DNA of 64,000 nucleotides from Alphaproteobacteria bacterium (GTDB taxonomy: Bacteria > Pseudomonadota > Alphaproteobacteria > JANQMY01). Every line of letters begins with the position of its first letter. Position 1 is the stretch's first letter. Below the pieces are notes generated by a model that was given only the letters and a program-made list of their open reading frames with translations, had not been told where the DNA came from and made no database searches. This document shows positions 1 through 64,000 of this stretch, one piece after another. The translations under genes and the position numbers were made by a program. Location of the stretch: assembly GCA_028289425.1 (NCBI GenBank), contig JANQPL010000018.1, positions 1 through 64,000 on the forward strand, in the 5' to 3' direction.

Positions 1-290
1 AAGGAAAAGAGGATAGCGGGCAAGCGCAGCTTGACCTGTCGTGACCGAAGGTCACGCGCGAAGCGGTGATACCACGGGGCTTGCCCCGTGGAGCTTCACT
101 GGCGGTTGGTTCAGGCACTGCCAAGCTGGTCACTCCGGACTCATCCGATCAATTCTTTGCTACTTGGTTACGGCCATTAGATCCCCGACGCGCGATGCGG
201 TCGGGGATGACGGTGGGGGAACAATCTCCGAAACCTTGAATTTTCCCCGTTTTCCGTGTTTTATAACCCGGCGGAATAGGGGGGACTTCC
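1..290. repeat. Palindromic intergenic DNA left of the TIR gene
   Basis: No credible gene is seen here. Three perfect inverted repeats are visible: a 7-bp stem with a GAA loop at 40-56, a 9-bp stem with a 2-base loop at 72-91 (ccacggggc / gccccgtgg), and a 9-bp stem at 181-208 (atccccgac / gtcggggat) followed by gacgg. The last has the form 'atccc...gggatgacg' that recurs at 2739-2772. Reading frames of up to 93 codons cross the hairpins and show no family signature. The purine-rich ggggggac just before 291 probably serves as ribosome binding site for the next gene. Confidence 0.6.
181..208. repeat. 9-bp stem palindrome, 'atccc...gggatgacg' class
   Basis: atccccgac at 181-189 pairs perfectly with gtcggggat at 200-208 around a 10-base loop. 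The hairpin at 2739-2772 has the same flanks (gatccc on the left, gggatgacg on the right) but a different stem interior. The two copies sit on opposite sides of the TIR-SUMF1 gene. I recall similar elements as common intergenic repeats in Alphaproteobacteria. Confidence 0.6.
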
Positions 291-2408
291 GTGGCCGAAA
301 TCTTCTTGTCTTATGCGCATGACGACCAAGAGCGGGTGCAACCGCTGGTGCGCGCATTAAAGGCCCAAGGGTTCACCTTGTGGTGGGACCGCGGCATAGA
401 AGAAGGCATCAAGGGCGGCGATGAATGGCTCAACAGCATCGAAGAAGCCCTAACGGCCGCGAAAGCTGTCATTGTCGTTTGGACACAAAATTCCAAGAAA
501 AGCCGCTTCGTCAAAGAAGAAGCCAACGAAGCCATCGCCCAAGAAAAGTGCGTCCCTCTCGTGCTGGATGCGGGGGCGGTACCGTTTGGCTTTCGCACCA
601 TACAAGCGGAGAACTTCATAGACTGGGCGGGTGACCTGGCGACAGATGCTTGGCAGCGGCTTGTGCTTCAGCTAAAGGCCCTGGTGACCCAAGAAGACGG
701 TGGCGGTGAGCCGGCTCAGCAAATGGGTGGCTGGGCCCCAGTGGGAGCGCTGGCGTTGTTGGCGCCTGCGGGCTTGGGCGGCCCGCTTAATCTTGATATT
801 GGGCCTTATGCGGGCGTGCTCGCCTTTGCCGGATTTTTCTTTTTGCTGTTCTGGGCGGCCGATGAACGCCTATCGCCCCATTTGAAAGCGATTTCCGCGC
901 GTTGGTTGTTGCCCGAACGCGATGGCGTGCGCGTGAGTGTAGCGGAAGCCTTCAATAATCTGTTCGAAGCGGTGTTCGGCCGCCGGCATCTTTCTGTGCG
1001 CTGCGTTTCAAGTTCGTTTCTTGCATCGATGTTGGCTCTTGCCGTCATCACAGGGCTTGCTTGGCTGTTAATTCCTGATTTCAAGCGGTCACTAGGCAGC
1101 TTCGGGCAATTCGCCTTGATAACGATCTTACTCACTGTCGCCACCAATCTGTTGGGGGACTATGTGTCGCTCTGGCAGACGCGCATTTTCCTTCGGTGGG
1201 CAAAGCGCTGGCCGTGGTCACTTCCATTTATTATTGTCGCCGACTATTTCCTCACTGCGTTGCTTTTTACGTTCGTTTTCCTAGGTTCGTTCTTCGCACT
1301 TCAACTCTTGTTCTCAGACTTTCTGACGTTTGCTTTCACGGAGGAAGGTTATCGCGAACTCACTTTGTTTGATTTATTTTTCACGCTTGTGCCAGAACCA
1401 ACCGACTCCTTGTCGCTACCAGCCGAACAATGGTTTGTGGTGTTTTCTATCGCGACCACCTATGTGACGTCTATTTGGTTGTGGCTGGTGGCCATTGGCG
1501 GGCCGGTCGTAAAGCTCTTCTTGGGTCGGGATGGACGCGTTTCTTTGGTGGGCAGGGCCTTAGGCGCGGAAGACCGCCCCTTTACCGCCCTTGGCATTAT
1601 CACGTCGCTGGCCATTTTGCTGATGGGCCTAACCCTAACGGCATTCAGCTCGCTTGAGGACGAGGCGCAAAAGCCCTCAGGGCCCGAGATCTTCAAAGAT
1701 TGCTCCTCTTGCCCGGAAATGGTGGTTGTGCCGGCTGGAAGCTTCACCATGGGCTCGCCCGAGGGCGAAGCGGGGCGCTATCGTAATGAAGGCCCACTCA
1801 GGCTGGTCACCATCGCTAGGCCCTTTGCTGTGGGCCGATTTGAAGTTACGTTTAGTGAATGGGATCACTGCGTGGCCGACAAGGGGTGCGAACACAGGCC
1901 ACAAGATCAACGCTGGGGCCGCGGCACAAGGCCGGTGATTGACGTTTCTTGGGACGATGCACAAGCCTATGTGGCCTGGCTTTCACTGAAAACGGGTAAA
2001 CCCTACCGTCTGCTTTCGGAAGCCGAATGGGAATATGCGGCGCGTGCCAATGCGGACCCACCGACGCCCTATTGGTTCGGCACCAGCATCACCACGGGCC
2101 AAGCAAATTTCCAGGGGGCACGCACGCGAGTGGTCGGGTCCTACCCCGCCAATGGATTTGGCCTGCATGACACCCACGGCAACGTATGGGAGTGGGTGCA
2201 AGACTGTTATGAGCCGTCCTATGCCAACAACCCAGGCGACGGGTCCGCGGTGGAGCCGGACGATCCGTCCGCTTGCTCCACCCGTGTTTTGCGGGGCGGG
2301 TCCTGGTACTTCAATCCTCAGAACCTGCGATCTGCGTTCCGCTTCAGGGGCAGGCCCGTCGGCCGAGACTACAACGTCGGGTTTCGAGTTGCGCGCGACC
2401 TGGATTAG
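291..2408 (+). CDS. TIR domain - multi-pass membrane - SUMF1-type domain protein
   Basis: This 705-residue protein starts at GTG. Residues 1-135 form a TIR domain: it opens AEIFLSYAHDD, has the WWDR strand, and carries S71-R-F73-V74-K-E76-E77, where E77 fits the catalytic glutamate of NAD-cleaving TIR domains. About seven hydrophobic segments follow (near 148-163, 172-190, 242-262, 272-289, 311-340, 382-404 and 432-453). Residues 475-703 are a SUMF1/FGE-like domain (MVVVPAGSFTMGS, WEYAAR, GNVWEWVQD, RVLRGGSW, GFRVAR). The cysteine pair of true formylglycine-generating enzymes is absent near the C terminus. CSSC at 471-474 and C527, C533, C639 and C662 suggest disulfides, so the last domain is probably periplasmic. 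The gene stands alone between repeat-rich spacers. Function is unknown; a sensor or defence role is inference. Confidence 0.85.
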   Translation: MAEIFLSYAHDDQERVQPLVRALKAQGFTLWWDRGIEEGIKGGDEWLNSIEEALTAAKAVIVVWTQNSKKSRFVKEEANEAIAQEKCVPLVLDAGAVPFGFRTIQAENFIDWAGDLATDAWQRLVLQLKALVTQEDGGGEPAQQMGGWAPVGALALLAPAGLGGPLNLDIGPYAGVLAFAGFFFLLFWAADERLSPHLKAISARWLLPERDGVRVSVAEAFNNLFEAVFGRRHLSVRCVSSSFLASMLALAVITGLAWLLIPDFKRSLGSFGQFALITILLTVATNLLGDYVSLWQTRIFLRWAKRWPWSLPFIIVADYFLTALLFTFVFLGSFFALQLLFSDFLTFAFTEEGYRELTLFDLFFTLVPEPTDSLSLPAEQWFVVFSIATTYVTSIWLWLVAIGGPVVKLFLGRDGRVSLVGRALGAEDRPFTALGIITSLAILLMGLTLTAFSSLEDEAQKPSGPEIFKDCSSCPEMVVVPAGSFTMGSPEGEAGRYRNEGPLRLVTIARPFAVGRFEVTFSEWDHCVADKGCEHRPQDQRWGRGTRPVIDVSWDDAQAYVAWLSLKTGKPYRLLSEAEWEYAARANADPPTPYWFGTSITTGQANFQGARTRVVGSYPANGFGLHDTHGNVWEWVQDCYEPSYANNPGDGSAVEPDDPSACSTRVLRGGSWYFNPQNLRSAFRFRGRPVGRDYNVGFRVARDLD

Positions 2409-2738
2409 ATTCTTGTTCGTGTTCTGACTAACTCTTCACATGTAAACTCTTTTGGGTCATTCGTGTGCGGTTGCAGCGGATGTGTGCTATTGTTTTAAGT
2501 AAGGGGAGGCTTTGGTGACCGGAGACCTCCATGGCCTCGAAGAGACCACCCATTTGTCGCCCCAAACTTGGTTTGGGCTGCCTTCGCCGAACGGTCCGTC
2601 GCCCGAAGGGCTATGGCCCGCAGGGCGGAGCTTCAGCTTCGCGCAGGCAGGGGCCAATAGCCGCAAGCGCCAATGAATCGGCCGACGGCTGTCAAAGACA
2701 CGCAATCATTCCAGAACAGGGCCGCTGCGGCGTATGGA

Positions 2739-2772
2739 TCCCAAGCTCGCAAGCTACGCTTGCGCCTTGGGA
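2739..2772. repeat. Two-step hairpin repeat
   Basis: tcccaag at 2739-2745 pairs with cttggga at 2766-2772, and inside it cgcaag at 2748-2753 pairs with cttgcg at 2759-2764 around the loop ctacg. The flanks match the hairpin at 181-208 (gatccc ... gggatgacg). No transcript role is evident. Confidence 0.65.
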
Positions 2773-2804
2773 TGACGATGAAGAGGCAGTTCACGTCAAA
2801 TTTG

Positions 2805-2955
2805 GGATGAACCCCATGCACCCATCTTTGTTGAGTGCATCACCGGCCCGCTCCCCCTCCCAACCACCCGGATACGGTACCCTAGCGGGTGGCTGGGAGG
2901 GGGCGTGGGCCGGCCAGGTGTTCAAACATCGGATGAACCCCATGCACCCATCTTT
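2805..2955. repeat. 25-base direct repeat, two copies 126 bases apart
   Basis: The 25 bases at 2805-2829, beginning ggatgaaccccatgcaccca, are repeated without change at 2931-2955. Each copy is followed within about 30-50 bases by a C-rich CCCTCCCAACC block. The unit therefore looks like a duplicated module of roughly 75 bases. Confidence 0.8.
2853..2903. repeat. 18-bp hairpin with 15-base loop
   Basis: Bases 2853-2870 pair with 2886-2903 with a single mismatch. The C-rich left arm reads ccccctcccaaccacccg and the right arm is its G-rich partner. The 15-base loop contains ggtacc. It lies between the two copies of the 25-base direct repeat. Confidence 0.8.
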
Positions 2956-2980
2956 TTGGACCGGGCTCTCCGGACATGCC

Positions 2981-3197
2981 CCCTCCCAACCTTCCCCCGT
3001 AAACGCAGGCCAATCGCATATGGGTGACCTCGCCCTTCGAGACACCGCCCGCAGGGCGGTTCCTCAGGGTGAGGTCACGAAGAGGCCCGAAGGATTTCCT
3101 CATCCTGAGGGCGAGCAAAGCGAGCGTCTCGAAGGATGGGAAATCCCAATTCGGCCATATGCGATTGCCCTGGCTTGCGGGGGGAGGTTAGGAGAGG
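2981..3197. repeat. About 215-base composite inverted-repeat element
   Basis: caatcgcatatg at 3011-3022 is perfectly complementary to catatgcgattg at 3156-3167, and the similarity continues imperfectly outward to about 2981 and 3197. Inside are a 12-bp stem (3024-3035 with 3067-3078, one G-U pair), a perfect 7-bp stem (3044-3050 with 3054-3060), and a block at 3096-3143 of the 'cctcatcctgagg...gcgagc...tctcgaaggatg' type. I recognise that last block as a common alphaproteobacterial intergenic repeat. The layout resembles a miniature inverted-repeat element, but no target-site duplication was established. Confidence 0.6.
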
Positions 3198-3236
3198 GGT
3201 GGCTCGCAACAACACCCTTGCCGGGCCGGACTCAAA

Positions 3237-3253
3237 TGTGCCAAACCGGCACA
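3237..3253. promoter_or_regulatory. Small inverted repeat upstream of fabD
   Basis: tgtgcc at 3237-3242 and ggcaca at 3248-3253 form a 6-bp dyad with a 5-base spacer, ending 37 bases before the fabD start. It could be an operator for the fatty-acid genes. No regulator is identified, and a dyad this short can arise by chance. Confidence 0.2.
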
Positions 3254-3290
3254 ATTCATCTCAGTGCTGATTTGAGGGGATAAGCAAAAC

Positions 3291-4244
3291 ATGGCACGGG
3301 CATTCACGTTTCCGGGACAAGGTAGCCAAGCGGTCGGCATGGGGAAAGACTTGGCGGAGGCGTTCGGCGCCGCGCGTGAAGTGTTTGAAGAAATCGACGA
3401 CGCGCTCAGTGAAAAGCTCTCCAAGTTGATGTTCGACGGGCCGCTGGATGACCTGACCCTCACCCAAAACGCTCAACCCGCAATTATGGGCGTAAGCCTG
3501 GCAGTGGTTCGGGTACTGAAAAGCGAATTCGGCGTTGAGGTGGGCTCTGCAGCTCGGTTCGTCGCGGGCCATTCCCTTGGGGAGTATTCGGCCCTGGCCG
3601 CGGCCGATGCGATCGACTTGACCTCCGCCGCGCGGCTCCTGAGGCGGCGGGGCGAAGCCATGCAGCGGGCGGTGCCGGTGGGCGAGGGCGCCATGTCGGC
3701 GCTTTTGGGTATTCAGCCCGACCAGGCCGCCAAGGTGACGGCCGAAACCGTTGAGACGTTGGGCGGTGACGCGGTATGCGCTGTGGCCAATGACAATGGC
3801 GGTGGCCAAGTGGTGATCAGTGGCACGGCGGAAGCGGTGAAGGCGGCCGGTGAGCTTGCCGTGGAGCAAGGGGCCAAGCGGGCCATGCCGCTGCCGGTGA
3901 GCGCGCCTTTCCATTGCAGCCTCATGAAGCCGGCGGCGGATGAAATGGAAGAAGCGCTTGAACAGGTCACCATCGCGCCGCCCAAAGTGCCCGTGATTGC
4001 CAATGTCACTGTGGAACCGGTGAGCGATCCGGCTCAGATCCAAACGCTGCTGGTGGAACAAGTGACGGCCATGGTGCGCTGGCGGGAAACCATTGAATTT
4101 CTGAAGCCCAATGGTGTTGAGACGGCTGTTGAGCTTGGCGCCGGTAAGATATTGACCGGTATGGCAAAACGTATCGACCGCGAGTTGACGTTGGTCAATG
4201 TGGGCAAGCCGGAGGAGCTGGAGGCCTTCGCGAAAGCCGTTTGA
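3291..4244 (+). CDS. fabD: Malonyl-CoA:ACP transacylase
   Basis: This enzyme moves the malonyl group from malonyl-CoA to acyl carrier protein, making the extender unit for type II fatty acid synthesis in the cytoplasm. The 317 residues open with the FPGQGSQ motif. The nucleophile S95 sits in GHSLGEYS, and R120 and H208 (SAPFHCS) match the substrate-binding arginine and catalytic histidine. Length is normal. A clear aggggat ribosome binding site precedes the ATG. It heads the fabD-fabG-acpP-fabF series. Confidence 0.97.
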   Translation: MARAFTFPGQGSQAVGMGKDLAEAFGAAREVFEEIDDALSEKLSKLMFDGPLDDLTLTQNAQPAIMGVSLAVVRVLKSEFGVEVGSAARFVAGHSLGEYSALAAADAIDLTSAARLLRRRGEAMQRAVPVGEGAMSALLGIQPDQAAKVTAETVETLGGDAVCAVANDNGGGQVVISGTAEAVKAAGELAVEQGAKRAMPLPVSAPFHCSLMKPAADEMEEALEQVTIAPPKVPVIANVTVEPVSDPAQIQTLLVEQVTAMVRWRETIEFLKPNGVETAVELGAGKILTGMAKRIDRELTLVNVGKPEELEAFAKAV

Positions 4245-4288
4245 TGAATTGCGGCCGGGCTAAATGACAAAAGGATCAGTGAGATACC

Positions 4289-5032
4289 ATGTTTGATTTG
4301 AGCGGAAAGACAGCATTAGTCACCGGCGCCAGCGGCGGCATCGGCGGTGCCATTGCCAAGGCGCTGCACGGCAGCGGCGCCAATGTGGCGATCTCGGGCA
4401 CCCGCGAAGGGGCATTGACGGCTTTGGCCGGCGAACTGGGCGGCCACCGGGTCCACACTTTGACGGCGAACCTGTCGAACCTTGAAGAGGTTGATCAGCT
4501 CATCGATCGGGCGGAAGAGGCCTTGGGGGCACCGCTTGATATTCTGGTCAACAATGCGGGCATCACCAAAGACAACATTTTCATGCGCCTCAAGGACGAA
4601 GACTGGGACCAGGTGATTGCGGTCAATCTGACGGCCACGTTCCATCTCATGCGGGCGGCCGCCAAGGGCATGATGCGCCGGCGCAGTGGCCGGATCATTT
4701 CAATCACGTCGGTGGTCGGTGTGACGGGTAATCCGGGGCAGGGCAACTATGCGGCTTCCAAGGCCGGCATGATCGGCATGTCGAAATCGCTTGCCCAGGA
4801 ATTGGCGAGCCGCAACGTCACCGTCAATTGCATCGCCCCAGGCTTCATCGAAACCGCTATGACGGATGCCATTGGCGACAAAGCCAAGGAGGCCGCTACG
4901 TCCGTCATCCCCGCCGGAAGGTTGGGGTCGCCGGAGGACGTGGCGGCGGGTGCCGTCTATTTGGCGAGCGACGAAGCCGCCTATATTACGGGTCAGACCC
5001 TTCACATAAATGGGGGAATGGCAATGATTTGA
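4289..5032 (+). CDS. fabG: 3-oxoacyl-ACP reductase
   Basis: This short-chain dehydrogenase reduces beta-ketoacyl-ACP with NADPH in fatty acid elongation. The 247-residue protein has the cofactor-binding TGASGGIG (12-19), the NNAG motif (88-91) and the catalytic S141, Y154 and K158. It ends with the family's GQTLHINGGMAMI-type tail. It follows fabD after 44 bases and is probably co-transcribed. Confidence 0.97.
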   Translation: MFDLSGKTALVTGASGGIGGAIAKALHGSGANVAISGTREGALTALAGELGGHRVHTLTANLSNLEEVDQLIDRAEEALGAPLDILVNNAGITKDNIFMRLKDEDWDQVIAVNLTATFHLMRAAAKGMMRRRSGRIISITSVVGVTGNPGQGNYAASKAGMIGMSKSLAQELASRNVTVNCIAPGFIETAMTDAIGDKAKEAATSVIPAGRLGSPEDVAAGAVYLASDEAAYITGQTLHINGGMAMI

Positions 5033-5262
5033 GAGAATCGGCCCATTTTGAGGGTCCGAATCCTCCATAAATTCAGGTTTCCTGCGGGTTTTGGGTCACA
5101 CCCTTCGAAGTGTGGCCCGCGCTAGGAAACCAATATAAAGTGTGCTAACTAGGCCCCGAAATTTCCGCGGAATCATTGGAAACAGCGGTCCACCAAGGAT
5201 AATCTGGGCTTGAAGCCGCGCTAATTTACTCAGAAAAAACACCACTATATTGAGGGCTGAAT

Positions 5263-5502
5263 ATGACTGACGTTTCGGATCGGGTGAAAAAGATTGTAGT
5301 CGAGCATCTGGGGGTCGAGCCCGAGAAGGTGGCTGAGAATGCGAGCTTCATCGACGATCTTGGCGCAGATAGCTTGGACACGGTCGAGCTCGTTATGGCA
5401 TTCGAAGAAGAATTTGGCTGCGAAATCCCCGATGATGCCGCTGAAACCATCCTGACGGTCGGCGACGCCATCAAATTCATCCAAACCAACCAAGCAGCCT
5501 AA
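5263..5502 (+). CDS. acpP: Acyl carrier protein
   Basis: This 79-residue acidic protein carries growing acyl chains on a phosphopantetheine arm. The attachment serine is S37 in the DSL motif ([10 protein letters not shown]). Length and acidic composition match canonical AcpP. The 230-base gap from fabG suggests its own promoter, as is usual for this highly expressed gene. A TATAAA at 5134-5139 could be a -10 element, but no good -35 box was found at the right distance. Confidence 0.98.
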
Positions 5503-5615
5503 CGGGGCTGTTACGAGCGGCGGAGCGGTTCGGCAAGGCTATAGGGCCTGCCACAAAAACCCCGCCGCGGATCTGATCTTATGAAGCAACTAGAGCGCAA
5601 AGGGGGCCAGACCTG

Positions 5616-6881
5616 ATGCGGCGCGTTGTTGTCACCGGGCTCGGCATGGTGACGCCGCTTGCCTGCGGTGTGCAGGATAGCTGGCGCCGGCTGTTGGCAG
5701 GCGAGTCCGGCGCCGGGCGCATTGAGAAATTCGACACCTCCGACTTGCCGGCCAAAATCGCGGCCGAAGTGCCGCGCGGGGACGGGTCCAACGGCACGTT
5801 CAATCCCGACGACTGGATTCCCGCCAAGGAAGCCCGCAAGGTGGACGACTTCATCACCTTCGCGATCGCCGCCGCCAAACAGGCGGTGAAGGATGCCGAT
5901 TGGATGCCGGATGAAGAGGAGGCGCGCTGCCGCACCGGCGTGCTGATCGGGTCGGGCATTGGCGGACTGCCAGGCATTGAAGAAGCCTCAATTACCCTGC
6001 ACGAAAAAGGCCCTCGGCGCATCAGCCCGTTTTTCATTCCGGGCCGTTTGATCAACCTGGCCTCGGGCCATGTTTCTATCGAATTCGGCTTCAAAGGCCC
6101 GAACCATGCCGTGGTGACGGCGTGTTCTACCGGTGCCCACGCCATTGGGGACGCATCACGGCTCATCATGCTGGACGATGCGGATGTGATGGTGGCCGGC
6201 GGCACCGAAGCCGCCATCAGCCGACTGGGCATTGCGGGCTTTGCCGCCTGCCGGGCGCTTTCCACCGGATACAATGATGAACCCCACCGCGCCTCGCGTC
6301 CCTATGACCGGGATCGGGACGGCTTTTTGATGGGTGAGGGTGCCGGCGTTGTGGTTTTGGAAGAACTGGAACATGCAAAAGCGCGTGGCGCCAAGATCTA
6401 TGCCGAAATCAAAGGCTATGGCATGTCGGGCGATGCCTACCACATCACCTCGCCGGCCGAAGACGGCGATGGGGGCTTCCGCTCCATGAAAGCGGCGCTT
6501 AAGAGCGCGGGCCTCAAAGCCTCCGAAATCGATTACGTGAATGCCCACGGCACCTCTACGCCGGTGGGCGATGAGATCGAGTTGAGTGCCGTCCAGCGCC
6601 TGTTTGGCGAGGCCTCGAACCGCCTGTCCATGTCGTCCACCAAGTCCTCCATCGGGCACTTGCTGGGGGCGGCGGGGGCGGTCGAAGCGATTTTCTGCAT
6701 TCTCGCCATGCGCGACGGGGTAGCTCCCCCGACCATTAATCTTGAGAACCCCTCGATCGACAGCCATATCGACCTTGTGCCCTTAAAGCCACGGGAGCGG
6801 CCAATCGAGGCGGTGTTATCGAATTCGTTTGGATTTGGTGGTACAAACGCCACCTTGGTTATGACGAAATTCGACAGCTAG
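5616..6881 (+). CDS. fabF: 3-oxoacyl-ACP synthase II
   Basis: This condensing enzyme elongates acyl-ACP with malonyl-ACP. The 421-residue thiolase-fold protein shows the Cys-His-His catalytic triad: C170 (VTACSTG), H311 (NAHGTSTP) and H348 (SSIGHLLGAAG). The C-terminal GFGGTN motif is present. It follows acpP by 113 bases and precedes mltG by only 7, so fabF and mltG are probably one transcript. Confidence 0.97.
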   Translation: MRRVVVTGLGMVTPLACGVQDSWRRLLAGESGAGRIEKFDTSDLPAKIAAEVPRGDGSNGTFNPDDWIPAKEARKVDDFITFAIAAAKQAVKDADWMPDEEEARCRTGVLIGSGIGGLPGIEEASITLHEKGPRRISPFFIPGRLINLASGHVSIEFGFKGPNHAVVTACSTGAHAIGDASRLIMLDDADVMVAGGTEAAISRLGIAGFAACRALSTGYNDEPHRASRPYDRDRDGFLMGEGAGVVVLEELEHAKARGAKIYAEIKGYGMSGDAYHITSPAEDGDGGFRSMKAALKSAGLKASEIDYVNAHGTSTPVGDEIELSAVQRLFGEASNRLSMSSTKSSIGHLLGAAGAVEAIFCILAMRDGVAPPTINLENPSIDSHIDLVPLKPRERPIEAVLSNSFGFGGTNATLVMTKFDS

Positions 6882-6888
6882 AGTATCC

Positions 6889-7899
6889 ATGGGGATGTCC
6901 CGCGTTCTGTTTGGGGTTTTCGGCACGCTTGTCTTGTCGGTGGCGCTGGGGGTTTTGGGTCTGTTGGGCCTGTTAAACTACAGCTTCAACGCGGCCGGAC
7001 CCATGCCGAATGGAGAAGCCGAGACCGTCATCGATATCCCCCGCGGGACCGGGCTTTCGGCCATCGCCGACAATTTGGAAGAAGAGGGCGTTGTCGACAG
7101 CGCCACGGTATTCCAGCTGGGCGTGTGGATCTCGGGGGGATCCAAAGACCTTAAAGCCGGCGAATATGCCATTCCCCCCGGCGCGAGCCCCCGGGACATC
7201 ATGGACCTGTTCATATCTGGCCAATCGATCCTGCACCGGCTAACCGTGCCTGAAGGCCTTACATCTTCTCAGATCATGCGGCTGGTGGAAGCCCATGAGG
7301 TGCTGGTGGGCGACATGCCGGAGGAGGTACCTGAAGAGGGAGCGCTCCTGCCCGAGACCTATCTATTTACCCGCGGTGAAACTCGCCAAGGCGTGGTTCG
7401 GCAAATGATAAAGGCCCATGACGATGTGCTCGCCGAACTTTGGGCTGAACGGCAGGACGGCCTGCCGCTCAAGACACCTTACGAGGCTGTGATCCTAGCT
7501 TCCATCGTGGAAAAAGAAACCGGTATCGCCGAAGAGCGGCCACGGGTGGCGGGCGTGTTCATCAATCGCCTGAACCGGGGTATGCGTCTCCAATCGGACC
7601 CGACAATCATTTACGGCCTCACCCAAGGCGAACCTTTGGGGCGCGGTTTGCGCCAAAGCGAGCTGGACAAAGAGACACCGTACAATACCTATTTCATCGA
7701 TGGTCTGCCGCCCACGCCGATTGCCAATCCTGGCCGGGCGGCGTTGGCGGCGGTGCTGGATCCTCCGGTGACCAAGGACCTGTACTTCGTGGCGGATGGC
7801 ACGGGCGGCCATGTGTTCGCGGAGACTTTCGGTCAGCACCAGCGCAATGTGGCTCAATGGCGCCGGATCGAGCGCGAGCGGAAACGCACGCAGCAATAG
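6889..7899 (+). CDS. mltG: Endolytic murein transglycosylase MltG (YceG family)
   Basis: MltG is an inner-membrane transglycosylase that cleaves nascent glycan strands and is thought to set their length. The 336-residue protein has one N-terminal membrane segment (about 6-30), a LysM-like region, and the YceG catalytic domain with ASIVEKETG (204-212), containing the conserved glutamates E208 and E210, followed by RLQSDPT. A second ATG lies two codons downstream. The fabF-mltG-yicC-gmk order is typical of Alphaproteobacteria. Confidence 0.94.
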   Translation: MGMSRVLFGVFGTLVLSVALGVLGLLGLLNYSFNAAGPMPNGEAETVIDIPRGTGLSAIADNLEEEGVVDSATVFQLGVWISGGSKDLKAGEYAIPPGASPRDIMDLFISGQSILHRLTVPEGLTSSQIMRLVEAHEVLVGDMPEEVPEEGALLPETYLFTRGETRQGVVRQMIKAHDDVLAELWAERQDGLPLKTPYEAVILASIVEKETGIAEERPRVAGVFINRLNRGMRLQSDPTIIYGLTQGEPLGRGLRQSELDKETPYNTYFIDGLPPTPIANPGRAALAAVLDPPVTKDLYFVADGTGGHVFAETFGQHQRNVAQWRRIERERKRTQQ

Positions 7900-8005
7900 G
7901 CGCTACCGCGGCCGTTGCGCTGCGTTGCCATCAATGGTCTCCTTTGCCGTAAGAGGCCAGTGAGTCGTTCAATCGGCTGGCCGCTTCAACCGCGATGAGA
8001 GCTCA

Positions 8006-8896
8006 ATGCCGCTAAAAAGTATGACAGGATTTGCCCGCAGCCCGGAACACCAAGCCGGGGGGTTCAGTTGGGTATGGGAAGTCAAAAGCGTTAACGGCAA
8101 GAACCTCGATCTGCGTTGCCGGCTGCCGGCAGGTTTTGAGGGGTGGGAACAAAAGCTTCGGCAACTCACCGCGTCAAAGCTCGGCCGGGGAAACCTGCAA
8201 GTGTCGCTGACCATCAGCCGCGAGCGTGGCGCGACGACCGTTGAGGTCAATGATGAAGTGCTCCGGCAAGTCATCTCTGTACTGAATGATTTATCCGTGT
8301 CTGTTGAAGCCGAGCGGCCGACCCTGGACGGCATTTTGGCGATCAAAGGCGTGATGGATATTGTCGATGCCCAGCCGGATGAAGACGCGGTGCAGGCACG
8401 GGACGGGGAATTGGAAAAATCGTACCAGGCGACGCTTGACGGGCTGGTTGCCATGCGTGCGGAAGAGGGCGGCAAACTTGAAACGATGATCCGTGGTCAG
8501 CTGGACAAGGCGGAGGCGCTCAGCAAGCAAGCGTCGACGTCCGCGGAACAGCAGCCCGCGGCCATACAGGCGCGCTTAACCGCACAGTTAGAGAAGCTTT
8601 TGGAAGGCGGCAAAACGCTACCGGAAGAGAAGCTTGCCCACGAAGTGGCGCTGCTGGCCACGAAAGCCGATGTGACCGAAGAGCTCGACCGGCTTGAAGC
8701 GCATATATCCGCCGCGCGCGATCTTATTGCGCTTGACGAGCCCGTTGGCCGCCGGATGGATTTCCTTACCCAGGAACTGAACCGGGAAACCAATACGATT
8801 TGCTCAAAATCGTCGAGTGTGGAACTGACCCGGATCGGCTTGGACTTGAAAGCGACGGTCGATCAAATCCGTGAACAGGTTCAGAATGTGGAGTAG
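8006..8896 (+). CDS. yicC: YicC-family endoribonuclease
   Basis: The 296-residue protein begins with the family hallmark MPLKSMTGFAR. It has the YicC-like N-terminal domain (about 1-155) and the DUF1732 C-terminal domain ending in the TNTICSKSS-type motif and a LKATVDQIREQ helix. E. coli YicC is reported to be an RNA endonuclease. Its position directly before gmk matches other Alphaproteobacteria. The cellular role in this organism is not shown by the sequence. Confidence 0.92.
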   Translation: MPLKSMTGFARSPEHQAGGFSWVWEVKSVNGKNLDLRCRLPAGFEGWEQKLRQLTASKLGRGNLQVSLTISRERGATTVEVNDEVLRQVISVLNDLSVSVEAERPTLDGILAIKGVMDIVDAQPDEDAVQARDGELEKSYQATLDGLVAMRAEEGGKLETMIRGQLDKAEALSKQASTSAEQQPAAIQARLTAQLEKLLEGGKTLPEEKLAHEVALLATKADVTEELDRLEAHISAARDLIALDEPVGRRMDFLTQELNRETNTICSKSSSVELTRIGLDLKATVDQIREQVQNVE

Positions 8897-8934
8897 TCTG
8901 CGCCGCAACAAAAGAATCAACAAGAGGCGGATGA

Positions 8935-9567
8935 ATGGTTGAGATCTCAAGGCGTGGACTGATGTTTGTGTTGTCGTCCCCGAGCGGTGCCGGCAAGACG
9001 ACGCTGTCGCGCATGCTTCTGGAGACGGACCCCGGCGTGATCATGTCCGTCTCAGCGACCACCCGCCGTCCGCGCCCCGGCGAACAGGAAGGCAAAGACT
9101 ATTACTTCGTGTCCACGGAAGATTTTGGCCTGATGGTCAATCGCGGTGAACTACTGGAGCATGCCAAAGTCTTCGGCAATTACTACGGGACGCCCAAGGC
9201 GCCGGTGGAGCAGGCATTGCAGGTTGGTCAAGACGTTCTTTTCGACATTGACTGGCAGGGTACTCAGCAGCTCGAAGAGAATGCGCGCGCGGACTTGGTG
9301 CGTGTTTTCATCTTGCCGCCGTCGACCATGGAATTGGAGCGCCGGCTTCGCGCGCGTGCGCAAGACAGCGATGATGTTGTCGCTTCCCGGATGGCAAAAG
9401 CGTCAGAAGAAATGAGCCACTGGGCGGAATACGATTATGTGATCGTCAACAATGACATCGACTCAAGCTTCGCGAAGTTGCAGGCGATCCTCACGGCGGA
9501 GCGATGTAAGCGCGAGCGTCAGACCGGATTGAGCGATTTCGCCAAACAGCTCCGCGAAGGTCTTTAA
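8935..9567 (+). CDS. gmk: Guanylate kinase
   Basis: It phosphorylates GMP to GDP with ATP in purine nucleotide synthesis. The 210-residue protein has the P-loop SPSGAGKT (15-22), then the GMP-binding TTRRPRPGE and DYYFVS segments. Length is normal. The start is supported by an AAGAGGCGG ribosome binding site. Its TAA stop interlocks with the stop of the convergent alcohol dehydrogenase gene in the four bases TTAA. Confidence 0.97.
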   Translation: MVEISRRGLMFVLSSPSGAGKTTLSRMLLETDPGVIMSVSATTRRPRPGEQEGKDYYFVSTEDFGLMVNRGELLEHAKVFGNYYGTPKAPVEQALQVGQDVLFDIDWQGTQQLEENARADLVRVFILPPSTMELERRLRARAQDSDDVVASRMAKASEEMSHWAEYDYVIVNNDIDSSFAKLQAILTAERCKRERQTGLSDFAKQLREGL

Positions 9568-10613
9568 GGCTGAAGCACCACCCGGCCGACAATGTTGCCG
9601 GCGCGCAAGTCATCAAGCGTTTGACCCGCCTGCGACAAGGGCCGCGTTTCGACCGGAATGGGATCGATCTTGCCAGCCTTGACCAAGTCCATCATTTCTT
9701 TTGTTTCTGCAAGCGAGCCCACATAGGAACCGCCTATTGTAATGACGCGCAGCGGGAACATGGGAATGGGCATGGAAAAGCCGCCGCCGAACAGTCCCAC
9801 CACAACCACCTTGCCGCCTTTGCGGACAGTGGCGCTTGCGAAGTTAAGTGATGCTTCGGAGCCGACAAAGTCGATGGCGCCGAAGACGCCGCCATCCGTG
9901 TCGGCCAGAATCTGTTTTACGGCCGATTGGTCCTTGCTGTTGTAGGCTTGTGCCGCCCCAGCTTTCTTAGCTGCTTCAAGCTTGCCCTCGTCGATGTCTG
10001 CGGCGAGAGGTGCGCTTGGGAACAAAGCTTTTGCGAACTGTATGCCCATCATGCCGACGCCGCCGGCGCCGACCACGAGTACTTTGTCGTTTGGCCCGGG
10101 TGTTCCCAGTTTCTTAAGCGCGCCGAAAGCCGTCAGCCCACTGCACATATAAGTAGCGGCAAGAGATTCCGACATATCGCCATAGTCGAGAAGATATTTC
10201 GCATCCGGCACCAGCACGTGATCGCTGTAGCCGCCGGCAACATTGACACCTAGACTGCGAGGTGCACGGCAATAATGTTCATCGCCGGACTGACAAACCG
10301 AACACTTGCCGCAGCCGATCCAGGGAAACGCCACACGGCGATCGCCCACCGAGACACCTTTTGCGTCCGGCCCAAGGGCGACAACCTCGCCTGCGATTTC
10401 ATGACCCATGATGTGGGGCAGCGCGTCTTTTGCGCCCAAAGGCAGCTTGTTGCCGCCGCCGAGGTCGAAGTACCCATCGTGAATGTGCACATCGCTGTGG
10501 CAAACGCCGCAAGCGGTCACCTTCAGCAATACTTCGCTGCCTTTGGGATCCGGCGTCGGTGCATCTACCTCTTGAAGGGGTTCACCTAAGGCGACGATGG
10601 CTTGGCTTTTCAT
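9564..10613 (-). CDS. Zinc-dependent alcohol dehydrogenase
   Basis: This medium-chain dehydrogenase probably oxidises alcohols or reduces aldehydes with NAD(P). The 349 residues include the catalytic zinc ligands C38 (CGVCHSD), H71 (GHE) and C157. Four cysteines for the structural zinc lie at 101, 104, 107 and 115, and the Rossmann motif GAGGVG at 182-187. The substrate cannot be told from sequence. It lies downstream of rsmA on the same strand (36-base gap) but looks functionally unrelated to the lpt operon. Confidence 0.93.
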   Translation of the reverse strand: MKSQAIVALGEPLQEVDAPTPDPKGSEVLLKVTACGVCHSDVHIHDGYFDLGGGNKLPLGAKDALPHIMGHEIAGEVVALGPDAKGVSVGDRRVAFPWIGCGKCSVCQSGDEHYCRAPRSLGVNVAGGYSDHVLVPDAKYLLDYGDMSESLAATYMCSGLTAFGALKKLGTPGPNDKVLVVGAGGVGMMGIQFAKALFPSAPLAADIDEGKLEAAKKAGAAQAYNSKDQSAVKQILADTDGGVFGAIDFVGSEASLNFASATVRKGGKVVVVGLFGGGFSMPIPMFPLRVITIGGSYVGSLAETKEMMDLVKAGKIDPIPVETRPLSQAGQTLDDLRAGNIVGRVVLQP

Positions 10614-10649
10614 TGTTTGTTCTCCTGCGGCGCTTTCGTGCGCTCCTTG

Positions 10650-11516
10650 TTATGATTTTTCCACGTCGTTGCGAATGCGGCAATACGCGCGCGCCAAGTT
10701 CACAAATCCCTGAACGCCAACGTCTTCCGCCCGAAGCGTGGGGTCGATTTCGGCCGCCCGCAGCAGTTCATCGACCGATACGCCGAGGCTTCTCAGACTC
10801 GATTTGATCATCTTTCGGCGTTGACCGAAGGCTTGCCCAACGACATGTTCAAGATCTCTTGGATTGACACTTTCCCCAACGTCAACGCGTGGCGATATGA
10901 TCACAAGCGACGAAGTTACGTTTGGTGGTGGCGTGAATGCCCGGGCCGGGATGTCAAAGGCCATACGAGTCGTGCAGCGCCAATTGGCCATAACGCTCAG
11001 CCGTCCGTATGTCTTGCTGCCGGGTGCTGCAATGATGCGTTCCGCAACTTCTTTCTGAAACAGGAGGGATAAGGAGGAATACCACGGCGGCCACCTTTCG
11101 GAGAGAAGCCATTTTATGAGAAGCTTTGATCCGATGTTGTAGGGCAAGTTGGCGATGACCCGCGCCCGGCCTATTCCATGATTGCCAAGAATATCCGCTT
11201 CGTCGACCGCAAGGGCGTCTGCCGCTACCACCGTGAGCCGGTTTGGAAAATGTTCCGCAACTTCATTGAGGGCGTCGATGCAGCGGGTGTCGCGCTCTAT
11301 GGCGATGACGCTTCGTGCCCCATGGCGCAAAAGGCTGCGTGTCAATCCGCCGGGACCGGGTCCGATTTCAAGGACATCAACCTCATTCAGCGGACCGGCG
11401 GCTTGCGCAATCCGATCGGTCAGGTTGAGGTCCAAAAGGAAATTCTGGCCTAAAGACTTTTTGGCACGGAGATCATGTACCCGTATGACATCGCGTAGGG
11501 GAGGCAGGTCGGCCAT
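10650..11516 (-). CDS. rsmA: 16S rRNA dimethyladenosine transferase
   Basis: RsmA (KsgA) dimethylates two adjacent adenines in helix 45 of 16S rRNA late in 30S assembly. The 288-residue protein has KSLGQNFL (20-27), the S-adenosylmethionine-binding GPGPGG (52-57) and the catalytic NLPY motif (123-126). It is the last gene of the lptF-lptG-lptD-surA-pdxA-rsmA series and starts five bases after the pdxA stop, suggesting translational coupling. Confidence 0.96.
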   Translation of the reverse strand: MADLPPLRDVIRVHDLRAKKSLGQNFLLDLNLTDRIAQAAGPLNEVDVLEIGPGPGGLTRSLLRHGARSVIAIERDTRCIDALNEVAEHFPNRLTVVAADALAVDEADILGNHGIGRARVIANLPYNIGSKLLIKWLLSERWPPWYSSLSLLFQKEVAERIIAAPGSKTYGRLSVMANWRCTTRMAFDIPARAFTPPPNVTSSLVIISPRVDVGESVNPRDLEHVVGQAFGQRRKMIKSSLRSLGVSVDELLRAAEIDPTLRAEDVGVQGFVNLARAYCRIRNDVEKS

Positions 11517-11521
11517 AAGCG

Positions 11522-12562
11522 CTAGCGAGGAGCGGTTGAGCTGCGCGCCCGATTGTTCGCGAGCGTATCGGCAAGCCGCAACGCTTCCATAAAGCTTGTG
11601 GGGTTTGCCGTACCGGTACCGGCAATGTCCCGTGCGGTGCCATGATCCGGAGACGTTCGAATGAACGGCAGCCCTAGCGAGACATTGACGCCTTGGTCGA
11701 AGTCGAGTGTTTTGATGGGGATCAGCGCTTGATCATGATACATGCACAGAGCGGCGTCATAGGTACGGCGTGCTTTGTCATGGAAAAGCGTGTCTGCGGA
11801 ATGCGGGCCCGTCACGGAATATCCGCGCTTCTTAAGCGTTTCAATGGCCGGTGCGATGATGTCCAGATCTTCGCGCCCAAGACCACCGTTTTCACCTGCA
11901 TGGGGATTCAATCCTGTCACTGCCAATCGAGGCGTTTCGACCCCGAAATCTTCCGACAAGGCGCGCAGGACAATTTCCGCCGTGTCGACGATCAGCTCTT
12001 GGGAGAGCAGATCAGGAACAGATTGCAGGGGCACATGCACCGTCAACGGCACCGTCCGCAATTGGCGTGACGCAAGCATCATGACCGATTTGAAACAGGT
12101 GTTTGTGAGGGACTCGGCAAGGTGTTCCAAATAGTCCGTATGCCCCTGAAATTCAAACCCGATGTCGTAGAGCGCTTTTTTGTGAATGGGATTTGTGACG
12201 ACGGCTTTTGCCTGCCCGCCGAACACATGTTCGACCGCCCGGTCAATGGAGGCAAGCGTCATTTCAAGTTCGCTGCCGGGTGCATCTATTGCGCTTACGG
12301 GCAACGCCGTTTCGAACACGGATGCTGCGTCCGGCGGATCATCAATGACTTTGACTGGCACCGAAACACCAATCTCGTGCGCCAGCGCGGTCAATCTGTC
12401 CGGATCGTCAATGGCGTAGAAACACGGAAGATTCGCACGCTTTCTTGCGTGCCAGGCTTTCAGCGTGAGCTCGCCGCCGATGCCTTTAACATCCCCCATA
12501 GTGACGACGATTGGGAGGGTTTTGGCCGCGTGCTGCGTGTTAGCGGATTTCGACAACCGCAT
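11522..12562 (-). CDS. pdxA: 4-hydroxythreonine-4-phosphate dehydrogenase
   Basis: PdxA oxidises 4-phosphohydroxy-L-threonine in pyridoxal phosphate synthesis. The C-terminal half is well conserved, with the metal-binding histidine region HTDYLEH and the TSPDHGTARDIAG motif. The N-terminal signature usually written GDPAGIG or GEPAGIG reads GDVKGIG here. I prefer the ATG at 12562. A GTG five codons upstream (12577) would lengthen the overlap with surA, and both starts overlap the surA end. It belongs to the lpt-surA-rsmA operon. Confidence 0.93.
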   Translation of the reverse strand: MRLSKSANTQHAAKTLPIVVTMGDVKGIGGELTLKAWHARKRANLPCFYAIDDPDRLTALAHEIGVSVPVKVIDDPPDAASVFETALPVSAIDAPGSELEMTLASIDRAVEHVFGGQAKAVVTNPIHKKALYDIGFEFQGHTDYLEHLAESLTNTCFKSVMMLASRQLRTVPLTVHVPLQSVPDLLSQELIVDTAEIVLRALSEDFGVETPRLAVTGLNPHAGENGGLGREDLDIIAPAIETLKKRGYSVTGPHSADTLFHDKARRTYDAALCMYHDQALIPIKTLDFDQGVNVSLGLPFIRTSPDHGTARDIAGTGTANPTSFMEALRLADTLANNRARSSTAPR

Positions 12563-13862
12563 CCCGCCGAAGATCACGCAGGTAGCGCCGCTGCATCATG
12601 CCAATCTGTTGATTAAACAGCCGGTTGTGAATGTCATTCCGCGACGGAAGCTCCACCAGTTCTTCTTCTTTGTCGCAGACGATCAACAGATGGAATCCAT
12701 TGGCGCTGCGCACAGGCGCACTGACTTCTCCTCGCCGCAAAGACATCACGGCCCCTCTAAAGTTGGCTGTGAGCTGGCTGCCTGCAACTTTGCCAATATC
12801 GATAGGTGTTGCACCCGGGAACATGGCGGCAACTTCCTCCACATTGCTGCACCCCCTAAGCGTCGAGGTTGCCCGCTGTGCCTTATTTGCCGTACGAGAG
12901 ATCTCATTTTGGTCTGCTTCCGGGCTCAAGGGAAACAGGATCTGTTTCAGCGAAACCTTGGATCTCATGGCATCCGCGCCGGCAGCAGTTTCCCGCCGGT
13001 CGAGCAAAGCGATGATGTAATAGCCGCCGATGGTACGAATGGGGGCCGACACCGATCCCGGACGCATCTTTAACAGTTGCTGGTCGAGCTCGGCCGCGAG
13101 CTGACCTTCTTGGACCCATCCCACATCGCCGCCATTGGCCGCGGTGGACGATTGACTGAATTGTTGGGCGACGGCGTCGAACGGTGCACCAGCGATGATC
13201 TGCTCGACCAAACGTTGTCCGGTACGGCGGACCTCTTCATCCTGATCGGGCGAGTCGACGGACAGAAAAATCTCAGCAACGCGATACTGAGGTTTCGAGG
13301 AGTTTTCCAGGAAACGGTTGTACGCCGCATCCACCTGTTCGTCGCTTATGTAGACGCGTGCACCAAATCGCTGGCCGATCAGTTTGTTCCAAGCAAGTTC
13401 AGCATAGACCTGCCGGCGGAGAGTCATGAGATCAATGCCTGCTTGGTTGAGGAAGCTTTCAATTTGCTCAGGGCTCAGATTGTTGCGCGCACCGATATTT
13501 GCGATGGCCTCCGCGATTTCTCTCGAATCCACTTCAATCTCATTGCGCTGAGCCTCTTGGAGCTGCAGCCGTTCATCAACAAGGGTGCGCAGGACCTGTG
13601 GCTCCAATCGTTTGAGTGCTTCCGGAGAGGGTTGCAGCCCGGAAGAAGAAAGTACCAGCGACATGCGTTGCTGGAGATCATAGCCAGAGATCACTTCGTC
13701 ATTGACGATGGCGGCAATCCGCTGAACGGATTGGGCCCACGCAGCGCTCAGAGATCCAACAATCAGCAGGCCGAGGCAGGCCAGCACGCCTGTCTGCCAA
13801 AATCCTCCGCTTGTCCTTTGAAGTTTGCCGTTTTTATCGAGCCGAGAAGTGTGAATGCTCAT
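12540..13862 (-). CDS. surA: Periplasmic peptidyl-prolyl isomerase / outer membrane protein chaperone
   Basis: SurA escorts unfolded outer-membrane proteins across the periplasm. The 440-residue protein has a signal peptide with a hydrophobic core near residues 26-43 (cleavage likely after AAWAQ), a SurA N-terminal chaperone domain, and two parvulin-like domains (about 190-290 and 300-400; GGDVGWVQEGQL lies in the first). It sits downstream of lptD, an outer-membrane protein that is a classic SurA client. Some divergence in the second parvulin domain suggests the chaperone role dominates. Confidence 0.92.
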   Translation of the reverse strand: MSIHTSRLDKNGKLQRTSGGFWQTGVLACLGLLIVGSLSAAWAQSVQRIAAIVNDEVISGYDLQQRMSLVLSSSGLQPSPEALKRLEPQVLRTLVDERLQLQEAQRNEIEVDSREIAEAIANIGARNNLSPEQIESFLNQAGIDLMTLRRQVYAELAWNKLIGQRFGARVYISDEQVDAAYNRFLENSSKPQYRVAEIFLSVDSPDQDEEVRRTGQRLVEQIIAGAPFDAVAQQFSQSSTAANGGDVGWVQEGQLAAELDQQLLKMRPGSVSAPIRTIGGYYIIALLDRRETAAGADAMRSKVSLKQILFPLSPEADQNEISRTANKAQRATSTLRGCSNVEEVAAMFPGATPIDIGKVAGSQLTANFRGAVMSLRRGEVSAPVRSANGFHLLIVCDKEEELVELPSRNDIHNRLFNQQIGMMQRRYLRDLRRDAVVEIR

Positions 13863-13905
13863 TTTTCCGAACCCGTACCCTTGCTACGCAAAACGCCTCT
13901 AAGTC

Positions 13906-13923
13906 AGCCCCATTTTTGGGGCT
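13906..13923. terminator. Hairpin between lptD and surA
   Basis: agcccc (13906-13911) and ggggct (13918-13923) form a 6-bp stem with the loop attttt. A run of T follows only on the plus strand (tttt at 13923-13926). On the minus strand, where both neighbours are transcribed, there is no U-tract. It may be an RNA-stabilising hairpin or a weak terminator of antisense transcription. Confidence 0.3.
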
Positions 13924-14011
13924 TTTCAGCCATATTCTAGTGTGCGCCGGACAATATCTCACTATCCGCTATTTGTGAATTCCACAACGGGCTTCTCACG
14001 AATTTTTGGGG

Positions 14012-16255
14012 CTAACCCAGGTTTTTCAACCTGATTGTGAAGAACACCGTGCTGTCGGCGGAGACATCCCGGTCGCGGGTAAAGTCGCGCCGGAAGGTGA
14101 CCTGCAACAGGGTGCATTCGTCCTCGTATTGCAGACCAATATCCGAGCGGATATTGCGGTTCGCCTCCAGGTCCCGGCGATACGAACCGAAGAGCCGCCA
14201 TTTTCGGGTCATGTCGATCCCGGCGACCAGGGAAATCTCTTGGCGTTCAACGAGAGACTCGTCCGTCGCTTCCGCCGCCAGTCGGGTGTAGAGCACGCCC
14301 CCGTTCACGCGCCAATAGTTCCAACTTAGCTGGAGTTCATTGCGGTCCAAATTCAAATTCCGTCGGTCGAACCGGAACCGGTTCACAATGCTGAGATTGT
14401 CGATGGGCGATATAATAACCCGGCCAACAAAATCCGACTGTCGGTCGTCAAGACCTGTGCCCACGGCGAAAGTCGCGTTCTCGACGAACCGATAGGTCTG
14501 GCCGATTAGAAACTCGGCGAACCCGCCACTCTGCGTGTGAAGCGATCCACGCAGCCCGAAGTTGATCCGCGAACCGTCCTCGAACTGATCCAGTCCGGGA
14601 AACCGGTTTCGGCTGAACAGATTGGTGTCGTCAAACTCGAAGCTCAAACTATCTTCGTTGGGAATTTCGGTCGGGTTGCCGCCAACCGGCGAATAGATCA
14701 CCTGAACGATCGGTTCAATTGTTTGGTAGGTCGACCAGGCCGTGCGCGCAAACGGCCAGCGCACGTCGACACCGAGCTGTGGCAGCACGCGTCCTACCGT
14801 GTCTCTGTTTTCGCCGGTTGTGGTCACATCCGAATCTTTGATGAAATAGCCGTCTGAGCGGACACTGGCGAAGTAGTTAAAGATTTGGCCGAAACGGTTT
14901 GTCTCTATCCGGTCCCAACTTGCGGTGCCGGAAATGCGTGTCACGTCCGTGCCGCTGGTGCGAAAGAAGTTCAGCAGATTGGCGTTGAGCTTGACCGTTC
15001 CGCCCCCAACCGATTGCTGAAACACATGGCCATAATCGATGAGGGGGACGACGATGGGTGTCTGGCCGGGTTCTTGTTCGAGCCTGAGGTCGCGAAACGC
15101 GAATGAGTCGATCGACAACAGATTGCGATCTTTCATGCGTGTGAAATTCAACCGGCTTTCAAGCCGGTCTTCTTGGGTGATGTCATAGCGTTCCAGAAAA
15201 GTGTCGTCGGTCGTTTGCTCGAGCGTGAATTTGGAATTCCAGTTTGGGCTCAAACGAAAGCGGCCATTGGCAAAGATGTGGCCGCGGGTGTCCTTTTCGC
15301 CGGTTTTAACACCCAAATCATTCAGCTCGTCAGCGCGGGTGATGCTGCCTTCGACCAAATATTGGCCGCGCCGTGTTTTCTGCCGGAACTCTCCCTGAAG
15401 AAGAATGCCTGCATCCGTTGTGAACAACGGCGTGAACGTGGCGTCGTAATGATCCGACAAAGCGAAATAATAAGGGATCTCGAATAATGTGCCGAGGTCG
15501 GACGAATTACCGATGGACGGCGTGAGAAAACCGGACTTGCGTTTGACGGTCGGGTCGGGGTGACTGAAGTAAGGAAAGTAGCCGACGGGCACACCGAAGA
15601 CTTCGAACACCGCATCCTGATAGCGAATTTCTTTGATCTCTTGATCATGTATGACCCGGTACGCTTTGATCTGCCACAAAGGTGGGCGCGAGCCGTCCTT
15701 GCACACTTTGCACGGACTAAACACAGCTTTGTTCAAGACCGATACGCGGTCGCGTACACGTGTGGCTCTGTTCGCCGCAAACTTCGAATTGTCGGCAAGA
15801 AGCATCCGGATGTTTTCGACGACACCTTCTGCAAGGTCGCCTTTCAGTTCGGCCGTGTCGGCAAACGTCACTTGGCCCGATTCTTCCAGAATGGCGATGT
15901 TGCCGTCGGCTGAAATAATGTCCGCTTCCTGATCGTAGGTAATGCGGTCAGCGAACAAGACGCGCGTGCCGTATGTGACTTCCACATTACCTTCGGCAAT
16001 GACCGTGTTGTTAGACCGGTCATAGGTGAGCGTGTCTGCCTGAAGAAAGGCGATGTCCTCACCGTCTTCGCCTCCCTTGTCGTCGCCACCGGCCAATTCG
16101 GAGAACTGGGCCGCGGCGTAATCGACAGGCAGGCCAAGGGGCAAGGCGGCGAGGACCGCCGCCAGCACTAATCGCCAAATTCCTTCCGTAAACCAACGTC
16201 CTTCGAGAGATCGTGAACGTTCTTTTCTGTGCGTGTTAATAATTTTGAACCCCAA
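14012..16255 (-). CDS. lptD: LPS-assembly protein LptD
   Basis: LptD is the outer-membrane beta-barrel that, with lipoprotein LptE, inserts lipopolysaccharide into the outer leaflet. The 747-residue protein has a signal sequence ending near residue 49, an OstA/LptA-like jellyroll (about 65-185, including a repeated 'ITYDQEAD'-type pattern), and the long barrel domain ending in FFTIRLKNLG. The reading frame opens at a TTG nine bases after the lptG stop, and no ATG occurs before the signal peptide, so the exact start is uncertain. Confidence 0.94.
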   Translation of the reverse strand: MGFKIINTHRKERSRSLEGRWFTEGIWRLVLAAVLAALPLGLPVDYAAAQFSELAGGDDKGGEDGEDIAFLQADTLTYDRSNNTVIAEGNVEVTYGTRVLFADRITYDQEADIISADGNIAILEESGQVTFADTAELKGDLAEGVVENIRMLLADNSKFAANRATRVRDRVSVLNKAVFSPCKVCKDGSRPPLWQIKAYRVIHDQEIKEIRYQDAVFEVFGVPVGYFPYFSHPDPTVKRKSGFLTPSIGNSSDLGTLFEIPYYFALSDHYDATFTPLFTTDAGILLQGEFRQKTRRGQYLVEGSITRADELNDLGVKTGEKDTRGHIFANGRFRLSPNWNSKFTLEQTTDDTFLERYDITQEDRLESRLNFTRMKDRNLLSIDSFAFRDLRLEQEPGQTPIVVPLIDYGHVFQQSVGGGTVKLNANLLNFFRTSGTDVTRISGTASWDRIETNRFGQIFNYFASVRSDGYFIKDSDVTTTGENRDTVGRVLPQLGVDVRWPFARTAWSTYQTIEPIVQVIYSPVGGNPTEIPNEDSLSFEFDDTNLFSRNRFPGLDQFEDGSRINFGLRGSLHTQSGGFAEFLIGQTYRFVENATFAVGTGLDDRQSDFVGRVIISPIDNLSIVNRFRFDRRNLNLDRNELQLSWNYWRVNGGVLYTRLAAEATDESLVERQEISLVAGIDMTRKWRLFGSYRRDLEANRNIRSDIGLQYEDECTLLQVTFRRDFTRDRDVSADSTVFFTIRLKNLG

Positions 16256-16264
16256 ACAACCCGC

Positions 16265-17365
16265 CTAACCGTCCTCCAAATGAAGCAGCGTTGCAACCCC
16301 CAGTAACATGGCAACGATGGTTGGGCTCCAGGCAGCGAGAATGATAGGGAGATGTCCGGACAAGCCTAGGGCAGAGGCCACGTCCGACAGGAAATAAAGG
16401 GCGAAACCAGCCAGCACGCCGGCTCCCGCAAGCCGTGCCATACCTCCCAGGCGGTACACCCGCATGGAAAATGTGGCCGCCAACAGAATCATCGCGGAAA
16501 GCAGGAAAGGGGTAGCCAAAATAGTGTGCCAATGCAGGCGGTGGGCGGTGGCGGAGAAGCCGGCCTGCTCCGCCAATTCGATGAATCGGGGCAGTTGCCA
16601 GAACGACATGGTCTGCGGTGAGGCGAAACTATCTTGGATGCGTTCTTGGGTCAGCGACGTTGTGACGCTGTAGCGTTCATGGAAACTGTTTTCGGGAAAT
16701 GGGTCGAGAACGTTGAGCCGGGCGTCGCGAATGTCCCAATAACCGTCTTTGAGCTCGGCGGACTTGGCATCGATTCGGGCGCGAAACTTGTCTGCCCCTT
16801 CGTAGAACATGAATGTAACGTCTTCGAGAATCATGCCTTCGCCGTCCACCTTCAGTGCGTGGATGACCGACTGGCCGATTTCGTCTCCCTGGCGCAGCCA
16901 GAGACCCGACGACGAGACAGTGAGGGAACTCGACTGGCCGCGCATATGACGCGACTCAAGCTGTTCGAAGCGCGACACCAGAGACGCGGCAATCGGATTG
17001 TAAACGGTCACGACAAATATGCCGCCAACCATGGTGATGAAAATCGCCGGGGTGAGGAATTGCCACACCGACACGCCGGTCGCACGTGCGACCACCAATT
17101 CGTGGCTCCGGCTTAACCGAATGAAGGTCCATATGGCCCCGAACAAAACCGCGAAGGGTAACGCGACTTCGGAGATGTTCGGCAGCTTGTAAAACGCCAT
17201 GGTGGCCAATGTGCTGAAGGGAATGGGGCCGCGGCTGGAGGCACGCTGCAGCAATTGAACCAAATCGACCAAGAAGATAAGGCAGAGGCACGCGCCGAAC
17301 ACGACGCCAATGCCGATCAGAAACTGAACGCCGATATATCTTGAGAGGGTCCAAGAAAAGCGCAT
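16265..17365 (-). CDS. lptG: LPS export ABC transporter permease LptG
   Basis: LptG is one of two inner-membrane permeases that, with the LptB ATPase, extract lipopolysaccharide and push it along the LptC-LptA bridge. The 366-residue protein has the YjgP/YjgQ layout: three N-terminal membrane segments, a large periplasmic domain (about 120-270) and three C-terminal segments. It follows lptF with a 7-base gap. The paralogue ahead of it is called LptF by position, and the F/G assignment rests on gene order. Confidence 0.93.
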   Translation of the reverse strand: MRFSWTLSRYIGVQFLIGIGVVFGACLCLIFLVDLVQLLQRASSRGPIPFSTLATMAFYKLPNISEVALPFAVLFGAIWTFIRLSRSHELVVARATGVSVWQFLTPAIFITMVGGIFVVTVYNPIAASLVSRFEQLESRHMRGQSSSLTVSSSGLWLRQGDEIGQSVIHALKVDGEGMILEDVTFMFYEGADKFRARIDAKSAELKDGYWDIRDARLNVLDPFPENSFHERYSVTTSLTQERIQDSFASPQTMSFWQLPRFIELAEQAGFSATAHRLHWHTILATPFLLSAMILLAATFSMRVYRLGGMARLAGAGVLAGFALYFLSDVASALGLSGHLPIILAAWSPTIVAMLLGVATLLHLEDG

Positions 17366-17372
17366 GGTGCCG

Positions 17373-18521
17373 TCACGATCCCGTTGGCGCCGCTAACGGC
17401 TCGTTTGATTTGCGTGCGAAGTATCGCGTGAACGGCAATCCGCCCCGGTCAATGATCAAGGCACACAGAATGATCGCAGCGATGGGGATTGCGTATTGGG
17501 CAATGTTCACCAGCGGGATCTTGTTGGCCGCACTTTGCACGCCCACGCCGCCCATGCGAATGGCAACGGCAAACAGAACACCAAGGCCGATGCGATTGAC
17601 ATAGCCGCGCCTAGAAAAATCACCGCCGATAAGCGCCGCCAAAGAGATCATCGCAAAGGCAATGGCGTAGAGCGGCGAGGCGAGCCGGTTGTGACCTTCC
17701 GCGATCAAGCGGTCCCAATATGCCGAATCCCAGGGATGGTTCGGATCGGGATAAAATAATTCGGGCAAGAAGCGTTCGCTGGTTTCTCGTGTGTGAACGC
17801 CGACCTCTTGTGTGAACTGACTCAAATCCAGCACATAGCGGTCAAACTGCAGGAACGCGATTTGGTTTTCGTTGTCGGCCGACTTGCGCTGCACATTGCC
17901 ATTGATCATCAGCAATCGCGGTCCGTCTTCGGTTTGCGCAACGGCACCGCGTTCCGCAAGATAGGTGACCGGTTCCGCCGCGTTGCGGTCGTCGTAGACA
18001 AGCAGACCTTTGATCTCACCAGTGGAATTCATTTCCCGCACATAAACAGTGAGCCCCTTGATGGGATTTGTGAACTGACCTTCGCGCAGAAGGAACGCCA
18101 CCAGGTCGGCACGGATCTCAAAGACGCGGTCTTTCATGGCACGCATGCCGGCCGGCATGAAATAGAGGTTCACCGCCAGCACAATCATGGCAACCAGCAG
18201 GCCAAGCGCGATGACCGGCTTTGCAATTCCCCAGCGGCCCATGCCGGCAGACCACATCACCACCAACTCGCTGTCCGTATGCAATCGGTTAAGCGCGTAG
18301 ATGGCGGCACAGAAAAACGACACAGGCAGGATGATGCCGAGCAAGCTTGGCATGACCAGAACGGAAAGCTCGATAAACGTGCCGGCGCTTTGACCTTGCT
18401 GGATCACCACGTCAAGAAGGCGCAGCGACTGGGTGAGCCAGACCAAGGCCGTTAACGCACAGGTGAAGAAAATCAACGGACCGGTGATCTGCCGGAAGAC
18501 ATAATATCCAAGACTGTTCAT
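17373..18521 (-). CDS. lptF: LPS export ABC transporter permease LptF
   Basis: This is the partner permease of LptG in the LptB2FG lipopolysaccharide exporter. Its 382 residues have the YjgP/YjgQ pattern of six membrane segments (three within 1-130, three after about 280) around a periplasmic beta-rich domain. It is the first gene of the six-gene minus-strand operon, so its promoter should lie in the 305-base spacer shared with the divergent pepA. Confidence 0.93.
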   Translation of the reverse strand: MNSLGYYVFRQITGPLIFFTCALTALVWLTQSLRLLDVVIQQGQSAGTFIELSVLVMPSLLGIILPVSFFCAAIYALNRLHTDSELVVMWSAGMGRWGIAKPVIALGLLVAMIVLAVNLYFMPAGMRAMKDRVFEIRADLVAFLLREGQFTNPIKGLTVYVREMNSTGEIKGLLVYDDRNAAEPVTYLAERGAVAQTEDGPRLLMINGNVQRKSADNENQIAFLQFDRYVLDLSQFTQEVGVHTRETSERFLPELFYPDPNHPWDSAYWDRLIAEGHNRLASPLYAIAFAMISLAALIGGDFSRRGYVNRIGLGVLFAVAIRMGGVGVQSAANKIPLVNIAQYAIPIAAIILCALIIDRGGLPFTRYFARKSNEPLAAPTGS

Positions 18522-18826
18522 AGCGTTCTGTTTTGTCGAACCGTCACTTCACACAAAGGGTCTGTCCAGCCGTGGCTGCCCGTCGGATGGACTTGGACTA
18601 TATTGTATGTCACAAAATCCATCAGCCTCTTTCCGAGGCGTCCCAAGTCGTTGATGCCGCAGGTGCCGTTAACTTTTGGCGCTGTGTGAGACACATGCGG
18701 GCGCCCGACGGAGAGCGCTCAAACCGCTGTTTTTCCTTCAGGAAATCTCATCCTAGCCGCCGATCAATTTGTCAACAAGATGGGAATGGCCACCGACCAT
18801 CCGCTTAGCCAGGAGCTGCCGAAAAA
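18522..18826. promoter_or_regulatory. Divergent spacer between lptF and pepA
   Basis: The two genes diverge from this 305-base region, so it must hold both promoters. An AT-rich patch near 18598-18616 contains actatattgta. I did not find a -35/-10 pair with correct spacing on either strand that I would defend. No gene is seen here. Confidence 0.4.
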
Positions 18827-20326
18827 ATGAACATCACATTCTCGAAACCAGGATTCCCAAAAGTCAGCGCGCTGCTCGTTCCGGTGCCTTCGGGACGCAA
18901 GTTGTCGGGGATTGCCGCGGAATGGGATAAAAAGTCCGGCGGTGCGATCGCCAAAGCGGCGAAAGCGGCCGATTTTTCGGGCGATAGCGGCCAATCTGTG
19001 GAGGTCTTGGCACCGCAAGGGTTTACTGCCGACCGCATTTTGCTGTTTGGCATCGGGGATCCGGCCAAAGTCGGCGAGAAAGAGGCGCGATCCCTCGGTG
19101 GACGGATTACCGCAAGGCTCTCATCCCTGGGCGTGAAAACCGCCGCGGTTGCTGCAGAGCCGCCTGCAAAAGTTAAGCTGCCTGCGGAGGATTTCGCGGC
19201 GGCCGTTGCGGAAGGGGTGCTGTTGCGCAGCTACCGGTTTGACGTTTACAGAACCAAAGCAAGCAAAGGCAAAAAGCCGTCATTGGAAAAGTTAACGGTC
19301 ATGACCGACGCCTTGCCGAAAGCGCGGTCCAGGTGGGCCGCACGGCGGTCGGTTACGGAAGGCGTGTTCTTCGCACGCGATTTGGTTTCCGAACCTGCCA
19401 ATGTTCTGTACCCAAAGGAATTTGCAACGCGCGCCAAGTCGCTCACCAAGCTTGGTGTCAAGGTCGAGGTGCTTGGCGAAAAGCAAATGGAAAGACTCGG
19501 CATGGGGTCATTGTTGGGTGTGGGCCGGGGCAGCCAGCACGAAAGTCAGCTTGTGGTGATGCAATGGCTCGGGGCCTCAAATAAAAAGGCACAGCCGGTC
19601 GCTTTCATCGGCAAAGGGGTGACGTTCGATACGGGCGGCATTTCCCTCAAACCGTCCGCCGGCATGGGCGAGATGAAATACGACATGGGGGGTGCCGGCA
19701 CGGTCACCGGGCTGATGCATGCACTGGCCGGCCGCAAAGCGAAAGCAAATGTGATCGGCATTATCGGACTGGTTGAAAACATGCCGGACGGTACGGCGCA
19801 GCGCCCGGGGGATGTGGTCACGTCCATGTCGGGCCAAACGATCGAAGTGTTGAACACGGATGCGGAAGGACGCCTGGTTCTGGCGGACGCACTTTGGTAT
19901 TGCCAGAACCGCTTCAAGCCCAAATTCATGATCGATCTGGCAACTCTTACGGGCGCGATCATCATCTCGTTGGGCACGCACAAAGCGGGACTGTTCGCAA
20001 GCAATGACGAGCTTGCCGATCGTTTGTTTGAAACGGGCAACAAAGTGGATGAGACGGTTTGGCGGTTGCCGCTGGAAGACACCTATGACCGCACCATTAA
20101 CTCACAAATCGCCGATATGCAGAACATCAGCGATGGCCGTGGCGCTGGATCGATTACCGCCGCCCAATTCCTGCAGCGTTTCACCAACAAGGTGCCGTGG
20201 GCTCATTTGGATATTGCCGGCACGGCCTGGACCAAGGCCGACAAGCCGCTGTGCCCCAAAGGGGCGACGGGATTCGGCGTGCGCCTGCTAGATCGGCTGG
20301 TATCGGACTACTACGAGGGCCGCTAA
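18827..20326 (+). CDS. pepA: Leucyl aminopeptidase (M17)
   Basis: This M17 enzyme removes N-terminal residues from peptides using two metal ions and in some bacteria also binds DNA. The 499-residue protein keeps all metal and catalytic residues: K263, D268 (GVTFDTGG), K275, D286, and D345, E347 and R349 in the family signature NTDAEGRL. The start follows an aggagct ribosome binding site. holC comes 15 bases downstream, a pairing common in Alphaproteobacteria and gammaproteobacteria. Confidence 0.96.
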   Translation: MNITFSKPGFPKVSALLVPVPSGRKLSGIAAEWDKKSGGAIAKAAKAADFSGDSGQSVEVLAPQGFTADRILLFGIGDPAKVGEKEARSLGGRITARLSSLGVKTAAVAAEPPAKVKLPAEDFAAAVAEGVLLRSYRFDVYRTKASKGKKPSLEKLTVMTDALPKARSRWAARRSVTEGVFFARDLVSEPANVLYPKEFATRAKSLTKLGVKVEVLGEKQMERLGMGSLLGVGRGSQHESQLVVMQWLGASNKKAQPVAFIGKGVTFDTGGISLKPSAGMGEMKYDMGGAGTVTGLMHALAGRKAKANVIGIIGLVENMPDGTAQRPGDVVTSMSGQTIEVLNTDAEGRLVLADALWYCQNRFKPKFMIDLATLTGAIIISLGTHKAGLFASNDELADRLFETGNKVDETVWRLPLEDTYDRTINSQIADMQNISDGRGAGSITAAQFLQRFTNKVPWAHLDIAGTAWTKADKPLCPKGATGFGVRLLDRLVSDYYEGR

Positions 20327-20341
20327 CGCAAGGACTGCACC

Positions 20342-20806
20342 ATGACGGAGGTCTGGTTCTATCACTTGGAACGCGCCACGCTTGAGCGGGTCCTGCCGGG
20401 CTTGCTCGAAAAGACTTTGGAGCGGGGATGGCGCGCTTTGATTGTCGCCGGTTCGGAAGAACGCGCCGACATGATTGATAGCTTTCTGTGGACCTACCGA
20501 GACGAATCCTTTCTGCCGCATGGGCGCACCGGCCAGCTTCAGGCGCCGGACCAGCCCGTCTTGATCGGTACCGACGTATCGGTCCAGAACGGCGCCAACC
20601 TTATTTTCTTTGTGGACGGCGCTCGTCCGTCGGATTGGCAAGCGCCGGATGTACAGGAGCGTGACCGATGCATCTTCATCTTTGATGGAAATCTAGATGC
20701 GGCGGTGGCGGCGGCCCGGGAAGACTGGACGGGCGCCAAGGAGGCCGGTCATGAAGTCACTTATTGGCAGCAAGCCGCCAACGGCAAATGGGAAAAACGT
20801 GCTTAG
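20342..20806 (+). CDS. holC: DNA polymerase III subunit chi
   Basis: Chi links the clamp loader to single-strand DNA-binding protein. The 154-residue protein shows the family's opening (VWFYHLERATLERVLPGLLEK), the DSFLWTY segment and a FVDG region, and it follows pepA as in many genomes. Its stop interlocks with that of the convergent ABC-F gene through the four bases TTAG at 20803-20806. Confidence 0.92.
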   Translation: MTEVWFYHLERATLERVLPGLLEKTLERGWRALIVAGSEERADMIDSFLWTYRDESFLPHGRTGQLQAPDQPVLIGTDVSVQNGANLIFFVDGARPSDWQAPDVQERDRCIFIFDGNLDAAVAAAREDWTGAKEAGHEVTYWQQAANGKWEKRA

Positions 20807-22692
20807 GACGTTTCAGTTTCGGATTGCGCCGCTTCAAAGTGTTCCTGAGCGACCATCCATTCGGCCTCTTTAGTTTCCATGCGCTTTTGCAAATCACCAC
20901 GCTGCCGGGTTAGATCCTGCACGCGACCCGGATCATCCGTGTAAAGCGTTTCATCGGCAAGCGTTGCATCGATGGTTGAGATTTCCGATTCAATTGCGGC
21001 GATTTCACGTTCGAGCTGCGTCACCTTTTTCTTGAGGGGCGCAAGCTCTGCGCGTTTGCGGGCCGTCACCCGGCGCTGTTCCTTCTTGTCATTGGCGCTC
21101 TTTGTAGAAGCTTCCGGATTGTCGTCGCGCTCTTTTCGCAAGACCAAATCTTGATAGGCTTGAAGATCTTCTTCATAGGGGCGTACCGTTCCGTCCGCCA
21201 CAAGCCACAAGCGGTCGACACATGTTTCAATTAAATGGATGTCGTGACTGATCAGGATGACGGCGCCCCCATAATCGTTCAATGCATGGATGAGCGATTC
21301 ACGCGTGTCCACGTCCAAATGGTTTGTGGGCTCGTCCAAAATCAACATATGCGGCGCATGGAGGGTAGCAAGGCCCAACAGGAGCCGGGCGCGCTCGCCG
21401 CCGGAAAGAACTGCGATGGGAGTTTCAAACTTCTCCGCGCCGAACCCCATACCGCCTAGTTTGGTTCGTAGTTCCCCGGTGGAGAGATCCGGCAAGAGAG
21501 TCGCGATCTCGCTAAGCGGCGTGCCGTCTTCATTCATCTCGTCAAGTTGATGCTGTGCGAAATAGCCCACTTGAAGCTTGCGGTCGCGAATGAGTTTGCC
21601 GTCGAACACCTCAAGGCGGCCGGCGAACAGCTTTGCCAGCGTCGATTTGCCGTTGCCGTTTTTGCCCAGCAAGGCAATCCGGTCGTCCATATCAATGCGG
21701 AAATTGAGTCCGCCCAGGATCGGCGTGTCGGCCGCGTAGCCGGTTGAGGCGTTTTCCACTGTCAGAATGGGCGGGGCCAGTTCTTTTGGTTGCGGCAGAG
21801 TAATGGGGCGGATGGCGCTGTCGACAATGGCCGATATGGGTTCAAGCTTTGCCAGCGCTTTCAGGCGGCTTTGGGCTTGTCTTGCCTTCGATGCCTTGTA
21901 CCGAAAGCGTTCGACGAACTTCTCCATATGTTTCCGCTGGGCATCCTGCTTTTCCCGAAGCTTGACCAAATGTTCTTGCTGCAGCGCCCGTGTTTTCTCG
22001 AAACGATCGTATCCGCCCGTAAACAGCGACAGTTTGCGGTCGTTCAAATGAAGAATACTCTGTACGGAGGAATTGAGCAGCGTGCGATCGTGGCTGACAA
22101 TTAGGATTGTATGCGGATAATTTCGCAAATAGGTTTTGAGCCAGATTGTGCCTTCCAAATCGAGATAGTTGGTCGGTTCGTCCAAGAGCAGCACGTCCGG
22201 CGCCGTAAACAGAAGGCCGGCGAGGGCCACACGCATGCGCCATCCCCCGGAGAAGGACGCGCAGGGCTGCTGTTGATCTTCTTCCGAGAAGCCCAGCCCC
22301 GCCAAGATCGATGCGGCACGCGCGGGAGCGCTGTGAGCCCCGATATCGTCGAGCCTCAAATGTATATCCGTAATTCTTTGGGGATCGGTCGCCGTTTCCG
22401 CTTCCGCCAGCAGTGCGGTGCGCTCCGTGTCAAAGCCGAGCACAGTCTCCAACAGAGTTTCCGGACCGTCCGGGGCTTCTTGGCGCAGACGCCCAATGCG
22501 CCACCCCGTCGGCACGGTCACCTCGCCCTGATCGGCATGGAGCGTCCCTGAGATGATATTGAGAAGTGTCGTTTTGCCGACGCCATTGCGCCCCACCAAC
22601 CCGACTTTATGGCCGGCCGGGATGGTCGCGCCGGCGCCGTCTAGCAGCAGCCGTCCTTCAATCCGGAATACAATGTCTGTCAGTTGGAGCAT
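20803..22692 (-). CDS. ABC-F family ATPase
   Basis: ABC-F proteins are soluble ATPases that act on the ribosome or in genome stability and are not transporters. Two nucleotide-binding domains are present: Walker A GRNGVGKTT and GKNGNGKST, signatures SFSGGWRMR and LSGGERAR, and LLDEPTNYLD and LDEPTNHLD. A basic linker joins them, and the C terminus is a coiled coil. The tail favours the Uup/YheS branch. I place the start at the ATG at 22692, which fits the family opening MLQLTDI. A GTG five codons upstream is possible. Confidence 0.92.
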   Translation of the reverse strand: MLQLTDIVFRIEGRLLLDGAGATIPAGHKVGLVGRNGVGKTTLLNIISGTLHADQGEVTVPTGWRIGRLRQEAPDGPETLLETVLGFDTERTALLAEAETATDPQRITDIHLRLDDIGAHSAPARAASILAGLGFSEEDQQQPCASFSGGWRMRVALAGLLFTAPDVLLLDEPTNYLDLEGTIWLKTYLRNYPHTILIVSHDRTLLNSSVQSILHLNDRKLSLFTGGYDRFEKTRALQQEHLVKLREKQDAQRKHMEKFVERFRYKASKARQAQSRLKALAKLEPISAIVDSAIRPITLPQPKELAPPILTVENASTGYAADTPILGGLNFRIDMDDRIALLGKNGNGKSTLAKLFAGRLEVFDGKLIRDRKLQVGYFAQHQLDEMNEDGTPLSEIATLLPDLSTGELRTKLGGMGFGAEKFETPIAVLSGGERARLLLGLATLHAPHMLILDEPTNHLDVDTRESLIHALNDYGGAVILISHDIHLIETCVDRLWLVADGTVRPYEEDLQAYQDLVLRKERDDNPEASTKSANDKKEQRRVTARKRAELAPLKKKVTQLEREIAAIESEISTIDATLADETLYTDDPGRVQDLTRQRGDLQKRMETKEAEWMVAQEHFEAAQSETETS

Positions 22693-22748
22693 GCGGCTTA
22701 TTATCACCGCATGTCACGCGCGCCCAGTGGGTGCTTGCCCCTGCTCGA

Positions 22749-22772
22749 TGGCGCCGCTATAACCCGGCGCCA
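22749..22772. promoter_or_regulatory. 7-bp inverted repeat around a TATAAC box ahead of ndk
   Basis: tggcgcc (22749-22755) and ggcgcca (22766-22772) flank gctataaccc, whose TATAAC could be a -10 element. The ndk start lies 26 bases further on. An operator or stem-loop overlapping the promoter is possible. No -35 box was convincingly matched. Confidence 0.25.
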
Positions 22773-22797
22773 ATAGATTTAGCAGGGGACCGAAACC

Positions 22798-23220
22798 ATG
22801 TCTGCAGAACGCACGCTGTCCATCATTAAGCCGGATGCCACCCGCCGCAACCTCACCGGCCAGATCAATGCCCGGTTTGAAGAGGCGGGCTTGCGGATTG
22901 TCGCGCAAAAACGCGTGCGGCTCACCCGTGAACAAGCGGAAGGCTTCTACGCGGTCCACCGGGAACGGCCTTTCTTCAATGACCTGTGCACTTTTATGAC
23001 CTCAGGCCCTGTGGTTGTTCAGGTGCTCGAAGGCGAAAATGCCATTCTCAAGAACCGGGAAGTCATGGGCGCTACGAACCCGTCCGAAGCGGCTGCGGGC
23101 ACCATCCGTAAGGATTTTGCTGAATCGATTGAAGCAAATTCAGTGCACGGGTCCGATGCCCCCGAAACGGCCGCTGTTGAGATCTCGTACTTCTTCTCAG
23201 ACATCGAAATCGTCGGCTAA
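22798..23220 (+). CDS. ndk: Nucleoside diphosphate kinase
   Basis: It balances nucleoside triphosphate pools through a phosphohistidine intermediate. The 140-residue protein has the start motif [11 protein letters not shown], the [15 protein letters not shown] segment and the active-site H117 in NSVHGSDAP. Length is normal. Its TAA stop interlocks with the TAG of the convergent purN through CTAA at 23217-23220. Confidence 0.98.
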
Positions 23221-23870
23221 CGCAGTGGACTGATCATCGGGGCCGAAAAACCCTCCGCAGCGTCCCGGAAAGTGACGTCGTCGCCGTTAATGGTGATGGT
23301 CCCTTCGGCGATACCTTTCACGACTTTTGGGTATAGGGTGTGTTCCGCGGTCAAAACGCGGGCGGCAAGGCTATCCGCGGTGTCATCGGGCAACACCGGC
23401 ACCGCCGCCTGCGCAATGATCGGACCGTCATCCATTTCTGCCCTTACATAATGGATGGTGCAGCCGCTGATCCTTGCCCCTGCTTCCAAAACTTGTTCGT
23501 GTACATGCAGCCCTTTGAAGGCGGGCAAAAGGGACGGGTGAATGTTTATTTGCCGGTTGAACCAATGATCGACGAAGCCGGCTGTCAGCAACCGCATGAA
23601 GCCGGCATTGCACACCAGGTCTACCTGCCGCGATTCCAACGCATCCGTCAGGTCGGTTTCGAACGCCTCCCGGCTGTCATAGGATTTATGGGGTATGCTG
23701 ACGGTTTCGATTTTTGCGGATTTGGCGCGATCTAAGCCAGGGGCGTGTGGCTTGTTCGAAATAACGCAAGCAATCTCCGCCGGAAAGTCGCTGTCGGCGC
23801 AGGCATCGATGAGTGATTGAAGGTTGGAACCGCGACCGGAAATGAGGACACCAAGTCGAAATTTAGACAT
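23217..23870 (-). CDS. purN: Phosphoribosylglycinamide formyltransferase
   Basis: PurN formylates glycinamide ribonucleotide with 10-formyltetrahydrofolate in purine synthesis. The 217-residue protein has SGRGSNLQ near the start (phosphate binding), [12 protein letters not shown] with the catalytic histidine, and the D in EMDDGPII. The ATG lies inside the end of purM (ATGTCTAA, an eight-base overlap), indicating translational coupling of the purM-purN pair. Confidence 0.97.
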
Positions 23871-24960
23871 GGCCGGCTTGCTGAAAATCTATGGTGCCCA
23901 CATAGGCGGTCATTGAAGGGGCGCCATCATTATTGGCCACCAATTGACCGACGATGTGGGCATCTTCGCCGTCAGCATGAAGTGTCGATACGACACTTGG
24001 GGCCAAGTCAGCAGCGACCACCAACACCATACCGATGCCGCAATTGAAGGTCCGGAGCATTTCCTGTTCGGAAATCTTTCCGGTTGCCGCGAGCCAGCCA
24101 AAAATGGGGGGTGGCTTGATCGCCGCGAGATCGATCTGCGCATCCAAATGGGCCGGTAAAACGCGAGGCACATTCTCCGTCAGTCCGCCGCCTGTGACAT
24201 GGGCCGCCGCCTTGAACTGAGATTGCGCCATCATCCCCAACAGGGGCTTTGCATAGATCTTGGTGGGCGTGAGCAGCGTGTCGAGAAGTGTTTCGCCCTC
24301 GAAGGGTGCGGACGGGTCCACGTCAAAATCGTCGAGCAGTTTGCGAACTAAGGAATAGCCGTTGGAGTGAAGGCCCGAGGACCTCACGCCAATGAGGACA
24401 TCACCGGCGGCCAAATCGTTGGTGCGCGGCAATAGCTTGTCGCGCTCTACCGCTCCAACCGAGAAGCCCGCGAGATCATAATCCTTCCCAGCATAATGGC
24501 CCGGCATTTCGGCAGTCTCGCCACCGATAAGCGCGCAGCCCGCCTGGCGGCACCCGTGCGCCACGCCTGAAACGATGTCTCGGGCGACGGGGGGCTCAAG
24601 TTTGCCGGTGGCGAGATAGTCTAAAAAGAAGAGAGGCGTTGCCCCTTGGACGATCAAATCGTTAACGCACATGGCAACCAGATCGACCCCAATCGTGTCG
24701 TGGCGGTTGTGATCGATTGCCAATCTCAGCTTGGTGCCCACGCCGTCGGTGGCTGCCACCAGAAGCGGATCCGACATGCCCAAGGCATTGAGGTCAAAAA
24801 TGCCCCCAAATCCGCCAAGGTTGGAATCTGCGCCCGGCCGACGCGTAGAGGCAGCCAGGTCCTTGATGGCGTCCACTAAATCGTTGCCCGCCTTAATGTC
24901 GACACCAGCATTTGCATATGTATATGGGCTCGGCTGCGATTTGGGGGTCGCTTTAACCAT
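23863..24960 (-). CDS. purM: Phosphoribosylformylglycinamidine cyclo-ligase
   Basis: PurM closes the imidazole ring to make aminoimidazole ribonucleotide using ATP. The 365 residues include the [11 protein letters not shown] opening, the DGVGTKL motif, and GGETAEMPG and GEGLTEN-like (here [10 protein letters not shown]) segments of the PurM/AIRS fold. It is translated ahead of purN with an eight-base overlap and diverges from the DUF2066 gene across 168 bases. Confidence 0.97.
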
Positions 24961-25128
24961 GTTTGTTTCCTAATTTGCGAACCGGGCAGGGCATATTAGC
25001 GCGCCGACAGCTTTAAGCGGCTGGAGGCTGCCGCACAATATGTTTGTTTAAGCTGATAAAGACCCAACGAGAGCCCTTTTTGTGATTGGTGCAAGTGTTA
25101 TAGTGGTCGACTTACGGGGGATACTGTC

Positions 25129-26469
25129 GTGAACTCTTTCAAAATCGCTTGCGCGCTCGCCGCCATGCTCCTTGTCGTCTCTGTACCTGGATTCGCGGTG
25201 GCCGAAGAAGCCGAAATCTTCACCGTCCGTGATGTGGAGGTGGATGCCACCGCGGAGGCCGCAGCAAAAGCGCGGGATATTGCGATCGCGCAAGGTCAGC
25301 GTATTGCGCTTCGTGACCTGTTGCGTCGCCTGACACTCAAGGATGATTGGGAGCGGCTGCCCCAGCCGTCCGGTGCCGAGATCACGTCCCTGATCAAGGG
25401 GTTTGAGGTTGAAGAAGAGAAAAACAGCCAAACCCGCTATTTGGGTAAGCTGTCCTTCGCGTTTAAGGCCGGCAATGTAAGGAGCCTTTTGCGTCGCTAT
25501 GACATTCCCTTCAGTGAAATACGGGCCAAGGCCACACTGCTGATCCCGGTTTACTCGACGGAAGATGGGCCGATCATTTGGGCTGAAGAAAACCTTTGGG
25601 CCGAAACCTGGTCCAAAAGCGGTTTTGCCCAGGCCCTTGCGCCAATTGTCATGCCGCTGGGAGATCTGGAGGATATAGCAGCAATTTCTCCCCAATCGGT
25701 TGGAACGGCGGATTGGAACCAGCTTGGGCCGGTGGCCGCGCGCTATGGCGCCGGGGATGTGATAATCCCGCAGGCGACAACCATTGATGAGCCGGGTGGC
25801 GTTATCACCTCGGTCGATGTGGTGCAGATGTCCGCTAACGGTACCAGCCAATATTCCGTCTCGTTCTCCGCTGCCACTGAAGAGGAAACTCTACTGGAAG
25901 CCGTCAACTCGATCGGCGGGGAGAAGCAGGAAAGCTGGAAGCGCCGCACCATCATTCAATACGGCAGCGAGGACATATTCGAAGCCACGATTGTATTTCG
26001 GTCATTTAACGAATGGCTGAGCATTCGGCAGCGCTTGGCTGATATTCCCTCGATCACCGAATTGCATTTGGTCGGGCTCACGGTAGAAGGCGCCCAGGTC
26101 AATATGAAGATTGCCGGATCGCTTGAAAATCTGTCGATTGCGCTGGCGCAGTCTGACCTTGAGCTGTTGGACGCGACCCGATTCTTGTTGATCAGGCCGA
26201 GATCCGCCGATACCGCGCAGAAAGCGACGAACTCGTTCTCACCGGCGTTCCAGCAGGTGGCACGCGCCGTCCCAGGAATTAGCGCCCCGACCGGCTATGG
26301 CGAAGCGACGGGAGACATTCAGCCATGGATACCCGGTACCGGATCGTTGCCAGTGGTTGGCGGAAGCGGCGATTTGTACTATCAGCAACCGGAAGCTGGA
26401 TATCCGTCGCAGGGCCAAGAGGCTGAGGCAGTCCGACAATTTGAAGAAATTGCACCGCTTGGTGATTGA
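25129..26469 (+). CDS. DUF2066-containing secreted protein of unknown function
   Basis: The 446-residue protein starts at GTG and has a clear signal peptide (hydrophobic core about 7-23, cleavage near GFAVAEEA). The DUF2066 region spans about 25-250. The tail is rich in Gly, Pro and Gln and looks unstructured. DUF2066 proteins are widespread in Proteobacteria next to purM and hda, and no reaction is known. It precedes the phosphatidyltransferase gene by 48 bases and probably shares its transcript. A periplasmic location is inferred. Confidence 0.85.
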   Translation: MNSFKIACALAAMLLVVSVPGFAVAEEAEIFTVRDVEVDATAEAAAKARDIAIAQGQRIALRDLLRRLTLKDDWERLPQPSGAEITSLIKGFEVEEEKNSQTRYLGKLSFAFKAGNVRSLLRRYDIPFSEIRAKATLLIPVYSTEDGPIIWAEENLWAETWSKSGFAQALAPIVMPLGDLEDIAAISPQSVGTADWNQLGPVAARYGAGDVIIPQATTIDEPGGVITSVDVVQMSANGTSQYSVSFSAATEEETLLEAVNSIGGEKQESWKRRTIIQYGSEDIFEATIVFRSFNEWLSIRQRLADIPSITELHLVGLTVEGAQVNMKIAGSLENLSIALAQSDLELLDATRFLLIRPRSADTAQKATNSFSPAFQQVARAVPGISAPTGYGEATGDIQPWIPGTGSLPVVGGSGDLYYQQPEAGYPSQGQEAEAVRQFEEIAPLGD

Positions 26470-26517
26470 CGGATAGCGGCAGAGCCACCGGCACTCAAAA
26501 AATAAGACGGCGGACCT

Positions 26518-27108
26518 GTGACAATTCCGAATATCATCACGCTTGGGCGCATCATCTGTGTACCAATTATAATTTGGCTGATCTTGAGCGGGGCCTATCT
26601 TGCTGCGTTCGGCATATTTGTGTTTGCCGGCGTATCCGACGCCCTGGACGGGTGGATTGCAAAAAACTTTAATGCCGCAACGCAGTTAGGCGCCTATCTG
26701 GACCCGATCGCCGACAAGGCCTTGCTGGTGAGTATATATGTGACGCTGGGGCTACAAGAAGCGCTGGCGTCGTGGCTGGTTATTCTGGTCGTCTCACGTG
26801 ATGTTCTGATCATCGGGGCGGTGTTGCTGTCGATCCTTATTGGGCAACGGTTGGTTGTTGCCCCACTTATGATCAGCAAGGTGAACACCACATTTCAAAT
26901 AGTTCTCGCCGCGTGCGTGCTGGGGGCATTGGCGTTTGGATTTACCGCGGCCGATATCCTCATTGACAGCGAATGGGCGACCGTGCTGATCGCAGATGTG
27001 GTGTTCGGGCTGAGTGTCTTGGTAGGGGTAACGACCGTGTGGTCCGGAGGCAGTTATCTCCGCGTCTGGACTCAGTCCGTTTCGGCGTCCGATATTGGAG
27101 GCCGGTGA
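26518..27108 (+). CDS. CDP-alcohol phosphatidyltransferase family protein
   Basis: These membrane enzymes join a CDP-diacylglycerol phosphatidyl group to an alcohol in phospholipid synthesis. The 196-residue protein has about five membrane segments and most of the family motif: D41, D44-G45, A48, then G58, D62 and D66. The usual arginine after the alanine is K49. The opening TIPNIITLGRI resembles phosphatidylglycerophosphate synthase, but it may be a second, shorter paralogue. The start is GTG. It sits between the DUF2066 gene and hdaA. Confidence 0.88.
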   Translation: MTIPNIITLGRIICVPIIIWLILSGAYLAAFGIFVFAGVSDALDGWIAKNFNAATQLGAYLDPIADKALLVSIYVTLGLQEALASWLVILVVSRDVLIIGAVLLSILIGQRLVVAPLMISKVNTTFQIVLAACVLGALAFGFTAADILIDSEWATVLIADVVFGLSVLVGVTTVWSGGSYLRVWTQSVSASDIGGR

Positions 27109-27159
27109 TCATCATGTCGGCCTAAGTGAACAAATACACCTGACCAAATTCGACTGGGT

Positions 27160-27828
27160 ATGACGTCCCAACAGATACCGTTAAATCTGATTCCGGCGCC
27201 CCGCTATTCACGTGCGGCTTTCACCGCTACGGCTGCAAACCGCAGTGCGTTGGCGTTTGTGGAAAATTGGCCCCAATGGCCGGCCCAGCGGCTTCTTTTG
27301 GTCGGTCCTGGGGGCAGCGGCAAGACTCATCTTGCCCATATTTGGGCCGAGAAAGCTGGTGCCCAATTTATCGATGCACGGACGCTTACGGTCGAAAAAG
27401 GGGTGGATCCGGGCCGATCCACCGCCTTCGTGGTGGATGATGTCCAGTGTGCGCGGTCCGAACGGGCCTTGTTTCATTTTTTGAATGTTGCCGCCCAGCG
27501 GCGTTGCTGGTTGTTGATGACCATCGACCAGGAGCCCGCGCAGATGATGTTCAAGCTGCCCGACTTGCGGTCCAGGCTTAATGGGGCGCCCAGATGCCAT
27601 CTGGCGCGGCCTGACGAGGAGTTGTTGGAGGCTGTCCTCATTAAGCTCTTCGAGGATCGGCAGATGGCGCCGGACCCAAGCATTATCGGGTATATTACCA
27701 AACGCATCGAGCGCACGTTGTCGGCTGCAGAGACAGTAGTAGCGGCGATTGATCGGGTTGCGCTGTCCCGGCGCCAGGCGGTCAATCTGGGCCATGCAAG
27801 AGAGGTACTGGAACCGGCCGGCGGTTAG
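27160..27828 (+). CDS. hdaA: DnaA regulatory inactivator HdaA
   Basis: HdaA binds the replication clamp and promotes hydrolysis of DnaA-bound ATP, preventing re-initiation. The 222-residue protein has a clamp-binding motif at the N terminus (QIPLNL, 5-10), Walker A GPGGSGKT (49-56), Walker B VVDD (91-94) and an AAA+ lid. It lacks the DNA-binding domain IV of DnaA. The hdaA-ppk-ppx-rnd order is characteristic of Alphaproteobacteria. Confidence 0.93.
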   Translation: MTSQQIPLNLIPAPRYSRAAFTATAANRSALAFVENWPQWPAQRLLLVGPGGSGKTHLAHIWAEKAGAQFIDARTLTVEKGVDPGRSTAFVVDDVQCARSERALFHFLNVAAQRRCWLLMTIDQEPAQMMFKLPDLRSRLNGAPRCHLARPDEELLEAVLIKLFEDRQMAPDPSIIGYITKRIERTLSAAETVVAAIDRVALSRRQAVNLGHAREVLEPAGG

Positions 27829-27891
27829 AGCCGGTCAATTCTGATGACGGTACTTGCAGGCTTTCCTGCATCGTCATGACTTTGTTACCTT

Positions 27892-27909
27892 TTCACAATA
27901 CCGTAACAG
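27892..27909 (-). promoter_or_regulatory. Possible Pho box upstream of ppk
   Basis: Read on the minus strand, CTGTTAC (27909-27903) and TTGTGAA (27898-27892) are spaced by four bases, the layout of a PhoB box (CTGTCAT-N4-CTGTCAT). Half-site matches are 6/7 (allowing C at the last position) and 4/7. It ends 62 bases before ppk. The orientation is opposite to the gene, which lowers confidence. Confidence 0.2.
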
Positions 27910-27970
27910 TCAAATTTTCTTTTGAATTTCAATGGGTAATGATGGCCCAGGGTGACAAACAGGGTGAACA

Positions 27971-30166
27971 ATGAGTTCAGCGACCACCAAAGCACCGGCT
28001 CCCGCGCGGCGCAAAAAGGCGGCCCCCGCTGCCAGCCTGATTGATATGAACACGCCGCGGCGTTTCATCAACCGGGAAGTGTCCTGGCTCACATTCAACA
28101 CGCGCGTGATCGAAGAGGCTCAAAACGAGCGCCATCCGCTTCTGGAGCGCGTTCGCTTCCTGTCGATTTCAGCCAGCAATCTGGATGAGTTTTACATGGT
28201 CCGCGTCGCCGGCTTGCATGAATTGGTCATGGCCGGTGTCGAAACGGTGAGCGACGATGGTCTCACGCCTGCGCAACAACTCAAGGAAATAAATGCGAAG
28301 GCCGGTGAGTTGATGACGGTCCAGCAACAGGTTTGGGAAACGCTCAAATTGGAATTGCGCGGCGCCGGCATCGAAGTGATCGAGCCGAGCGAAATGACTG
28401 CCAAGGAACTGCAATGGATGCAGGAGTACTTTTCCGAGCAAGTCTTTCCCGTGCTGACACCCTTGGCGGTCGACCCGGCGCACCCGTTCCCATTCCTTCC
28501 CAATCTTGGGTTCTCACTGGCTTTGGAGCTTAAGCGCGGTGATGACGGCGAAACGATGAACGCCCTGCTGCCGATCCCGGCCAAGATCGGCCGGTTTGTT
28601 CAACTGCCCGCAGCGGACGGAGCGGCAACGGTTCGTTTCGTGTCGATGGAAAACATTATCGGAAGTTTTCTCAATCATCTTTTTCCCGGCTATGACGTGG
28701 TGGGGAAGGGGGTGTTCCGCGTCATTCGAGACAGCGACATCGAGATCGAGGAAGAAGCGGAAGATCTGGTCCGCGTGTTCGAGACGGCGTTGAAGCGGCG
28801 TCGGCGCGGCAGTGTCATACGGCTTACAACCGATGCATCTATGCCGGAGGGGTTGCGCGAGTTTGTCGCCTCTCAGTTGGAGCTCGACAGCGAGCCTGTG
28901 ATCGTACACGGACTATTAGGCCTTGCGGAAATATCGCAGCTCATTATCGACGATTTCCCAGATCTGAAATTCACGCCCTTTAATGCGCGTTTTCCGGAAC
29001 GCATTCGCGACCATGGGGGCGACTGCTTTGCCGCCATTCGGGAGAAAGACATTATCGTTCACCATCCCTATGAGTCGTTCGACGTGGTGGTGCAATTTCT
29101 TCGCCAGGCAGCGGATGATCCCAACGTGCTGGCGATCAAGCAAACGCTCTACCGGACAAGCGATGACTCGCCGATTGTGTCAGCTTTGATCCGCGCCGCC
29201 GAAGCCGGCAAATCCGTCACCGCATTGGTCGAACTAAAAGCCCGTTTCGATGAGGAAGCGAACATTCGTTGGGCGCGCGATCTGGAGCGCGCCGGTGTTC
29301 AAGTGGTGTACGGATTCATTGAACTGAAGACCCACGCCAAGGTGAGCTATGTGGTGCGGCGCGAGGGCAAGACGTTGCGCACATATGCGCATTTCGGTAC
29401 GGGTAACTATCACCCGCAGACGGCGAAGATATATACAGACCTTTCCATCTTCACAGCGCAGCCCGAACTGGGCCGCGATGCGGCACGTGTGTTTAATTTT
29501 GTCACCGGGTACGCCACGCCGCCCAGCTTTGAAAAGATTTCCATTTCTCCATTGAATCTGCGCTCGACGATTATGGAAAAGATAGAAGAGGAAATCGAAC
29601 ATTCCAAAGCTGGGCGCCCGGCCGCGATTTGGCTCAAGCTCAATTCGCTAGTCGATGCGGAGGTAATCGATGCGCTCTACCGAGCATCCTGCGCCGGCGT
29701 GCGAATCGATTGTGTCATTCGGGGCATTTGCTGTTTGCGGCCCGGCGTGTCGGGCATGTCCGAAAACATTCGGGTCAAAAGTATCGTCGGGCGGTTTCTC
29801 GAGCATTCGCGAATCGTCTGTTTCGGCGGCGGCTATGAGCTGCCGTCGCCCAAGGCAAAGGTCTACATTTCCTCGGCGGACTGGATGCCACGCAATCTCA
29901 ACCGGCGCGTGGAAGTCCTGCTGCCGGTTGAAAATCCGACGGTTCACCGGCAGATCTTGGACCAGATCATGGTGGCCAATCTGTTGGATGAGGCCCAAAG
30001 CTGGACTTTGCAGCCAAATGGGGACTTTGTGCGGTCCGTCGTAGACGCAAATCGTGACGTTTTCAGCGCACATGACTATTTCATGACAAATCCGAGCTTG
30101 TCCGGGCGGGGAACTGCGCTTAAATACGATCCTCCGCCAAAGGTGCCGTTAGCGCTTGAACACTGA
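27971..30166 (+). CDS. ppk1: Polyphosphate kinase 1
   Basis: PPK1 reversibly builds polyphosphate from ATP. The 731-residue protein has the N, head, C1 and C2 domains. The phosphorylated histidine is H474 in [10 protein letters not shown], and a second active-site histidine lies in the PLD-like C-terminal region. The first 25 residues, rich in Ala, Lys and Pro, form a short disordered extension. ppx follows after 11 bases, pairing synthesis and breakdown of the polymer in one transcript. Confidence 0.97.
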
Positions 30167-30177
30167 TAGGGCAGTGC

Positions 30178-31713
30178 ATGCCATTCCGAAATATGAGGCA
30201 GCGGGTTCAGCTCGGCGAACAGCCCGTCGGTGTGGTCGATATCGGATCGAACTCCGTACGCCTCATTGTCTATGAATCTCTAAGCAGAAGCCCGATACCG
30301 GTTTTTAACGAGAAGGCCATGTGCGGCATTGGCCGGGGCCTTGTTCATACGGGGCAACTTGATCAGCCGGGCATGGAAGGCGCGCTTGATGCGCTTGGCC
30401 GCTTTAAGATGATCTTGGACTCGGTCGAGGGTGTGCGTGTGTTTGCGGTAGCGACAGCGGCGGTCCGTGACGCTGCCAACGGCAAAGAGTTTGTGAATAA
30501 GGCAGCAGCGCAATTGGGCCAAGAAGTGCGCGTGCTGTCCGGCGAAGAGGAAGCCAAACTGGGGGCAGAGGGCGTGTTGTCGGCAATCCCGGCCGCCCAA
30601 GGAATCGTTGGCGATCTTGGTGGCGGCAGTTTGGAGCTTTGCGAGGTTGGCCGTGGCACGATCGGCCGCGGCGTGACCGTTCCCCTGGGGCCTTTGCGTT
30701 TGATGGATGCAGCCGATGGAAACATTGATCGGGCGCGGCAAATTGCGCGCGAAACATTCTCCAACCTCAATTGGCTTCCCGAGCATCGCGGCGGAACGCT
30801 TTATGCAGTCGGGGGCACATGGCGAAGCCTTGCCCGGATCGACATGGCGCAATTGAAGTATCCGCTTCACATATTGCACCACTACACCATCCCCAATGCG
30901 CGTGCGAAGGCATTGTCTGAAGTGCTGGCGCGTTTGGGGCGTAAGTCGCTTGAACGCATCGAGGGGTTGTCGAAGCGCCGGATCGATTCATTGCCCTATG
31001 GCGCAATCGTGCTGGATGAATTGATTTCAGCGATTCAGGCAAAGGATGTGGTGGTATCTGCCTTCGGTCTGCGTGAAGGGCTTCTATTCAATTTGTTGCC
31101 AAAACGCGCCAGATCGGACGACCCCCTGTTGGGCGGTGCTGGCGCTTATTCGGAGCGGCTGTCGCGTAACCCTGCCATCAACGCAAAACTTGCAGATTGG
31201 CTTGCGGAACTTTTCAATGATCAACCGCCGGAGTGGCGCCGGTTAGGGAAGGCTGCCTGTTTACTGTCCGACATCGGTTGGCGTGGTCACCCCGACTATC
31301 GCGGCATCCACTCCTACTACGAGGTGCTCCGCATGCCCTTGACGGGTGTTGACCATCGCGAACGTACGATGATCGCGCGTGCCGTGATGGTGCGCTATAC
31401 GGGCGACCAAGACATTCGTTTGAACGAAGTGAGCGATCTGCTGAACGATGAAGAACAATTATGGGCGCGGCGGTTTGGGGTGGCCTTGCGGTTCGCCCAC
31501 ACATTATGCGGCGGTGTCTCGGATCTCTTGTCGCAATCATCACTGAGCATGACGCCCGAAGGTATCGTTGTCACCTTGTCTGAAGAAGCCACCCAGCTCA
31601 TGAAAGGGGACACGGTACGCAAACGACTCGCATCCCTCGGGCGCGTTTTCGAATTGGAAACGAACGTCGAAATCTCGGAAAGCGTCTCTGCCCCCCAGCG
31701 GAGCAGAGCCTAA
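30178..31713 (+). CDS. ppx: Exopolyphosphatase (Ppx/GppA family)
   Basis: It releases phosphate from polyphosphate ends, and some members also hydrolyse pppGpp. The 511 residues carry the actin-like ATPase fold of the family: [13 protein letters not shown] near residue 20, the SGEEEAKLG segment and the [10 protein letters not shown] phosphate-binding loop. An HD-like C-terminal domain follows (about 320-500). The stop interlocks with the convergent rnd stop through CTAA at 31710-31713. Confidence 0.95.
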
Positions 31714-32900
31714 CTCGCTTTCCTAGGTGGTGTTTCTTTGTGACCGCTTCTCTTGCTTTTGATGGTGACAACCCGGCGGCCGTTGAGGCCAAGGCTAATG
31801 TCGCCATGCTTCAGCGCCAGGGCCGTATCACCGAAGATTTCCCGCCGCCAGCCTTTGAGCGCTGAAATGGACGCATCGTCGTCGGCGGCAAGCAGCTCCA
31901 GGTCGCTCACATTCGCAACGAGCTTCTGGGCAACGCGATGCTCTTCGCATTTCATCTTCAACAGCACTTTCAAAAGCTCGATCACCGGCGCAAGGCCGGG
32001 CGGTGTGGGCTTGGGTTTTGAGACCGATGGCAGATCGTCTTTCGGAATATCGAGCCCCTGCTTTACGGCCTTCAGGAGGGATTGGGCGGCCTTTGAATTG
32101 GCAAATCCCTTCGGCACGGCGCGCAACGAGTCGAGCTCCGACTTGTTTTTCGGCGCCTGATTGGCGATTTCGTAAAGCGCGTCGTCCTTAAGAATACGTC
32201 CACGGGGCAAATCCCGCTCTTGCGCTTCGGCCTCGCGCCAGGCGGCAACCTTCTGCAATATTGCAGCAGCGCGGCGCCCATTATGCCGTGCCTTCAACCG
32301 CTTCCAGGCATCTGCTGGTGCAAGATCATAGGTGCTTGGATTGAGAAGGATGGCCATTTCCTCGTCCACCCAGGCTTCTCGCTCCGCCTTCTTGAGTTGC
32401 TCGAAGATCTCCTCATAGGCGCCCCGAAGATGCGTGACGTCGGACATGGCGTAAGCGAGTTGCTTTTCCGTCAGGGGCCGGCGGGCCCAATCGGTGAAAC
32501 GGGAAGATTTGTCCACCGGTACCTTGAGGGTGCGCTTGATGAGGTTCTCGTAGCTGACCGCATCGCCGAAGCCGCACACCATGGCAGCTACCTGGGTATC
32601 GAACAACGGGGCGGGGATCACCTTGTCCAGGTGATAAAAGATCTCGATGTCCTGCCGGGCCGCGTGGAAGACTTTCTTAACTTTTTGGTTCTTGAGGAGC
32701 TGAAGGAAGGGGGCGAGGTCGATCTTGTCTGCCAACGGGTCCACAATCACTTCGTCGTCGGGTCCGGCGATCTGGATGAGGCACAGCTTTGGCCAGTATG
32801 TCGAATCGCGCATGAATTCCGTATCGACTGTAATGAAGTCGGCCCGGCTCAATTTTTTGCAGATTTCCTTGAGTTCTTTGGTGGCAGTAATGATTTGCAT
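31710..32900 (-). CDS. rnd: Ribonuclease D
   Basis: RNase D is a 3'-to-5' exonuclease that trims tRNA precursors. The 396-residue protein has the DEDD exonuclease motif I (D26, E28 in VDTEFMRD), motif II with [11 protein letters not shown], and motif [16 protein letters not shown] domains follow from about residue 205. The tail after about 375 is basic ([14 protein letters not shown]). It diverges from aspS, a neighbour it has in many Alphaproteobacteria. Confidence 0.95.
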
Positions 32901-33017
32901 ACGGGTGAGCTATAGCCTATGTGGCATGCTCTGTCGCGCTTGACAGCGATTGAGAATCTATGTGCTTCTTCGGCCGGACGGTCCACCCCAAAAAATCGGC
33001 CTAATTAACGAGGATCC

Positions 33018-34820
33018 ATGACGATGCATGCCTATCGCACTCACACCTGCGGCGAATTGCGCGCAGACCATGTCGGCGACACTGTACGCCTCTCCGGCTG
33101 GGTGCACCGGAAGCGCGATCATGGGGGCCTGCTGTTCATCGATTTGCGGGACCATTACGGCATCACCCAATGCGTGATCGAGCCCGACAACGAAATCTTC
33201 AGCGCGGTGGAAGCGGTGCGCGCCGAAAGCGTGATTACCGTAACCGGTCCGGTGGTTGCCCGGTCGGACGAAACCGTGAATACGGACCTGCCCACGGGGC
33301 ATGTGGAAGTGCGCATTCAGGAATGGACGTTGCAGTCTTCCGCGGATGAGCTGCCGCTGCCGGTGTTCGGCGATCAGGAATATCCCGAGGAAACGCGTCT
33401 GAAATACCGTTTCCTGGATTTGCGCCGCGACAGGCTGCACCAGAATATTGTGCTTCGCTCGCAGGTGATTTCATCAATCCGCCGGCGTATGACCGATGCC
33501 GGCTTTATGGAATTCCAAACGCCCATTCTAACGGCATCCAGCCCGGAAGGCGCACGGGATTTTTTGGTGCCAAGCCGCCTGCACCCGGGCAAGTTTTACG
33601 CCCTGCCGCAAGCGCCTCAGCAGTTCAAGCAGCTCATCATGGTGGCGGGCTTCGACAAGTATTTTCAAATCGCGCCGTGTTTCCGCGACGAAGATGCGCG
33701 CGCCGACCGCAGCCCCGGCGAGTTTTATCAGCTCGACTTGGAAATGAGCTACGTCACCCAAGAAGACGTGTTCCAAACCATGGAACCGGTTCTCCATGGG
33801 CTGTTCGAGGAATTTGCGGCCGACCGGAAAGTGTCTCCGGCCCCGTTTCCACGTATTCCGTATGCGGAAGCAATGGCGAAATATGGATCCGACAAACCCG
33901 ATCTGCGTAATCCGATCGAGATGTGCGATGTGAGCGAGACCTTCCGGGGGTCGGGCTTCAAAATCTTTGCGAACATGCTTGAAAAGGATGTAAGCGCGCA
34001 AGTCTGGGCCATCCCCGCACCAACGGGCGGCAGCAGAGCCTTCTGTGACCGGATGAATTCCTGGGCCCAGTCGGAAGGGCAGCCGGGACTTGGCTATATC
34101 TTCTTCCGGGAAGGCGAGGGCGCCGGTCCAGTTGCGAAAAATATCGGCGAAGAACGGACCATTGCCTTGCGCGATCAGCTTGGCTTGAAAGATGGCGATG
34201 CCGTTTTCTTCGTTGCGGGCACGCCAAAGTCATTCGCGCCGTTTGCGGGATCAGCGCGCATTAGGATTGGTGAGGAACTCGACCTTTGCGAGAAGGACAC
34301 ATTCCGCTTTTGCTGGATCGTCGACTTCCCCATGTTCGAATACAACGAGACCGACAAGAAGATCGATTTCAGCCACAACCCGTTCTCCATGCCCCAAGGC
34401 GGTATGGAAGCACTGGAAACCAAAGACCCGCTCGATATCCTCGCCTATCAGTACGATATCGTGTGCAATGGCGTGGAGTTGTCATCCGGTGCAATCCGGA
34501 ACCATTTGCCGGACATCATGCTGAAGGCCTTTGAGATTGCGGGCTACGAAGCCGGCACGGTCGAGGAAGAATTCCGAGGTATGCTGAATGCTTTCCGGTA
34601 TGGCGCACCGCCTCATGGCGGGTTCGCCCCTGGTGTGGATCGCATTGTCATGTTGCTGGCGGGCGAAGAAAACCTGCGGGAAGTCACAATGTTCCCCATG
34701 AATCAGCAGGCGGAAGATTTGATGATGAACGCGCCCAGTACCGTGCCAAATCACGCCTTGCGCGAAGTTCATCTGCGCCTGGCTTTGCCGGAAGAACCTA
34801 AAGGCCAGGCCGGCAATTAA
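33018..34820 (+). CDS. aspS: Aspartyl-tRNA synthetase
   Basis: It charges tRNA with aspartate. The 600-residue protein is bacterial-type: an OB-fold anticodon domain (about 1-105, with [11 protein letters not shown]), the class II catalytic core (motif 2 [15 protein letters not shown]), a GAD insertion (about 290-420), and motif 3 [14 protein letters not shown]. Many Alphaproteobacteria have a non-discriminating enzyme that also charges tRNA-Asn. The sequence alone does not settle which type this is. Confidence 0.97.
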
Positions 34821-34872
34821 GGCGCGATTGTGGCGTCATCCTTGTGCGGATAGCGGCCAATCCCCATTTATA

Positions 34873-34902
34873 GGGTCAACTTCATTGGAAGGAGTTTGAC
34901 CC
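34873..34902 (+). promoter_or_regulatory. Inverted repeat enclosing a ribosome binding site
   Basis: gggtcaa (34873-34879) pairs with ttgaccc (34896-34902), which directly abuts the ATG at 34903. The ribosome binding site ggaagga lies in the 16-base loop. The first codons repeat ttgaccc. If the RNA folds this way, access to the start could be modulated. This is a structural observation only. Confidence 0.35.
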
Positions 34903-35274
34903 ATGTTGACCCTCATCGCAGTTTTCGGCGTTCTGTTGGCGGCCGTCAGTCTATGGGGACTTTACCGGCCGAGGACGGTCGTTTCATGGGTGCAATATGT
35001 CGGACTGCACCGGTTCGGCATGACCTTCGCCGTCGGCCTCCGGCTTGTATTGGGGTTCGCCCTCATCTTGGCCGCCCCCGCCACACCGTTTCCGCAAATC
35101 GTCTTTGCATTGGGCGTCATCGCTCTTCTGGCGGCAGTGGGAATCGTGATTATGGGGTGGGAGCGGGTGACCGGCCTGCTCAACTGGTTCGCTGAGGCCC
35201 CCGCCACCACATTGCGGACCGCATTTGCCTTCGGCGCTGCGTTTGGCGGATTCCTCCTTTACACGTCCCTCTAG
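34903..35274 (+). CDS. Small hydrophobic membrane protein, unknown function
   Basis: This 123-residue protein has about four hydrophobic segments (near 1-20, 40-58, 64-86 and 102-121) separated by short loops with RP and R/H residues. I do not recognise the family with confidence. An ATG with a good ggaagga ribosome binding site supports it as a real gene. It lies between aspS and a GFA-family gene, with no evident functional link. Confidence 0.65.
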   Translation: MLTLIAVFGVLLAAVSLWGLYRPRTVVSWVQYVGLHRFGMTFAVGLRLVLGFALILAAPATPFPQIVFALGVIALLAAVGIVIMGWERVTGLLNWFAEAPATTLRTAFAFGAAFGGFLLYTSL

Positions 35275-35328
35275 GGGAATGTAATGCCTGTGCCCAATCC
35301 GATAGGGTTGCTTTGAAATGAGGATCCG

Positions 35329-35709
35329 ATGAAATACCGCGGAAGCTGCCATTGCGGCGCGGTGACCTTCGACGTCGACGCGCCCGAAGACCTCGAAGTG
35401 GAAGACTGTAACTGCTCTATCTGTGCGAAGACCGGTTTTCTGCATTTGATTGTGCCGTTGGCGTGTTTCAAACTCCTCAGCGGCGAAGATCAGCTTACGC
35501 ATTATCGTTTCAACACGGGTGTTGCAGACCATACGTTTTGCCGGCGGTGTGGGGTCAAGGCATTTTACACGCCGCGCTCAAATCCTGATGGCGTCAGCGT
35601 GAACGCCCGGTGTTTGGAACCAAAACCAAAGTCAATGAAGGTTAACGCCTTCGATGGCCAAAACTGGGAGCAGAATGCCGGGCGGCTTGCTCATTTGAGC
35701 AAAACCTGA
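35329..35709 (+). CDS. GFA-family zinc protein
   Basis: The 126-residue protein matches the GFA/CENP-V fold (glutathione-dependent formaldehyde-activating family). The zinc-binding cysteines are visible: CHCGAVTF near residue 6, CNCSIC around 25-30, and CRRCG around 70. Most members have unproven activity. Formaldehyde or glutathione chemistry should not be assumed without the rest of a detoxification pathway, none of which is seen nearby. Confidence 0.85.
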   Translation: MKYRGSCHCGAVTFDVDAPEDLEVEDCNCSICAKTGFLHLIVPLACFKLLSGEDQLTHYRFNTGVADHTFCRRCGVKAFYTPRSNPDGVSVNARCLEPKPKSMKVNAFDGQNWEQNAGRLAHLSKT

Positions 35710-35836
35710 ATTCGGACGTACCACAAATATAGTACATAGGCGGAGTTTCCGTACCCGTTGTTTCTTGCTATTGTTTCACCAAGTGCAGCCAAATGCTGCC
35801 GGGCAATAAAGGCAACAACAAAAAAGGGGAACAGAA

Positions 35837-36223
35837 ATGACGCCAGAACTAACCTATCTTGTCTACAGCATCATCCTGACATTCGCGCTGATCCTTGTAC
35901 CGGCGACCGCGTCCGTGCTCGCCAACGGATTGCTAACGCAAGCCGGCCCAAGGGACAATCTTCCGGAACCCGGCGCGTTCAATGCGCGGTGCGTCCGCCT
36001 CAGGAACAACATGCTTGAAAACATGGTGATGTTTACCGGCATCGTGCTGGTGGCCCATGTGGCCGGTGTGACGTCGCCCATGACGGTGTTAGGCGCACAG
36101 ATATTTTTCTTCGCGCGGGTGCTGCACGCCGTTGTGTACATTGCGGGTTTCCCCCTCATCCGGCCGCTTTTTTGGGCCGCCGGTGTCGTGGGCATGGGAA
36201 TGATCGTTATCGAGCTCCTGTAA
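35837..36223 (+). CDS. MAPEG family membrane protein
   Basis: The 128-residue protein has four hydrophobic segments and the family signature around RCVRLRNNMLENM, the N-rich cytosolic helix pair of the MAPEG family (eicosanoid and glutathione metabolism relatives). Bacterial members are usually of unknown substrate. It follows the GFA gene by 127 bases. Both families have a glutathione connection in eukaryotes, but a shared pathway here is speculation. Confidence 0.85.
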   Translation: MTPELTYLVYSIILTFALILVPATASVLANGLLTQAGPRDNLPEPGAFNARCVRLRNNMLENMVMFTGIVLVAHVAGVTSPMTVLGAQIFFFARVLHAVVYIAGFPLIRPLFWAAGVVGMGMIVIELL

Positions 36224-36479
36224 CCGCAATTTTTGGGAAAAGGTCTCACGAAAACGGTGGTGGGATACGGTGAGTCCCGCTGCCGCTCAATTTGCTGCCA
36301 GGGCGCGTAGCGCGACGATCCCCGCTCTTTTAGAGTGCAAACGCCCCGGGGATAACCGGGCTGCGCGGCACAATAGCGCCAATTTTTGACATTTGAGCTG
36401 ACATCAAAGCGTTGTAAGCTGCTTGTATAGGGCAGAGCAGGGGTGCGGAAACTGCCCAACACAGCGAGGGGGTTGTTGA

Positions 36480-37262
36480 ATGGCGAGAAAAGACGGGAGC
36501 ATGGCTAAGCTCGGCGCGGGTGGATACATCGCCTGGATGCTCGTTTTTTTGGCCGTAGTAAGTGGACTTGTCTATTTCGACCTAATTTCAACCGATGGCG
36601 TGTTACTCCGAGCCTTTGCATACAACTGGGCTTTGAACTCAACAATAGTCGCTGTTCTGTTCATAGGTATCCTCTACAGCTTTGGGCAGGTTGTTCAAGT
36701 TGGCCGCGCAACTTGGTGGATTCGACGTTCTTGGCGATTCGGTCACGCAGAACAACCTGGTTTGATGGTTGCCAATCCAGGAGGCGCTCCGCCCTTGTTG
36801 TCGGCAGTCGGCGCGCTTTTCGCAGAACGTCCCGGACCCATTGTTTTCGACACCTTTGAGTTCCGTTCGATCCTTGATTCCGTCGGCACCAGGCTCGACG
36901 AGTCCCGTGAAATAACCCGCTACATGATCGGCCTACTGATCTTCTTAGGCCTGCTTGGCACGTTCTGGGGTTTATTGAAGACGGTCTCGTCGGTCGGGGG
37001 CACCATCGACGCGCTCGCCCAGGCGGGAGATGCATCCGAAGCCGTCTTCTCTAAGTTCTTAGATGATCTTCGCGAACCCATCAACGGAATGGGCACCGCG
37101 TTTTCCTCATCACTACTTGGGTTGGCGGGTTCATTGGTGCTTGGCTTTCTAGACTTACAAGCGTCTCAAGCGCAGAATCGCTTCTTCAACAATTTCGAAG
37201 AGTATTTGTCGCGTGCGTCCGAACTCGGCGCGCCGCGGCCAGGCGGACTAGACGACTACTAG
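36480..37262 (+). CDS. MotA/TolQ/ExbB-like proton channel subunit
   Basis: The 260-residue protein has four membrane segments (about 14-34, 47-67, 145-165 and 200-222). The MotA/TolQ/ExbB core includes LGLLGTFWGLLKTV and the MGTAFSSSLLGLAGSLVLGFLD-type helix. It has no long cytoplasmic tail. The next gene, 31 bases downstream, encodes the matching single-pass partner with an OmpA domain. Together they look like a stator or energy-coupling unit. No flagellar, Tol or Ton genes are nearby, so the client process is unknown. Confidence 0.85.
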   Translation: MARKDGSMAKLGAGGYIAWMLVFLAVVSGLVYFDLISTDGVLLRAFAYNWALNSTIVAVLFIGILYSFGQVVQVGRATWWIRRSWRFGHAEQPGLMVANPGGAPPLLSAVGALFAERPGPIVFDTFEFRSILDSVGTRLDESREITRYMIGLLIFLGLLGTFWGLLKTVSSVGGTIDALAQAGDASEAVFSKFLDDLREPINGMGTAFSSSLLGLAGSLVLGFLDLQASQAQNRFFNNFEEYLSRASELGAPRPGGLDDY

Positions 37263-37293
37263 CTCGCGGGCAGCGGGAACGGGGGGACACGCG

Positions 37294-38595
37294 ATGGCTT
37301 TCACGCAGCGGCGCGCGCGCCACGAGGCGGTAAATTTTTGGCCTGGCTATGTGGATGCACTGGCCACGCTTCTGCTGATCATGATCTTCCTGTTGGTGGT
37401 GTTTGCCGCCGCGCGTTTCTTCGTGCGTGAGGCGCTTTTCCTGCGCACGCAGGAGCTTGAAGAAACACGCACCCAAGTATCCACCCTGTCCACCGAACTA
37501 GACGAGCGTGCAGGACAAGTCGAAACATTGGAGGAAGATAAGAAATCCCTTGAGACCGATTTGGCGGAAACAAAGGACTCGGCTTCGCGTGCCGAGACGC
37601 GGGCAACGGAACTTGAATCGAGCGTCGCCACTTTAGAGGATGAGAAGCAGACCCAAGCCGAACGCATTGCCGCTCTGGAAACTCAGATCGCTCAAGCCAA
37701 CGCAGCCCTTGAAGATGCCAAGGCCGAAGAAGAGCGCTTGGGGGCCTTGATAGCCTCCCTCAAGGAACAAGAGGCCGCTGCCGCTGCGGAGATCGACGGC
37801 CTTAAGGCGTCCCTCGAGGCAGAGGTCACGACCGGCGAAGACCAGAAGGCCGAAATTGCGCGGCTGCTGGCATTGCTTGAAGCGGCGGACCAGGACAAGG
37901 CGCTGGCGGGGTCCGAAATCGAGACCTTAAAGGCCTCCGCCGCGCAGCAGAAAGAAGAAGGCGAAGAGGCGCAGGCGCAGCTATCGCTGCTCAATGAAGA
38001 ACTTGCAAGTCTGCGCGTCCGGCTCAAAGGGACAGAAGATGAATTAGCGGCGGCACAAGCCAAGGCCGCCGAAGACGAAGCCAAGATCAGTTCGCTCTCG
38101 CAAGAGCTTGCAGATGCGAAGGCGGCCAACGAACAGGCGCTTTCCCAATATCAATCTGAATTCTTCGCGCAATTGGCGGAAGCGTTGGGCACCCGCGAAG
38201 ACATAGAAGTCGTGGGCGACCGGTTTATTCTGCAGTCTGAGGTTTTGTTCGATTCAGGATCGGCAGTGATCAATGCCGCAGGCCAAGAAAACCTCAAAAA
38301 AATTGCTGCCGTCATGCGGGAGATTTCACGATCGATCCCCGCCGACATCAGTTGGATTTTGAGGGTTGACGGCCACTCCGACAAACAGCCCATCAGCAGT
38401 TCCCGCTTTCCCAGCAATTGGCACCTGTCCGCGGCGCGTGCGATTGCCGTCGTCCAGTTTTTGACGGATCACGGTGTGGATCCGAAGCGGTTGGTGGCGG
38501 CCGGCTTTGGCGAGTTTCAGCCGCGAGAGACGGGAGCGTCGGCCGAAGCCTACCGCCGCAACCGCCGCATCGAATTCAAGTTGACCAACAGATGA
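37294..38595 (+). CDS. MotB/OmpA-like stator partner with long coiled coil
   Basis: The 433-residue protein has a single membrane segment (about 22-43) preceded by YVD21AL, where D21 aligns with the proton-carrying aspartate of MotB and TolR. Residues 48-285 are an almost unbroken Glu/Ala/Leu coiled coil. Residues 310-433 are an OmpA peptidoglycan-binding domain (FDSGSAVIN, GHSDKQPI, NRRIEF). Its partner is the preceding MotA/TolQ-like gene. The coiled coil is far longer than in MotB and could span the periplasm. Confidence 0.87.
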   Translation: MAFTQRRARHEAVNFWPGYVDALATLLLIMIFLLVVFAAARFFVREALFLRTQELEETRTQVSTLSTELDERAGQVETLEEDKKSLETDLAETKDSASRAETRATELESSVATLEDEKQTQAERIAALETQIAQANAALEDAKAEEERLGALIASLKEQEAAAAAEIDGLKASLEAEVTTGEDQKAEIARLLALLEAADQDKALAGSEIETLKASAAQQKEEGEEAQAQLSLLNEELASLRVRLKGTEDELAAAQAKAAEDEAKISSLSQELADAKAANEQALSQYQSEFFAQLAEALGTREDIEVVGDRFILQSEVLFDSGSAVINAAGQENLKKIAAVMREISRSIPADISWILRVDGHSDKQPISSSRFPSNWHLSAARAIAVVQFLTDHGVDPKRLVAAGFGEFQPRETGASAEAYRRNRRIEFKLTNR

Positions 38596-38601
38596 CAAAA
38601 A

Positions 38602-38619
38602 AAGGGGCCCACGCCCCTT
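38602..38619 (-). terminator. Rho-independent terminator of nrdJ
   Basis: aaggggc (38602-38608) and gcccctt (38613-38619) form a 7-bp GC-rich stem with a 4-base loop. On the minus strand it is followed by five further T residues, 23 bases after the nrdJ stop. On the plus strand no T-run follows, though the hairpin may also stop transcription from the stator operon. Confidence 0.75.
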
Positions 38620-38641
38620 CTCTCTGTGTTGTGTGGGTTGT

Positions 38642-41600
38642 CTATGAACACCCGCTCGTGGCCCCACACGTATCGCACTTCATGCAGGTGCCGTTGCGCA
38701 CCAAAGTGAAGTTGCCGCATTCACCGCAGGGGTCGCCCTCATACCCTTTCATCCGCGCCGCTTGCCGAAGCAACACCGTGCTGTCTTGGTCCGGCAGGAG
38801 AGCACCATCGATATGGGCTGAAACCTCATAATCTACCGATTCACTTGCGGTAAGGTCCGACCCGACGGCCAGCGCACCGATTTCTCCGGCTGCCGCGTCT
38901 TGAGAGTCAGCAATGGCACCACCATTCATCAGGACCAGCGAACTGCGCATATAGCCGTTAGATGCAAAGCGGCGCACCACATTTTCCACCGCCGCGGGGT
39001 CCGCGTCAGGTGTACGGCCTTCGTCCTCGCCCGTGCCAAGTGCATCGAGCCTGATTTCGTCCGGTTCCACATGGGCAAGATCGTCACGGCCCAAATAGCT
39101 CACCGCAAGTTCACGGAAGACATAGTCCAGAATAGACGTGGCGTTCTTGATGGTGTCGTTTCCTTGCACCAAACCTGCGGGTTCAAAGCGGGTGAAGGTG
39201 AAGGCCTCCACAAACTCTTCCAGCGGTACGCCGTATTGCAGGCCGATGGAAATGGCGATCGCGAAATTATTCATCAGACTACGGAAGGCAGCACCTTCTT
39301 TGTGCATGTCGATAAATATTTCGCCGAGCTCACCTTCTTCATATTCGCCCGTGCGCAGATAAACTTTGTGCCCGCCTACGGTCGCCTTTTGGGTGTAGCC
39401 TTTGCGGCGGCTGGGGAGGCGGCGGCGGGCCTGTTCGCGTTCCCGCTCTACAATGCGTTCGACGATCCGCTCCGTGATGACCTGGGCACGAGAAGCGGCC
39501 GGCTGATCACTGGCCACTTGTTCGATGAAATCTTCTTCATCGTCATCGTCCGCACTCAGGAGAGACGCATTCAGGGGCTGACTTAGCTTGGAGCCATCGC
39601 GATATAGGGCGTTTGCCTTCAAGCCAAGGCGCCAGGACAGCATGTAACTTTGCGTGCAGTCGTCGATTGTCGCGTCGCTTGGCATGTTGATGGTCTTGGA
39701 AATTGCGCCCGAAATAAACGGCTGCGCCGCCGCCATCATGCGAATATGGCTTTCGACGGACAAGTAGCGCGTCCCCAGATGGCCGCACGGGTTCGCACAA
39801 TCGAATACGGGCAGGTGTTCCTGCTTAAGATGCGGTGCCCCCTCCAAAGTCATGGCACCGCAGCAATAAAGGTTGGCCAGGTCGATATCTTCTTTCGAAA
39901 ATCCGATGGCGGACAGAATGTCGAGCGTTGGATCGGCAAGCTGTTCCTGTGACAATCCCAAGACCATCTCGCAAAACTCGTCGCCCAGCGTGTATTTGGT
40001 GAAGGCGTAGCGCACGTCGAAGCTGGTGGCGAGCGATCCCTCGACCAAATCGAGCTGTTCGTCGGTCAGTCCTTTCGACCGCAGCAATTGATGATTGATG
40101 CCCGGTGCGTCTTCGAGCGTGCCGTGGCCGACCGCATAATCGATGATGTCGTTGATCTGGTCTTGGGCGTAGCCAAGCGTTTGCAACGCGTCGGGTACTA
40201 CCCGATTGATTATCTTGAAGTAGCCGCCCCCGGCGAGCTTCTTATACTTCACCAGAGCGAAGTCGGGCTCGATACCCGTGGTGTCGCAATCCATGACCAA
40301 GCCAATAGTGCCCGTGGGCGCAATGACAGTGGTCTGCGCATTGCGGTAGCCGTGTTCTTCACCTAATGACAAGGCGCGGTCCCAGGCGTTGCGGGCCCGC
40401 TGCACCAACTCCGGCTCGGGGCATAGGTCAATGTTGAGCGCAACGGGCGGTGTGTTGAGGGCCTCATAGCCGCTGGTTTCGCCGTAAGTAGCGCGCCGAT
40501 GGTTTCTGATAACCCTCAGCATGGACTCTTCATTGTGCCAATATTCAGGAAAAGCCTCGAGCCGCTGAGCAATTTCCGCCGACGTAGCATAGGCCGTGCC
40601 TGTCATAAGCGCGGTGATTGCGCCACAAAGGGTCCGGCCTTCGTCGCTATCGTAGGAAAGGCCCGACGACATGAGCAGGCCGCCGATATTCGCAAAACCA
40701 AGTCCCAACGTGCGGTATTTGTACGATAGCTCGGCGATTTCCTTGGACGGGAACTGCGCCATCATCACAGAGATTTCAAGGACGAGGGTCCACAGTCTTA
40801 CGGCGTGTTCAAATCCGTGTGCATCGAACGACTTGTCGTCGTTGCGGAAGGCCAACAGGTTGAGCGAGGCGAGATTGCAGGCCGTGTTGTCCAAGAACAT
40901 ATATTCCGAACACGGATTAGACGCGCGGATTTCGCCGGCCGCCGGACATGTATGCCAATCGTTGATGGTTGTGTGGAATTGGATGCCCGGATCGGCGCAT
41001 GCCCAGGCCGCGTATCCAACCTTTTCCCACAGATCTTTGGCATTGATCTCTTTGTGAACGGCGCCATCCGTCCGCCGCTTAAGCGCCCACTGCTTACCCG
41101 CTTCCACCGACTGGAGAAACTCGTCCGTAACGCGTATGGAATTGTTTGAGTTTTGACCCGCCACGGTGAGGTAGGCGTCGCTGTCCCAATCCGTGTCATA
41201 GGTGCGAAAATCGATGCTGGTGTAGCCTTGTTTGGCAAACTGAATGACGCGGCCAATGTAATTCTCTGGAACCATGGCGCGTCGCGCCGCCTTGATCTCC
41301 CGCTTCAGCGCTACGTTCTTTTTGGGATCAAAGCAATCGTCACCGTCGCCCTCGCAATTGATGCATGCGCGCATCACGGCAGAAAGATGTTTCTCCGAGA
41401 CCTTTGAGCCGGTCACCAGGGCGGCAACTTTTTGCTCTTCTATGACCTTCCATTCGACGAAGTCTTCGATGTCGGGATGGTCCACGTCGACCACAACCAT
41501 TTTGGCGGCGCGCCTTGTGGTGCCGCCCGATTTGATGGCCCCGGCCGCCCGGTCGCCGATCTTTAGGAAGCTCATCAGGCCGGAGGATTTGCCGCCGCCG

Positions 41601-42319
41601 GAAAGCGGTTCATTCTCGCCCCGAATATGGGAAAAATTAGTGCCGGTGCCCGAGCCGTATTTGAACAAGCGCGCCTCGCGCACCCACAAATCCATGATGC
41701 CGCCTTCATTGACTAGGTCGTCATTGACGCTCTGAATGAAGCAGGCGTGCGGCTGCGGGCGTTCATAGGCGCTTTCTGATTGGGCCAGGCGTCCGGTGGC
41801 GTGGTGCACATAGTGATGGCCTTGCGCCGGCCCATCGATGCCATAGGCCCAATGGAGCCCAGTGTTGAACCATTGGGGGCTGTTGGGCGCGACCCGTTGC
41901 GTGGCCAGCATGTAGCGCAGCTCGTCGAAAAAGATGCGCGCGTCTTCTTCGCTCTCAAAGTAATTGCCTTTCCAGCCCCAATAGGTCCACGTGCCCGCCA
42001 GACGGTCGAAGACCTGCCGCGCGTCGGTCTCGGATCCGAAGGTGACGTCCGGTCCGCTATCGGGCACATGGCGCCACAACCATTCCGGAACGGCGTTTTC
42101 TGCAACCGGCTTAAGTTTCGAGGCAACGCCCGCCTTTCGAAAGTATTTTTGGGCCAATATATCGGCGGCCACCTGGCTCCAGCTTGCCGGCACTTCGATC
42201 TCGTCAAGTTTGAAGACCAATGAGCCGTCGGGATTTCTGATTTCACTATTGGTTTTTTTGAACTCAAGCCCTTCGTAAGGCGACACACCATCCTTCGTAA
42301 AGCGACGCGAAAAGCGCAT
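38642..42319 (-). CDS. nrdJ: Vitamin B12-dependent (class II) ribonucleotide reductase
   Basis: NrdJ converts ribonucleotides to deoxyribonucleotides using adenosylcobalamin as radical source, with or without oxygen. The 1225-residue protein has the NPCSE motif with C470 and the downstream CNLASLNL segment. The [20 protein letters not shown] block and an acidic linker (DDDDEEDF) lie before a C-terminal region ending in a cysteine-rich zinc ribbon ([13 protein letters not shown], final CS). It has its own promoter region and a terminator. No cobalamin riboswitch precedes it. Confidence 0.97.
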
Positions 42320-42489
42320 GAAATCCTCTTAAATCTTGAAGAAAGAGCCTTGAAAACGACGCTTTAGGACGAGTTCCCCAGCCGCCCAAAACGTCATTTT
42401 TCGGCGTTACCAACCCAAACCCGATTGTGAGCTAATGAAGTGCTTGGTCAGACGGCAGTGCGTGGGAAACAAAAACCACCGCCTGCCAA

Positions 42490-42536
42490 ACACCAAATAT
42501 AGACCTCCAGCCCTCAACGGATACAAAGTCTAGAAA
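42490..42536 (-). promoter_or_regulatory. Candidate NrdR tandem boxes of nrdJ
   Basis: Two sites resemble the NrdR box ACACWATATATWGTGT: 42490-42505 (acaccaaatatagacc, 11/16) and 42521-42536 (atacaaagtctagaaa, 9/16). Their starts are exactly 31 bases apart, about three helical turns, which is the spacing usual for NrdR. The second box overlaps the predicted -10 element. NrdR represses ribonucleotide reductase genes when dATP/ATP is high. Each match alone is weak. Confidence 0.35.
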
Positions 42537-42555
42537 AGCCGTTTTCGGGTTGCAA
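42527..42555 (-). promoter_or_regulatory. Candidate sigma-70-type promoter of nrdJ
   Basis: On the minus strand TTGCAA (42555-42550) and TAGACT (42532-42527) are separated by 17 bases, each matching 4 of 6 consensus positions. The transcript would carry a leader of about 200 bases before the nrdJ ATG. Overlap with the second NrdR-like box makes the pair more plausible than either element alone. Confidence 0.35.
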
Positions 42556-42955
42556 CTACATTTTGGTTAAAACGGTTGAGTGACCCCAAAATGTGGGATT
42601 TGCACAGAAATTTTGGGCGGGCACTTGGTGAGCTAAATCAACGCCTTAATTCGAGGTTCTGAGTCCCAAACTTTGAAAATTTTTTTTCTTGTGCGGACGG
42701 TCATGAAGTGGCAACCGGACCACGGCAAAATGCGGTCCCTGAAGGCGCAGAATTAAGACCGTCGGACTAAATCGCTGGACCGGAAATGAAATCGACATTT
42801 GCAACGCTGGGTCACCGTACGCGCGAGCAATCGCCCAATGAGTCGAGCGGCCAGGGCGTTCGCGCTGGACTGTGTCTTTTGGCAATGCAATATTCCGCCG
42901 GGAATCAGCGGGCGGCAAGAATTGCTGAAGATCTTCGAAGACACTGGAAGTAGTT

Positions 42956-43351
42956 ATGGGTCTTTTCTCTGAGATATTTGTTTGGTGGCGGGGGCAGACC
43001 ATAGGCACCCGGCTGTTCACCATGCGCAAAGGCGTCTTTGTCGGGGAGGACGAACAAGGCAACAAATATTATGAGGAGAAGAAGCCGCGCTACAACGGCA
43101 TGAAGCGGCGCTGGGTTCTATACAATGGCGAGGCCGAGGCATCCAAGGTGCCGCCTGATTGGCACGGCTGGCTACACTACACGTTCGACGAGCCGCCGAC
43201 GGTCGATCCCTTCAAGATCAAATCTTGGGAAAAAGAGCATGTGCCAAATCAAACGGGCACGCCTAACGCCTATCGTCCGGCAGGTAGTCTTTATCGTTCA
43301 GGACAACGGCCGGAAGCGACCGGCGACTATGAAGCCTGGCAGCCCGAGTAA
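42956..43351 (+). CDS. NDUFA12-like accessory subunit of NADH:ubiquinone oxidoreductase
   Basis: The 131-residue protein matches the 17.2-kDa (NDUFA12/B17.2) family, an accessory subunit of complex I found in Alphaproteobacteria and mitochondria. Visible family features are TRLFTMRKG, VGEDEQGNKYYEEKK, RRWVLYNGE and the PPDWHGWLHYTFDEPP block. It acts on the inner face of the membrane arm junction. It is far from a nuo operon here, which is usual. mlaD and the DUF2155 gene follow on the same strand, a common alphaproteobacterial order. Confidence 0.93.
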   Translation: MGLFSEIFVWWRGQTIGTRLFTMRKGVFVGEDEQGNKYYEEKKPRYNGMKRRWVLYNGEAEASKVPPDWHGWLHYTFDEPPTVDPFKIKSWEKEHVPNQTGTPNAYRPAGSLYRSGQRPEATGDYEAWQPE

Positions 43352-43397
43352 CGGACAAAAGGGAAGGGCGCCTGTGGCCCTTTGAGGAGAGTAGTAG

Positions 43398-43862
43398 ATG
43401 GCAAACAACATGGTGGAAACGCTGGTGGGGGCCGTGGTCATATTTGTGGCCGGTGCGTTTTTGTTCTTCGCCTATACCACCGCCGACGTGGCTGATGTGG
43501 CGGGCTACAGTGTCACGGCGGATTTTGACAGTGTGGATGGTTTGACAGTCGGCAGCGATGTCAGAATGTCGGGCATCAAGATCGGCACCGTGACATCGCA
43601 AGAACTTGATCCGAATACCTATCTGGCGCGCGTGACCATGTCGATCGACCCGAAAGTGCAATTGCCAGACGACTCCTCGATCAAGATCACCGCCGAAGGC
43701 TTGCTCGGTGGCAATTACCTGTCCATCGAACCGGGCGGCAGCGAAGACTTGATTGCGGATGGCGGCAAAATTCAGTTCACCCAAGGGTCGATCGATCTCA
43801 TCGGCCTGGTCGGTCAAGCGATATTCAGCGCCGGGGGCAGCTCTGACGACAGTGACGAATAG
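43398..43862 (+). CDS. mlaD: Phospholipid transport protein MlaD (MCE domain)
   Basis: MlaD is the substrate-binding MCE-domain protein of the Mla system, which moves phospholipids between the outer and inner membranes. The 154-residue protein has one N-terminal membrane anchor (about 8-27) and an MCE domain (about 37-118, with DGLTVGSDVRMSGIKIGTV and the LLGGNYLSIEPGG segment). No mlaE or mlaF is adjacent, so the permease and ATPase must be encoded elsewhere. Confidence 0.93.
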   Translation: MANNMVETLVGAVVIFVAGAFLFFAYTTADVADVAGYSVTADFDSVDGLTVGSDVRMSGIKIGTVTSQELDPNTYLARVTMSIDPKVQLPDDSSIKITAEGLLGGNYLSIEPGGSEDLIADGGKIQFTQGSIDLIGLVGQAIFSAGGSSDDSDE

Positions 43863-43988
43863 CGGCGAAAGATCACAGTTTTGCCATGTGCATCGGCGAC
43901 TAAAGGGAATGGCAAGGCATTGTCTTGGGGTGCTTGTCAGGTAAACTGAGTGAAGTAGGGGCACAGCACATGCATTCCGGCTTCTCTA

Positions 43989-44025
43989 GAGCCGTTTTGC
44001 TTTTCCAAGAAAACCAAAACGGCTC
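43989..44025. repeat. Long hairpin, left half of a composite intergenic repeat
   Basis: gagccgttttg (43989-43999) pairs perfectly with caaaacggctc (44015-44025). After one C-C mismatch, tttt (44001-44004) pairs with aaaa (44010-44013) around the loop ccaag. No T-run follows on either strand, so it is not a standard terminator. Confidence 0.75.
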
Positions 44026-44041
44026 CAGATTCTTTGTTTGC

Positions 44042-44085
44042 GCGTTTCCGGATAGTGAACCGGATTCCACTTCACCTGGAAACGC
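44042..44085. repeat. Right half of the composite intergenic repeat
   Basis: gcgtttcc (44042-44049) pairs with ggaaacgc (44078-44085), with gtgaa (44055-44059) and ttcac (44071-44075) inside. An alternative inner stem tccgg/ccgga (44047-44051, 44060-44064) also exists. Together with 43989-44025 and the ttctttg linker it resembles the palindromic repeats scattered through Hyphomicrobiales genomes. That family link is from memory. Confidence 0.6.
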
Positions 44086-44103
44086 TATAGGGGGATCATC
44101 GCA

Positions 44104-44685
44104 ATGAAAGCAGAAGCGCCTTTTCGTGTTCTGAGGCGATCGTGCGGTTTGGCATTTGCAATCGCCGGCGCCGTTGGGCTTGCAGTCGCGCTGCCTCAAT
44201 CACCGAACGCCCAAGAAGAAGGCGGCATTTCGATCGGGCCGGCAGCGCCTGCAGATGAAGCGGCGCCGGAAGTGCAATTACGCGTCGAAGAGCCCAAGCC
44301 TGCACCAGGACCCAGCCAGGAAGCTTTGCAGCAAATGGTGGAAACCGAAGGTGGTGCCGTCTACCGGGGGCTCGATAAGATTACGGCGCGGGTGTCCACG
44401 GTCTATGCGCCAATTGATGAGGTTGTTTCTTTCGGGTCGCTGCGTTTCGTAACCCGTCAATGCAACAAGCGTCCGCCGGAAGAAACACCAGAAAAGACCG
44501 CGTTCTTAGAAGTAAAAGACGTCAAGCCCGACCAAAGCGAAGAAGACCTCTTTACGGGTTGGATGTTTGCCTCGAGCCCTGCGTTGAATGCGTTGGAGCA
44601 TCCGGTCTACGACATTTGGCTGATCGATTGCATAATCCTCGAGCCTGAAATACTCGACGAAAGTGACGTGAATTCGGCTGGCTGA
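44104..44685 (+). CDS. DUF2155 domain-containing secreted protein
   Basis: The 193-residue protein has a signal peptide (hydrophobic 18-32, cleavage near PNAQE), a Pro/Ala/Glu-rich linker (about 40-75) and the DUF2155 domain (about 85-180, with GLDKITARVST, GSLRFVTRQCNKRPPEE and FTGWMFASSPALNALEHPVYDIWLI). The two cysteines in the domain may form a disulfide. Function is unknown. It is conserved next to aat and the NDUFA12 gene across Alphaproteobacteria. Its last 79 bases overlap the convergent aat gene. Confidence 0.9.
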   Translation: MKAEAPFRVLRRSCGLAFAIAGAVGLAVALPQSPNAQEEGGISIGPAAPADEAAPEVQLRVEEPKPAPGPSQEALQQMVETEGGAVYRGLDKITARVSTVYAPIDEVVSFGSLRFVTRQCNKRPPEETPEKTAFLEVKDVKPDQSEEDLFTGWMFASSPALNALEHPVYDIWLIDCIILEPEILDESDVNSAG

Positions 44686-45257
44686 GCCACCGCCCCTCGC
44701 AACAATTGCTGATATTTGTCGCGAGTAATCTCGCAAGCACCGAATTGTGAAAGGTGCTCCGTCAAAAATTGCGTGTCGAGCAACTTAAAACCACCTGATT
44801 TGAGCTGAGCGACTAGGCGTACCAAAGCGACCTTGCTGGCGTCGCGCGCGTGGCTAAACATACTCTCACCAAAAAATGCTGCCCCCAGCGAGACGCCGTA
44901 AAGGCCCCCGACCATCTTTCCGTCGTGCCAGGTTTCAACGCTGTGCGCATGACCCATTTCGTGCAGCGCTGTGTAGTTCTTGATGATGTCGTCGTTGATC
45001 CAGGTGCTTAGCCGTTCAGAACGGCGTTCGGCGCATGCCTCAATGGTTGCGCCGAAATCCGCATCGATGGTTGTCTTGAACTTGTCTGCGCGAATGGTCC
45101 TCGCGAGACGCCGGGGAACGTGAAATTCGTCGAGCGGGATGATGCCGCGCACCTCCGGGTCGACCCAAAAAACAGTGGGATCGTCGCGGTCTTCGCCCAT
45201 GGGAAACACCCCATACGCGTAGGCGCGCAATAGAAGATCTGGCGATAGGGCCGGCAT
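44607..45257 (-). CDS. aat: Leucyl/phenylalanyl-tRNA-protein transferase
   Basis: Aat adds Leu or Phe to proteins that start with Lys or Arg, marking them for degradation by the ClpS-ClpAP N-degron pathway. The 216-residue protein has the family's LLRAYAYGVFPMGE start, DEFHVPRRLART, and GLYGVSLGAAFFGESMFS motifs. It ends in the usual LQSI-type tail (here MQSISQMS). The start is three bases after the accC stop, the end of the aroQ-accB-accC-aat transcript. Confidence 0.95.
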   Translation of the reverse strand: MPALSPDLLLRAYAYGVFPMGEDRDDPTVFWVDPEVRGIIPLDEFHVPRRLARTIRADKFKTTIDADFGATIEACAERRSERLSTWINDDIIKNYTALHEMGHAHSVETWHDGKMVGGLYGVSLGAAFFGESMFSHARDASKVALVRLVAQLKSGGFKLLDTQFLTEHLSQFGACEITRDKYQQLLRGAVAQPAEFTSLSSSISGSRIMQSISQMS

Positions 45258-45260
45258 GCG

Positions 45261-46604
45261 TTATGCGGCTTCTGACAAAAACTCTTCAAGCCAGTGAATG
45301 TGGTAATCGCCATTCACAAAGTCCGGATGATTGATCAGGTCCAGGAACAGAGGAATGGTTGTGTCAATGCCGACCACGACAATTTCCTGCAGTGCGCGCT
45401 TCAGGCGCATCAGGCATTCGTTCCGGTTTCGTCCGTGTACGATGAGTTTACCGATCAGGCTGTCGTAGTATGGCGGAATGCGATAGCCGGAATAGACAGC
45501 CGAGTCGATCCGCACACCTAATCCACCCGGCGCATGAAAGTCGCGGATGAGGCCCGGTGACGGTGTGAATGTCTTTGGATTTTCAGCGTTCACGCGGCAC
45601 TCAATGGCGTGGCCGTAATAGGTCACATCTTCCTGATCGAAGGACAGGGGCATGCCGTCGGCGATGCGGATCTGTTCCCGCACCAAATCAAGCCCGGTGA
45701 TCATTTCCGTCACGGGATGTTCCACTTGGAGGCGGGTGTTCATTTCAATGAAATAAAACTCGCCGTTCTCATAAAGGAACTCGACGGTGCCGACGCCCAA
45801 ATATCCAATCTGTGACAGCGCCGTCGTCACGACGTTGCCAATGCGTTCGCGTTCCTGATCGTTGAGCGCCGGTGACCGTGCTTCTTCAAGAACCTTCTGG
45901 TGACGCCGTTGGAGAGAACAATCCCGCTCACCCAAATGCAGGACCTTGCCGTTGGAATCGCCGATGATCTGCACTTCGATGTGCCGGGGCCGCCCCAGAT
46001 ATTTCTCGATATAGATCGCGTCATCGTTAAAGGCAGCCTTGGATTCCGCCTTTGCGGTGGAGATCGCTTCCTCCAAATCATCGGCGGTACGGGCAATTTT
46101 CATACCGCGGCCCCCGCCGCCGGCAGCTGCTTTGATCAGCAACGGATAGCCCACATCGGCGGCCACGGCCCGTGCTTGCTCGTCACTGGTCACGGCCCCA
46201 TCGGATCCGGGTACAACGGGAATTCCAAGATTCTTGACGGTCGTTTTCGCGGTGACCTTGTCGCCCATCAGGCGAATATGCTCAGCAGACGGACCAATAA
46301 ACCCGATATCGTGCTCGTTTAGAATTTCGACAAACTTGGCATTCTCTGACAGGAAGCCGTAGCCCGGATGCACGGCCTCCGCGCCGGTGATTTCGCACGC
46401 TGAGATGATTGCCGGGATGTTGAGGTAGCTGTCGGTCGCCGCCGGAGGGCCGACACAGACACTTTCGTCGGCCAGACGCACATGCATGGCATCGGCATCG
46501 GCCGTCGAGTGGATCGCGACGGTAGAGATACCCATTTCCTGGCACGCCCGATGGACGCGAAGGGCGATTTCACCGCGATTGGCTATGAGGACTTTTTCGA
46601 ACAT
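45261..46604 (-). CDS. accC: Biotin carboxylase subunit of acetyl-CoA carboxylase
   Basis: AccC carboxylates the biotin on AccB using ATP and bicarbonate, the first step of fatty acid synthesis. The 447-residue protein has the biotin carboxylase N-domain (VLIANRGEIALRVHRA), the ATP-grasp glycine loop AAAGGGGRGMK, the EKYLGRPRHIEVQI segment, and FIEMNTRLQVEHPVTE with catalytic residues. Length is normal. It lies between accB and aat. Confidence 0.98.
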   Translation of the reverse strand: MFEKVLIANRGEIALRVHRACQEMGISTVAIHSTADADAMHVRLADESVCVGPPAATDSYLNIPAIISACEITGAEAVHPGYGFLSENAKFVEILNEHDIGFIGPSAEHIRLMGDKVTAKTTVKNLGIPVVPGSDGAVTSDEQARAVAADVGYPLLIKAAAGGGGRGMKIARTADDLEEAISTAKAESKAAFNDDAIYIEKYLGRPRHIEVQIIGDSNGKVLHLGERDCSLQRRHQKVLEEARSPALNDQERERIGNVVTTALSQIGYLGVGTVEFLYENGEFYFIEMNTRLQVEHPVTEMITGLDLVREQIRIADGMPLSFDQEDVTYYGHAIECRVNAENPKTFTPSPGLIRDFHAPGGLGVRIDSAVYSGYRIPPYYDSLIGKLIVHGRNRNECLMRLKRALQEIVVVGIDTTIPLFLDLINHPDFVNGDYHIHWLEEFLSEAA

Positions 46605-46628
46605 GGGACCGATACCCGCCGTCTTCTT

Positions 46629-47123
46629 CTATTCAATGACAACGAGCGGCTCTCCGTACTCTACGGGCTGGCCATTGGACACCAATATGCTCGTGATTTT
46701 GCCGGCACGGGGAGCCGGAATTTGGTTCATTGTTTTCATGGCTTCAACGATCAGAAGGGTTTGTCCTTCCGTGACGCTGTCGCCCACCGACACGAAAGCC
46801 TTCGCACCGGGTTCCGGAGCCACATAAACCGTACCGACCATCGGCGATGTCACGGCGCCTGGATGATCAGCACCTTCTGCTGAGGGCGCCGGCGCCGCGG
46901 CAGCGGCGGGCGCTGCAGCCGGCGCGGCTGCTGCGGGTGCCGGCGCTGCGACAACAGAGGCAGCAACAGATTTGGCCACGCGCAAGCGCAGCCCGTCTTG
47001 TTCTAATTCGATTTCCGTAAGTCCGGTCTCGTTCAGCAAGCTTGCAAGTTCGCGAACGGCACCCCCGTCGATCTTGCTGGTCTTACTCAGGTTACCCGCC
47101 TTTTTCTCTGACTGTTCTGTCAC
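46629..47123 (-). CDS. accB: Biotin carboxyl carrier protein of acetyl-CoA carboxylase
   Basis: AccB carries carboxybiotin between AccC and the transferase subunits. The 164 residues comprise an N-terminal domain (about 18-55), an Ala/Pro-rich flexible linker (about 52-82) and the biotinyl domain. The biotin attachment lysine is K130 in the EAMKTMN motif. It is followed by accC after 24 bases, as in most bacteria. Confidence 0.98.
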
Positions 47124-47140
47124 CTGGGTGTCGCTCCTTC

Positions 47141-47578
47141 TTAAGCAATCAACTCACTAAGGGCATCGGCGGCCAGGAGATAGCCCTGGGGCCCTAAACC
47201 ACAAATCACGCCGGCTGCCACTTCACTAACGAACGAATGATGCCTGTATTCTTCACGTGCAAATATGTTGGACAAATGAACTTCAATAACTGGTTTTGAC
47301 ACGGCTCCCAATGCATCCCGGATCGCGATGGAAGTGTGCGAATAGGCGGCTGCATTGATAATAAGGCCGTCGCCATTTTGCCCAGCTTCCTGGATCCAGT
47401 CGATAAGCTCCGATTCACTATTGGTTTGCCTGAATTCACAGTTAAATCCAAGTGATTTCAGGTGTTTTTCCACCCGAAGCCGAATTTCGTCCAATGTGTC
47501 CCGGCCGTAAATCTCGGGCTCACGTTGGCCGAGAAGATTGAGATTTGGCCCATTTAGGACGTAAACGGATTTAGGCAT
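47141..47578 (-). CDS. aroQ: Type II 3-dehydroquinate dehydratase
   Basis: It dehydrates 3-dehydroquinate in the shikimate pathway to aromatic amino acids. The 145-residue protein has the signature [17 protein letters not shown] (with the catalytic arginine and tyrosine), the [15 protein letters not shown] segment and [17 protein letters not shown] with the catalytic histidine. It starts the aroQ-accB-accC-aat series, 17 bases before accB. The spacer upstream contains the palindrome CAATATATTG (47592-47601). Confidence 0.97.
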
Positions 47579-47715
47579 GTCTGGAAATGTCCAATATATT
47601 GTCCGATCCGGCGGGCCGGGCGTCGCCTGGGGTCATCACCCAGTTGAATCCTTAGAGCCTCTCTATCATTATCCGGAGAAAGTTCAAGCTCATCCACAGA
47701 AGGCGTGTGCCCAAG

Positions 47716-48714
47716 ATGAACGTAACGATTAATGGGGAAGGACACAGTTTTCCTGCACCGATGTCGCTTGCCCAGCTGTTGACCAACCTGGGCCTTGACC
47801 CAAAAAAAATAGCTGTCGAGCGCAATTTGGAGATTGTGCCGCGCTCCCTCTATGGCGAAACCACGGTGGGCAATGGCGACAAGCTGGAAATCGTCAAATT
47901 TGTCGGGGGCGGTAATGTGGAGCCATCTGTGGACATGGGATCTGGAGACGATCAGCTTGAAATAGCCGGCAAGAAATACAACTCCCGGCTGATAATAGGG
48001 ACTGGAAAGTACAAAGATTTTTCCGTAAACGCAGCGGCAATGGACGCGGCCGGCGCTGAGATCGTCACTGTAGCCATACGGCGGGTGAATGTGACGAACC
48101 CGGATGAGCCCAACCTGGTCGATTTCATCGATCCAGCGAAAGTAACCTACCTACCCAACACGGCGGGTTGTTACACGGGCGAAGACGCCGTCCGTACCCT
48201 CAGGCTTGCACGAGAGGCGGGGGGCTGGTCGCTCGTCAAGCTGGAAGTCTTGGGGGATCAGAAGACGCTGTACCCGGATATGACGGAAACGCTTCGGGCT
48301 GCGGAGATTCTGATCAGTGATGGCTTTGAGGTGATGGTCTATTGCAGCGACGACCCGATCATGGCCAAGCGTCTCGAAGAATTGGGGTGCTGTGCGATCA
48401 TGCCTTTGGCCGCGCCCATCGGATCCGGTCTAGGCATTCAGAACGCTGTCAACATTCGTTTGATTGTGGAACAGGCATCGGTGCCGGTATTGGTGGATGC
48501 AGGAGTCGGCACGGCGTCTGACGCCGCAGAGGCGATGGAACTTGGTTGCGATGGCGTCCTGATGAATACGGCCATTGCGGAGGCGAAGGAGCCAATTCTG
48601 ATGGCGCGCGCTATGAAGCATGCGGTGGAGGCGGGACGTCTGGCCTACCGTGCCGGCAGAATGAAGCGGAAACTCTACGCCGATCCGTCATCTCCGCTTG
48701 GCGGGTTAATCTGA
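47716..48714 (+). CDS. thiSG: Fused sulfur carrier ThiS and thiazole synthase ThiG
   Basis: ThiG forms the thiazole phosphate of thiamine with sulfur delivered by ThiS. Here both are one polypeptide of 332 residues: a ThiS ubiquitin-like domain (1-66, ending VGGG) joined by a 12-residue linker to a ThiG barrel with RLIIGTGKY and the Schiff-base lysine in LVKLEVLGD. ThiS normally needs a free C-terminal Gly-Gly. I prefer the ATG at 47716 (MNVTINGEG matches ThiS starts), and a GTG three codons upstream is possible. No TPP riboswitch precedes it. Confidence 0.93.
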
Positions 48715-48718
48715 AGTA

Positions 48719-49522
48719 TCAGCAGATTTTGCAATCTGTTCGAACTTCGTCAATGACCGCTTTGAATTGGTCGATCGGCGCGGCCCCCGGGATGAGTTGG
48801 TCGCCCACGACGAAGGCCGGCGTGCCGGAAATCCCAAGCATCTCCGCAAGCTGCCGATTTCTAGAGAGCATCTCGTCCAGTTCCGGTGCCTCCATGTCCT
48901 TCTGGAGTTGCACAACGTCAATACCGACCGATGCCGCGGTTTTCATGACCGAGGCTTCAGTAACCGCATCAGCGGAATTCATGAGCGCTTCGTGCAGTTC
49001 CATGAATTTCCCTTGCTTGGTCGCCGCCATCGAGGCTCGCGCGGCCACGACTGAATCCGGTCCCTGGATCGGCCACTCCTTGAAAACGACTCTCAAATTT
49101 TTGTCCTGATCGAGCAGCCGTAGAACAGTCGGTAGGGCGCGTCGGCAATAGCCGCAATTGTAGTCAAAGAATTCCACGATCGTGACATCTGCATCTGGAT
49201 TGCCGGCCACGTAGGAAAACCCGTCACTCCACAGATCATCTTTTGCAGTGACCAAATTCTCTTCGAACTGTTTTTCCTTTTTGGCGACCTCTTGCCTTTC
49301 CAACTCATCGAATGCCTCGACCAAAACTTGTGGATTTGAAACGATGTATTCGTGAACGATTTTTTCGATGTCTGCTTTTGTCAGCGGAGTGTTTTCACCC
49401 GCAGCGGCCGATGGGGATTCGCTCTCGGCAAGGGTGTCTGCTGGATCGCCACAGGCGGCAAGCGCAAATACGCAAGCGATGCCGAATTGGCCGAGTTTAT
49501 TGTTGGGTTTGCGAAGACGCAT
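48719..49522 (-). CDS. DsbA-family thiol:disulfide oxidoreductase, probable lipoprotein
   Basis: The 267-residue protein has a lipoprotein-type signal (L21-A-A-C24), a DsbA/Com1-like N-terminal helical region (about 45-100), and a thioredoxin-fold domain with the redox motif C123-G-Y-C126 in FFDYNCGYC. The cis-Pro region reads SGTPAFVVGD. It probably forms or isomerises disulfides in the periplasm. The M48 protease gene is 45 bases upstream on the same strand, so the two may be co-transcribed. Confidence 0.92.
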   Translation of the reverse strand: MRLRKPNNKLGQFGIACVFALAACGDPADTLAESESPSAAAGENTPLTKADIEKIVHEYIVSNPQVLVEAFDELERQEVAKKEKQFEENLVTAKDDLWSDGFSYVAGNPDADVTIVEFFDYNCGYCRRALPTVLRLLDQDKNLRVVFKEWPIQGPDSVVAARASMAATKQGKFMELHEALMNSADAVTEASVMKTAASVGIDVVQLQKDMEAPELDEMLSRNRQLAEMLGISGTPAFVVGDQLIPGAAPIDQFKAVIDEVRTDCKIC

Positions 49523-49567
49523 AGGACCTTCCTTCGTTGAACGAAATTGGTTTTGAGTGCGGATCGG

Positions 49568-50926
49568 CTAGCTGCGCCGTTTCTTCTTTTGGCTTTGCTG
49601 GATCGACTGCTGGATATCCAACGTCCGATTCCAAGCGGGTGACCCTTGAGGGAGCACCTTGATGGCGCGCTGCGCGTGAACCTGAGCCTGTCCCAGATTG
49701 TTGGCGCGGTAGTGCCGTTCGGCGGTGGCATAGTCGGCCATACCCACTTGGCCGTCTCGATGGTAGGCGATCGCAAGCTGATGCCAGGCAAAGAAGTTCT
49801 CCGGGTCGTCCCGAAGGGACTTAACAAGGTGGTCCATCGCTTCCTTGTTGGTGCCGGGGTTTTCAGTGGCGATGATCGCTTGGGCAAGCCCCACGCGGAG
49901 GAGCGGTTGATGGGGGGCCAGTTTCACAGCTTCACGATAGGACGGTATGGCGTTGGCCGGCTGCCCGAATTCAAGGAGAACCTGGCCACGGAGCTCATGA
50001 AAATAGGGGTTTTGCGGCTGCTCGGCGACGAGTTCATCCATCGCGGCCAGTGCAGTCTCAATTTCCGGAATCCGGTAATAGGCGAGCGCACGGGCATATC
50101 GGGCATGGAGGCTTTGATCTGATTCCGGATAGATTCGAAACGTGGTTTGTGGTTTGCCGAGGAAGCCGATGATTTTGGCCTTCATCATGTTGTAGCGCGT
50201 CACATGATCAGGTTTGTCTGGCCGATCTGTGTACGGAGAATTATTCACGAGGTTTTCAAGCGCACCGATGCGTTCCCGAGATAACGGGTGGGAACGCACA
50301 TAAGGGTCTTGATTGCGTCCGGCCAAAACTTCCTGATCGCTGAACCGATCGAACGTTTCAAGCAGACCGGCAGAAGACTGCCCAGTGGCATTTAGAAATT
50401 TGACCGCGGCTTGGTCGGCTGCCGATTCTTGCGTTCTTGAATAGGCCAAGACGGATCTTTGCGCGACGTGTTGGCCAAGTTGAATGCCTGCAATGCCCGC
50501 ATCGGGAGAGCCGGCTGCGATTGCCGCGGCACCGAGCAGGGTGCCGATGATGATCGGCAGCGTGGCGCCGGCCAGGGCTTCCTGTGTTCGCGAAAGGTGG
50601 CCGCCGGAGATATGGCCGGTTTCGTGTGCGATAACCCCGATCAGTTGGGCCGGCCGGTCAAGTTCGGTGATCAGCCCGGTGTGTAAGAAGACGCGTTGCC
50701 CACCTGCAACGAAGGCATTCAATGTGGGGTCGTTGATGATGTAGGTTTCAACGTTTTCGGGAACCAAGCCGGCGGCGGCGAAGATTGGTTCGGAATAAAT
50801 CCGAATGGTCTCTTCAATTTCCGCGTCTCGAATCAGGGATTGCGCTGAAGCGGGGCTAAGCGCGGTTCCAAGGGCAAAAAGGGCGGAAAAAGCCGCCGCG
50901 AAGGTCTTGCGTCGAATAGCTGCCAT
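49568..50926 (-). CDS. Periplasmic M48 metalloprotease with TPR domain (BepA/YfgC-like)
   Basis: BepA-type proteases check assembly of outer-membrane proteins such as LptD. The 452-residue protein has a signal peptide (1-28), the zinc motif H101-E-T-G-H105, a second glutamate region around SRTQESAADQAA, and a C-terminal TPR domain (about 285-440). I place the start at the ATG at 50926 because it gives a clean signal peptide. A TTG 18 codons upstream would add a non-signal leader. It precedes the DsbA-like gene. Confidence 0.93.
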   Translation of the reverse strand: MAAIRRKTFAAAFSALFALGTALSPASAQSLIRDAEIEETIRIYSEPIFAAAGLVPENVETYIINDPTLNAFVAGGQRVFLHTGLITELDRPAQLIGVIAHETGHISGGHLSRTQEALAGATLPIIIGTLLGAAAIAAGSPDAGIAGIQLGQHVAQRSVLAYSRTQESAADQAAVKFLNATGQSSAGLLETFDRFSDQEVLAGRNQDPYVRSHPLSRERIGALENLVNNSPYTDRPDKPDHVTRYNMMKAKIIGFLGKPQTTFRIYPESDQSLHARYARALAYYRIPEIETALAAMDELVAEQPQNPYFHELRGQVLLEFGQPANAIPSYREAVKLAPHQPLLRVGLAQAIIATENPGTNKEAMDHLVKSLRDDPENFFAWHQLAIAYHRDGQVGMADYATAERHYRANNLGQAQVHAQRAIKVLPQGSPAWNRTLDIQQSIQQSQKKKRRS

Positions 50927-51138
50927 AGTACCCAAACTAACTTCTTTCCAGATCGATTCATTCGCCTCCAAAACGCCCAAATTTGGTTAATAGTTGGCTA
51001 TCGGTTCGTTTTGGCGGGCCTCGCTTGATTAGGCGCCCCAATTTTGGCTATGTCGTTGCACGGTATGACTGGACTCCTGTGCCGTCAATGTAGTGAATGG
51101 GCTCCTCACGAAATCGTATAGATAGTAAGGCAGTATCG

Positions 51139-52635
51139 ATGAAATCTGGCCACAATAAGAATAAAACAGCTCTCACGCGTACTTTCGTTTCCATCTGTGC
51201 CGCAAGCCTGATTGGCTTGGGGCAGGCAAACGCCGCAGCGCCCCGGTCCGGCGCTCAATTTGACCTGCCGTCGCTTGTGGTCCTTGCAAGCGCTCCGGCG
51301 ACCCAGGGCGCCCAAGAGCTGCTGAAGGGCGCCAAAGGGGCGGTCGCCGCCGACGAGCCGCGAGCGGCGCTGGCAGGGAAAGAAATTCTGGACAGAGGTG
51401 GGAACGCGGCCGATGCGGCAGCAGCCACTTATTTTGCTTTGTCAGTGACATATCCGAATGCGGCCGGATTGGGCGGAGGTGGTGTGTGCCTCTATCACAA
51501 TACGGAAACCGGCGTTTCCGAGAGCATCGATTTCTTGCCGAGAAACCCGTCGGCAGGTGGCGCGGTCGCGGTGCCGGGGGCTGTTCGGGGATTTGCCTTA
51601 CTTCATGCGCGCTACGGTGACTCCGACTGGGCGGATGTTCTGGAGCCGGCAGAGATATTAGCGGCGAAAGGGTTTCCAATTACGCGGGCTCTTGCGGAAC
51701 GTGTTGCTGCGAATGCTGAAAGGATTCGTGCGGATATCGCCCTGTCGAACTCGTATGTGTTGCCCAGTACGCTGATTAAGGGCGCTGGAGACCAAGTTAG
51801 CCATGTGGAGTTGGCAGCGACGATTGCATTGATCCGCAGCCAAGGTCCCTCAGGCTTCTATCTAAGGTCACCAGGCACGGATCTTGTGGCCACAAACACG
51901 AGCGCCAAGGGCAAGATTACCAAGGAAGACCTGCGCAATTATCGGGCAATTTCAGCGGACCCCACCAAGATCGTGGTCGGTAACCGAACAATTCTAGCTC
52001 CAGCTGGACGTATCGGTGCCGGCACCCTTGCGACGGAGGTTCTAGGAAGCCTTGCGACATCGGATGCGGGGAAACTCGAACCCGCGCAGGGGCTCTCTGC
52101 ATCGAAGTCGGCATTGGATAGCGCCCTTGGCGGATTTGGTGTTTCGACGGCCATGCCCGATGATTTTGGCTCCACAAGTTTTGTCGCCGTCGGACCTGAG
52201 GGCGATGCAGTGGCTTGCTCCGTGACGATGAATGGACCATTCGGATTGGGGAGATCGGTGAAGACCGCCGGCTTTGCCATGGCACCGGCCCCAACCAGCG
52301 CGGCGGAAGGGCTGTCGGCTGCTTTTCTGATGCCAACCATGGTCATCAGCGACGATGGTGAGAGCCTGTATTTCGTAGGCGCCGCGTCCGGAGGCCGAGA
52401 AGCCGTCGAAAGTGCCTTCTATCTTGCAGCGCGGTTTGGCGCGCGCAACAAAGCAAGCTTAGCCGACGTCATGGGCCCGGTTCCATCCTCGCCCACTGAT
52501 ACGGTGAACGCATTCTATTGCAGCGATGGCTGGCCGGAACGGCCCAGATCGTGCGAAATTAGCGCGGATCCTCACGCCTATGGGTTGACCGTACAGGGCG
52601 GAAAGTCGTCGAGCGGTGTGTTGGATTTCTTTTGA
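51139..52635 (+). CDS. Divergent gamma-glutamyltransferase-family protein
   Basis: The family makes self-cleaving N-terminal nucleophile hydrolases acting on glutathione-like substrates. This 498-residue protein has a signal peptide (about 10-33, from MKSGHNKNK) and family landmarks (DEPRAALAGKEILDRGGNAADA, GLGGGG). Key positions differ: the nucleophile site reads G-S345-T346-S rather than TTH, and the arginine of the DFRE motif is replaced in DFLPR. The ATG at 51139 has an aagg ribosome binding site and is preferred over 51097. The activity may not be classical. Confidence 0.8.
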   Translation: MKSGHNKNKTALTRTFVSICAASLIGLGQANAAAPRSGAQFDLPSLVVLASAPATQGAQELLKGAKGAVAADEPRAALAGKEILDRGGNAADAAAATYFALSVTYPNAAGLGGGGVCLYHNTETGVSESIDFLPRNPSAGGAVAVPGAVRGFALLHARYGDSDWADVLEPAEILAAKGFPITRALAERVAANAERIRADIALSNSYVLPSTLIKGAGDQVSHVELAATIALIRSQGPSGFYLRSPGTDLVATNTSAKGKITKEDLRNYRAISADPTKIVVGNRTILAPAGRIGAGTLATEVLGSLATSDAGKLEPAQGLSASKSALDSALGGFGVSTAMPDDFGSTSFVAVGPEGDAVACSVTMNGPFGLGRSVKTAGFAMAPAPTSAAEGLSAAFLMPTMVISDDGESLYFVGAASGGREAVESAFYLAARFGARNKASLADVMGPVPSSPTDTVNAFYCSDGWPERPRSCEISADPHAYGLTVQGGKSSSGVLDFF

Positions 52636-53774
52636 CCCTTTCAAATAGAAGCCAAGTCAAACCATTCATCGCAATGGACATGCTGCGGGCCGCTAATGAA
52701 AGGGCGGCCGCTGGCAATGACGTCATCCACCTGGAGGTGGGGCAGCCGGGAACGCCTGCGCCTCAGACGGCTCTAATGGCGGCGCGCGGCGCCCTTGAGA
52801 CGGATCCGCTGGGATACACCGTGGGATTGGGTACGGATGCACTGCGTGAACGCATTGCGCTCTACTATGGTGAAACCTATGGGATCGACCTAAATCCATC
52901 GCGCGTTGTCATAACGGCTGGCGCTTCCGGCGGGTTCATCATGGCGTTTCTCGCCTTGTTTGACGCCGGTGCTTCTGTGGCGTTGGGCAATCCGGGATAC
53001 CCCGCTTATCGGAACATCTTGGATGCGCTGGGTCTTTCGCGGCACGAAGTTACAACCACCGCAGAAACAAGGTTTCAGCCGACGATCGAGCAATTGGAAG
53101 CGGTGCCTGGTTTGGATGGATTGTTGGTGGCAAGTCCGGCGAACCCCACCGGCACCATGCTCCGTGCCGAAGAGCTGGAGGCCCTTTGCCAATATTGTGA
53201 CGATCGCGGTTTGTCACTGGTTTCGGATGAAATCTATCACGGCATCACCTATGACGAGCCTGCCCATTCGGCGCTCGAATTTTCCGATACGGCGATTGTC
53301 GTCAACAGCTTCTCAAAATACTTCTCAATGACAGGCTGGCGCGTCGGGTGGTTGGTCGTTCCAGAAGGATGCGATCGCACATTCGAGCGGCTTTCCCAAA
53401 ACCTGTTTATCTGCCCCGCTGCAATAAGTCAGACGGCCGCATTGGCTGCGTTCGATGCGCGCGAGGAACTTGATGCCAATGTGGCTCGCTACGCGGAGAA
53501 CCGATCCATTCTCTTGCGGGAACTCAGGCGAGCGGGCCTGTCTAAGATTGCACCGCCCGACGGTGCATTCTATCTGTATGCTGATGTAAGTGAGTTCACC
53601 AACGACTCATTCGAGTTTTGCCAGGAGATCCTGCGGGAGACGGGCGTTGCCCTCGCGCCGGGCGCGGATTTCGATCCGGTCGACGGTAGCCGGTTCCTTA
53701 GGGCGTCATTCTGCGGCCGCGTTGACGAAACGGCGGAGGCAGGGGAGCGGCTGAAGAAGTTCTTCAGCCGCTGA
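52632..53774 (+). CDS. PLP-dependent class I/II aminotransferase
   Basis: The 380-residue protein is a fold-type I aminotransferase with N171 (SPANPTG), D199, Y202 and the PLP lysine K229 (NSFSKYFSMTGWR). The amino acid substrate cannot be assigned. The opening LSNRSQVKPFIAMD and HLEVGQPGTPAP resemble a common alphaproteobacterial aspartate-type subfamily. It appears to start at TTG inside the preceding stop (TTGA, 4-base overlap), implying translational coupling. The first internal ATG lies 14 codons in. Confidence 0.9.
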   Translation: MTLSNRSQVKPFIAMDMLRAANERAAAGNDVIHLEVGQPGTPAPQTALMAARGALETDPLGYTVGLGTDALRERIALYYGETYGIDLNPSRVVITAGASGGFIMAFLALFDAGASVALGNPGYPAYRNILDALGLSRHEVTTTAETRFQPTIEQLEAVPGLDGLLVASPANPTGTMLRAEELEALCQYCDDRGLSLVSDEIYHGITYDEPAHSALEFSDTAIVVNSFSKYFSMTGWRVGWLVVPEGCDRTFERLSQNLFICPAAISQTAALAAFDAREELDANVARYAENRSILLRELRRAGLSKIAPPDGAFYLYADVSEFTNDSFEFCQEILRETGVALAPGADFDPVDGSRFLRASFCGRVDETAEAGERLKKFFSR

Positions 53775-53779
53775 TAAGT

Positions 53780-56632
53780 TTAGACCCGGCGCTGCCACCA
53801 ACCGCGCCGGCGCGGTTTTGTTTCCGGCACAGGCGATAGATCCTCACCTGATTCCGCATCTTCGGCTTCGACAGACGGGGGTGTCTCATCTTCGTCGATT
53901 GCAATCTCCGAAGGCGGGGCGCTGGCGGTTGGTTCGTCGGCCATGCCTTCGTCAGCGGCATCCGCTTCCACAGGATCAGGTTGGTTGTCGGCTGGTGTGG
54001 GATCGTCGTGACCATTGGCTTCCGGTTCTGAACCTTCTTGCTCAAGATCACTTTCATCCGGCTGTCCGTAAAACGAAAAATCTGCCGGGGTAGTGATGGG
54101 GATTGTTACAACAGTGTCCTTTTCAGCATCGTCATCCGTCTCCGGGGCAGAATCGCTTGCCGCTGTCTCCTGAGAGTCCTGATCTCTATTACGGGAGCGA
54201 TTGCGCCGTCCGCCTCGTTTGCCGCGACGTCTTCTCTTTTTCGGGCGATCTTCTTCATCATCGGCGTCGGCTTTAGCTTCTGCACCGCTTTCGGGTTCTT
54301 CAGCCGACGCTTCTGCGGTGTCCTCCGCACGTTCATCGTCGCGGCGCCCTCCGCGACGACGGCGGCGGCGGCGCTTCTTCTTTCCTCCACGTTCGGCGTC
54401 TTCGTCTTCAGCGCTGTCGGTCAGATCCAAATCTTCTGTGGTCGAATCTGTTTCGTCCAGGCTGATCTGATCTTGGCCGTTGAGGCGCCGTGGCAGGGAG
54501 GTTCGCGTTCCGTCCCGTTCGATCATATAATCAGTACCCGACAGTTCACCGTCGCCCTCGACAAAGCAAGATACGCCGTACCGTTCTTCGATCGCGAGCA
54601 GGTCTTCGCGCTTTTGGTTGACGATGTAGTTTGCCACCGCATAGGGGACTTTCACCCCTAAAGAAGCAGGTGATTTCTTCAGGCATTCTTCTTCAATGGC
54701 GCGCAGCACGTAAAGGGCTGTCGATTCTGTCGAGCGGATCAGTCCCGAGCCTTCACAATGCGGGCAGGTGGTTGTACTGCCTTCAAGCACGCCTGACCGC
54801 ATGCGCTGACGGGACATTTCCAGCAATCCGAACATGCTGATGCGCCCAACTTGAATGCGCGCGCGATCCGTACGCAAACACTCTTTTAGTTTCTTTTCTA
54901 CGGCGCGGTTGTTGCGATTGTCCTCCATGTCGATGAAGTCGATGACGATCAACCCGGCCATATCGCGCAGACGAAGCTGGCGCGAAACTTCTTCTGCAGC
55001 CTCGAGGTTCGTTTTGAGCGCCGTATCCTCGATGTTGTGTTCCCGCGTTGCCCGTCCGGAGTTCACGTCAATGGAAACAAGTGCCTCGGTAGGGTTGATG
55101 ACGATGTAACCGCCCGATGGCAGTTCCACTGTCGGACTGAACATGGAATCCAGCTGCTGCTCGACCTGATAGCGCTGGAACAAAGGCACACGATCTTTGT
55201 ACCGTTTTACATTCTTCGCATGACTCGGCATGAGCATGCGCATGAACGCCTTGGCATCTTTATAACCACTCTCACCTTCAACAAGGACGCTTTCGATTTC
55301 CTTCGAATAAAGGTCCCGGATCGACCGCTTTACTAAGCTGCCTTCTTCGTGAACAAGAGTGGGCGCTGTGGATTTTAACGTCAGATCACGGACATTCTCC
55401 CACAAGCGCATCAGATAGTCGAAGTCGCGCCGGATCTCGGACTTGGTTCTGTTTGCGCCAGCCGTCCGGATGATCAGACCCATGCCTTGCGGAATTTCGA
55501 GTTCGTTGGCTATTCCCTTAAGCCGCTTGCGGTCCCGCGCGTTGGTAATTTTACGTGAAATGCCGCCGCCGCGAGCGGTGTTCGGCATGAGGACGCAATA
55601 CCTGCCTGCAAGCGACAGATAGGTTGTGAGGGCGGCCCCCTTGTTTCCACGCTCTTCTTTGACGACTTGCACCAAAAGGATCTGACGGCGTTTGATAACC
55701 TCTTGGATCTTGTACGGTCTGCGCCGCGGGCGCGAACTCCGCCGGCTGGCAGACTTAGATTCCTTCTTTTTCGTCTCGGGTTTTACAGAGCCGTCAGCGA
55801 CGATTTCTTCGCTGGTGACCGTTTCTACATCGAGGCCCGTTTCCTCGGTAGCCCGCGCAACCGATTCACCCTCTGTGGCGGTTTCTTCGGATACTGCTTC
55901 CGGATGTGTTTCGTCGTCGGCTTCGTCAACGTCCGATGCCGGCTCCTGTTCGGAGGCCGACAAACCGAGGTCCGACTCGCCTGCGGCCTCTAAGGTGCCG
56001 TCGGCTTCGGCCTCGTCAACGACCCCTTCAACTTCGTCCGCTTGATCGGCGTCGTCGGCCTGGCCCTCGCTCTCTTCTGCAGTCAAATCTGTGGGGGCGC
56101 TTTCGTCCTCAGCGGATGCTGTAACTGCTCCCTCGTCACCGAATTCGCTGTCGGCCGCTTCGGCGTCCAGGTCGTCGCCGTCCACATCTTCCCCGTCCGC
56201 CGACAAATCGACGATTTCCAGATCGTCGATGTCCGCTTCGCTCGGTTCCGCGACAGAGTCGTCGGAGCTGCCGTCATCGTATTCTTCGTCGTCTTCGGCA
56301 ATGTGAGGATCGTCTAGCTCATCTTGCTCGGCCGCGCGGCTGGTCGCTTCTTGCTGTTCGGCAATCAGTGCTTCCCGATCGGAAACCGGGATCTGATAGT
56401 AGTCAGGGTGTATTTCGTTGAAGGCGAGGAAACCGTGACGGTTGCCCCCATAATCGACGAATGCAGCCTGGAGCGACGGCTCCACGCGGGTGACTTTGGC
56501 TAGGTAGATGTTTCCACGAAGTTGTTGCTTCGCAGCGGACTCGAAATCAAATTCGTCTACACGGTTCCCATGACATACGACCACCCGAGTTTCCTCCGGG
56601 TGGGCCGCATCGATTAGCATTTTGTTTCCCAT
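53780..56632 (-). CDS. rne: Ribonuclease E
   Basis: RNase E starts mRNA decay and matures rRNA and tRNA, and scaffolds a degradosome. In this 950-residue protein the S1 domain begins at about 38 but is split by an acidic stretch (about 92-286), resuming at a basic patch (RRSSRPRRRPYK, 297-308). The catalytic aspartates lie in VSIDVNSG and VIDFIDMED, and the zinc-link is CPHCEGSG. The tail alternates basic (KKRRRRRRRGGRR) and acidic blocks and ends KPRRRGWWQRRV. It is convergent with the aminotransferase across 5 bases. Confidence 0.95.
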   Translation of the reverse strand: MGNKMLIDAAHPEETRVVVCHGNRVDEFDFESAAKQQLRGNIYLAKVTRVEPSLQAAFVDYGGNRHGFLAFNEIHPDYYQIPVSDREALIAEQQEATSRAAEQDELDDPHIAEDDEEYDDGSSDDSVAEPSEADIDDLEIVDLSADGEDVDGDDLDAEAADSEFGDEGAVTASAEDESAPTDLTAEESEGQADDADQADEVEGVVDEAEADGTLEAAGESDLGLSASEQEPASDVDEADDETHPEAVSEETATEGESVARATEETGLDVETVTSEEIVADGSVKPETKKKESKSASRRSSRPRRRPYKIQEVIKRRQILLVQVVKEERGNKGAALTTYLSLAGRYCVLMPNTARGGGISRKITNARDRKRLKGIANELEIPQGMGLIIRTAGANRTKSEIRRDFDYLMRLWENVRDLTLKSTAPTLVHEEGSLVKRSIRDLYSKEIESVLVEGESGYKDAKAFMRMLMPSHAKNVKRYKDRVPLFQRYQVEQQLDSMFSPTVELPSGGYIVINPTEALVSIDVNSGRATREHNIEDTALKTNLEAAEEVSRQLRLRDMAGLIVIDFIDMEDNRNNRAVEKKLKECLRTDRARIQVGRISMFGLLEMSRQRMRSGVLEGSTTTCPHCEGSGLIRSTESTALYVLRAIEEECLKKSPASLGVKVPYAVANYIVNQKREDLLAIEERYGVSCFVEGDGELSGTDYMIERDGTRTSLPRRLNGQDQISLDETDSTTEDLDLTDSAEDEDAERGGKKKRRRRRRRGGRRDDERAEDTAEASAEEPESGAEAKADADDEEDRPKKRRRRGKRGGRRNRSRNRDQDSQETAASDSAPETDDDAEKDTVVTIPITTPADFSFYGQPDESDLEQEGSEPEANGHDDPTPADNQPDPVEADAADEGMADEPTASAPPSEIAIDEDETPPSVEAEDAESGEDLSPVPETKPRRRGWWQRRV

Positions 56633-57388
56633 TAAAAAATTCTCCGCGGCACAAATGCGCGGCGCGCTCAGCGCGTCTCAGCGTTGCATGCGAGAACGCG
56701 ATGGAACGCGTCGGTATCGTGCCGATTGGTTTGGAGCCCATAGGGGTCAGATAAGCAGCCTCCAGCAATGTGTCGGCTGTGAATCCCCGTGTCAGATCGT
56801 GCTTCGGCGTATGCCGGGGGGTGGCATCGATCTTTCGACTATGTGGGCCTTTAAGGTCAGTCATCAAATCAGTTCGGTGCCAATTCGTACAATTGGCGGT
56901 TCAGGTCAGTTGGCCACAATTGGCCTGCGCATCGGGATCGATGCGCGCCCTGCCATGGCGCCTTGCGTCGAAGGCGGCCTAAGCCTGGCAATTTCCGGTC
57001 TTCAAGCCAGCTCACCGCAAATGGTGTGGGTGGCACTGCCGCGATGGCCAATATTGCTATCGCGGAGGCCGAAGGCCGAGAATTCTTCAAATCGATCATG
57101 CCCAATCAAAAAAAGAAAAGGCAATCCCTGTGTCGAATGAAATCGATTAATCGACTCAATCGTCCCTATGATATGCTGAGCGCATGGCGCGGCACAATCA
57201 CGTTTTCATCCGCCCGCCTTTAAGGCCCTCCTAAGCAAAGGAGAACAGTGGTCTCAGCACATTCTGCAGACGATCGTTCAATTGTGCTTAAAACCGCCTT
57301 AATTAGCGCCAGCGGCAATTAGTAACCAAATGGTAAACAATTTCCAGCAAACCAAATCAACATCTCAATTATCAATCCAATCAGGTCG
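56633..57388. other. 756-base divergent spacer between rne and the amidase
   Basis: The spacer must hold the rne promoter and leader (minus) and the amidase promoter (plus). RNase E often regulates its own message through a long leader, and this length would fit, but no conserved structure was recognised. A 172-codon plus-strand frame starting inside rne has no family features and is not called. A degenerate CtrA-like pair (GTAA-N7-GTAA) occurs at 57322-57336. Confidence 0.45.
57322..57336. promoter_or_regulatory. Degenerate CtrA-like site upstream of the amidase
   Basis: gtaaccaaatggtaa reads as GTAA-N7-GTAA on the plus strand (TTAC-N7-TTAC on the minus). The CtrA consensus is TTAA-N7-TTAA, so each half matches 3 of 4. 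It ends 52 bases before the amidase start. Such sites are frequent by chance in AT-rich spacers. Confidence 0.15.
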
Positions 57389-58630
57389 ATGATCCGCTTC
57401 GTAATCAATGCGTTTTTGTTTGCAGCCCTTGCCACTGCCCTCTTGGTAATCGGCCAACCACACCAGCTTTCCGCAAAGCCCACCTCCAAAGTGGTAGATG
57501 TTCGCCTCGGAGCCCATTCGGACGCGACACGGTTTGTTATTGAGCTTACGCAGTCCGTTGATTTTACTGTATTTTTGCTCCCGGACCCTTACAGAGTGGT
57601 GATTGATTTGCCCGAAGTTGCCTGGGACTTGGAGCCGGGCCAGGAGCTGCTGGGCCGGGGACAGATCAGCGGCTATCGCTACGGTTTGTTTCGGCCTGGA
57701 AATTCCCGGATCGTGCTGGATATGGAAGGGCCGGTTCAAGTTGAACGGGCGCACGTCCTCCAGCCGGAGGGCAGTAAAGGCTATCGTCTTGTCGTAGATC
57801 TGGCGCCCACGGACCTTGAGACTTTCGCGAAGATCGCGGGGTGGCCGGAACGGCAGACTGCTGGCATCGCTCAGCCAACGCCAAAGCCGCAAATCGGCGC
57901 ACTACAACGTCCGGCGCGGAAAAAGAAAGTTATTGTCATCGATCCGGGACATGGCGGCATTGACTCAGGTGCGATCGGCAAGAAAGGCACGTATGAAAAG
58001 GCCGTTGTGCTTGCTACTGCAAAGAAGTTGAAAGAAACCCTTGAAAATACAGGGCGTTACGAAGCGATCTTGACACGAGATCGCGACATTTTCCTTGAGT
58101 TGAGAGAACGTGTGGATGTGGCCCGCCGCGCTCAGGCGGATCTGTTTATTTCACTCCACGCGGATTCCCTTTCCAATCGGTCAAGTTTGCGGGGGGCGTC
58201 GGTCTATACGCTTTCCGAAACGGCTTCGGATAAGGAAGCGGCTGCGCTCGCCCGAAAGGAGAACCGGGCTGACTTAATCGCTGGCGTCGATCTCCGCAAT
58301 GAAACAGACGATGTCACGAGCATTCTTATCGATCTGGCCCAGCGGGAAACCATGAACCATTCGGTTACCTTTGCCAGAACATTGACGCCCCAACTCGGTC
58401 GCGTAACCCGCTTGATTAAGAACACCCACCGGTTTGCGGGATTTCGTGTGCTCAAGGCGCCGGACGTGCCGTCTGTTCTGGTGGAGCTTGGGTACCTTTC
58501 GAACTCCCATGACGAACAGAACCTTGGTTCCCGGAAATGGCGCGAGCAGTTGTCAAAGGCGATTACCGACGCGATCGACACATTTTTCGAGAATCTACCG
58601 GCGGAAAAACGGGCGGCGCGGGCAGGTTAA
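57389..58630 (+). CDS. amiC: N-acetylmuramoyl-L-alanine amidase (Amidase_3)
   Basis: It cuts the amide between muramic acid and peptide stems during cell separation. The 413-residue protein has an N-terminal hydrophobic signal (about 4-22), an AMIN domain (about 34-140) that targets the division site or peptidoglycan, and a zinc amidase domain with H188 (IDPGHGG), E203, H257 (SLHADS) and a glutamate in VLVELGYLSN. It is followed by PBP1A. This pairing beside rne is common in Alphaproteobacteria. Confidence 0.94.
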   Translation: MIRFVINAFLFAALATALLVIGQPHQLSAKPTSKVVDVRLGAHSDATRFVIELTQSVDFTVFLLPDPYRVVIDLPEVAWDLEPGQELLGRGQISGYRYGLFRPGNSRIVLDMEGPVQVERAHVLQPEGSKGYRLVVDLAPTDLETFAKIAGWPERQTAGIAQPTPKPQIGALQRPARKKKVIVIDPGHGGIDSGAIGKKGTYEKAVVLATAKKLKETLENTGRYEAILTRDRDIFLELRERVDVARRAQADLFISLHADSLSNRSSLRGASVYTLSETASDKEAAALARKENRADLIAGVDLRNETDDVTSILIDLAQRETMNHSVTFARTLTPQLGRVTRLIKNTHRFAGFRVLKAPDVPSVLVELGYLSNSHDEQNLGSRKWREQLSKAITDAIDTFFENLPAEKRAARAG

Positions 58631-58683
58631 TGAATTACTGCCATTTCGCCGCCACATTCACCAAATAAATCCACCAAATCTTC

Positions 58684-58702
58684 GATTTTTCCTGGAAAAA
58701 TC
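58684..58702. repeat. 8-bp palindrome between amiC and mrcA
   Basis: gatttttc (58684-58691) pairs with gaaaaatc (58695-58702) around ctg. There is no following T-run. It could cap the amidase transcript or overlap the mrcA promoter region. Confidence 0.3.
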
Positions 58703-58804
58703 CGAACATCGTGACAGCTTTGCCACGAAGGTAGTGTTAGAGTGACCGGCAGCTAGGGGCGAGCGTGGGGCGCGCCGCCCAGGGGATCAATTAGGGCCGA
58801 GAAT

Positions 58805-61231
58805 ATGCTGATAAGGATTGCGGCTTTTGTCTTTGCGTCGTTGACGATCGTGGCCGTGGGGACGGCCATCGCCGGCGCCTACTATTTGTGGCAGCTGAAC
58901 GAGGAACTGCCCGAATACGACCAGCTTTCCAACTATCAGCCGCCGGTGACCACCCGTGTCCATGCGGGTGATGGGAGTTTGATCGCAGAATACGCCCGCG
59001 AGCGGCGCCTGTTTGTACCCATCACATCGATCCCGGATGCTGTTAAGGCAGCGTTCCTTTCGGCCGAAGACAAAAACTTCTACTCGCACCCCGGCATTGA
59101 CGTTCAAGGCGTGTTGCGTGCGTCCATCGAGAATGTCTCGAACTATATGAACGGGCGACGCTTGGAAGGCGCGTCGACCATAACGCAGCAGGTTGCCAAG
59201 AACTTCCTTCTCACCAGCGAAGTCACGCTTAACCGGAAACTCAAAGAAGCGTTAATAGCCCTCAAGATTGAACAGACCTTCTCCAAGGACGAAATCCTGG
59301 AATTGTATCTCAATGAGATCTATCTGGGCTTCGCATCCTACGGCGTTGCGGCGGCGGCATTGAATTACTTCGAAAAGTCGCTCGACCAGCTCACCCTCGG
59401 TGAAATCGCTTACCTTGCCGCTTTGCCAAAGGCGCCTAACAACTACCATCCGGTGCGCCGAAAAGAGCAGGCCATCGCACGCCGCAATTGGGTGCTCGAT
59501 CGGATGGCGGAGAACGGCTACATCAGCGCTGAGCAAGTTGAAACGGCGTCCGCTGAGGAGCTGATCGTGTTCCCGAGGGCGTACGGTGCCCAGGTGGTGG
59601 AGGCGGAGTACTTTGCCGAAGAAGTGCGCCGTGAGGTTTTTGAGATTTACGGCGAAGACAAGCTCTATGACGGTGGTTTGTCCATCCGCACAACACTCGA
59701 CACCAGTCTTCAAAACATTGCACACCGCGCTTTGCGCAAGGGCCTGGTCGCCTATGACCGTCGGCATGGCTGGCGGGGCCCGGTTGCCCGTATTAGCGCA
59801 GATGAGGACTGGCTCGAGCAGCTGAAGGCATTGCGCACTCCGGGGGATATCGATCCGTGGCGTCCGGCGGTTGTGCTGGCGTTGCGAGAAGACGCCGCTT
59901 TGGTCGGACTGAAAGACGGAGAGTCGGGCCGTATTCCCATGGAGGAGATGGAGTGGGCGCGCCCGTGGCTCAAAGACGAAAAAGTCGGTGGCGAAGTGCG
60001 CAAGCCCAGCGATGTCGTGAAAAAAGGCGATGTGGTTTACGTAGAGGCGTTGGAGTCGGAGGGCGCGGAACCCGCGGATGGAGAACCGCTGTTCGCGTTG
60101 CGTCAAATGCCTGCGGTCAATGGCGGTCTCATCGCGTTGGATCCGCATACCGGCCGCATCCTTGCCATGGCCGGTGGGTTCAGTTTCCAGGAAAGTGAGT
60201 TCAACCGCACCAGCCAGGCGGACCGCCAGACCGGTTCTGCTTTCAAACCCTTTGTATATGCAGCCGCACTGGACCGCGGTTTCACGCCATCGAGCTTGGT
60301 TCTTGATGCGCCCTTTGTCATGGATCAGGGGCCGGGACTTGACCTTTGGAAGCCCGAAAACTACAGCCTTGAATTCTATGGACCCTCGACGCTTCGGCTG
60401 GGGGTTGAAAAGTCGCGCAACGTTATGACCGTGCGCCTTGCACAGAATATCGGTATGGAGCCGATCGTAGAGCTTGCGCGGCGGTTTGGCATCAACGATG
60501 ACATGCCATTGCAGTTGTCCATGGCGTTGGGTGCGGGAGAGACGACACTCCAAAAACTGACGGCGGCCTACGCCATGCTGGTCAATGGCGGTCGACGTAT
60601 CACGCCAACGCTGATTGACCGAATTCAAGACCGTCGCGGCAAAACCATCTTCAAACATGACAATCGCCCCTGCGATGAATGCAATGCCAGATCCTGGCGC
60701 GATCAGGAGGAGCCGGAAATACCCGATATTCGGGAAGAAGTGATCGATTCCGGCACCGCCTATCAGGTGGTTTCGATGCTGGAAGGTGTTGTGCAGCGGG
60801 GTACGGGCGGATCGATTCGTGCGGTGGGGAAACCTTTGGCGGGTAAAACCGGCACCACCAACGAAGAACGGGACGCCTGGTTCGTCGGTTTCTCACCTGA
60901 TCTGGCCGTGGGCGTTTATGTGGGCTTCGACAACCCTCGGAAGATGGGTCGCGCGGAGACGGGCGGCCGTGTAGCGGCGCCGATCTTCCGAGATTTCATG
61001 AAGGAAGCGATCGGCGAACAGCCGGCCATCCCGTTCAGAATTCCACCGGGAATACGGCTGGTGCGAGTCAATGCCAAGACGGGTCTATTAGCTCAGCCGG
61101 GCGACTATCCAGTGATCTTGGAAGCATTCAAGCCGGGGACGGAGCCTGGGGGCCCCCAACCGGTCATCGGGGCGTCAGACAGCAATGGGGGCAACGGTGC
61201 GCTTGGGTCCGGCACGGGTGGCCTCTACTAG
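58805..61231 (+). CDS. mrcA: Penicillin-binding protein 1A
   Basis: PBP1A is a bifunctional enzyme that polymerises glycan strands and cross-links peptides at the inner membrane. The 808-residue protein has an N-terminal anchor (about 5-28), a GT51 domain with the AEDKNFYSHPG motif, an OB-like insertion, and a transpeptidase domain with S478-A-F-K481, SRN and KTGTTNEERDAWF motifs. A CDECNA-type pair precedes the KTG region. The tail (after about 770) is Gly/Ser-rich. Confidence 0.97.
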   Translation: MLIRIAAFVFASLTIVAVGTAIAGAYYLWQLNEELPEYDQLSNYQPPVTTRVHAGDGSLIAEYARERRLFVPITSIPDAVKAAFLSAEDKNFYSHPGIDVQGVLRASIENVSNYMNGRRLEGASTITQQVAKNFLLTSEVTLNRKLKEALIALKIEQTFSKDEILELYLNEIYLGFASYGVAAAALNYFEKSLDQLTLGEIAYLAALPKAPNNYHPVRRKEQAIARRNWVLDRMAENGYISAEQVETASAEELIVFPRAYGAQVVEAEYFAEEVRREVFEIYGEDKLYDGGLSIRTTLDTSLQNIAHRALRKGLVAYDRRHGWRGPVARISADEDWLEQLKALRTPGDIDPWRPAVVLALREDAALVGLKDGESGRIPMEEMEWARPWLKDEKVGGEVRKPSDVVKKGDVVYVEALESEGAEPADGEPLFALRQMPAVNGGLIALDPHTGRILAMAGGFSFQESEFNRTSQADRQTGSAFKPFVYAAALDRGFTPSSLVLDAPFVMDQGPGLDLWKPENYSLEFYGPSTLRLGVEKSRNVMTVRLAQNIGMEPIVELARRFGINDDMPLQLSMALGAGETTLQKLTAAYAMLVNGGRRITPTLIDRIQDRRGKTIFKHDNRPCDECNARSWRDQEEPEIPDIREEVIDSGTAYQVVSMLEGVVQRGTGGSIRAVGKPLAGKTGTTNEERDAWFVGFSPDLAVGVYVGFDNPRKMGRAETGGRVAAPIFRDFMKEAIGEQPAIPFRIPPGIRLVRVNAKTGLLAQPGDYPVILEAFKPGTEPGGPQPVIGASDSNGGNGALGSGTGGLY

Positions 61232-61325
61232 ATCATTGGCCAAATAGACGCGCCGTAGCCCGCTTTACCCACTCGGAATCGTTCAGTAGGGTCCTGCCCG
61301 ACACTTAGCCGGGCCATAACAACAC

Positions 61326-62454
61326 ATGCGTACGGAAACACAGAATACTGTCAACGAGATCAAGCAGTCGCTCGAACTGCTGAGGAGGCATCTTTGACTG
61401 GGAGAATGCCCAAAAGCGCCTCGAAGAGCTAAACGCTCTCTCGGAGGATCCTGACTTTTGGAATGATGCCTCCAAGGCGCAGTCGATGATGCGTGAGCGA
61501 ACGCAACTCGAAGCGGCGATCAACGAATACCTTAGCGTCGAAACCGAACTCAATGACAACATTGAGCTCATCGAGCTGGGCACCGCCGAGGGCGACGAAG
61601 AAGTCGTGCAGGAAGCAGAAGCTGCCATTGTGGTCCTCGGCGAGAAGGCCGGCAAGATGGAGCTACAGACCCTCTTATCTGGCGAAGCGGATGCCAACGA
61701 CACTTATCTGGAAGTGCATGCCGGGGCAGGAGGCACAGAGAGCCAGGATTGGGCCAGTATGTTGCTGCGCATGTACAAAAGATGGGCGGATGCGCATGGT
61801 CACAAGCTCGAAGTGATCGAAGAAAATGCAGGCGAAGAGGCGGGAATCAAGTCGGCGACCCTGCTGATCAAAGGCGCCAATGCCTATGGCTGGCTGAAGA
61901 CCGAATCTGGTGTCCACCGGTTGGTCAGGATTTCGCCTTTCGACTCCAACGCCCGCCGGCACACCAGCTTTGCAAGTGTTTGGGTGTATCCAGTGGTGGA
62001 TGAGACGATCAACATCGAGATCAACGAGAAAGACGTTCGGGTCGACACCTATCGGGCAAGTGGTGCCGGAGGCCAGCATGTCAACAAGACGGACAGTGCC
62101 GTCAGACTGACTCACGAACCGTCCGGAATTGTCGTCCAGTGCCAAAACGAAAGATCCCAGCACAAGAACCGGGCTCAGGCGTGGGATATGTTGCGCGCGC
62201 GTCTTTACGAAATGGAATTGCAGAAACGTGAAGAGGCCGCACAGGCAGCAGCCGAAAGCAAGACCGAAATCGGGTGGGGGCACCAGATCCGGTCCTACGT
62301 TCTTCAGCCCTATCAGATGGTCAAGGATCTTCGAACAGGCGTCGAAAGTTCCAGCCCCCAGAATGTGCTGGATGGCGATTTGGACGACTTCATGGCTGCC
62401 GCGCTGGCGGCGCGTGTCGAGGGAGACTCCGCCGACATAGCAGATCTCGATTAG
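61326..62454 (+). CDS. prfB: Peptide chain release factor 2, with programmed +1 frameshift
   Basis: RF2 releases peptides at UGA and UAA. The frame opens at 61326 for 23 codons and reaches CTT TGA C at 61392-61398. AGGAGG (61383-61388) lies three bases before CTT, the classic stimulator for a +1 shift. Reading then continues from GAC at 61396 through 352 more codons to the stop at 62452-62454, giving 375 residues. The SPF codon-recognition tripeptide (RISPFDSN) and the GGQ catalytic motif (GAGGQHVNK) are intact. Low RF2 should raise shifting, so the gene is self-regulated. Confidence 0.96.
61383..61398 (+). promoter_or_regulatory. RF2 autoregulatory frameshift signal
   Basis: The elements are an internal Shine-Dalgarno AGGAGG at 61383-61388, a 3-base spacer, the slippery CTT at 61392-61394, the in-frame stop TGA at 61395-61397, and a C at 61398 that makes the stop weak. 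This matches the recoding site of most bacterial prfB genes. Confidence 0.95.
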
Positions 62455-62464
62455 CGACGAAAAA

Positions 62465-62484
62465 AGCCGGCACAATGGCCGGCT
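62465..62484. terminator. Bidirectional terminator between prfB and bactofilin
   Basis: agccggc (62465-62471) and gccggct (62478-62484) form a 7-bp stem with a 6-base loop. On the minus strand five T residues follow, suiting the bactofilin gene. On the plus strand the weaker ctttc follows, 10 bases after the prfB stop. Confidence 0.75.
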
Positions 62485-62526
62485 CTTTCAATATCTCGAA
62501 GCTTTGCGCTCCAGGTCAAATTTCGT

Positions 62527-63126
62527 TTAAGGCTTCTTGGGGCCGTCCGGTGCTCCCGCCGGCTGGGGTCTGCGGTCCGCGCCCGTTTTGGGGTCTTTGC
62601 GTTGAGTAGATTTGACGCCTGCGGCTTCTTTCGAAGCCTCCGCACCGTCTTTCTTATCCGCTGACGGCGAGAAAATTGACTCTCGCGTGGCAGGCTTGGC
62701 GGCGGCAGATTTCGTACCCTCTGACATCGGATCGGACGAGTGGCGGCAATTCCCCTCGAAGAATGCTCCCGTCTCTACTGCCAGAGCTTCATGTAGGATA
62801 TTGCCTTCTACATGGCATGTGCTGCAGAGCTGGACGCGGCGAGCGCGTATACTACCGATAATCCGACCACGAACGATTACTTCGTCGGCAACGATTTCGC
62901 CTTGTATCGAAGCTTTGTCCCCGACGGTCAATGAATTGCTGTGAATGTCGCCTTCAATGGTTCCGTCAACCTGCATATCGCCGCCGGCGGTGATATTGCC
63001 CGTCAGAACTACATCTACTGAGATGAGAGAAGGCGCTGCCCGCCCGCCCTTTTTTTGAGAGGCCGCAGCAGCGTTGGCCGGTGCAGCCTGATTTGCACTG
63101 TTATTGTTCTTATTCTTTGAAAACAT
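62527..63126 (-). CDS. Bactofilin
   Basis: Bactofilins self-assemble into membrane-associated filaments that localise cell-wall enzymes. The 199-residue protein has a short disordered N terminus (MFSKNKNNN, Ala-rich to about 30), the beta-helical bactofilin domain (about 35-130, with DGTIEGDIHSN and VIVRGRIIGSIRA), and a charged disordered tail. I start at the ATG at 63126, since the upstream in-frame extension is not bactofilin-like. This start overlaps the M23 peptidase stop by 17 bases, indicating coupling. Peptidase-bactofilin pairs are known to shape cells. Confidence 0.93.
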   Translation of the reverse strand: MFSKNKNNNSANQAAPANAAAASQKKGGRAAPSLISVDVVLTGNITAGGDMQVDGTIEGDIHSNSLTVGDKASIQGEIVADEVIVRGRIIGSIRARRVQLCSTCHVEGNILHEALAVETGAFFEGNCRHSSDPMSEGTKSAAAKPATRESIFSPSADKKDGAEASKEAAGVKSTQRKDPKTGADRRPQPAGAPDGPKKP

Positions 63127-64000
63127 AACGACCAGCCTCGAAGAACTTGCTCGGGTTTCTGAGTTTGCCGTTGTACCAAACTTCGTAGTGAACGTGTGGC
63201 CCAGTACTTCTTCCGGACGACCCCAGCAATCCCACCTGTTGCTGAAGATCAATCTCCTCGCCCTTCTTTACGGAAATGCGATAGAGATGGCCGTATCTCG
63301 TTTTGAATCCGTTGCCGTGATCAACCTCTACAAGGCGTCCGTAAGGTCCACGGCGCCCGGCAAAAGTAACTTTGCCCGGTGCGGTCGCCAGAACGGGTGT
63401 TCTATAGGGCCCAACCAAGTCGACGCCGGAATGGAACGCGGGACGCTTGGTGTAAGGATCAAATCGCCGGCCAAATCCGCTAGAAATGCGTGAGTTGGGA
63501 TCGATCGGCGTAATGAGGGGCATGGACGAAAGTGTCGAGTGGAGTGTTGAGAGGCGGTCCAAATGCCGGACTAACCGATAGATCTGCTTACCGAAATCAC
63601 TGTCTTCGTAGTCGACTTCCGTAAGGCGATCCATATCTGACAAGCTGATCACCGGACCGCCGGTGCCGCGCGTTGCGGCAGCCGATTCCGTCCGTTCCAT
63701 CAACTGGCCTACGTCAAGCCCCGTGACGGCCATGATCGATTCAAGTTCGGTCACCGTCTCGACTGTGTTTTCTTCGAGCGAGTTCACAAACTCTTTTTGG
63801 GCTGCGGTGAGACTGGACAGACGCAGGTCGATTCTCTGTGTTTCCGCACCGAGTGCCGTGGCAACTTCGGGCTCGTCGTCCGACCCACGAGCACTCTGAA
63901 CGGCCGCGGTCACGGTTGCAAGGGCACCTCCCAAGAAGGAGCCTTGAACCTTCGACTGCCGCGGTGCCACTTCAAGCTCGGTGACACTCATCAACAGTTT
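63110..64000 (-). CDS. M23 metallopeptidase, cut by the window end
   Basis: The visible 296 codons run to the right edge without a stop, and the first in-frame start candidates are TTG at 63994 and ATG at 63991. The true N terminus, probably with a membrane anchor, is likely outside. A helical region (about 45-95) precedes the M23 domain (about 165-285), which keeps H-x3-D (AFHSGVD) and HxH (GPHVHYE) zinc ligands and a GRRFDPYT loop. It likely cleaves peptidoglycan cross-bridges with bactofilin as localiser. Confidence 0.9.
   Translation of the reverse strand, partial: KLLMSVTELEVAPRQSKVQGSFLGGALATVTAAVQSARGSDDEPEVATALGAETQRIDLRLSSLTAAQKEFVNSLEENTVETVTELESIMAVTGLDVGQLMERTESAAATRGTGGPVISLSDMDRLTEVDYEDSDFGKQIYRLVRHLDRLSTLHSTLSSMPLITPIDPNSRISSGFGRRFDPYTKRPAFHSGVDLVGPYRTPVLATAPGKVTFAGRRGPYGRLVEVDHGNGFKTRYGHLYRISVKKGEEIDLQQQVGLLGSSGRSTGPHVHYEVWYNGKLRNPSKFFEAGRYVFKE

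Follow-up and report, generated by a model that had tools for sequence, protein, structure and literature searches.

The window, by which we mean the whole stretch of 64,000 nucleotides analyzed here, covers positions 1-64000 of contig C5 in the 5.42 Mb genome of an alphaproteobacterium (G000). The contig ends where the window starts, and only 290 bp are visible upstream of the gene under study. This gene, termed the receptor gene below, is a single open reading frame encoding a TIR domain at the N-terminus, about seven membrane helices and then a domain of the FGE/SUMF1 type. The features of the locus are as follows:

291-2408, forward strand: TIR-7TM-FGE receptor gene, 705 aa, GTG start (open reading frame and Pfam domains)
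300-662, forward strand: TIR_2 domain, residues 4-124, predicted to be cytosolic (Pfam, E=1.5e-20)
519-521, forward strand: codon of E77, putative catalytic glutamate of a TIR NADase (alignment and invariance)
735-1655, forward strand: seven-helix membrane module, residues 149-455 (hydropathy, charge rule and homologues)
1710-2396, forward strand: FGE-sulfatase/SUMF1-fold domain, residues 474-702, PvdO-like and predicted to be periplasmic (Pfam, E=1.8e-53)
2307-2378, forward strand: stretch resembling a DGR variable repeat, residues 673-696, aligning gaplessly with the DGR template of genome G121

Downstream of the receptor gene lie fabD, fabG, fabF and mltG, and the interval between the receptor gene and fabD (2531-3230) looks non-coding, with short direct and inverted repeats. 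Neither a known defence gene nor a pyoverdine-type gene cluster was found in the first 12 kb of neighbours. No ThsA effector gene, as looked for in a test for Thoeris, adjoins the receptor gene, with fabD-fabG-fabF-mltG downstream and the contig end cutting the upstream side, and none of the phage or plasmid records covered 80% of the full gene. The earlier note had called the gene solitary, which is correct for the locus but not for the genome, where a second TIR-TM-FGE gene was identified along with an FGE protein lacking a TIR domain, neither of them carrying the DGR codon footprint described below:

L011:6205-7737 (contig C3 of G000): second TIR-TM-FGE gene, 510 aa, one membrane segment
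L012:4955-6436 (contig C9 of G000): FGE protein without TIR, 493 aa, one membrane segment

The TIR domain was modelled confidently by AlphaFold2 (pLDDT mostly above 90), and a profile generated from 18 TIR homologues matched AbTIR, SARM1 and tir-1, each of them annotated as an NAD hydrolase. In alignments, E77 lines up with the W..YE glutamate of AbTIR and 7uxr, and it is one of six residues that are invariant across the 18 homologues. The TIR domain with a plausible NADase glutamate proposed in the earlier note was thus borne out by Pfam, by alignment and by structure prediction. Taken together, these data make the domain a probable NADase, with E77 as its putative catalytic residue. Like the NAD hydrolases AbTIR and SARM1, the receptor has a TIR fold and the aligned glutamate; unlike them, its TIR domain is membrane-anchored and joined to an outer sensor. 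Some TIR domains serve as scaffolds.

Hydropathy analysis of the middle of the protein showed strong segments near residues 170, 243, 274, 313, 382 and 431 and one or two weaker ones, including one near 148. With seven helices assumed, lysine and arginine together total 8, 4 and 5 per inner loop vs 0, 1, 1 and 2 per outer loop, and on the basis of these charges the TIR domain is predicted to lie in the cytosol and the FGE domain in the periplasm, in agreement with the topology of about seven segments read earlier from the letters. The helical middle was modelled poorly by AlphaFold2 (pLDDT about 45-80), and a fold search with this low-confidence model, too weak a query to judge by, gave no match at E<=0.001. 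Pfam returned no match for the membrane module or for any family between TIR and FGE, and no STAND or other NTPase was found there. When 385 genomes of the class were searched, residues 131-455 matched only the congener G001, G092 from another family and, weakly, G257, where a repeat-rich region, Sel1-like on visual inspection but without a Pfam match, comes after the module. A phylum-wide profile search added free-standing modules of 296 and 315 aa in G487 and G691. Homologues of the module keep the motifs D..SL..TR and TS.W.W, and those found without TIR or FGE are:

L170, 1483-2373: free-standing relative of the seven-helix module
L192, 1474-2421: free-standing relative of the seven-helix module
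L156, 1444-3249: module relative followed by a repeat-rich region

The outer domain was modelled as confidently as the TIR domain (pLDDT mostly above 90). Its nearest solved structure is PvdO, both by sequence (E=1.1e-53) and as the best match by fold, while the fold search also retrieved TvpA (2y3c), a DGR variable protein of Treponema, at E=1.3e-13. The SUMF1-type assignment of the earlier note was therefore right as to fold, but the catalytic cysteine pair that FGE carries near the C-terminus is missing (GGSWYFNPQNLRS vs GGSYLCHDSYCNRYR, with no cysteine at those places), and this loss rules out FGE enzyme activity for the domain. PvdO functions in siderophore maturation and not in immunity. 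As an alternative, the outer domain could act as a periplasmic enzyme of the PvdO type, regulated or localized by the TIR-7TM part. The proximity to PvdO in sequence and fold is what speaks for such an enzyme; the cysteines absent in a comparison with the catalytic residues of FGE, the match to the non-enzymatic TvpA and the lack of a pyoverdine-type cluster in the first 12 kb of neighbours speak against it, and we regard it as quite improbable. Receptor residues 467-705 resemble PvdO (5hha) most closely among solved sequences and folds but, unlike PvdO, are fused to a TIR domain and a membrane module. The outer part is better described as a domain of C-type-lectin fold bearing a variable tail of the DGR type, and this reinforces the earlier suggestion of a sensor-like outer end.

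The partner domains found among 61 FGE relatives included TIR (17), caspase (14), kinase (9), nSTAND1 (8), trypsin and Hsp70, and some relatives pair FGE with peptidoglycan-binding domains. Partner-domain labels were mixed over the FGE tree, in which few branches were well supported. The TIR-nSTAND1-FGE proteins of L051 and L080 have an FGE domain of the same family as the receptor. Proteins that combine an FGS/FGE domain with a STAND NTPase and an effector (TIR, caspase or kinase) have been described (Kaur et al., eLife 2021, PMC8195603), as have DGR-diversified CLec sensors of Thiohalocapsa and relatives, among whose DGR targets some have TIR domains and some hold the CLec domain in the periplasm through membrane segments (Dore et al., PNAS 2024, PMC10907252). 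The FGE family of the receptor is that of the effector-FGS conflict proteins predicted in these two studies. As in the STAND NTPase-FGS systems, an N-terminal effector and a C-terminal FGS/FGE domain are joined in one protein, but a seven-helix membrane module replaces the central NTPase and the FGE domain is predicted to lie outside. As in the sensors of PMC10907252, a CLec/FGE domain with a variable-repeat tail is present, but neither a DGR RT nor a template was detected in G000. No closer precedent for a TIR-membrane-FGE receptor was found in the open-access literature, and the joining of TIR, via a 7TM module absent from Pfam, to a DGR-type sensor is new.

The tail of the receptor, GGSWYFNPQNLRSAFRFRGRPVGRDYNVGFR, a 24-residue variable loop, aligns without a gap to the G121 template coding GGSWNNNTDNLRSSNRNRNEPDNRNNNIGFR. 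At the 11 asparagine codons of this template (10 AAC and 1 AAT), the receptor keeps the same third base in every case, AAT included. Given the residues, the probability of such a match by chance is 7e-5 under the codon usage of the gene itself and 1.4e-3 under core-gene usage. Within the receptor gene the tail alone is so extreme (1 of 690 codon sets), and in the other genes of the window 8 of 17,233 matched sets are; the two FGE paralogues of G000 score 4/11 and 6/11. Tails of the relatives G045 and G079 also reach 11/11, and no RT was found in either. The Fisher test of template A sites is weak, as p values of 0.001-0.006 were also obtained for two Rhizobium tails whose footprints are poor and whose differences from the template likewise fall mainly at A sites. 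The codon footprint, which was seen first and tested afterwards, is graded as good but not conclusive.

The machinery that could have produced such a tail was then sought in G000, where no DGR template was found, either by an adenine-tolerant pattern or by a template-type pattern that did detect the positive control G121. No DGR RT was found, the search with DGR RT giving only a weak match to DRT2; the single RT of the genome belongs to this defence family (PADLOC E=2e-129; L010:7367-8920 on contig C4). An active DGR in G000 is ruled out within the assembly, which is what the searches cover; one might still lie in a short unassembled gap before the start of the window. An apparently complete DGR was identified in the Bradyrhizobiaceae MAG G121, at L197 (G121:C2:10500-21500), with an nSTAND1-FGE target, a template, an open reading frame resembling an accessory protein and a 370-aa RT:

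L197, 1-1803: target gene
L197, 3627-3745: template
L197, 4996-6108: RT

Target and template differ at 16 positions over 80 bp, all of them at template adenines and none elsewhere. The same genome also holds two tandem TIR-nSTAND1-FGE genes (L051). A decayed DGR is present in G034 (L132, G034:C28; 4162-6864), where an Hsp70-FGE gene whose tail resembles a variable repeat precedes a bAvd gene and a DGR RT that is truncated.

We consider it likely that the receptor tail is DGR-derived. The competing account is that the tail was never a DGR target and that its pattern reflects chance, or selection for Tyr/Phe/Asn/Asp/Gly on a binding surface together with C-rich third positions. This account draws on the 8 equally extreme codon sets elsewhere in the window, on the higher of the two conditional probabilities (that under core-gene usage), on the Rhizobium tails, on the lack of an RT or template and on the pattern having been noticed before it was tested. 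It is rendered doubtful by the singularity of the tail within its own gene, by the retention of the template AAT, by the low scores of the other two FGE genes of G000 and by the DGRs that adjoin such genes in alphaproteobacterial relatives, complete in G121 and truncated in G034. Even with such an origin of the tail, the receptor reading would not fall on that ground alone. If the tail is DGR-derived, the DGR responsible most likely acted in an ancestor or donor, and the tail would now be fixed, given that G000 yielded neither a DGR RT nor a template. It seems to be common in these bacteria for the sensor to be kept after the diversifier is lost.

In the sole congener available, G001, a receptor homologue occupies the same fabD-fabG-fabF-mltG site, the gene order being P450-like gene, TIR-7TM-linker-FGE, fabD, fabG, fabF, mltG. 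This argues against the simple accessory insertion envisaged at first. The earlier note had also stated that homologues at one syntenic site in all close relatives, with no link to defence loci, would tell against a defence role; this pattern was found in part, in one congener and with no defence gene in the first 12 kb. FabD, FabG and FabF share 93-94% identity between the window and G001, whereas the receptors share only 52% in TIR, 41% in 7TM and 57% in the FGE core. The homologues of G001 and G092 are 72% identical in TIR and 65% in 7TM, and each contains a linker, absent from the window copy, that separates 7TM from FGE, but FabF of G092 is only 75% identical to that of the window, so that FabF relationships run opposite to those of TIR-7TM. 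Since the TIR-7TM part of G001 is nearer to G092 while FabF indicates the reverse, lateral exchange, or allele replacement at the fabD site, would be the simplest reading of these sequences. The G092 receptor (L128, 1-3420; 1139 aa) carries a PA-IL-like lectin domain after FGE, which is consistent with an outer binding end.

A plain housekeeping role is disfavoured by this divergence, far faster than that of the neighbours, and by the conflict with FabF relationships. The same two observations bear on the possibility that the protein is a receptor for envelope stress or cell-surface signalling and plays no part in defence, in which case FGE would sense peptidoglycan, glycans or a neighbour's surface and TIR would act as a scaffold or give a mild signal. 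Such a receptor would agree with a congener copy at the same site among core genes, with a neighbourhood devoid of defence genes and with the peptidoglycan-binding domains joined to FGE in some relatives; besides the rapid divergence and conflicting relationships, the invariance of E77 and the swapping in of other conflict effectors among relatives count against it, and we think it rather unlikely.

The receptor is real and unusual, and on balance we favour, with modest confidence, its full reading as a one-polypeptide transmembrane conflict (immune-type) receptor. This reading is supported by the domain order, the predicted topology, the conserved E77, the lost FGE active site and the tail footprint, as well as by the caspase, kinase, nSTAND1, trypsin and Hsp70 fusions of relatives, fast divergence and lateral exchange. 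Counting against it are the absence of an adjoining defence gene and the congener copy at the same site, as would be expected of a core gene, along with the low-confidence 7TM model, the existence of scaffold TIRs, PvdO as nearest solved domain and the availability of a single congener.

In the mechanism proposed, for which the domain facts were computed and each dynamic step is drawn from general knowledge of TIR proteins, the periplasmic FGE/C-type-lectin-fold domain would bind a ligand, perhaps an invader or envelope molecule, via its variable C-terminal face. The seven-helix module would pass the signal across the inner membrane, probably through a changed assembly state, and the cytosolic TIR domains would gather and cleave NAD+ via E77, which could stall or kill the cell and might thereby confer an antiphage benefit. 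More tentatively, the protein may be likened to a Toll receptor with an outer DGR-born domain, a new seven-helix signalling module and an inner NADase TIR, existing as fixed alleles after loss of the diversifier and subject to lateral exchange.

Intracellular sensing is assumed for many bacterial TIR systems. If the proposed reading is true, a single polypeptide with its sensor outside and its TIR inside would offer outside-in immune signalling in a simple form that can be tested, and its polytopic module might represent a new kind of signal transducer. The occurrence of variable-repeat-like tails where no DGR is present would point to sensors born by hypermutation being retained as fixed receptors. 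Single-domain FGE genes were also observed in Falsiroseomonas stagni, where three lie in tandem (L048, 7806-11225) and the tails at 9834 and 11112 score 10/11 on the codon footprint.
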